A stretch of 23,418 nucleotides of DNA from a virus. The stretch spans positions 1 to 23,418 of IMG/VR virus record IMGVR_UViG_3300005288_000820. One strand, given 5' to 3'. Positions 1 to 23,418 of the stretch are shown here, one piece after another (the first letter of the stretch is position 1; every line of letters starts with the position of its first letter). The notes under the pieces are model-generated. The model was given only the letters and a program-made list of their open reading frames with translations, searched no databases and was not told the DNA's origin. Position numbers and translations under genes: made by a program.

Positions 1-54
1 CAGGGCGTCAGCAACGGCGGCCGCCGTCGCCCCTTCTGCGATAGTCAGAGGCAT
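1..54 (-). CDS. Internal in-frame start of a nested scaffold protein (partial)
   Basis: Inside the 3' part of the head protease gene, and in the same frame, an ATG is preceded by TAGGAGC with a 7-nt gap. This is a better ribosome binding site than most in the window. The 18 visible codons read MPLTIAEGATAAAVADAL, and the frame is still open at the window edge. In lambda the protease gene C carries a nested in-frame gene, Nu3, whose product is the capsid scaffold, and the position here (protease codon 296) fits that arrangement. A scaffold function is inferred from position and the Shine-Dalgarno only. The rest of the gene is outside the window. Confidence 0.5.
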   Translation of the reverse strand, partial: MPLTIAEGATAAAVADAL

Positions 55-939
55 GTGGTTTGCTCCTACGTTGGTCTTGGCGGCGGTTGACGCCTTGAGT
101 GGTTGAATCGGGCGCGACGACTGCCGGCCGCTTAGCTCGGCGATCAAGCCTTCCAAGCTGCCGAGGCGGTGCGCCATGCCCTGCTTTACTGCCTTGGCAC
201 CGATAAAGGTGCCGCCCCGGCCAAAGTCGGCCAGGACCTTGTCGCGGCCGACACCCATGTTTCGGGTCACCGCGTCGATGAACACTGTTTCGAGGTCGTC
301 GACGATGGTCTGCACGGCTGCCTGGCCGTCCTCGCTGGTCGGGTCAAGGCGCTTGTTCGGCGCATTGCTCGACACGACTTCGATGCGTTGTTCGCCCTCG
401 ACCGGCGGCAGGATGCGAAACCCCGCTACCGTGCCCACCGAACCCAGTTCGGCGGTCGCGTCGATCACCACTTCGGCACAGGCCGAAGCCATCCAGTACG
501 CCGCCGAACAGGCTTGGCCGCCGACATAGGCGACGATCTTTTTCCGGCCCCGGGCCTGATAGATCATTTCGGCCATTTCATTCAGGCCGTTGACCTGGCC
601 ACCGGGCGAGTCGAACCACAGCACCACGGCGCGGGCCTTGGGGTCTTCAATCGAAGCCGACAGCGATTTGGCCAGCGCCTCGGTCGACGTGCCGCCGCAA
701 ATGTCGTGCATCCAGCTGGCATAGCGCGACACCACCCCGCGCACCTTGATCAGTGCCACCCCGTCGCGCAGCTCGACGGCAGGGGCCGACTTCAGCCCCT
801 CCCCGTCTTGCGTGGCCAGTGCCTCCAGGCTGCCGGCCTTCAACTCTCGGCGGGCGATGGCTTCCATGTCAGCCAGCATCGTCGGCGGCAGCGCCCAGGC
901 TTGTGAAGCCAGAAACTGCAAGGCCATCAGCTTTTTCAT
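1..939 (-). CDS. Prophage head maturation protease, peptidase S49 family (3' end cut by window)
   Basis: This is the capsid/portal maturation protease, the counterpart of lambda gpC. The 313 visible codons hold a ClpP/SppA-type fold. There is a strand with WFDSPGGQVNG near residue 110, the nucleophile Ser145 in GGQACSAAYWMASA, the GSVGTVAG loop near 166, and Lys196 in NAPNKRLDP. The Ser-Lys spacing of about 51 is that of SppA-like enzymes. The start ATG overlaps the portal stop (ATGA) and has GGGGAGG just upstream, so translation is probably coupled. A linker rich in S, T and A follows residue 275 and leads into a probable scaffold domain with its own internal start. The gene continues beyond the left edge. 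Confidence 0.9.
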   Translation of the reverse strand, partial: MKKLMALQFLASQAWALPPTMLADMEAIARRELKAGSLEALATQDGEGLKSAPAVELRDGVALIKVRGVVSRYASWMHDICGGTSTEALAKSLSASIEDPKARAVVLWFDSPGGQVNGLNEMAEMIYQARGRKKIVAYVGGQACSAAYWMASACAEVVIDATAELGSVGTVAGFRILPPVEGEQRIEVVSSNAPNKRLDPTSEDGQAAVQTIVDDLETVFIDAVTRNMGVGRDKVLADFGRGGTFIGAKAVKQGMAHRLGSLEGLIAELSGRQSSRPIQPLKASTAAKTNVGANHMPLTIAEGATAAAVADAL

Positions 940-2546
940 GCGTCCTCCCCTGGCAGCAAAAGGCCCCGTTGGCGGTTGCCTTCGGGGCCTTGTTCGACGT
1001 TGTCGTCATTGGGCGGCGCACTCGGCGCCGCCGGTTTGTACTTGCGGCGCTCCTCGATCACGCGCCGGTTGTTGATTTGCTCCCAGCCTTGGCCCAGCAA
1101 GTGACGGCTTTCCCGTTCGTGCGTGCTGATGCCGATCTTTAGCCGCTTCTCAGCCGCATTGACCGCCTTCAGTTCGTCCAGCTCGCCCAGATTGGGCCCG
1201 TGCCACAGCGCTTGGCAGTAGGCTCGGCGGACCAGCGGGTCCTGAAAGAACCCCGGCAAGCGCAAGCGCCCCCGTGCCACCGCTTCCGCGATCACGGTTT
1301 CGTAATACGGCTGGCACACGTCGACGACGAAATTCGCACGGTCGACCATGATGTAATGGGCGAACTGCAACAGCGCCGCCCGACTGGCCGAGTAACTGGC
1401 GGTAAAGTGCTTGATCAACACTTCAAACGGCACACCAATGGCGCCGCCGATCATGCGCCAGAGCGCCGTCACGAAGGGGTCAAAGGCCGCATTCGGTCGC
1501 CCCGGGTTGGCCGTTTCAATGCTCTCGCCTTCGTCCAGCTCATACACCAGGCCATCACCCAGGCGCAGGTCGCGGGCTTCGTCGCTGTCGTCGTCATCGT
1601 CATCCGCTGCACCTGTCCTGCCCCCTCCCGGCCCATAAGCATCCCCACCACCATCGCGGTCGGACTTGATGAACACGGTGAATTTCGAGCTAATCACCGA
1701 CGCCATCAGTTCGGCATCGATGTAGCGCCCGGCCTGCTTAATCACCTCGATCACCGGCGCCAAATCGGGAATGCCCCGCGTTTGACTGGCCCGCATGTTG
1801 TGGTTGGAGTGAATCAGCACGTTGCGTCGGCTCTGCTCACCGAACAGCGGCACCCGCTGCCAGGACGCTTTCGAGCGCAAAAAGCGCTTGGCCGGGTTGG
1901 TTTGCAGCACATGCACCGCCACGGCGGCGCCGTGTTCGTCCAGCTCGAAACCGCCCGACAGGGTTTCGCTGTCGGGTTTGTTGTTCGGGTTGCACACGCG
2001 GTCGGACTCGACCGACTGAAAGTGCGTCGCGTACGGTGACCCTTCACGCTCGAAATGTGGCAGCAACAGAAACGCGTCGCCATTCACCCGGGCGCTATGG
2101 AACAGCTCGGCTTGCTTTTGAAAGAAGGTCTTGCGGCGCGCCGCGTCTGCCTCCAGGCAATCGGCCGCCAGGTTGAACTCACGCAACATTTGCGCCTGTA
2201 ACGTCTCCGCCTGCTGGGAACTCAGCCCCAGGAACTCGGCGTCGATACTCGGTTCAGGCCGTAGCCCGGTGCCGATCACATAGACCGTCTTGGTTTTCAT
2301 GGCGCCGTGGGCAATCGGGTTATTGCGCTCCAAGTCGCGCGACCGCGACCGCAGGGTCGCCAGTTCGGGGTTAACGTCGCCGTCGGCGTCCTTTTTCGAG
2401 GTAAACCACGATTTCAGCGCCGGGCGACTTTTCGACGCCCCGGCAAATGAATCCAGGGCGTCGAGACTCATCCGGTCCCGCGCGCGCTCCAATCCCGCCG
2501 AGGCGGAAAAGAAACCGACCACGCGGTCGAAGACGTTTCGACTCAT
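936..2546 (-). CDS. Phage portal protein, lambda gpB family
   Basis: The portal forms the dodecameric ring at the capsid vertex through which DNA enters and leaves, and it docks the terminase and the connector. The 536-residue length and the sequence fit the lambda gpB portal family. Supporting stretches include RDLERNNPIAHGAMKTKTVYVIGTGLRP near residue 70, VIEVIKQAGRYIDAELMASVISSKF in the middle, and GVPFEVLIKHFTASYSASRAALLQF near 370. A run of six Asp lies in an Asp/Gly-rich insertion near residue 315, probably a surface loop. The start overlaps the upstream gpW-like gene by 4 bp and the stop overlaps the protease start, so the head genes form one translationally coupled operon. The gene looks intact. 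Confidence 0.95.
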   Translation of the reverse strand: MSRNVFDRVVGFFSASAGLERARDRMSLDALDSFAGASKSRPALKSWFTSKKDADGDVNPELATLRSRSRDLERNNPIAHGAMKTKTVYVIGTGLRPEPSIDAEFLGLSSQQAETLQAQMLREFNLAADCLEADAARRKTFFQKQAELFHSARVNGDAFLLLPHFEREGSPYATHFQSVESDRVCNPNNKPDSETLSGGFELDEHGAAVAVHVLQTNPAKRFLRSKASWQRVPLFGEQSRRNVLIHSNHNMRASQTRGIPDLAPVIEVIKQAGRYIDAELMASVISSKFTVFIKSDRDGGGDAYGPGGGRTGAADDDDDDSDEARDLRLGDGLVYELDEGESIETANPGRPNAAFDPFVTALWRMIGGAIGVPFEVLIKHFTASYSASRAALLQFAHYIMVDRANFVVDVCQPYYETVIAEAVARGRLRLPGFFQDPLVRRAYCQALWHGPNLGELDELKAVNAAEKRLKIGISTHERESRHLLGQGWEQINNRRVIEERRKYKPAAPSAPPNDDNVEQGPEGNRQRGLLLPGEDA

Positions 2547-2758
2547 ATCGGAATTCCTTGTCGCGCCACCGGCCCGCCGCGCAGGCTGCGCCGCAGGCGA
2601 TCGCGTTGTGCATACAGGGTTTTAAGGTCCGCCATCTGCACCTTTCGCGTCCCGGCGGCCGTCGTCACCTCGACGTTTTGGCCACCCTGCAGCACATCAA
2701 GAATGGCCTTGTCGATGGCGGCGATTTCCGCCCGAACTGCCCCACGGTTTCGGCTCAT
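2543..2758 (-). CDS. Head-tail connector / head completion protein, gpW-like
   Basis: This 71-residue protein sits between the large terminase and the portal, exactly where lambda has gpW, which joins the portal to gpFII and stabilises packaged DNA. The N-terminal helix (AEIAAIDKAILDVLQGG), the beta hairpin with NVEVTTAAGTRKVQM, and the Arg-rich C-terminal helix (LKTLYAQRDRLRRSLRGG) give the alpha-beta-beta-alpha pattern and the roughly 68-residue size of the gpW family. I take the ATG that overlaps the terminase stop (ATGA). A GTG three codons upstream is possible, since a GAGTGAG stretch lies before it. The 3' end overlaps the portal start. The family is assigned from pattern and context. 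Confidence 0.8.
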   Translation of the reverse strand: MSRNRGAVRAEIAAIDKAILDVLQGGQNVEVTTAAGTRKVQMADLKTLYAQRDRLRRSLRGGPVARQGIPI

Positions 2759-4812
2759 AGCTGGCACTCACTCACAGCCCCCCGGCGGCGTTTTTTCCGC
2801 TTTGGCGCCGGCGCTGCCGGTTCCGGTGGGGGTTTGGGTTTCTGTTTTACCCGCGCGCCATCAGGCGACGCAGGCATGTCCGTTAGGTCAGGCGCGGTTT
2901 CATCCGGCTGGTCTAGCATTTCGTCCCCCAGGCGCGGCAGGCGATGCACCTGCTCAAGATGGGCGGCTGTCGCCGCCAACACTTCAGCGTCGAAATAGTG
3001 GTTGTCGGTACGCAGCTTGTGCCAGAACACGCGCCCCGCCTGGGTCACCAGGCGCGCCTCGGCGACCACCTGCTGGCAGTAATCGTCGGTCGCGTCTTGC
3101 GCGATGTACCAGGCGCCGGCATGTTCGACCGGCCACTCGATACGGGCATGCACCCAGCTTTTGAAGTGGTCGGTGTGGATGTGCATCAGCTTCAGCGGTT
3201 GACGTTCGTGGCCCTTCTGGTCCACGTCAGCGAACTTGTACGGCTTGTCTTGCTGCTGCCGGCCCTTGGTCGGCACCGCGCGGCCGTAGTAACGCCGACA
3301 GAACTGATAGACCATGTGAACCGGCGCAGCCTTGCCGCCGGGCTTATAGCCCGAGTCGATCAGCATCCGCGCAATCGGCCGGCCGTCGTAGGTCGTTTCC
3401 AGCAGCGTGGCCAGGTCCTGCCACACCTGTTCCTGTTCGGTGTCGCCCCATATTTCGCCATGCTCGATCAGCCACGACGAAAAGTTGTAGCCGAAGCCGC
3501 GCACCACATAGACCAGGCGGTCGCCTTGCACGTCGACACCGGCCAAGATCAGTTGCACCCCGCGCGGCACCTCGCCAAAGGCATAGGGCCGGCGTAGCGC
3601 GGCAACCGACTGCCAGGCCGGCGCCTCGCCCTTGACCATGAACAGCTCGCCGAATGCGGTGTTAATCGCGGCCTGCATCCGGCCGGGCTCGCCCGACAAC
3701 ATGGCCACCACGAACTTGCGCGCGCGCTGGCCAAAGGTCTGCCAGGGCGAGCACAACCCGGACACCCAAAACGACGCCGAAGTGTCTGCCTCCAGCGGCG
3801 CCAGGTAGGTACCGAATTCGACCGTTACCGTCACGCCGCCCTGCTCGATCTGCGCACCCGCCGTGTTGAAACCAACCAGGCGCTGGCCCGGGGCGACAAA
3901 CACGCCCCGGTCATTCATCCACTCTTTCGATTCCTCGGCGATCATCGCCGAGCAATGCGGGCAGAACAGCCGGGCGTCGTCCAGGGCCTGCTTGGGCGTC
4001 GCCCCGTCGGGGATGTACAAGGTCGAAAAACGCGGGATGAAATACCGACCACAACCCTTGTGCGGGCACGACCAGGCCCATTCGTGCCGGGTGCCTTCCT
4101 GCCACAGCTTCCACACCGGCGAATGGACATCGTCCGACGGCCGCCAGCGCTCCAGGCCATCGTCGTCGGTTTCAGTTTCCACGCTGCCAACGGTCGGTGT
4201 CGAAACAACCGTCACATTGCCGTCGATGAAGTTGGAAATACGCGCTTCGGCCAGACTGATCGGGTCGCCTTCGCCGCCGACGTTATTACCCATACGGTCG
4301 CGTTCATCGACGAACACGTCGCGCGATGGATGCGACGCCAGCTCAGTCGCCGAGCCCGCCCAGCCGAAGCCGATGCGCTGACCGTTGATGAACTTTTCAT
4401 TGATCGTGTCTTGCTTGCCCTTGGCCAGCGCCTCAAACAGCGACGGCACCGACTTCAGCAATTTGGAAAAACGATCCTTGCTCACCGACTCGACGTTCTT
4501 GCGAGTCGGGCCGATGTACAGCACCGGACCCGGATCGTCGTCCATCCGCCAGCCAACTGCGTTCAACAGCACGCCGTCAGTCTTCGACATCTGCGCGCCC
4601 ATCACGCCGGTCACCATCTTGAACAGCGGGTCGCGGATGGCTTCGGTGATGCCCTTGACCCAAGGTGCGCGATCGCTGTTCCATGGCCCCGGCTCGGGAC
4701 TGCCCGGCGGCAAGACGCGCTTCTGATTGGCCCACAGCCAGGCCGCGCGCAACGGCGCCGGCCGAAACACCTTGGCCCCCCGCTTAAGAATCCTCTTCAG
4801 ACGGTGCGGCAT
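2755..4812 (-). CDS. Terminase large subunit, lambda gpA (GpA) family
   Basis: This is the DNA-packaging motor and cos-cleaving nuclease. The 685 residues carry a degenerate Walker A at about 71-79 (MGAQMSKTD) and a Walker B at 165-170 followed by DERDR (DVFVDERDRM). A CPHKGC...CPHC zinc cluster (Cys249, 254, 284, 287) is typical of GpA terminases. The C-terminal half begins with ILAGVDVQGDRLVYVVRGFG, the RNase H-like nuclease strand with its Asp pair, and later has MLIDSGYKPGG. The C-terminus is basic and proline-rich. The start overlaps the small subunit by 29 bp; a slightly later start cannot be excluded. The next gene starts on the stop codon (ATGA). No lesions are seen. Confidence 0.95.
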   Translation of the reverse strand: MPHRLKRILKRGAKVFRPAPLRAAWLWANQKRVLPPGSPEPGPWNSDRAPWVKGITEAIRDPLFKMVTGVMGAQMSKTDGVLLNAVGWRMDDDPGPVLYIGPTRKNVESVSKDRFSKLLKSVPSLFEALAKGKQDTINEKFINGQRIGFGWAGSATELASHPSRDVFVDERDRMGNNVGGEGDPISLAEARISNFIDGNVTVVSTPTVGSVETETDDDGLERWRPSDDVHSPVWKLWQEGTRHEWAWSCPHKGCGRYFIPRFSTLYIPDGATPKQALDDARLFCPHCSAMIAEESKEWMNDRGVFVAPGQRLVGFNTAGAQIEQGGVTVTVEFGTYLAPLEADTSASFWVSGLCSPWQTFGQRARKFVVAMLSGEPGRMQAAINTAFGELFMVKGEAPAWQSVAALRRPYAFGEVPRGVQLILAGVDVQGDRLVYVVRGFGYNFSSWLIEHGEIWGDTEQEQVWQDLATLLETTYDGRPIARMLIDSGYKPGGKAAPVHMVYQFCRRYYGRAVPTKGRQQQDKPYKFADVDQKGHERQPLKLMHIHTDHFKSWVHARIEWPVEHAGAWYIAQDATDDYCQQVVAEARLVTQAGRVFWHKLRTDNHYFDAEVLAATAAHLEQVHRLPRLGDEMLDQPDETAPDLTDMPASPDGARVKQKPKPPPEPAAPAPKRKKRRRGAVSECQL

Positions 4813-5329
4813 GGATGTCTAACGCCTCCAGCATGTCGGCCGCGACCGACATGGCCCGGGTCAGTTCGTCGTCGAAGATCTGCAAGCCCGCCGCTTCATT
4901 ACGCGCGGTGAATACTTTGGGAATCACCTTGCGGCCCACCGGGCGCAGGATCATCGCCATTTGCGTCAGTGCGCTGGCCAGGGTCTGCTCGACCAGATCG
5001 ATGTCGATCAAGGTTTTTTTCTTTTCGCCCAGCTCCAACGCGCGCAACTCGGCTTCGGCTTCCCGCGTCTTGCGGTCGGCGCGCAGCTTCATCAGTTCTT
5101 CTTGTTCCTTGCTGGTGGTTTGACCGTCAAGCGTGCTGCCGTCGCCCAGTTGCCTTGCCACCTCCCGCGCAATTTCCCAAGCGGTGGCCTTGGCCATGTC
5201 GATGCGCAAGGGGTCGCCCTTCTTGCCACTTCCCTCGTGCGGCAACCCCTCGCCAAGCCAGCGCGTAACCGTCCGTTCGGACATGCCCCGGGCATCGGCG
5301 TATTCGCGTTTATTCAAAATCAGCGGCAT
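4784..5329 (-). CDS. Terminase small subunit, Nu1-like DNA-binding protein
   Basis: The small subunit recognises the cos region and recruits the large subunit. The N-terminus (LNKREYADARGMSERTVTRWLGEGLP) is a winged helix-turn-helix of the gpNu1 kind, and is followed by KKGDPLRIDMAKATAWEIAREVARQLGDG. The middle (EEQEELMKLRADRKTREAEAELRALELGEKK) is a highly charged coiled coil for assembly. The 181-residue length matches lambda gpNu1. I chose the ATG at the start of the conserved domain. The frame continues upstream to a GTG 24 codons earlier, but that extension (Arg-rich, low complexity) does not resemble the family. No clear Shine-Dalgarno lies before the ATG, which leaves some doubt. The probable cos region lies immediately upstream. 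Confidence 0.85.
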   Translation of the reverse strand: MPLILNKREYADARGMSERTVTRWLGEGLPHEGSGKKGDPLRIDMAKATAWEIAREVARQLGDGSTLDGQTTSKEQEELMKLRADRKTREAEAELRALELGEKKKTLIDIDLVEQTLASALTQMAMILRPVGRKVIPKVFTARNEAAGLQIFDDELTRAMSVAADMLEALDIHAAPSEEDS

Positions 5330-5369
5330 AGGTCGACCAATGCGAAGGGGTGGCCGAGCGCTTGGCCTA

Positions 5370-5530
5370 TTTGTCCACCTTGCCCTTCTCGTTCGGCGCA
5401 CACGTTGCCAGTAAATTCAAGGGCTGCACGTGACCACCTGTTCAAAAATTGAACGATAAAGGTGGACAAAGGGCGCGCTTTTCCGAAAACCGAAAAATTC
5501 GCGAGCCGCGCGGGCCTGACGACCGTAGGT
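5370..5530. promoter_or_regulatory. Probable cos region (terminase binding repeats and candidate nick region)
   Basis: This gene-free stretch lies between Rz1 and terS, the place where lambda has cos. GTCCACCTT appears at 5373-5381, and its exact inverse, within a 12-bp arm, is at 5459-5470. GACCACCTG occurs at 5432-5440. A perfect dyad GTTCAA-AAA-TTGAAC spans 5440-5454. These can be read as cosB-type R sites for the Nu1-like protein. The adjoining 5484-5520 stretch holds two CCGAAAA copies and a GC-rich part (5505-5515) suited to a cohesive end. The cut positions cannot be read from sequence. Confidence 0.55.
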
Positions 5531-5839
5531 TCAAATTTTGGAGCCAGAGGGACCCAGACCCATCGACGCACCATTATGGCGCGTGGTCGGTGCCTGTTGT
5601 TGGATGCAGGCCAGCACCTGGGCGGCGCAGGTCTTCAACGCGTCTTCAGTCACTAACACGGCATCCTCCCATTGCTCATTGGCCAGCACCGCCGGGCGTG
5701 CCGGCAGGCGGCAGGCTACCAGCGGACAGGGCTGCGCTTGGCTTGTACTGGGTTGGGTCGGTGGTTTCTGGACGGGCGAACTGCACCCCGTAAGCAGCAG
5801 GTACAGCACCGGCCAGGTAATCGGCGATAGCTTGATCAT
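5531..5839 (-). CDS. Rz1-like outer-membrane spanin lipoprotein
   Basis: This is the outer-membrane half of the two-component spanin that fuses the membranes at the end of lysis. The start ATG has AGGAG about 10 nt upstream. The protein opens with a lipoprotein signal, MIKLSPITWPVLYLLLTGCSS, with lipobox LLTG-C and the lipidated Cys at residue 19. It continues with a Pro/Gln/Ser-rich segment (PVQKPPTQPSTSQAQP) and a Cys-containing C-terminus. The first half lies in another frame inside the Rz gene, the classical Rz/Rz1 nesting. At 102 residues it is longer than lambda Rz1, because it runs past the Rz stop. Confidence 0.85.
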   Translation of the reverse strand: MIKLSPITWPVLYLLLTGCSSPVQKPPTQPSTSQAQPCPLVACRLPARPAVLANEQWEDAVLVTEDALKTCAAQVLACIQQQAPTTRHNGASMGLGPSGSKI

Positions 5840-6125
5840 TCTCTTTAAGCTCCTGTAGCGCGTTACGCGTAACGGCACCATCCTTAGCGATGGTCTGCGC
5901 CAATGATCGGAACAAGCGGTCAGCGGTCTGCGCTTGCTTCAGTTGGGCACGCTGGTCATCGATCACCCCCGCCTGTTCGGCGGTTCGCTGCTGTTCGGTT
6001 GTCAGCTGATTGCTGACATTGCTGCTGGCCTGTTCGGCCAACGCGCGGGCCGAATCGACGGCCTCGATGCGCCAGAGCGCCAAGGCCGCGACCAGCAACG
6101 CGATACCCCAGGGAATCAGCTTCAT
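5676..6125 (-). CDS. Rz-like inner-membrane spanin (i-spanin)
   Basis: This 149-residue protein has one N-terminal membrane segment (MKLIPWGIALLVAALALWRI). A long periplasmic coiled coil rich in Gln, Glu and Ala follows (ALAEQASSNVSNQLTTEQQRTAEQAGVIDDQRAQLKQAQ). The tail (KENDQAIADYLAGAVPAAYGVQFARP) is typical of phage Rz proteins. It pairs with the overlapping Rz1 to bridge the inner and outer membranes. The start ATG overlaps the stop of the tiny membrane gene upstream (ATGA), which supports this start over the longer open frame. The Shine-Dalgarno is weak (GTGGTGAT), so expression probably depends on coupling. Confidence 0.88.
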   Translation of the reverse strand: MKLIPWGIALLVAALALWRIEAVDSARALAEQASSNVSNQLTTEQQRTAEQAGVIDDQRAQLKQAQTADRLFRSLAQTIAKDGAVTRNALQELKENDQAIADYLAGAVPAAYGVQFARPETTDPTQYKPSAALSAGSLPPAGTPGGAGQ

Positions 6126-6217
6126 ACCATCACCACTTGATACGGACCGACCGCCACGGTGGCCAGCAGGAACACGACAACACTTACCAGCGCGCCGATC
6201 ACAAGTCCCACGCACAT
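6122..6217 (-). CDS. 31-residue single-span membrane protein in the lysis cassette
   Basis: A very short gene sits between the lysozyme and Rz genes. It starts with ATG after GGAGGA at ideal spacing, overlaps the lysozyme 3' end by 19 bp, and ends in an ATGA overlap with Rz. The protein begins MCVGLVIGALVSVVVFLLAT and ends VAVGPYQVVMV, so nearly the whole chain is one membrane helix. Both overlaps and the strong ribosome binding site argue for real translation. The function is unknown. A holin modulator or antiholin, a spanin helper or simply a coupling peptide are all possible. Confidence 0.7.
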   Translation of the reverse strand: MCVGLVIGALVSVVVFLLATVAVGPYQVVMV

Positions 6218-6708
6218 AAGGTTTCCTCCAGGGAGCGACGATGAATGATGCCGTCGCACTTGCTGCTCTTCAGCGCGCAATCCTTACCGGCAACGTATCG
6301 CCACCGCTTGAGTTGATCGCACGCTTGCACGTACTGCCCTTGGCGAAGCAGGCTGGCCGCTGTCGAGCCGCAGAACTTCGGGCCGCCGACGTTGTAGGCA
6401 AACAAGCCCCACCCCGCTTTCATCGATTCGGGCATGGGATCAGAGGTGGTGACGCACCGCGCAACGTCCCTCAGCCCGATGTCGATGGCCTCACGGTTGC
6501 GGCGCGTGCAGCCCTCGATTGTCTCAACGTCGCCCAACTTCACGCCCTTAGTCACCCCACCGCAGATGGTAGGAACGCCGCCAATGTCTAGATAGGCATG
6601 CAGAGGGTTGCCCTCGACGATGGGGACTGCCACGTCCATCAGCTGATAGGCCGAACCACCGGCAGCCAACACCGCCAGAAGTGCGGCCGGCAGCTTTATT
6701 TTCGCCAT
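6199..6708 (-). CDS. Endolysin: GH24 lysozyme with N-terminal SAR-type signal anchor
   Basis: This muramidase degrades peptidoglycan at lysis. The catalytic triad of the T4/P22 lysozyme family is visible: Glu32, Asp41 and Thr47 in VEGNPLHAYLDIGGVPTICGGVT. The E-8-D-5-T spacing equals that of T4 lysozyme. The N-terminus (LPAALLAVLAAGGSAYQLM) is a weakly hydrophobic, Gly/Ala-rich helix suited to a signal-arrest-release anchor. Several Cys, including Cys49 in the active-site loop, could take part in disulfide control as in P1/P21 SAR lysozymes. At 169 residues the length is normal. The start lies 13 bp inside the holin gene, so translation is probably coupled. Confidence 0.93.
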   Translation of the reverse strand: MAKIKLPAALLAVLAAGGSAYQLMDVAVPIVEGNPLHAYLDIGGVPTICGGVTKGVKLGDVETIEGCTRRNREAIDIGLRDVARCVTTSDPMPESMKAGWGLFAYNVGGPKFCGSTAASLLRQGQYVQACDQLKRWRYVAGKDCALKSSKCDGIIHRRSLEETLCAWDL

Positions 6709-6914
6709 GCCGTCACCGCTGACGTAACCGAGCTAACCAGCGTGGTGCGCCAGGACGGGAACGCCTTATCGAGCAACAGCAATAGGGTATAGAGCAGAGT
6801 CATCCAGCCAATCAGGTGGCTAATTTGAAAGCCGAAAAGCGTGGTGCTGCTGAAATACGCCACCGGCGGCGCGGCTTTCGCGACCGTCACCGCAAGGCCA
6901 GATTCTGTGTTCAC
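6696..6914 (-). CDS. Small phage holin
   Basis: This 72-residue membrane protein is the first gene of the lysis cassette. The predicted layout is a polar N-terminus (NTESGLAVTVAKAAPPVA), a moderately hydrophobic stretch (YFSSTTLFGFQISHLIGW), a strong membrane helix (MTLLYTLLLLLDKAF) and a short basic tail (AWRK). That is the size and topology of class II holins with two membrane spans. The start codon is GTG with GGGGAC about 7-8 nt upstream. The 3' end overlaps the lysozyme gene. The call rests on topology and position before the endolysin. Confidence 0.8.
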   Translation of the reverse strand: MNTESGLAVTVAKAAPPVAYFSSTTLFGFQISHLIGWMTLLYTLLLLLDKAFPSWRTTLVSSVTSAVTAWRK

Positions 6915-6927
6915 TTTTCTGTCCCCA

Positions 6928-6962
6928 TAAAAAAGCCCCCGGTCGTTGAGAGCCGAGGGCTT
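6928..6962 (-). terminator. Rho-independent terminator in late leader (proximal to holin)
   Basis: The stem is 6933-6943 paired with 6952-6962 (AAGCCC/GGGCTT plus four further pairs, one mismatch). It is followed on the minus strand by TTTTTTA. It lies directly between the putative late promoter and the holin gene. Confidence 0.7.
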
Positions 6963-7004
6963 GAAGGTTGCTCACGCTCCAAATTTGGGAGAGTGAAATA
7001 AAAG

Positions 7005-7028
7005 AAGCCCCGCACAGTGGCGAGGCTT
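7005..7028 (-). terminator. Second hairpin terminator in late leader
   Basis: AAGCC-CGC pairs with GCG-AGGCTT (one mismatch) and is followed on the minus strand by TCTTTTAT. A further hairpin without a clear U-tract lies at 6972-6996 (TCAC, CTCC with GGAG, GTGA arms). Confidence 0.55.
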
Positions 7029-7049
7029 AGGAGTGGTGCAGAAAGCAAA

Positions 7050-7073
7050 AAGCCCGGCACTAAGGCCGGGCTT
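7050..7073 (-). terminator. Strong terminator closest to the late promoter (tR'-like)
   Basis: A perfect 9-bp stem, AAGCCCGGC/GCCGGGCTT, with loop ACTAAG is followed by TTTTTGC on the minus strand. T-rich sequence also follows on the plus strand, so it may act in both directions. It would end minus-strand transcripts about 50 nt after the start of the promoter at 7116-7145. Confidence 0.85.
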
Positions 7074-7115
7074 TCTTCGTCACTCCTAACACGCGCAGGA
7101 ATGACAGGATGGGGA

Positions 7116-7145
7116 TAATTTCGCTCAATCGCTCACTGATGTCAA
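7116..7145 (-). promoter_or_regulatory. Candidate phage late promoter (pR'-like)
   Basis: Read on the minus strand, a consensus -35 TTGACA (7140-7145) is followed after 18 bp by AAATTA (7116-7121). A one-base-shifted -10, AATTAT, is also possible. It lies just past the lipoprotein stop and points into the terminator run and the lysis/head operon. This is the lambda pR'-tR' layout, in which readthrough requires an antiterminator. The -35 is clear and the -10 is poor. Confidence 0.5.
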
Positions 7146-7160
7146 TAGGCTACGTGAATC

Positions 7161-7493
7161 TCACCTTCCCAACCGAGGCCCATTGGGTGCCTGGTTCAGC
7201 AAGTTGTACTTCTGCACTTTGTCCTTATCGTCGAAATAAACCGCCAAGACCTGTTGCTCCATTCCTGAACCAAACGGCCCGACGTACACGTACATCCAAT
7301 TGGCAGTCAGATGCCCTTCACTTCCATAACCCTGCCCAACAGGCGAGCCGAAGATCTCAACCATTTGATTGAATGTGGTTTCACCGATTTTTATCTGATC
7401 AATTTGGCTTTGACTGATCTTGTTTCCACTGCTGGCGCAGGATGCTACTGCTACCGACAAACCTACTACCCCGACCAACTCCATATAACGCAT
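7161..7493 (-). CDS. Small lipoprotein with SmpA/OmlA (BamE)-like fold
   Basis: The 110-residue product opens with a lipoprotein signal: MRYMELVGVVGLSVAVASCAS, lipobox VAS-C, lipidated Cys at about residue 19. The mature part, with ISQSQIDQIKIGETTFNQMVEIFGSP near residue 30, followed by beta strands WMYVYVG and QVLAVYFDDKDKVQKYNL, matches the SmpA/OmlA pattern (I..G.T...V...+G.P and a final F...G.+). The start follows TGGAG at about 10 nt. Host BamE helps outer-membrane protein assembly. As a phage gene between the Q position and the late promoter this is probably a lysogenic-conversion cargo gene (moron). The longer upstream frame lacks any such signal. Confidence 0.75.
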   Translation of the reverse strand: MRYMELVGVVGLSVAVASCASSGNKISQSQIDQIKIGETTFNQMVEIFGSPVGQGYGSEGHLTANWMYVYVGPFGSGMEQQVLAVYFDDKDKVQKYNLLNQAPNGPRLGR

Positions 7494-7560
7494 AGCACGC
7501 ACTCCAGTTTGCTGATCGGTTGACTGTAGCAAAGGACGTTTCTTTATTCCGTGCCAAAGC

Positions 7561-8256
7561 TCACGCAGCACTATCCAGCAGGAGTCCTTCAGCTTGCAGA
7601 ATCGCGTCCGCCTCACTCAGCGCCTCATTCACCATGTCATCCAGCACACCATGCACACCGGCACGCCAGCGGCGACGAGTCGACTCCGGCGTACCGTCTA
7701 TGTCCCAGGTGTTCATGTCGTAGAAGCTATCCTTCAACACGATCATGTCGACCGATCTCGACTCGGCCCTCTTGGCACTGGCATGACCCGCTGCAATGGC
7801 TGCCTTTACCATTGACTCCCGACGCCACTCAGGCATATCCAACGGGATATCCACAGATACCGATTGCACCAACTTCGGCTTTGCACCCTTGAGCTGTGGA
7901 ATGGCCCAAGTGGTGATTGCCTTGTACAGAAAAAGCTTCGGTGCCGGAGTACCGACAACCGCCTGAAGAGCAGCAATGGCCTGAACCTTCTTGCCTTTAT
8001 GCGTGCTGTACTTGGCCACCAGTGCATTCCAGAGCTTCGGCTCAAGCCCGTGGTGCAACCGAGCCGAAACCCAGCAATCAACCTGAGTGCGGTCAATCGT
8101 CTCGGCGCCACGTGATCTGACCAGTGTCGCCAGGTCACCACCCTCATCTTCTTCCGCCGAGTTGTATAGCTTCTGCCAGGCCTGCTTGCTGGTGTTGTCG
8201 ATTGCCTCTGCGGCGAGGGCCGAAACGACACCGCCAAGTACGCTGCTATAGATCAT
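7561..8256 (-). CDS. Conserved phage protein in the Q (late regulator) position
   Basis: This 231-residue soluble protein has an excellent ribosome binding site (GAGGGGAT) 6-8 nt before the chosen ATG. The Pro/Ala-rich upstream extension is therefore not used. Visible stretches are DCWVSARLHHGLEPKLWNALVAKYS, then HKGKKVQAIAALQAVV, SFYDMNTWDIDGTPESTRRRWR and a helical C-terminus (DDMVNEALSEADAILQAEGLL). The many Arg, Lys and Trp in helical context suggest nucleic-acid or polymerase contact. I do not recognise a named domain. It is the last gene before the lipoprotein and the late promoter, where lambda has antiterminator Q, so a late-regulator role is a reasonable inference from position only. 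Confidence 0.72.
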   Translation of the reverse strand: MIYSSVLGGVVSALAAEAIDNTSKQAWQKLYNSAEEDEGGDLATLVRSRGAETIDRTQVDCWVSARLHHGLEPKLWNALVAKYSTHKGKKVQAIAALQAVVGTPAPKLFLYKAITTWAIPQLKGAKPKLVQSVSVDIPLDMPEWRRESMVKAAIAAGHASAKRAESRSVDMIVLKDSFYDMNTWDIDGTPESTRRRWRAGVHGVLDDMVNEALSEADAILQAEGLLLDSAA

Positions 8257-8266
8257 CAATATCCCC

Positions 8267-8587
8267 TCAATCCCCGGTGTAGTTGGTGCCGCCGGCGCCG
8301 CGGCGGTTGTTCTGTTCGTATTGGCCATGCGGTCCACGTGGCGGCATCCGGCCGCGAAGCTCCTGGGCTTCTTTGGCTGACCGCTGGAGCATCAGGCTCA
8401 GTTGAGTGACCAGGTCCGACACCGGCAATGCCTCACCGGTTAACTCGGCAACCCACCCCGAGGCATTGCACTGGATGCAATCGATCTGATGGAAGACGCC
8501 GCTGACCACCGCCTTACCCTTGCATGCCGGGCACTGTTTGAGCGGGATCAGTTCCTTATTGAAGGCGGGGCCGTAACTCTTTTTCAT
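8267..8587 (-). CDS. Small zinc-ribbon protein (DnaJ-like CxxCxG pair), Q region
   Basis: This 106-residue protein carries CPACKGKA at residues 19-26 and CIQCNASG at about 37-44. The pair of CxxCxG/CxxCxxSG knuckles should bind one zinc ion, as in DnaJ-type motifs. Lambda-type Q antiterminators carry the same kind of paired knuckle. The C-terminus is polar and flexible (RGPHGQYEQNNRRGAGG). The start has GAGG about 10 nt upstream. The stop lies 10 bp before the following 231-residue gene, so the two are probably cotranscribed and may work together. The function is not established. Confidence 0.72.
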   Translation of the reverse strand: MKKSYGPAFNKELIPLKQCPACKGKAVVSGVFHQIDCIQCNASGWVAELTGEALPVSDLVTQLSLMLQRSAKEAQELRGRMPPRGPHGQYEQNNRRGAGGTNYTGD

Positions 8588-8592
8588 CGTTT

Positions 8593-9888
8593 TTAAACCT
8601 CGCCTATGGTTGATTCTTGATTGGCCTCGCAGGCCTTGTGTTCTGTAGCTTTCAGCGCTTTACCGGAATCTCCGAATCTAACGCCGGTCAACATATGAAT
8701 CTGGTCAAATCCCTTCGTATCTAGATGCGCGTGCCACTGCTCCAGAGCGTCGCGTTTACGGCTCATGACATCCGACTGGATATACACCTTCACGTTGTGG
8801 CCCATGGCGTGGTTGATCAGCAGCTCGCCGATCAGGTGATCGATGCCAATGTCTGCCCAACCGGTACGGGCGACTTTGCGCAAGTCATGGCTGGTCCACT
8901 CGCCTTGTCCCAGCCGCACGAACACTGCACTCGCCTGCCCTTCACTGAGCGCTTTTCCGTTGCGAGACGGGAACAGGAACTGACCGTCATATCCATTAGC
9001 ACGCTGGATTTCGCGATAACTGATCAGCACCCTGCGCACCTGATCGGTCAGCGGCAGGTGATGCTCGACGCCCGTCTTGGTGTGCTCGGCCGGAATGAAC
9101 CACTCGCGCTCGGCCAGGCTGACGTGCGACCAGCGTGCCTGCCGGGTTTCGCCGATGCGGGTGCCATGACAGAGCATCATCAGAGCCAACAGGGCGTCCG
9201 AAGGGTTGCTCGCCATAGCGCCGAGCAACCGAGTCATCAGGTCTTGGAGCTGGGTACCACGCAACCGAGAGGGCTTGATCCCAACCTTGGCTTTGGAGAA
9301 GTCGTTGAACTTCATGCTCGCCATTGGGTTGGACGAAATCAGGCCCAACTTGAACGCCTGACGGAAAGCCAGGGCCAGCAGCTGGAACACCGAACGCACG
9401 TAGTCGATGGAAATGCTTTCCTGCAACGGCCACATGAGCTGACTGTCGAGGGTTGCCTTGTCGATACCGGTCAGCGACAGGTCGCCCAAGCGCGGTATCA
9501 GGTGACACTTGATAGCCGAAGCACCGGTCTTCTTGCGCTTCTCTGACAAATTGCGGTCGCGGGCCATCCGATCGGCATACCAGGTCAAAAGCTCTCCGGT
9601 AGTGAGCCACGTTGAAAGCGTCGAGCTCTCGGCGGCAGCAACCCGAAGGCGCACTGCCGGCAACGCGGCCACGACCTGCTTCGTGCTCAGGTCTGGAAAC
9701 GCGCCGATCCTGTGCCAGGAGCGCTTGCTGAGCAAGTACCAAGATCCGCGCGATCGATTCTTCGCGAAGCGAAAGTGCAACGCCGGGTGACTCGCATCTC
9801 GTAGGTCGCGAACGTGAAGCTTCTTGGCGCTGCGCTCGATTTCGGCATCCGAAAGCTTCACGGTCAGTGTTTTCACTTGGGCGGTCAT
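8593..9888 (-). CDS. Tyrosine recombinase (internal integrase-family protein)
   Basis: This complete 431-residue tyrosine recombinase has the catalytic set intact: Arg244 (HGTRIGETR), Lys271 (HTKTG), His334-x-x-Arg337 (SHDLRKVARTG), His360 (LLINHAMGHN) and nucleophile Tyr369 (VKVYIQ). An N-terminal arm-type domain precedes a core-binding SAM-like domain (about 95-190). It sits inside the early-to-late operon, far from the attachment site, and overlaps the upstream ORF by 4 bp (ATGA). A different integrase at the prophage end is the likelier integration enzyme. This one may act in DNA inversion, resolution of multimers, or be a displaced integrase. The assignment to the superfamily is firm, its target unknown. 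Confidence 0.92.
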   Translation of the reverse strand: MTAQVKTLTVKLSDAEIERSAKKLHVRDLRDASHPALHFRFAKNRSRGSWYLLSKRSWHRIGAFPDLSTKQVVAALPAVRLRVAAAESSTLSTWLTTGELLTWYADRMARDRNLSEKRKKTGASAIKCHLIPRLGDLSLTGIDKATLDSQLMWPLQESISIDYVRSVFQLLALAFRQAFKLGLISSNPMASMKFNDFSKAKVGIKPSRLRGTQLQDLMTRLLGAMASNPSDALLALMMLCHGTRIGETRQARWSHVSLAEREWFIPAEHTKTGVEHHLPLTDQVRRVLISYREIQRANGYDGQFLFPSRNGKALSEGQASAVFVRLGQGEWTSHDLRKVARTGWADIGIDHLIGELLINHAMGHNVKVYIQSDVMSRKRDALEQWHAHLDTKGFDQIHMLTGVRFGDSGKALKATEHKACEANQESTIGEV

Positions 9889-10094
9889 AGCGGGTTACCT
9901 ACTGGAGCCAGAAGATCGACGACTTGAAAGGTGTTCGGCCACATCGATGCGCCATAACGCTCGGCCATTGCCTGATCAACAAACAACGCCAATGCGTGAT
10001 CGGGAGTGCTCCCTAGATCCCACTTGAAAGAGCAACAGAACACGGCGAATCGATAGTTATTCGGGTCAGGAACAGCCAACAGGCGATCAGGCAT
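9885..10094 (-). CDS. Hypothetical 69-residue phage protein
   Basis: This small ORF is tied to its neighbours by overlaps: 8 bp with the P-like gene upstream and ATGA with the recombinase downstream. The ATG has GAGGG with an 8-nt gap. The protein (MPDRLLAVPDPNNYRFAVFC and onward) contains an aromatic-rich middle (FAVFCCSFKWDLG), HALALFVDQAMAERYGASMWPNTFQVVDL and no membrane segment. It is a compact mixed alpha/beta protein of unknown role, probably part of the replication-recombination segment. Confidence 0.7.
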   Translation of the reverse strand: MPDRLLAVPDPNNYRFAVFCCSFKWDLGSTPDHALALFVDQAMAERYGASMWPNTFQVVDLLAPVGNPL

Positions 10095-10848
10095 CGGAGT
10101 GGCCCTCGATAGTATTTTTTTTTCGAATACCGAGACGAGCCAGCAACTGAGCACGGGCGGCCTGGCCATCGACTGGAATGGATTGCCGAACCATGGTTGC
10201 TAGTAGTCGCGCATCACCATATTCCTGGGCCAGTTGCACTTCAGCTTTCTGCGAGTCGTGCCCGATGCCGACGGCGATATCCTCAAGCGGTTTGCCCTGG
10301 ACCAACATCCGGATGGTGATGTCGTAGGCCCGATCGAAGACCTTGCTGGCCTTCTCCGACACCAGGCTGTTCAGGTTATGCATCTCGCACTGGAGCGCCG
10401 CATGACGCACCGCTGGGTGCGACCACACACGGGAAGAGGCGCGGCTCGGGTCCAAATTGACCAGCGCTTCACGGAAAGCCTTATCGTGCGAAGGGACGCC
10501 CAACATCTCAAGCGTTGGCTGGCACCACTTCACGAACTTGCCAACGCTCGGCGCGAAATCGCCGCCGTACTGTCGGCAGTTCTGAAGCCCGTACCGGATC
10601 TGCTCAAGGGTATTGATTCCGGCGACGATGAACGCCTTGATCCAGCTACGCTTTGCAGCTCGCAAAGCATCATCGTCGGGCCAGGCTTGTTTCCAGGCCG
10701 GAAAAATCGCCTGTAGCTCTTTGAACAGTGCGTTAACGACGTCGGTGGTGCCAGGCGGCAGTTGCTTCGGTTGAACCAGCGCAACGGGTGGCAGGTTTCC
10801 CATTTTGCTGAGCAGTTGAGTAGCACTACGCGGCGCTTTCATCTCCAT
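10087..10848 (-). CDS. Replication protein P-like helicase loader
   Basis: This 253-residue protein follows the O-like initiator with a TGATG overlap, exactly as P follows O in lambda. Lambda P brings the host DnaB helicase to the O-bound origin. The sequence matches the replication-P family pattern: DVVNALFKELQAIFPAWKQAWPDDDALRAAKRSW, then AGINTLEQIRYGLQNCRQYGGDFAPSVGKFVKWCQP, a conserved block of phage P proteins. It ends with a basic segment (LLARLGIRKKN). GGGGGA lies 6 nt before the chosen ATG; an overlapping GTG one codon upstream is an alternative. Confidence 0.88.
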   Translation of the reverse strand: MEMKAPRSATQLLSKMGNLPPVALVQPKQLPPGTTDVVNALFKELQAIFPAWKQAWPDDDALRAAKRSWIKAFIVAGINTLEQIRYGLQNCRQYGGDFAPSVGKFVKWCQPTLEMLGVPSHDKAFREALVNLDPSRASSRVWSHPAVRHAALQCEMHNLNSLVSEKASKVFDRAYDITIRMLVQGKPLEDIAVGIGHDSQKAEVQLAQEYGDARLLATMVRQSIPVDGQAARAQLLARLGIRKKNTIEGHSDA

Positions 10849-11639
10849 CACAAATCCCCCAGATCATCAGCCCAGCTAGAGTCATCGAAGTCAGGCGGCG
10901 CAGATTGGTCTCCGGCACGCTTCACCTGCTCACGCTTGATCCACTTGACCAGTCGAAAGCACCAGCCAGATGGGCTGTCGACGGTCACAGGCTTGGCAAC
11001 GAAGAAGCCCTTGAAATCAGCGAACAACTCATCAGTCACCGATTCAGCAGGCAGCCCGGCGATTGCGAGTTGATCAGCCAATCCCTTTTCGCTCGGTACC
11101 CAGGTGGCGAACATGGCGAAGCGTTGGCGTTCATCCAGTGCATCGATGGCGGCTTGGTCCTGCTCGGCGATCACATCGGAAATCTCGCGCTGCAGCTGCT
11201 GTTCGGTTCCTTGATGGTTAATTGACGTATTGGGTGCAGCCGCTGCACCCCGTTCTGTTCCGGACTGCACCCCGTTCTGTAGTGAGTTGCACCCCGTTGC
11301 GTCATTTGCACCCCGGTTTGTACGGGGTGCAGGAATTGCACCCCGCGAGAGTTGAAGGTCGTAAACGACTGGGCGACGGTCATGACGATCAATGTGCACG
11401 GCGGCAATGGCTTGATTGCCCTTCTGGATCAGCCCGCATTTCTCTAGATCATCCAACTTGTAGCGGACCGTACGCTCTGAAAGGCCAGTGTCCTGGGACA
11501 AAGTCGAAGCAGAAGGGAATGCACCAGCGCCGTTGGAGCCGGCATAGTTGGCCAGGCACAGCAGCACATGACGAGCGCTTGAGTCTTTCAGGGATTGGGT
11601 GGGCAGAGAGAGCGCCCATGACATTGCTTGGACACTCAC
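10848..11639 (-). CDS. Replication initiator, O-like (winged helix plus DnaT-like C-terminus)
   Basis: This protein recognises the phage origin. Residues 1-90 form a winged helix-turn-helix (SARHVLLCLANYAG, FPSASTLSQDTGLSERTVRYKLDDLEKCGLI). A low-complexity linker (about 100-145) follows, whose DNA carries the origin repeats. The C-terminus (MFATWVPSEKGLADQLAIAG, DELFADFKGFFVAKP, SGWCFRLVKWIKREQ) resembles the DnaT/primosomal DNA-binding domain seen in many phage initiators. The start is GTG, overlapping the preceding stop (GTGA), with AAGGAA 8 nt before; an ATG at codon 6 is an alternative. Downstream it is coupled to the P-like gene. Confidence 0.88.
   Translation of the reverse strand: MSVQAMSWALSLPTQSLKDSSARHVLLCLANYAGSNGAGAFPSASTLSQDTGLSERTVRYKLDDLEKCGLIQKGNQAIAAVHIDRHDRRPVVYDLQLSRGAIPAPRTNRGANDATGCNSLQNGVQSGTERGAAAAPNTSINHQGTEQQLQREISDVIAEQDQAAIDALDERQRFAMFATWVPSEKGLADQLAIAGLPAESVTDELFADFKGFFVAKPVTVDSPSGWCFRLVKWIKREQVKRAGDQSAPPDFDDSSWADDLGDL
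11231..11345. repeat. Replication origin iterons inside the O-like gene
   Basis: TGCACCCCG occurs directly at 11244, 11266, 11288, 11307 and 11337, and inverted at 11323-11331. A weaker inverted copy (TGGGTGCA) is at 11231-11238. The first three are exactly 22 bp apart. The 11307 and inverted copies form a dyad of two 9-bp arms around a 7-bp centre. The repeats fall in all three codon phases of the gene, giving RGA, TGC and NGV in the protein, so selection acts on DNA. Lambda's origin likewise sits inside O as iterons bound by O. Confidence 0.85.
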
Positions 11640-11800
11640 AGCGTAATTCCTTGAAGTTGTTCAGCCAGCGTGACGATGCCTGATCGAGTTACCATCACGT
11701 TGATGCCGCACACAACATGGTGATGATGTTTGCCGGTGAGTTCGATGATCTTCCGGCTCAACATAGTGACCGTATTGCCCGGAGCAACAATCGTGTTCAT
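11636..11800 (-). CDS. Hypothetical 54-residue protein upstream of O
   Basis: This short gene starts with ATG six nt after TGGGG and ends by overlapping the GTG start of the O-like gene (GTGA). The product begins MNTIVAPGNTVTMLSRKIIE and contains a four-His run (TGKHHHHVVCGINVMV). It is basic in the first half and has no membrane segment. Possible roles include a translational leader for O or a small DNA-binding protein. I cannot assign it to a family. The coupling to O is the main evidence that it is real. Confidence 0.6.
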   Translation of the reverse strand: MNTIVAPGNTVTMLSRKIIELTGKHHHHVVCGINVMVTRSGIVTLAEQLQGITL

Positions 11801-11833
11801 AATGGCCCCACATTGTTTTATCGTTGTTGAAAG

Positions 11834-11858
11834 AGCCGGGTTGCAGCCCGGCTTTTTT
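11834..11858 (+). terminator. Terminator between CII and O, U-tract on the plus strand
   Basis: A perfect 7-bp stem AGCCGGG/CCCGGCT with loop TTGCAG is followed by six T on the plus strand. The downstream genes and transcripts known here run on the minus strand, where the hairpin is followed only by CTTTC. It would therefore stop a plus-strand transcript antisense to the small ORF, in the place of lambda oop, or act weakly on pR transcripts. On the minus strand GCTCTTTCAACAA follows the stem, which resembles a boxA with one extra base. Confidence 0.55.
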
Positions 11859-11869
11859 GTGTCTGCGAT

Positions 11870-12292
11870 TCAGGCGGCCTTGAGCGACTCGCGGAGAACC
11901 TGAAGTGCGTCGATCGCCTCAAGGATCGCTTTCTCGCCTTGGGCTTTTTCGTGCTGACTGATGTGGTTGTCCTCGGCAGCATCAAAAATTAGCCGGCCAA
12001 CATCCCCGCACTCTGCCGAAAGCTGCCCAAGCGCAACCATCAACGGCTTGACCGCAGGCTTTTCCCGCGCAATTAAGTCGAACCCGAACTGATCGGCCAG
12101 AGCGGTCAATGGGCGCATGTCACCGGTGTGCAGCAGAACGCCGAACAAATGTTCGATAGTCAGGTGATGCGCGGCGTTGTCCGGGTTGGAGCGCTGAAGC
12201 AGGCTCACATGCGACATGCACATTTTCCCTGCCAGCTTCTCTGCCCCGCTTTCCTTGATGGTGGTGTGGCAAGCCCTCAAGAAATCTTCCAT
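11870..12292 (-). CDS. CII-type phage regulatory protein
   Basis: This 140-residue protein lies between cro and the replication genes. The N-terminal half has the order typical of the phage regulatory CII (CP76-like) family: a helix (MEDFLRACHTTIKES), GAEKLAGKMCMSHVSLLQRSNPDNAAHHLTIEHL as a helix-turn-helix, then LLHTGDMRPLTALADQFGFDL. The C-terminus is a helical bundle (QHEKAQGEKAILEAIDALQVLRESL). Such proteins take part in the lysis-lysogeny decision as transcription activators; the target promoter was not identified. GAGG lies 8-9 nt before the ATG. It is transcribed from pR after cro. Confidence 0.82.
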   Translation of the reverse strand: MEDFLRACHTTIKESGAEKLAGKMCMSHVSLLQRSNPDNAAHHLTIEHLFGVLLHTGDMRPLTALADQFGFDLIAREKPAVKPLMVALGQLSAECGDVGRLIFDAAEDNHISQHEKAQGEKAILEAIDALQVLRESLKAA

Positions 12293-12385
12293 TCGTAAAA
12301 CCTCAAATTTGTTTCTGTGGCGCCCTGCCAGTGCGTGGGCGAAAATTTGTTCAATGGATGGTTGACTGTGTTGCTATGCAGCGGA

Positions 12386-12586
12386 CTAGGACCGCGTTGT
12401 TCGCATGCACAGCTCACGCGCAGTAACTTTTCCACCGGTTAACTCTTCAGCCTTGAATGCCTTTTCGGCGCCCATCGGGTGAATCCCGGCCACCCAGTAC
12501 GAAACTGCGGCCTGGGAAACGTCGAGCGCCAAAGCTGTTTTTGTTTGCCCGCCGAAGAAGTCGACGAGCCTTTCGATAGGGGTCAT
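12386..12586 (-). CDS. Cro-like repressor
   Basis: This 66-residue helix-turn-helix protein (TPIERLVDFFGGQTKTALALDVSQAAVSYWVAG) is divergent from cI across the operator region. The pattern GGQTKTALALDVSQAAVSYW is that of Cro/YdaS-type phage repressors, with SQAAVSYW the recognition helix. A near-perfect Shine-Dalgarno AGGAGGG lies 7 nt before the ATG. It is the first gene of the pR operon and should bind the ATAAG-N4-CTTAT operators to shut off cI and early transcription in the lytic cycle. Confidence 0.9.
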   Translation of the reverse strand: MTPIERLVDFFGGQTKTALALDVSQAAVSYWVAGIHPMGAEKAFKAEELTGGKVTARELCMRTTRS

Positions 12587-12601
12587 ATGAGAGCCCTCCT
12601 A

Positions 12602-12662
12602 ATAAGCATGCTTATATCCTAAGTAGAAGGACACTTATTTGCAAGCCGATAAGGGAACTTAT
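12602..12662. promoter_or_regulatory. Right operator region: three repressor sites
   Basis: Three 14-bp sites share ATAAG-N4-CTTAT. They are ATAAGCATGCTTAT (12602-12615, perfect palindrome), AGAAGGACACTTAT (12625-12638, 10/14 to the first) and ATAAGGGAACTTAT (12649-12662, both half-sites perfect). Starts are 23 and 24 bp apart, as in lambda OR. The cro-side site covers the pR start, the middle lies between the pR hexamers, and the cI-side site overlaps the pRM -10. Confidence 0.88.
12616..12644 (-). promoter_or_regulatory. pR promoter (drives cro, cII, O, P)
   Basis: On the minus strand, -35 TTGCAA (12639-12644), a 17-bp spacer and -10 TAGGAT (12616-12621) place the start near 12609. That is inside the palindromic operator and about 23 nt before the cro ATG. 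Bound repressor at the first two operators would block it. Confidence 0.65.
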
Positions 12663-12665
12663 AAA
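12638..12665 (+). promoter_or_regulatory. pRM promoter (drives cI)
   Basis: On the plus strand, -10 TATAAA (12660-12665) and a weak -35 TTTGCA (12638-12643), 16 bp apart, give a start near 12672. This is only about 3 nt before the cI ATG, so the cI mRNA would be leaderless or nearly so. The -35 abuts the middle operator, which suits activation by bound CI. Confidence 0.55.
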
Positions 12666-12674
12666 TTCCAGCGG

Positions 12675-13331
12675 ATGAGCACACTCGCCGAAAGAATCAA
12701 ATCCGCACGAAATCACGCCAAGCTGACGCAGAAAGCCCTCGCCCTAAAGGTGGGGGTCGAGCAGCCAGTGATTTCGCAGCTGGAGACAGGAAAGAACCTT
12801 CAAAGCGCACACCTGCCAAAAATTGCACATGTGTGTGGGGTGAACGCTATTTGGCTCTCCGAGAACATTGGGCCTATGACTGGCTCGAGCACTGTCGACT
12901 CAAACGTAAGCAACGCTCGCCAACCCGCTGAGTCCTACCGCTACCCGGTTATCAGCTGGGTCGCCGCCGGCGCCTGGGCTGAAGCTGTTGAGCCCTACCC
13001 TGCCGGATTCTCTGATCGATACGAGTTTTCCGAATACGACTCGAAGGGCGCTGCTTTCTGGCTTGAGGTCAAAGGAGACTCGATGACTTCACCCGTCGGG
13101 CAAAGCGTCACCGAAGGCACTCTGATTCTCGTGGACACCGAAGCCGAGGCAGCACCTGGCAAGCTGGTGATCGCCAAGCTGCCTGCTAGCAACGAGGCGA
13201 CGTTCAAGAAGCTCGTCAATGATGGCGGGAGACTTTTCTTAAAGCCGCTGAACCCTGGGTACCCGATTGAACCGTTTGACGAGCATTGCCGGATCGTGGG
13301 CGTCGTCGTACGGGCGCTGCAGAAGTTCTGA
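12675..13331 (+). CDS. CI-like prophage repressor (helix-turn-helix, LexA-type S24 self-cleaving)
   Basis: This is the maintenance repressor. Residues 3-60 form a Cro/CI helix-turn-helix (LAERIKSARNHAKLTQKALALKVGVEQPVISQLETGK). The C-terminal half is a peptidase S24 domain: cleavage site Ala98-Gly99 in WVAAGAW, nucleophile Ser136 in KGDSMTSP, general base about Lys178 in EATFKKL. RecA-stimulated self-cleavage and SOS induction are therefore expected. I chose the ATG directly at the conserved domain; the upstream frame runs through the operators. There is no strong Shine-Dalgarno, which fits a near-leaderless mRNA. The 69-residue ORF follows after 2 bp. Confidence 0.93.
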   Translation: MSTLAERIKSARNHAKLTQKALALKVGVEQPVISQLETGKNLQSAHLPKIAHVCGVNAIWLSENIGPMTGSSTVDSNVSNARQPAESYRYPVISWVAAGAWAEAVEPYPAGFSDRYEFSEYDSKGAAFWLEVKGDSMTSPVGQSVTEGTLILVDTEAEAAPGKLVIAKLPASNEATFKKLVNDGGRLFLKPLNPGYPIEPFDEHCRIVGVVVRALQKF

Positions 13332-13333
13332 CA

Positions 13334-13543
13334 ATGCCAAAGAAGCGGCCGGCAGACCCCACTACAGCAACCGCTGCAGACATTGAAAGATCTATCCAAG
13401 CCCTGAATAAAATGGCTGAACGTCTTTGGGGAGATAGTCGAGAGACCGAGGCGAAAGCCCTCCTTGATGCCTTGGATTCTCTAAACCGGGCGCTAGACCG
13501 GATCAGGATTGGCGAAAGTCGCAGGGTTGTTACTCTTCATTGA
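13334..13543 (+). CDS. Small helical protein cotranscribed with cI
   Basis: The ATG lies two bases after the cI stop, so the gene should be expressed in the lysogen from pRM. The 69-residue product is helical and charged: KKRPADPTTATAADIERSIQALNKMAERLWG, then RETEAKALLDALDSLNRALDRI. By eye the pattern of a helix, an acidic turn and a second amphipathic helix recurs in three other small proteins of this immunity segment. No domain is recognised. A repressor partner or exclusion factor is possible from position. Confidence 0.65.
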   Translation: MPKKRPADPTTATAADIERSIQALNKMAERLWGDSRETEAKALLDALDSLNRALDRIRIGESRRVVTLH

Positions 13544-13590
13544 GAACAGCCATGGACTCATTGAAAGGCCTAAAGCGGCCTGAGGCATAG

Positions 13591-13830
13591 ATGACACTCA
13601 CCAAACCCAACCAAGACCTAAAGCGCGACCTCCAGGGTGTCGCTTCTGATTTGAAATGGTCGGCAGTAGAGCTGATGCGAATTGCTGAGCGTGCCAGCCT
13701 GGCCGGGAATGAGCCTGACGCCCAAGCCATCATGCGCATGATCACGATCTTTCATAAAGATGAGGATCGGCTGACGGCGTATGCGGATGAGGTCGGGGCG
13801 GGCCGAGTGACGCGGGCGAAGGCTGAGTAG
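13591..13830 (+). CDS. Small helical protein, second of the cI-downstream set
   Basis: This 79-residue, mostly helical protein (KRDLQGVASDLKWSAVELMRIAERASLAGNEPDAQAIMRMI) ends in a basic tail. A TGAGGC Shine-Dalgarno precedes the ATG by about 6-9 nt. It shares the repeated plan of the other small proteins here: helix with A/E/L, a G-x-E turn, then a helix starting near A-x-x-+. A short hairpin AGGCC/GGCCT lies just upstream (13565-13580). Function unknown. Confidence 0.65.
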   Translation: MTLTKPNQDLKRDLQGVASDLKWSAVELMRIAERASLAGNEPDAQAIMRMITIFHKDEDRLTAYADEVGAGRVTRAKAE

Positions 13831-13881
13831 GTGGTATGGCGTTGATTTCTGCCTAAAACCAAAATCGATAGCTCCCTCAGC

Positions 13882-13896
13882 TCGCAAAAATTGCGA
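13882..13896. promoter_or_regulatory. Palindrome upstream of the HipA-like gene
   Basis: TCGCAA-AAA-TTGCGA is a perfect dyad 26 bp before the HipA-like start. It differs from the phage operators (ATAAG/CTTAT). It could be an autoregulatory site for the kinase pair. A poor promoter candidate (TTGATT-N17-TCGATA, 13842-13870) ends 12 bp upstream of it. Confidence 0.4.
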
Positions 13897-13921
13897 TCTG
13901 AAGAAGTAGCAAGGAATGCAA

Positions 13922-14668
13922 ATGTTAGAGCGCATTACCGCTAAGGAAATCATAAGGCAGAGCGAACAAGGCTTGTCTGTCCAGCCTTTCCTTGTCAGGG
14001 CTGAAGACGATCAGACTTACTTCGTCAAAGGTCTTTCAAGAGCCCTTGGCAATGGGCTGGTTTCGGAAGCTCTATCTGCCGAGCTGGGTGCGCACCTCGG
14101 ACTACCCATCCCTCCATGGAGGGTGATTGATATCCCTCAGGCCTTAATTGATTTTAGCGTCATGGATGGGATTGGAGACTTAAGTGGTGGCCCGGCATTC
14201 GCTTCGCTTCAAGTTGAGAATGCTTCTGACCTGATGTGGGCAAATCTAAATTCGCTACCTGTCGATCTGAAAAGAAAGGTTTTACTCTTTGATTGGTGGA
14301 TACTGAATGGTGATCGTGGACTTGGAGAAATTGGAGGGAACGTCAATCTCATCCTGAACCCGAAAGGGGAGCTCGTGGTGATTGACCACAACGTGGCGTT
14401 CGACCCAAATCTCAGCCTAGAAGAGTTCAGGAGGTACCACGTCTTTCGAGACCAGTTAGGCTCGTTTGATGGAAACCTACTCGCTCGTCTGGATTATTTA
14501 CCACTTCTTGACGCGGCCCTCGATGACTGGGGTAGGATCACCTCCCTCCTACCGGAGGAATGGCTTTGTCGGAACCAAGATCCCGACGACGAATATGAAC
14601 CAACCCTTCAGCAAAGGCTTCAAATACTGGAAAGGTTCAAGGATGAGCAGTTCTGGGGGCAATTATGA
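13922..14668 (+). CDS. HipA-like kinase (HipA_2 family)
   Basis: This 248-residue stand-alone HipA-like Ser/Thr kinase has a nucleotide-binding Lys36 in YFVKGL, GNGLVSEALSAELGAHLGLPIPPWRVID (about 43-70), a catalytic Asp131 in LNGDRG with Asn140/142 in GGNVNLIL, and metal-binding Asp155 in VVIDHNVAFD. That is the HipA D-R...N...D order. No N-terminal HipA subdomain or HipB partner is present. AAGGA stands 6 nt before the chosen ATG; an ATG two codons earlier would lie inside that Shine-Dalgarno. The stop overlaps the DUF3037 gene (ATGA). HipA phosphorylates Glu-tRNA synthetase; the target here is unknown. The position between cI and pL suggests lysogen expression. Confidence 0.85.
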   Translation: MLERITAKEIIRQSEQGLSVQPFLVRAEDDQTYFVKGLSRALGNGLVSEALSAELGAHLGLPIPPWRVIDIPQALIDFSVMDGIGDLSGGPAFASLQVENASDLMWANLNSLPVDLKRKVLLFDWWILNGDRGLGEIGGNVNLILNPKGELVVIDHNVAFDPNLSLEEFRRYHVFRDQLGSFDGNLLARLDYLPLLDAALDDWGRITSLLPEEWLCRNQDPDDEYEPTLQQRLQILERFKDEQFWGQL

Positions 14669-15501
14669 ACTACATCTGTAACTACTCGATTCTAAGATTC
14701 CTTCCTTACCCAGAAACGGGTGAGTTTGTGAATATTGGGATCGTGCTGCTTGCGAACAATGGAGAATTCCGCTTCAAAATTGCCACGAAACGCCAGCGTG
14801 TAACTCGATTTTTCGAAACCCTTGAGCACAAGGTTTACCTTCGTGCGAAAAGCGAGGTTGAGGATGAGTTCAACCGCCTGGTTGGATTCTGCGCACGGCA
14901 CAAAAACGAGATCAGCCTGCTATCGAGCACATTCAAGCATCTCATTCACCCCCGGGAGACGATGATGCGTTTCAGCCAGCCGGGGTCTATGGCAACAGAC
15001 AACATCGGCCAAGCTTTGGATGAGCTATTCGATCACTATGTAAATCACAGCTTTGCTAACAAGGAATACCAAGAGAAAGTCTTGGAGCGCCAGCTTGGTA
15101 CTCTTCTGGCCTCTTCAAACCTGAAGCAGCGCTACAAAGAGCAGCGCTTAGGCACCAAAGATTACGACGTCAGGTTTCCTTTCGTAATGCTTGCTGATCA
15201 GATAGCAGAACAGGCAATCAAGCCTCTTTATTTTGGACAGGCCGAGCCTTCTAAGATTCTTGAGCATGGTGACGCATGGTTGTCGAAGGTCATGCGTCTG
15301 AATAAGGCGAACAGGCTGGCGAAAGACACCTTATTTATTACAGAGCCTCCTGCGCCAGGAAAGCCAAAGCTCCTCAAGGCTTATGACGAGGTAACCCATG
15401 CTCTTGCTGAGTTTGAGGGAGTGAGGGTTATTAGCTCGCACATGCCTAATAAACAAAAACTTGAAGAAATAAAGCGAGGGGTTCCTGAGACCCTTCACTG
15501 A
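14665..15501 (+). CDS. DUF3037 protein, partner of the HipA-like kinase
   Basis: This 278-residue protein begins with the DUF3037 signature: NYICNYSILRFLPYPETGEFVNIGIVLL, then ANNGEFRFKIATKRQRVTRFF. Its middle holds a long helical part and it ends in a Lys-rich tail. It is translationally coupled to the kinase by ATGA overlap, with GGGGGC upstream. From my knowledge of these families the HipA_2/DUF3037 pair recurs in unrelated bacteria, which implies joint function as a toxin-antitoxin, phage-defence or regulatory pair. Its biochemical role is not known to me. A terminator follows directly, so the pair forms its own transcription unit end. Confidence 0.82.
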   Translation: MNYICNYSILRFLPYPETGEFVNIGIVLLANNGEFRFKIATKRQRVTRFFETLEHKVYLRAKSEVEDEFNRLVGFCARHKNEISLLSSTFKHLIHPRETMMRFSQPGSMATDNIGQALDELFDHYVNHSFANKEYQEKVLERQLGTLLASSNLKQRYKEQRLGTKDYDVRFPFVMLADQIAEQAIKPLYFGQAEPSKILEHGDAWLSKVMRLNKANRLAKDTLFITEPPAPGKPKLLKAYDEVTHALAEFEGVRVISSHMPNKQKLEEIKRGVPETLH

Positions 15502-15507
15502 AAATAG

Positions 15508-15530
15508 TCCGGCCCCGCGCCGGGCTTTTT
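15508..15530 (+). terminator. Terminator after the HipA-like/DUF3037 pair
   Basis: CCGGC pairs with GCCGG (5-nt loop) and is followed by GCTTTTTC. It starts 8 bp after the DUF3037 stop. Confidence 0.7.
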
Positions 15531-15539
15531 CATTCTGCC

Positions 15540-15567
15540 TTGCGCGCCCGTAGACGCCATCTACACT
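15540..15567 (+). promoter_or_regulatory. Candidate promoter of the 73-residue gene
   Basis: TTGCGC (15540-15545), 16 bp, TACACT (15562-15567), with a start near 15574. It follows one terminator and is itself followed by another only about 28 nt after the predicted start. Confidence 0.4.
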
Positions 15568-15601
15568 GACGATAGCTGATGGATCAACCCCTTCAACAGA
15601 G

Positions 15602-15624
15602 AGCCCGCCACGTGCGGGCTTTTT
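15602..15624 (+). terminator. Terminator or attenuator ahead of the 73-residue gene
   Basis: A perfect 7-bp stem AGCCCGC/GCGGGCT with loop CACGT and five T. It lies between the candidate promoter and the GGAGG of the next gene, so it either attenuates that gene or ends a short RNA of about 50 nt. Confidence 0.75.
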
Positions 15625-15663
15625 GTTGTCCGCACGCCCCATGCCATGTTGGAGGAATGAACC

Positions 15664-15885
15664 ATGGCCCACCCAAAACTGTTTCCAGCTGTGCTGGCCA
15701 GCCTTCAATTGAATCAAATGATGATCGGCGAGGCCTTCGAGGAAATCGCAGCTTGGCTAGAAAAGGAAGGCGCGACAGAGACAGCGCAGAAGCTTCGGGT
15801 TCGTGTTGGCGATCTGAGATTCAACGCGAAAACCATGGATAAAGCGATTATTGAGCTGCTCAAGACGGATGAGAGCGTGCACTGA
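15664..15885 (+). CDS. Small helical protein, third of the set
   Basis: This 73-residue protein has GGAGG 8 nt before the ATG. The sequence VLASLQLNQMMIGEAFEEIAAWLEKEGATETAQKLRVRVGDL is a helical hairpin with an EG-A-x-E turn. It aligns by eye along its whole length with the next protein (P-x-x-VL, NQ, a helix, G-A-x-E, R, then R-x-N-A). The similarity suggests gene duplication. Function unknown. Confidence 0.7.
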   Translation: MAHPKLFPAVLASLQLNQMMIGEAFEEIAAWLEKEGATETAQKLRVRVGDLRFNAKTMDKAIIELLKTDESVH

Positions 15886-15895
15886 AAGTCACATG

Positions 15896-15918
15896 AGCCC
15901 TACCTACGCCGGGCTTTC
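15896..15918 (+). terminator. Terminator after the 73-residue gene
   Basis: AGCCC and GGGCT enclose a 10-nt loop and are followed by TTCTC. The stem is short, so the strength is doubtful. Confidence 0.45.
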
Positions 15919-15972
15919 TCATTCCCCTCCTTCGCTGCTACGCTTTCAGCTCCCTCGAATGGAGTCGAAGCC

Positions 15973-16191
15973 ATGCCTACCCCCGAATACTCTCTCCCCG
16001 ATGTCCTTGAGCGCATACATGAAAATCAAAACGCCCTGGAGGCTGCCATTATGGAGCTGACGCTGCTGGTTGAAAGCCAGGGTGCGATCGAGATCGGCGG
16101 TAATGTCCGCGGAGCGCTAGATACGATTCGTGAGAATGCTGGGCATATCAATCAGGGCTTGGCCAGGCTGAAGGCTCAAAAACTGGACTGA
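15973..16191 (+). CDS. Small helical protein, fourth of the set
   Basis: This 72-residue protein has GGAG 8 nt before the ATG. The sequence PTPEYSLPDVLERIHENQNALEAAIMELTLLVESQGAIEIG and RENAGHINQGLARLKAQ mirrors the preceding gene product. It has no Cys and no membrane segment. The two adjacent paralogues, each with its own terminator, look like small independent cassettes. Oligomeric helical bundles are plausible; function unknown. Confidence 0.7.
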   Translation: MPTPEYSLPDVLERIHENQNALEAAIMELTLLVESQGAIEIGGNVRGALDTIRENAGHINQGLARLKAQKLD

Positions 16192-16231
16192 TCGAGGCGA
16201 CTTCCTCCAGATATACGCAACAGAGTACGAC

Positions 16232-16253
16232 CCCGCCAAGCGCGGGCTTTTTT
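16232..16253 (+). terminator. Terminator after the 72-residue gene
   Basis: CCCGC/GCGGG stem, 5-nt loop, then CTTTTTT. Confidence 0.7.
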
Positions 16254-16299
16254 ATGCCCGAGAAAATCCCCCTCCCCCGCACCAGATAGAACATGCCTC

Positions 16300-16342
16300 T
16301 TGCCAAAATATGGCAGGAATAATACTGTATATACATACAGTT
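16300..16342 (+). promoter_or_regulatory. SOS promoter with LexA box
   Basis: TACTGTATATACATACAGTT (16323-16342) is a canonical LexA box, CTG-N10-CAG with an AT-rich core. A -35 TTGCCA (16300-16305) lies 17 bp before TACTGT, so LexA would cover the -10. A second inverted repeat TGCCA-AAATA-TGGCA (16301-16315) overlaps the -35 region and may bind another regulator. The gene start is 18 bp beyond the box. Confidence 0.85.
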
Positions 16343-16360
16343 GTTAGCAAGGAGCTCCCT

Positions 16361-16612
16361 ATGTCAAAAATTGCGTCACCCGTATCAAACACCAGAAACT
16401 CATATGAATTGGTTGGCCGGCGCATCCAACGCCTGATAGCTGCTCCCGGTGTTCAAAAGGTCCAAGCCATAATTGTCACCAGACTCGAAGCAGAACCCGC
16501 TGAAGCATGGCAGCAAGTCCTTCAGGAGATTGAAGAGACGAGTGGCGTAAGCATGGAGCGCCTTGAGAGCGGCGCGGTAAGGATCGGATGGAGAGAGTAC
16601 TGCGAAGCCTGA
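16361..16612 (+). CDS. DUF1654 protein under LexA control
   Basis: This 83-residue protein belongs to the DUF1654 family, found mainly in Pseudomonas and its phages. The typical run is SYELVGRRIQRLIAAPGVQK, then VQAIIVTRLEAEPAEAWQQVLQEIEE and ESGAVRIGWR at the end. AAGGAG stands 6 nt before the ATG. The upstream LexA box means it is induced by DNA damage, independently of CI. It lies just before the pL operators, so transcription from it approaches pL, although a terminator intervenes. A role in prophage induction (as for LexA-controlled antirepressors) or in DNA-damage tolerance is possible but unproven. Confidence 0.87.
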   Translation: MSKIASPVSNTRNSYELVGRRIQRLIAAPGVQKVQAIIVTRLEAEPAEAWQQVLQEIEETSGVSMERLESGAVRIGWREYCEA

Positions 16613-16616
16613 AATG

Positions 16617-16639
16617 AGCCCGCCTTCGAGCGGGCTTTT
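16617..16639 (+). terminator. Terminator between the DUF1654 gene and pL
   Basis: A perfect 7-bp stem AGCCCGC/GCGGGCT, loop CTTCGA, then four T (first included in the stem). It insulates pL from the SOS promoter. Confidence 0.75.
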
Positions 16640-16659
16640 GATCGTCTTTGTAAAAATTT

Positions 16660-16698
16660 ATAAGCATGCTTATTGACTGATAAAATAAGCTGGCTTAT
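16660..16698. promoter_or_regulatory. Left operator region: two repressor sites
   Basis: ATAAGCATGCTTAT at 16660-16673 is identical over 14 bp to the cro-side operator 4 kb away. ATAAGCTGGCTTAT lies at 16685-16698. The starts are 25 bp apart. The first site touches the pL -35 and the second overlaps the -10. Two operator clusters on either side of the cI segment would allow CI looping as between lambda OR and OL. Confidence 0.9.
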
Positions 16699-16701
16699 AT
16701 T
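16673..16701 (+). promoter_or_regulatory. pL promoter
   Basis: TTGACT (16673-16678), 17-bp spacer, TATATT (16696-16701): the best sigma-70 promoter in the window. Predicted start near 16708. It drives the rightward operon ending in xis and int and is overlapped on both hexamers by repressor sites. Confidence 0.9.
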
Positions 16702-16745
16702 TGATCCAGGCCAAGACATCACCGGCCCAGCAGCGAAAGCCGCGC

Positions 16746-16757
16746 CGCTCTTTAACA
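16746..16757 (+). promoter_or_regulatory. boxA antitermination signal in the pL leader
   Basis: CGCTCTTTAACA, about 40 nt into the pL transcript, equals the consensus boxA of lambdoid nut sites and rRNA leaders (the following AATC is also rrn-like). NusB/NusE bind boxA RNA. No compact boxB hairpin follows directly. Confidence 0.75.
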
Positions 16758-17111
16758 ATCAGCGCAACAAACAACAGACCGCATTGCCTCTACCGGCGAC
16801 CGGCGATCAGACAGGTGAAAGAGGAAAGCCTGCCAACTCGAGGGACAACCCTTGACGGCTGATCGATGGTGAAACGCCAGAACCGTGTGAATGACCCGGC
16901 ATGCAATGCGCCCCGCCCCTTCCGGCGGCAATTGGACGGACAGCATCACTGCTGCACCTTGGCGACAGGGTGCATCGGGATGTGGGCGAAACCCCGGCTT
17001 ATACCGGCCACCTGCATTGTTCTGCTCACCCAGCGCGGAGGATTGGCAGCCATGTGAACTTCAGATACCCGCACAGCCCTCATGCACTCGGCGGGCTCGT
17101 TACGTAAGAGT

Positions 17112-17137
17112 AAAGCCAGATTTCGGTCTGGCTTTTT
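17112..17137 (+). terminator. Terminator in the pL leader (tL1-like)
   Basis: A 9-bp perfect stem AAAGCCAGA/TCTGGCTTT with loop TTTCGG and a run of T. It stands between pL and the first gene of the operon, so expression beyond it needs readthrough. Confidence 0.85.
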
Positions 17138-17152
17138 ACGCCTGCCTTTATC

Positions 17153-17208
17153 CGTCAGCACTCACCTCTTCACCCAACGGCAACCAGCTCGCGGTCCGAG
17201 TGCTGACG
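17153..17208. repeat. 11-bp inverted repeat before the 120-residue gene
   Basis: CGTCAGCACTC (17153-17163) and GAGTGCTGACG (17198-17208) are perfect complements with a 34-nt loop. In RNA this is a long, stable stem ending 30 nt before the next start codon. It may control translation or be an RNase III site. Confidence 0.6.
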
Positions 17209-17238
17209 AATACACGCAACCCACATCGAGGATTCGCC

Positions 17239-17601
17239 ATGAACCAAACCATCAGACAGAGCCAAGCAATTCTCCATGGGTTGCGGCTTAGAACTTCGCT
17301 GGCCACCGCGGAGATGTACCAACGGATCGGCCGAGATGAACCCGTCCGCGCTCCGCGCTTCAACGTCGTTCCCCGGGGTAGCAACACGTTCGAGGTGATC
17401 GAGCGCTCCTCCGGCATGGCAAAGGGTGAACGGTTTGGCCATGATAGTGCCTGCCAGCTCGCCCAACGGCTCGAGGACAACGCCGACTTCTTCGCCGCGC
17501 GCCGAAAGTCGATGAAGAAGTTTTCCTGCACGCTTCTGCGCTGGACTGTCGGCGCGGCGCTGATGCTGATCGTGTTTGCCTACTACGGATCGGGTCTTTG
17601 A
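17239..17601 (+). CDS. Hypothetical phage protein with C-terminal membrane anchor
   Basis: This 120-residue product is the first gene of the pL operon. GAGGA stands 7 nt before the ATG. The first 95 residues are soluble (MNQTIRQSQAILHGLRLRTS, RFNVVPRGSNTFEVIERSSGMAKGERFGHDSACQLAQRLED, a small beta-helix module) and a single hydrophobic span closes the chain (LLRWTVGAALMLIVFAYYGSGL). It is probably a tail-anchored inner-membrane protein facing the cytoplasm. Early-expressed membrane proteins in this place include host-takeover or exclusion factors; no family is recognised. Confidence 0.7.
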   Translation: MNQTIRQSQAILHGLRLRTSLATAEMYQRIGRDEPVRAPRFNVVPRGSNTFEVIERSSGMAKGERFGHDSACQLAQRLEDNADFFAARRKSMKKFSCTLLRWTVGAALMLIVFAYYGSGL

Positions 17602-17682
17602 GGCGCATCAACAACCTGGTGCGCCAGCGCCGGAGACAAGCATGGCTGGATATACCGGTCCACGGAATCGAAGAGGCAGGCC

Positions 17683-18053
17683 ATGGCCGAGGAGCAGCAG
17701 CAACCGACGGCGGAAGCCCTAAAGCAGCGCAAGAAGCGGGAAAAGAAGGCGGCGGACGATGCCATGAAAGGAATCGGACGGTTCCAGGTTGAGGTCGCCG
17801 GCGTGTTCATGCAGGACCTCAAGCGCCTGATGAACACGGCTACAACAATCAGCAGGAGGTGTATCAAAACCTGCTTCGCAACGTCATAGCCGCCGATTTC
17901 GAAACAGCGGCGCAAATGCTGAAGTGTGTCACGACACCTTTCAAGATAACCGAAAAGGTGTAGCAGGAATTCCGCAATGAAAGCCTCCGAAAGCTGAGCA
18001 CAGAACCGGGCGAACCGTACGACAAAATCATCAAGCCTGTCACGCTAACCTAA
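17683..18053 (+). pseudogene. Broken pL-operon gene: frameshift plus in-frame amber codon
   Basis: GAGG before the ATG and a protein-like start (MAEEQQQPTAEALKQRKKREKKAADDAMKGIGRFQVEVAGVFMQDLKRLM) show a real gene. At about 17830 the sensible frame moves by -1: the neighbouring frame continues EHGYNNQQEVYQNLLRNVIAADFETAAQMLKCVTTPFKITEKV to a TAG at 17961. The same frame then goes on QEFRNESLRKLSTEPGEPYDKIIKPVTLT to TAA. One lost base (ATG-GAA to ATGAA) and one CAG-to-TAG change would restore a protein of about 123 residues. No heptameric slippery site is present. The intact protein would be helical and charged, of unknown family. Confidence 0.75.
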
Positions 18054-18069
18054 CGCCGCACCGAACATG

Positions 18070-18756
18070 TCATGCAGGCGTAACGTCAGATAGTCGCGAA
18101 TAGCCCTTGAACAAATTAGACCATATCACCTTGTCTTTATGACCGATTTGCATGAATGAAGGTTCGTCGCCCTTCAAAACTTCAATCTTTTCACCGTCAG
18201 CTATCAGGTAGACACTTTCAGGCAGCGTGAATGCAATACGGTATTCGGCCTCGACTGAGTACAGCTCAGCGTCTTTGAAGAAAATCAAAGCCTCTTCAAC
18301 TGGCGGGGACGAAGTCATCACGCTCGGGTAATACGTAATGTCTCCGTGCAGGACTCTAATGGGGAGGCGTTTGGCGACAATTTTCTCTAGGTACTCCACA
18401 AGAAAATCCGTATCGACCTCGATGCATACATCCGCTTTGAAGCGAGAAAACATTTCGAGATCGTCTTTTTTATGGCTAAGGCATAAGCAATAGCACCGGG
18501 GCACTGGAAGCTCGACACCTGGATGATCTATCAGCTCGTCAGAGTTAATGGTTTTCCCATTAATTTCTATCGTGAAATGCTCCTTATGCAGGTTAAAAAT
18601 TCGCCGGGATTCATCGTCTCTAACGATTTCGTTCTCCATCGACTTGTAGTGAATGATGTCGCAAAACCTGACCCCTCTGTCTTCCGGAACGTCCTTTCCA
18701 CCATCCAGAAAAATTCCCAGATGTTCGTATTTTCCGTACAGGTATTTGCTTCCCAT
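18070..18756 (-). CDS. Unknown protein, partner of the RelA/SpoT-domain gene
   Basis: This 228-residue soluble protein is downstream of the RelA/SpoT gene on the same strand (102-bp gap). AAGGAG stands 7-8 nt before the ATG and a 15-bp hairpin lies just upstream. Visible parts are GKYEHLGIFLDGGKDVPEDRGVRFCDIIHY, then VPRCYCLCLSHKKDDLEMFSRFKADVCIEVDTDFLVEYLEKIV and AEYRIAFTLPESVYLI. This order of a Cys-rich strand, DD-x-x-MF and a substrate-like strand faintly recalls DUF2971-type proteins, but I would not assign it. The AT-rich composition, unlike the phage genes, and the strand opposite to the pL operon mark it as cargo. Confidence 0.75.
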   Translation of the reverse strand: MGSKYLYGKYEHLGIFLDGGKDVPEDRGVRFCDIIHYKSMENEIVRDDESRRIFNLHKEHFTIEINGKTINSDELIDHPGVELPVPRCYCLCLSHKKDDLEMFSRFKADVCIEVDTDFLVEYLEKIVAKRLPIRVLHGDITYYPSVMTSSPPVEEALIFFKDAELYSVEAEYRIAFTLPESVYLIADGEKIEVLKGDEPSFMQIGHKDKVIWSNLFKGYSRLSDVTPA

Positions 18757-18858
18757 CGAATCGCTCCTTGATCCGGCACCATGCCGGCCAACACGTATAG
18801 CCCACCTCTCCTGCACCACACAGCGTCGGAGAGGCCATTCCCATGACCTCATGCGTTG

Positions 18859-19881
18859 TTACTCGGGTTTCGCAGTATTTCGCCTGCTTCTGACGATCCG
18901 TTTGTTATTAGTGATAGGGATCTTCAATTTGCGCCCGTCAGAAGACATAACATACATGTAAGAATCAGGTGCCTCTTTTTCTTCAGCTCCCGTTTTAATG
19001 GCCTTCCTAACATTATCAAGCTCTTTTTGAATAAGAGCCATCTGAGCGGCGGATTCGCTGTTCAATTGTTGAGCAGAACTAAGCTGGGAAACGAGTTTTT
19101 GCATTTCCTCCAGCGCTTGATCCCTATCTTGATCAGCTCTAACGATCCTCTCATCGATAACATCAAATTCATTACTTAAATCTTTAATAAACCCACCGAG
19201 CTCATCTGCACTGCCTGACAATCTATTAAATATCTTTAAAACCTCCTCAACTTGCTTATTCTCCGAGAAGTTTGGATATCGGACTTTGTGATCTATCTCG
19301 CTCCAAGCCTCTTCAAAAATCGTTCTAACCTGGAGCTCAACAAATATATCAGTTACTCCGGGTCGCATTTTAAGAATATAGTGAACCGAACGATAGCCTG
19401 CCCGGTGAACCTTGGAATTAATTCCGCATTGCTTCAAACCATCTATCAAATCAGATCTGTCTCCAGCGCGAACATAAGATACTGGTTTCTCACCGAGCGG
19501 CCACATTTCAACAACTTGAGGATGGATCTTGAAGACATCAGACTTAAACAAATGAAGAGCTCTAACGCCGATCAGATCATTAACCACGGAAAAGTAGTTA
19601 CCAGCGCAAATAGTTTGGTACTTTTTTGAGACCTTTTCTTCACACCGCTTTCTTATTATTTTTTCAAGCAGATGCTCGACATCTTTTACACGCCACCTTA
19701 CGGAGTGAACACCTTCGAACCCTTGCACTGTTTTAACAACGTATTCGGCCGCATCCTCCAGCTGACGTTTCCTCAGGAGATAATCATCCTTAATAGCCAA
19801 TAGCTCTTGCCACTCAATAGATGCTCTGTCCCAATCTTCACTGGATATCTTATTTCGATTGAGAAATCCTATCCGTTCCAT
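18859..19881 (-). CDS. RelA/SpoT-domain nucleotide pyrophosphokinase (small alarmone synthetase/toxSAS-like)
   Basis: This 340-residue protein has a (p)ppGpp-synthetase-type domain at about 60-205. It shows Asp102 in NDLIGVRA, Tyr163 and His167 in AGYRSVHYIL, and Glu182, Gln184 and Arg186 in VELQVRTIFEEAWSEIDHKVRYP. These are the residues for ATP and acceptor binding, so the enzyme looks active. No HD hydrolase, TGS or ACT domain is present. A coiled coil follows (about 245-300), then a basic tail. AAGGAG and GAAGGA precede the ATG. Prophage-borne relatives such as CapRel and FaRel modify tRNA or make alarmones in anti-phage toxin systems; which reaction this one performs cannot be read from sequence. 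Low GC indicates transfer. Confidence 0.88.
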   Translation of the reverse strand: MERIGFLNRNKISSEDWDRASIEWQELLAIKDDYLLRKRQLEDAAEYVVKTVQGFEGVHSVRWRVKDVEHLLEKIIRKRCEEKVSKKYQTICAGNYFSVVNDLIGVRALHLFKSDVFKIHPQVVEMWPLGEKPVSYVRAGDRSDLIDGLKQCGINSKVHRAGYRSVHYILKMRPGVTDIFVELQVRTIFEEAWSEIDHKVRYPNFSENKQVEEVLKIFNRLSGSADELGGFIKDLSNEFDVIDERIVRADQDRDQALEEMQKLVSQLSSAQQLNSESAAQMALIQKELDNVRKAIKTGAEEKEAPDSYMYVMSSDGRKLKIPITNNKRIVRSRRNTAKPE

Positions 19882-19941
19882 GTCCTTCGCTCCTTTAGTG
19901 ACACATCAATGCGATGCCCAATCAGACACCATCCGCCATAA

Positions 19942-20298
19942 TTTTGCCACTATGCTGCATCCAGTCACGAAGGGCGGCGCCTGACTGGAGATAGTGAGGT
20001 TCGCGACTTCAAGATCGAGAAAGGTAAGCGGATCGAACTGTCCATGAGCCAGTGGCTACAGGCTGTCGAGGATCGCGTCATAAAAATCATCGGCGGCAAG
20101 CGCATCGCCCTGCTCAGCAGCATGTTCGACGCCCCTCCAGTACGCCGCCGACTACGCCGAACGTATCCGCAAGCTTGGTCGATGCCGCGACGTCATCATC
20201 AGAGCGAAGATCAAGCTGCCACAGGATGACTTGAGGCGGAAGTCGGCGACCAAGCTTTCGTGGATGGATTACTCGGCTGAATCAACAGCGACCGTCTG
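19942..20298 (+). pseudogene. Remnant of a plus-strand phage gene (no start, frameshifted)
   Basis: An open frame without start codon reads EVRDFKIEKGKRIELSMSQWLQAVEDRVIKIIGGKRIALLSSMFDAP. At about 20137 the protein-like reading moves to another frame (QYAADYAERIRKLGRCRDVIIRAKIKLPQDDLRRKSATKLSWMDYSAE) and ends at TGA. Both halves are typical phage-like, GC-rich coding sequence. They lie between minus-strand, AT-rich cargo genes, so the original pL-operon gene seems to have lost its 5' end when cargo was inserted and then gained an indel. No family is recognised. The first 48 bases (19942-19989) may be junction sequence rather than gene. Confidence 0.65.
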
Positions 20299-20317
20299 AT
20301 CCGACCAATCTCGAAAA

Positions 20318-21082
20318 TTAGCTCGCCCCCATTCGCTGCAGACGACTAACTGGACCTTTACGATCATTGATCGCATCGGCAAGCATTTTGAGAGCCTGCT
20401 TGCGCTCACCATAGACTTCTTCAAGCAAATACTCCGTAATTTCAAATGCATGCAAAGCGTCATCAAATTCAACTTCATTGCCTGGATGGCTTCCATGATT
20501 CCCAAGCCATCTGATTGCACTAAAAAGCTCTCTTACTGGGTTTTGTGCTTCCGGAAGTAACTGCATTCTGTTTCCGAAGGAAATGAATTTATCCCCGTCT
20601 TTTTCTGGAATTCCTAGCTCCGTTAGAACCTTTTCAGCAGCAATTCTAATGTTGTTGCAGCACGACGCTGGGCTTGAAAAATAAAGAGCGCTCGCCGTAC
20701 CAAGTGGCGAAGTTACGTCATTCGGAGCCTTCGATGGGTAATCAATTAGTTGAAGCGCCGGATGAAAATATGTTGGACGGTAGAATGAGTTGTATTCTCG
20801 AGTCCAATCGCCATTTTCATCGACGTCATACTCTTCCTCAACCACTCCATTCCCGACCACAAAAACGAGTTCCGAACAAGTAGTGCACTTAAGCGTGCAA
20901 CTAAATACAAGCATAATGTTTTCTGGGTCCCACCAGTCTTCATTGTGCTCGGCACGAGAAGCTTCAGTTTCCTTAGAATTGAACTCTCCATCAATGCGGA
21001 GCAGGCCTGCGTAACAATGGGGGCACTTGTACTCTGGTATTTGTTTACTAGTGAATGCACCCTTCAGTATTTCTTTATTCAT
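20318..21082 (-). CDS. Zinc-ribbon plus DUF4145 protein
   Basis: This 254-residue protein has a zinc ribbon made of CPHC (residues 20-23) and CTTC (66-69) around a Trp-rich loop. The C-terminal half matches DUF4145: SSPASCCNNIRIAAEKVLTELGIP, then LFSAIRWLGNHGSHPGNEVEFDDALHAFEITEYLLEEVYG. DUF4145 domains often accompany restriction and other defence genes; the molecular role is not settled. GGAG stands about 7 nt before the chosen ATG, which is favoured over an ATG four codons upstream. It is monocistronic, minus-strand and AT-rich, as expected of a moron. Confidence 0.82.
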   Translation of the reverse strand: MNKEILKGAFTSKQIPEYKCPHCYAGLLRIDGEFNSKETEASRAEHNEDWWDPENIMLVFSCTLKCTTCSELVFVVGNGVVEEEYDVDENGDWTREYNSFYRPTYFHPALQLIDYPSKAPNDVTSPLGTASALYFSSPASCCNNIRIAAEKVLTELGIPEKDGDKFISFGNRMQLLPEAQNPVRELFSAIRWLGNHGSHPGNEVEFDDALHAFEITEYLLEEVYGERKQALKMLADAINDRKGPVSRLQRMGAS

Positions 21083-21137
21083 TCCCTGCTCCATTCATTC
21101 ATTCATGAGATCGCATCATAAATCTTGAGGTATCCAC

Positions 21138-21170
21138 ATGCCCACAGAAAACCAAATCCCTCACGCGTAA
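21138..21170 (+). other. Ten-codon ORF with a ribosome binding site
   Basis: TTGAGG precedes ATG, and the frame reads MPTENQIPHA and stops. It may be the left-over start of a deleted gene or a leader peptide for the 92-residue gene downstream. Confidence 0.3.
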
Positions 21171-21222
21171 CCCTACCTAAACCCTACCAGCCTGCCGGTG
21201 AGCGGCGGGGTGAGGAATCCTC

Positions 21223-21501
21223 ATGTCAAAAGAAAATGTGTACGACGAACAAATCAGCCCGCTGGTCCACCAGATCATCGAAATCTGCAAGGAACACAAC
21301 ATCGCGTTGCTGCTCTCGGCCCAGCTCCAAGACGAAGACGATGAAACGCTTTACTGCACGAGCATCCTCCCCGGCGATGAGGATGTGTCAGATGAAAGAT
21401 TCGTCCAAGCACTGAACATCATCAGGCCGCCCAGCCGATCCATGATGCACATGACCACTACCCATGCCGACGGCAGTCAGACGCTGACAGCAATCATCTG
21501 A
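21223..21501 (+). CDS. Small acidic phage protein of the xis-int operon
   Basis: This 92-residue protein has GAGGA 5 nt before the ATG. The sequence SPLVHQIIEICKEHNIALLLSAQLQDEDDETLYCTSILPGDEDVSDERFVQALNII suggests an alpha/beta fold with an acidic loop; the tail is His/Met/Thr-rich (MMHMTTTHADGSQT). It lies directly before the excisionase in the pL operon and looks intact. No named family is recognised. Confidence 0.72.
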   Translation: MSKENVYDEQISPLVHQIIEICKEHNIALLLSAQLQDEDDETLYCTSILPGDEDVSDERFVQALNIIRPPSRSMMHMTTTHADGSQTLTAII

Positions 21502-21509
21502 TCCTTTTC

Positions 21510-21532
21510 TTATGCCGCCAGGCGCGGCATAA
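21510..21532 (+). other. Hairpin between the 92-residue gene and xis
   Basis: TTATGCCGC/GCGGCATAA forms a perfect 9-bp stem with a 5-nt loop but no T-tract on either strand. It could be an RNA-processing or stability element rather than a terminator. Confidence 0.45.
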
Positions 21533-21565
21533 ACCATCTACGCCCGACCCGGGCAGAGGTATTCA

Positions 21566-21778
21566 ATGAAGCGAGAACTGATAAAGATCAGCGAGTTTCA
21601 GCGCCGGCGCTGGGGCGAAAACGGAACGCCACCCTGCCCCCAGGCAATTCGCAACCATATCCGCAACGGCATGGTCCCTGGCGAGCAGATTGGGAAACTC
21701 TGGTACGTTGACTGGACCGCATTCAACCGCTCGGACGGCAACGACCTGGTGGCGATGGTACTGAAAGGAGCTGCATGA
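21566..21778 (+). CDS. Excisionase (Xis-like, MerR-type winged helix)
   Basis: This 70-residue basic protein (KISEFQRRRWGENGTPPCPQAIRNHIRNGMVPGEQIGKLWYVDWTAF) has the helix-turn-helix, wing and aromatic pattern of phage excisionases. AGAGG precedes the ATG. The stop overlaps the integrase start, so the two are translated together after induction from pL. Xis bends attachment-site DNA and directs integrase to excision. Confidence 0.85.
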   Translation: MKRELIKISEFQRRRWGENGTPPCPQAIRNHIRNGMVPGEQIGKLWYVDWTAFNRSDGNDLVAMVLKGAA

Positions 21779-22890
21779 TGGCACCACGGCCGCGCAACAC
21801 TGCGAACAAAAGCCTTCCGCAGAACCTGTACTTCGATGCGCGGCGCTCGACTTATCGTTACCGGCGGCCAACCGATGGGAAGTGGTTCCAGTTCGGTAGT
21901 GACCGCATCAAAGCGATCGACGCCGCGAAGCAGTTGAACCTGGAATTTATGCGCGGTGCTGACCTGGTCGGCGCAGTGATGTCCGCTTCATCGGAGTCGT
22001 TCGCTACCTTCCTCGATAAGTACGAAGCCGATGTGCTACCACCGCGCGAGCTGGCCAAGGGCACGCTCGGTTTGTACGCGGTGCACTTCAGGCGTTTCCG
22101 CAAGCAGTTCGAGGGAAAGGCCGTCGACCAGATATCCATTCGCATGGTCGCGGAAATGTTGGACGCTCTCACCCCGCGCACTGCGAACCAGTGCCGGGCT
22201 CTACTCGTCGACATCTTCAACCACGCAGCGGCCAAAGGCTTGTGCCCGGACAACCCGGCGGCCAGCACAATCAACCGCATCGAGAAGAAGCAGCGCAAGC
22301 GCCACACCGTAGAGGGCTTGAGGGCTATCAGGGAGAAGGCGCCAGCCTGGCTGCAGAATGCAATCGATCTAGCCCTAATCACCGCCCAGCGCCGAACCGA
22401 CATCCTGGACATGCGCTTCGACGGCGTTCGGGAGGGTTACCTATACGTCGTGCAGAAGAAGACGGCCAAGGCCAGTGACGCGGCGTGGATTCGCTTTCGG
22501 GTAACAACCGAGTTGCAGGCCGTGATCAGCCGGTGCCGCGACGACACCGCTTCGCCGTATCTGGTGCACCGAAAGCCTGATCGCTTGAAACAGAAACAGG
22601 CACAGACCAAGGACCACTGGACGAAGGTTGAAGAGCGGTATTTGACGCGTGCATTCAAGGACGTCCGGGAGGCGGCGGAATGCTACAAGGGATGGAAGGA
22701 GGAGGAAATGCCGGGCTTCCATGAAGTACGTGCGCTGTCGCTGCACCTGTACAAGAAAGCCGGAAAGGATGGGCAGAAAATCGCAGGCCATGCGAGCGAA
22801 GGCATGACCAAAAACTACCAGCGGGACCATGAAGAAATCGTCTGGTCCGAGGCGATTCCGGACCTGAATATCAGCGAAATAACCGGATAG
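21778..22890 (+). CDS. Prophage integrase, lambda-type tyrosine recombinase
   Basis: This 370-residue enzyme has an N-terminal arm-binding domain (LYFDARRSTYRYRRPTDGKWFQFGSD), a core-binding domain (about 75-170) and a full catalytic set: Arg205 (TAQRRTD), Lys228 (QKKTAK), His315-x-x-Arg318 (FHEVRALSLHL), His338 (AGHASEG) and Tyr347 (TKNYQRDH). It overlaps xis. AGGAG is 7 nt before this ATG and 4 nt before an adjacent ATG at 21775. It lies next to the tRNA-Pro-derived attachment site, so it is the integrase of this prophage. Confidence 0.95.
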   Translation: MAPRPRNTANKSLPQNLYFDARRSTYRYRRPTDGKWFQFGSDRIKAIDAAKQLNLEFMRGADLVGAVMSASSESFATFLDKYEADVLPPRELAKGTLGLYAVHFRRFRKQFEGKAVDQISIRMVAEMLDALTPRTANQCRALLVDIFNHAAAKGLCPDNPAASTINRIEKKQRKRHTVEGLRAIREKAPAWLQNAIDLALITAQRRTDILDMRFDGVREGYLYVVQKKTAKASDAAWIRFRVTTELQAVISRCRDDTASPYLVHRKPDRLKQKQAQTKDHWTKVEERYLTRAFKDVREAAECYKGWKEEEMPGFHEVRALSLHLYKKAGKDGQKIAGHASEGMTKNYQRDHEEIVWSEAIPDLNISEITG

Positions 22891-22920
22891 TTTTGCGCCA
22901 GTTTTGCGCGGGTTTTGCGC
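22890..22920. repeat. Three GTTTTGCGC direct repeats, 11-bp period (putative arm sites)
   Basis: Copies begin at 22890, 22901 and 22912, so they repeat once per helical turn. They lie between the int stop and the attachment core, as expected for arm-type binding sites of integrase or excisionase. Confidence 0.7.
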
Positions 22921-22935
22921 AGACCTGAAACGAGA

Positions 22936-22969
22936 AAGGGGATCAAGCCGCTAAGTGCTTGATCCCCTT
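22936..22969. terminator. Bidirectional terminator after int
   Basis: A perfect 12-bp stem AAGGGGATCAAG/CTTGATCCCCTT encloses a 10-nt loop. It closes the pL operon and shields the attachment site. The T-tract is short on both strands. Confidence 0.75.
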
Positions 22970-22977
22970 ACGAAATA

Positions 22978-23022
22978 TGGTCGGGACGGAGTGATTCGAA
23001 CACTCGACCCCTAGCACCCCAT
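22978..23022 (-). repeat. Attachment site: 3' fragment of tRNA-Pro(GGG)
   Basis: On the minus strand the sequence runs from the anticodon loop (ATGGGGT, anticodon GGG) through the T-arm with GTTCGAATC to CCGTCCCGACCA, the 3' end of a tRNA-Pro. The anticodon stem 3' strand is GCTAG instead of the GCAAG I expect. No tRNA 5' half is present: the sequence upstream (TTAACTGA) cannot pair. It is therefore an att copy, not a working tRNA gene, marking the right end of the prophage. Confidence 0.8.
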
Positions 23023-23153
23023 TCAGTTAAGCATTAGACATCCTTGGCTCGCGCCACTCTCCTACAGAACCCTCAAGCCCAGTAAAAAAAGGCCTTTCAG
23101 CGCTTCATTCTTCCAACGACCTCTATCCTGATCTACCCTTAGCTGACGAATCA

Positions 23154-23177
23154 GTGGGAGTAAATGTGGGAGTAAAC
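23154..23177 (+). repeat. Tandem 12-bp repeat before the second integrase
   Basis: GTGGGAGTAAAT is followed directly by GTGGGAGTAAAC. Such repeats are common near attachment sites of tRNA-targeting integrases and may be arm sites or operators. They lie 17 bp before the next gene. Confidence 0.65.
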
Positions 23178-23194
23178 TTATCAGGAGGTTGATT

Positions 23195-23418
23195 ATGGCC
23201 AAGCTCACTGCCAAGGAATTGGAAGCACTGACCGAGCAGGATGTCGGAATCATCATACGCGACGAAGGCAGCCTCGCGGGCAGAGTCTCACTCCGCAAAA
23301 AAGGTATCGCCATCCCCTTTTACTTCCAGTTTCGCTGGGAAGGGATTTACACCCGTTTCTCGTGCGGTACCTGGCCAAATAAGTCGTTGACCGAAATCCG
23401 CAAGGAGCGCAACGAAGC
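23195..23418 (+). CDS. Integrase of an adjacent element (5' part only)
   Basis: The first 74 codons are visible after AGGAGG at 6 nt spacing. The protein starts MAKLTAKELEALTEQDVGII and continues with RVSLRKKGIAIPFYFQFRWEGIYTRFSCGTWPNKSLTEIRKERNEA. This is the N-terminal DNA-binding fold (beta sheet with YFQFRW...R...GTWP..SL.E.R) of island- and phage-type tyrosine integrases. The catalytic domain lies outside the window. It belongs to a different element from the prophage to the left, because it stands beyond the attachment core. Confidence 0.78.
   Translation, partial: MAKLTAKELEALTEQDVGIIIRDEGSLAGRVSLRKKGIAIPFYFQFRWEGIYTRFSCGTWPNKSLTEIRKERNE

Follow-up and report, generated by a model that had tools for sequence, protein, structure and literature searches.

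How could the early-left operon of a phage be transcribed through a long untranslated leader and a strong terminator if the phage has no recognisable N gene? This question is raised by positions 16708-17230 of a 23,418-nucleotide stretch of viral DNA (IMG/VR record IMGVR_UViG_3300005288_000820, positions 1 to 23,418; the whole stretch is referred to here as the window). The original prediction had read these positions as a pL leader with an rrn-type boxA, many hairpins and a terminator, and had considered that antitermination might be brought about by an RNA element or by the host rrn-type complex alone.

Promoter, boxA and terminator of the leader

The leader lies behind a predicted sigma70 promoter (TTGACT-17-TATATT, 16673-16701, plus strand), whose start is expected near 16708. 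Two CI-type operators flank the promoter (TAAGCATGCTTA at 16661-16672 and TAAGCTGGCTTA at 16686-16697). The operator palindrome TAAGCNNGCTTA has exact copies at both of these places and at 12603-12614 in the cI/cro interval, amounting to three copies in the window versus 0.35 expected, and a gene for a CI-type repressor with HTH and S24 peptidase parts is located upstream (12639-13331). Because the palindromes around the promoter are repeated between cI and cro, the promoter is pL under CI control, in support of the proposal that this is a pL leader. The same layout, with the leader directly behind a CI-operated pL, is found in most homologous loci. A TTGACN-17-TATNTT-like promoter is present in most of them, its -10 element ending about 40-60 nt upstream of boxA; since the scan gave one top site for each locus, with no background for comparison, it is the regular spacing between promoter and boxA that provides the evidence. 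In the window and in L002-L009 the leader has a repressor gene on its upstream side and other genes on its downstream side; L010 has no annotated repressor, and L001 carries no annotation in this part. The same leader is also found in loci whose operator palindromes clearly differ, and is thus independent of immunity type.

The window has no other exact match to the boxA (GCTCTTTAACAA, 16747-16758, plus strand). The 14-mer that contains it, CCGCTCTTTAACAA, agrees at all 14 nt with the boxA of the rrn leaders in two Pseudomonas genomes, and GCTCTTTAACA at 16747 fits the gamma-proteobacterial consensus GYTCTTTAANA (PMC5725501), so that the assignment as an rrn-type consensus boxA holds. Among 73 homologous loci, 70 have a boxA upstream of the structured core RNA described below (class I). 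The distance between the two is 20-32 nt in about two thirds of the loci and 88-129 nt in the rest, which carry inserted extra stem-loops. Elsewhere in class I loci, about 1 Mb of remaining sequence holds just two copies of the motif. A previous survey covered only boxA elements at most 50 bp from gene starts and, as stated there, placed non-coding RNAs outside its scope (PMC5725501); this limit would explain why boxA leaders were missed.

In the window, the leader runs into an intrinsic terminator, AAAGCCAGATTTCGGTCTGGCTTTTT (17112-17135, plus strand), read directly as AAAGCCAGA-TTTCGG-TCTGGCTTT followed by TTTACG. Its GCCAGA stem (-9.3 kcal/mol) is located about 357 nt after boxA, and no promoter-like site was found in the window between it and the first early-left gene beyond (phrog_6742, 17239-17601, plus strand). 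The terminator predicted some 360 nt after boxA is thus present here, but it is not constant across the family. An intrinsic terminator separates pL from the early genes in some relatives, whereas none was found close downstream of most homologous leaders, which rules it out as a constant partner of the leader. At least one canonical terminator lies within 3 kb in about 25 of 67 loci, as read from the list, and the operon shows no excess of plus-strand terminators (59 versus 119 on the minus strand in the 67 loci). Just before the terminator (17041-17110), a GGAGG Shine-Dalgarno sequence is followed by ATGTGA, an arrangement kept in L001, and translation from an overlapping GTG would yield a short leader peptide that ends at the terminator. 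In L002 (phage PS-1), the Rfam Proteo-phage-1 RNA (RF03044) is found further down the same early-left operon (5634-5713, plus strand).

A structured core RNA and the hairpin element B

What does the stretch between boxA and terminator contain? We found no convincing ORF in it, in line with the original prediction. Folded as a single sequence, the leader does not differ significantly from shuffles (z -1.14; 11 of 100 fold equally well), and many hairpins, the other feature that had been pointed out, are therefore not evidence by themselves. What does stand of this claim is that two hairpin regions are separate conserved elements, the core and element B.

The core is a structured RNA of about 130 nt (16780-16910, plus strand) that is recognised by its covariation and by covariance model R1, which the core of the window matches with 150 bits (E 2.5e-30). 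It is closed by the long-range helix P1 (16780-16787/16903-16910) and further comprises P2 (16804-16810/16859-16865), P3 (16812-16816/16828-16832), P4 (16839-16843/16850-16854), P5 (16867-16871/16875-16879) and a tentative P6 (16883-16885/16897-16899), in which changes are one-sided only. Two loops are nearly invariant: GGCGACCGGCGA (16795-16806) and GAATGACC (16889-16896; GAAYGACC). In alignment A2, which holds 41 non-redundant cores under the hand-built structure P1-P6, 94.1% of cells are paired compared to 82.4% in shuffles and 24-33% in slid controls. Double changes affect 17 of the 33 pairs, with 138 compensatory cells versus 42 in shuffles. Alignment A3, fitted to the covariance model and made of 96 distinct cmsearch hits with divergent members included, gives 368 double-change cells versus 94 in shuffles. 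By eye, the divergent members L289-L294 have P3 and P4 swapped for another segment and retain P1, P2, P5 and the loops through compensatory change. A structure obtained by RNAalifold on a MAFFT alignment was mixed (columns 17-19 with 91-93) and was discarded, the hand-built P1 and P2 explaining far more double changes.

The original prediction had made its reading depend on conservation and covariation of the leader among relatives. We find it conserved in more than 100 homologous class I loci, with strong covariation. Coding potential is not the cause: the hypothetical protein that the annotation of UFJF_PfDIW6 places here is an overlapping ORF of the opposite strand, and covariation accounts for the conservation. 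Among the phages matched by blastn, the annotated regions examined show no gene that covers the core on its own strand. A known RNA family was likewise ruled out as the identity of the core, because Rfam yields no family over 16600-17300 at the gathering threshold, nor at E up to 1. By every test available on sequences, the class I core is a new RNA family, and in our view the leader is almost certainly a structured and conserved cis element.

Element B (16943-16984, plus strand) is a hairpin with a bulged A, of the form CATC-A-CTG-stem-loop-stem-YGG-GATG, in which the UC-A-CUG / YGG-GA segment is nearly invariant. In alignment A4 its cells are paired to 97.3% (76.4% in shuffles), with 137 double-change cells versus 34, and the copy in the window scores 58 bits against model R2 (E 3.9e-14). 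An element B lies at most 900 nt from the core in 44 of 73 loci versus 8 of 365 shuffles, R2 detects it in 37 of 49 records, and 49 of 51 pattern matches are on the plus strand, downstream of the core. It adjoins Shine-Dalgarno sequences, being placed just upstream of them, and an ATG or GTG follows 5-32 nt after 80 of 91 distinct copies. Copies are also found before later genes and without any boxA leader. Element B has a wider occurrence than the core, being present in 71 of 119 Pseudomonas genomes; its count in the class sample was 0 of 274, with the centre genome itself lacking B and the sample hence having no positive control. Two copies each are present in L131, L036, L028, L182 and L287. 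Judging from its sequence and surroundings, element B looks like a protein-binding or translational element.

Range and modular build of the leader

How far does the leader extend beyond the window? When phage records were searched by blastn, about 30 Pseudomonas phages matched, most of the matches covering the segment from boxA to core. A DNA pattern of the two loops retrieved at least 120 stretches in IMG/VR and, in GTDB genomes, Pseudomonas prophages among many chance matches in other taxa. R1 matches 33 of 249 genomes sampled from the genus Pseudomonas, 20 of 248 sampled from the family and, in the class sample, only the centre genome among 369; in the genomes sampled, the core is confined to Pseudomonadaceae. 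A single strong R1 match is present in 49 of 50 phage records, the remaining one (G032, E 0.47) being a chance pattern match, and searches with R1, boxA and B revealed no second copy at pR apart from one chance-level boxA match. Individual loci deviate. L199, a 3291-bp contig in a Bacteroidales MAG, carries a class I leader and is probably a misbinned Pseudomonas phage contig. In L282 (3354-4103, minus strand), the core is followed by what by eye is an HNH-endonuclease-type ORF and then by a partial second copy of the core 3' half. The core 3' half of L009 (phage VW-6S, 3501-3700) is swapped for unrelated sequence directly before the integrase gene, and this leader is apparently broken.

Copies of element B without a class I core, searched for without requiring boxA, are frequently preceded by the same boxA at a distance of 110-230 nt, and the structured RNA in between is of another kind. 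Three further scans relied on boxA and B alone, with no core sequence. Pooled with the earlier loci and cleared of chance matches, they bring the set to 231 distinct leaders, which simple motifs assign to class I (108), III (23), V (23), II (19) and IV (5), to I/III chimeras (2) or to none of these (51); leaders of classes II-V, chimeras and unassigned leaders are found among L304-L333 and L334-L604. As the three scans fixed boxA, its conservation in those leaders is not evidence. Covariation is seen in class III (135 double-change cells versus 42 in shuffles) and class II (20 versus 3.7), and class V is weakly supported (10 versus 4.2). In the chimeras L082 and L129, a class I core follows a 5' module of class III. 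Together with the interchangeable cores between boxA and B, these chimeras imply that the leader is modular, composed of pL, boxA, core, B and first gene. At least four further putative structured RNA classes (II-V) lie between boxA and B in other Pseudomonas phages. A small hairpin with the loop CAGUA (GCCCAGTAGGC or GACGCCAGTAGCG) recurs within otherwise different leader classes; it is carried by L018, L040 and L084 (in the core) and by L005, L312, L315, L321 and L333.

Possible modes of action and known systems

How might the leader act? The pL transcript would carry a host-type boxA, the branched core closed by P1, hairpin B and then the early genes. We lean, with reservations, towards a scenario whereby this leader, together with Nus factors of the host, serves as an RNA antiterminator in cis. 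Host NusB-S10, with NusA, NusG and SuhB, would bind boxA and tether the 5' end of the RNA to the polymerase, and the folded core might contact the polymerase or the Nus complex in such a way that the polymerase resists termination. It could then pass intrinsic terminators such as that at 17112-17135, as well as Rho-dependent sites in the untranslated leader and the early operon, and a phage N-like protein would not be required. The downstream genes differ among loci, which argues against control of a single gene and for an operon-wide role. Conversely, the lack of a conserved terminator and of any excess of plus-strand terminators speaks against antitermination, as does the presence of one copy per phage and none at pR: the nut sites of lambda form a pair, L and R, and put sites are paired likewise.

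Does a phage protein accompany the leader? In 52 loci with adequate flanks, neither BLAST nor HMM searches revealed a protein family common to all within 6 kb, and the proposed lack of a recognisable N gene is upheld. The commonest real family, DUF1654, which occurs in both orientations, is present in 25 of the 52 loci by BLAST and in 26 by HMM, and is thereby ruled out as a universal partner that would supply the missing factor; its gene in the window (16361-16612, plus strand; Pfam PF07867, E 1.7e-20) is just upstream of pL and outside the leader. One repressor family is found in 24 of the 52 loci, no downstream family in more than 16, and the first genes are mutually unrelated. The N36 profile had no match above cut-off in any of 40 records, a weak result given that control genomes gave none either. 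A small, fast-evolving phage protein could escape both kinds of search. Other genes of the window include a HipA-like kinase (PF20613) beside a DUF3037 protein between cI and pL (13916-15501, plus strand), which match the candidate defence pair PDC-M66A/B. Facing the early-left operon (18070-21094, minus strand) are a RelA/SpoT-domain protein (PF04607) with a partner gene and a DUF4145 protein weakly similar to PD-T7-4; these genes are possible defence or toxin-antitoxin cargo.

A phage protein missed by the searches would be central if the core were a nut-like site for an unrecognised phage-encoded RNA-binding antiterminator, a possibility that we consider rather improbable. A branched RNA beside boxA is the layout of lambda nut, small proteins including DUF1654 and phrog_6742 flank the leader, and the bulged A gives element B the look of a protein-binding hairpin. 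Yet no family is present in all loci within 6 kb (best 26 of 52) despite the nearly invariant loops, and the silence of N36 points weakly in the same direction. Alternatively, the leader may resemble that of rrn operons, boxA recruiting Nus factors and SuhB only to shield the untranslated leader of about 530 nt from Rho and to aid the folding of P1; the core would have another job, for example in mRNA 5' end stability, and would leave the polymerase unmodified. This is unlikely, albeit worth serious attention, since the boxA is the host rrn boxA, sits just before the 5' arm of a long-range helix as boxA does before the 16S stem, and is not followed by constant intrinsic terminators; moreover, boxA complexes aid rRNA folding and guard non-coding RNA from Rho (PMC4807359). 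A simple Rho shield, however, needs no core of about 130 nt with near-invariant loops, and leaves the several alternative cores in the same frame unneeded. We give only a slim chance to a leader that acts in trans or on translation, be it as a phage small RNA, a decoy for host factors or a translational switch of the first gene. The position of element B shortly before start codons (80 of 91 copies), also at later genes and outside boxA leaders, would suit it, whereas no constant terminator after the core makes a discrete small RNA evident, the first genes are unrelated to each other, and boxA would be left unexplained.

If antitermination by the leader is real, then RNA-only or Nus-assisted antitermination would be a widespread phage strategy, as roughly one in eight of the Pseudomonas genomes sampled carries a class I leader and further classes occupy the same slot. 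It would explain why a recognisable N gene is absent from early regulation in these phages, and the leaders would be natural RNA tools to study boxA complexes at intrinsic terminators. A bolder version, that at least five unrelated cores are interchangeable RNA antiterminators using host Nus factors alone and form the usual early switch of many Pseudomonas phages, strikes us as doubtful. To our knowledge, RNA-mediated antitermination in phages is known essentially from HK022 and close relatives, and we found no paper in the open-access literature on a Pseudomonas phage RNA antiterminator or on a boxA-core leader.

Among known systems, the rrn leader shares with ours a boxA, identical over 14 nt, that precedes the 5' arm of a long-range helix; unlike it, our leader belongs to a phage operon and has a core RNA of its own. 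The complex formed at rrn boxA is mostly associated with protection from Rho and with RNA folding rather than with passage through intrinsic terminators (PMC4807359). As in lambda nutL, boxA is close behind pL, but no boxB/N pair was found in the phage, and the core is far larger than boxB. The EAR element of Bacillus, from another phylum and a cellular operon, is also a structured RNA proposed as a processive antiterminator; our leader matches no Rfam family, which covers EAR provided that the library contains it. Antitermination by put involves no phage protein and proceeds through the beta' zinc-binding domain. The put RNA of HK022 overcomes intrinsic as well as Rho-dependent termination with no dedicated protein; it measures about 70 nt, forms two stem-loops and is present in two copies (pL and pR), and boxA does not figure in the structure paper (PMC9378689). 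Our leader is ruled out as put proper by its size, fold, copy number and boxA: its core of about 130 nt is branched, with five to six helices, it has an rrn boxA and a single copy at pL only, and no sequence relation is seen. What it has in common with put is an untranslated RNA just after an early promoter, no linked antiterminator protein and a proposed action in cis on the elongating polymerase. If the antitermination reading is right, the leader would work like put.
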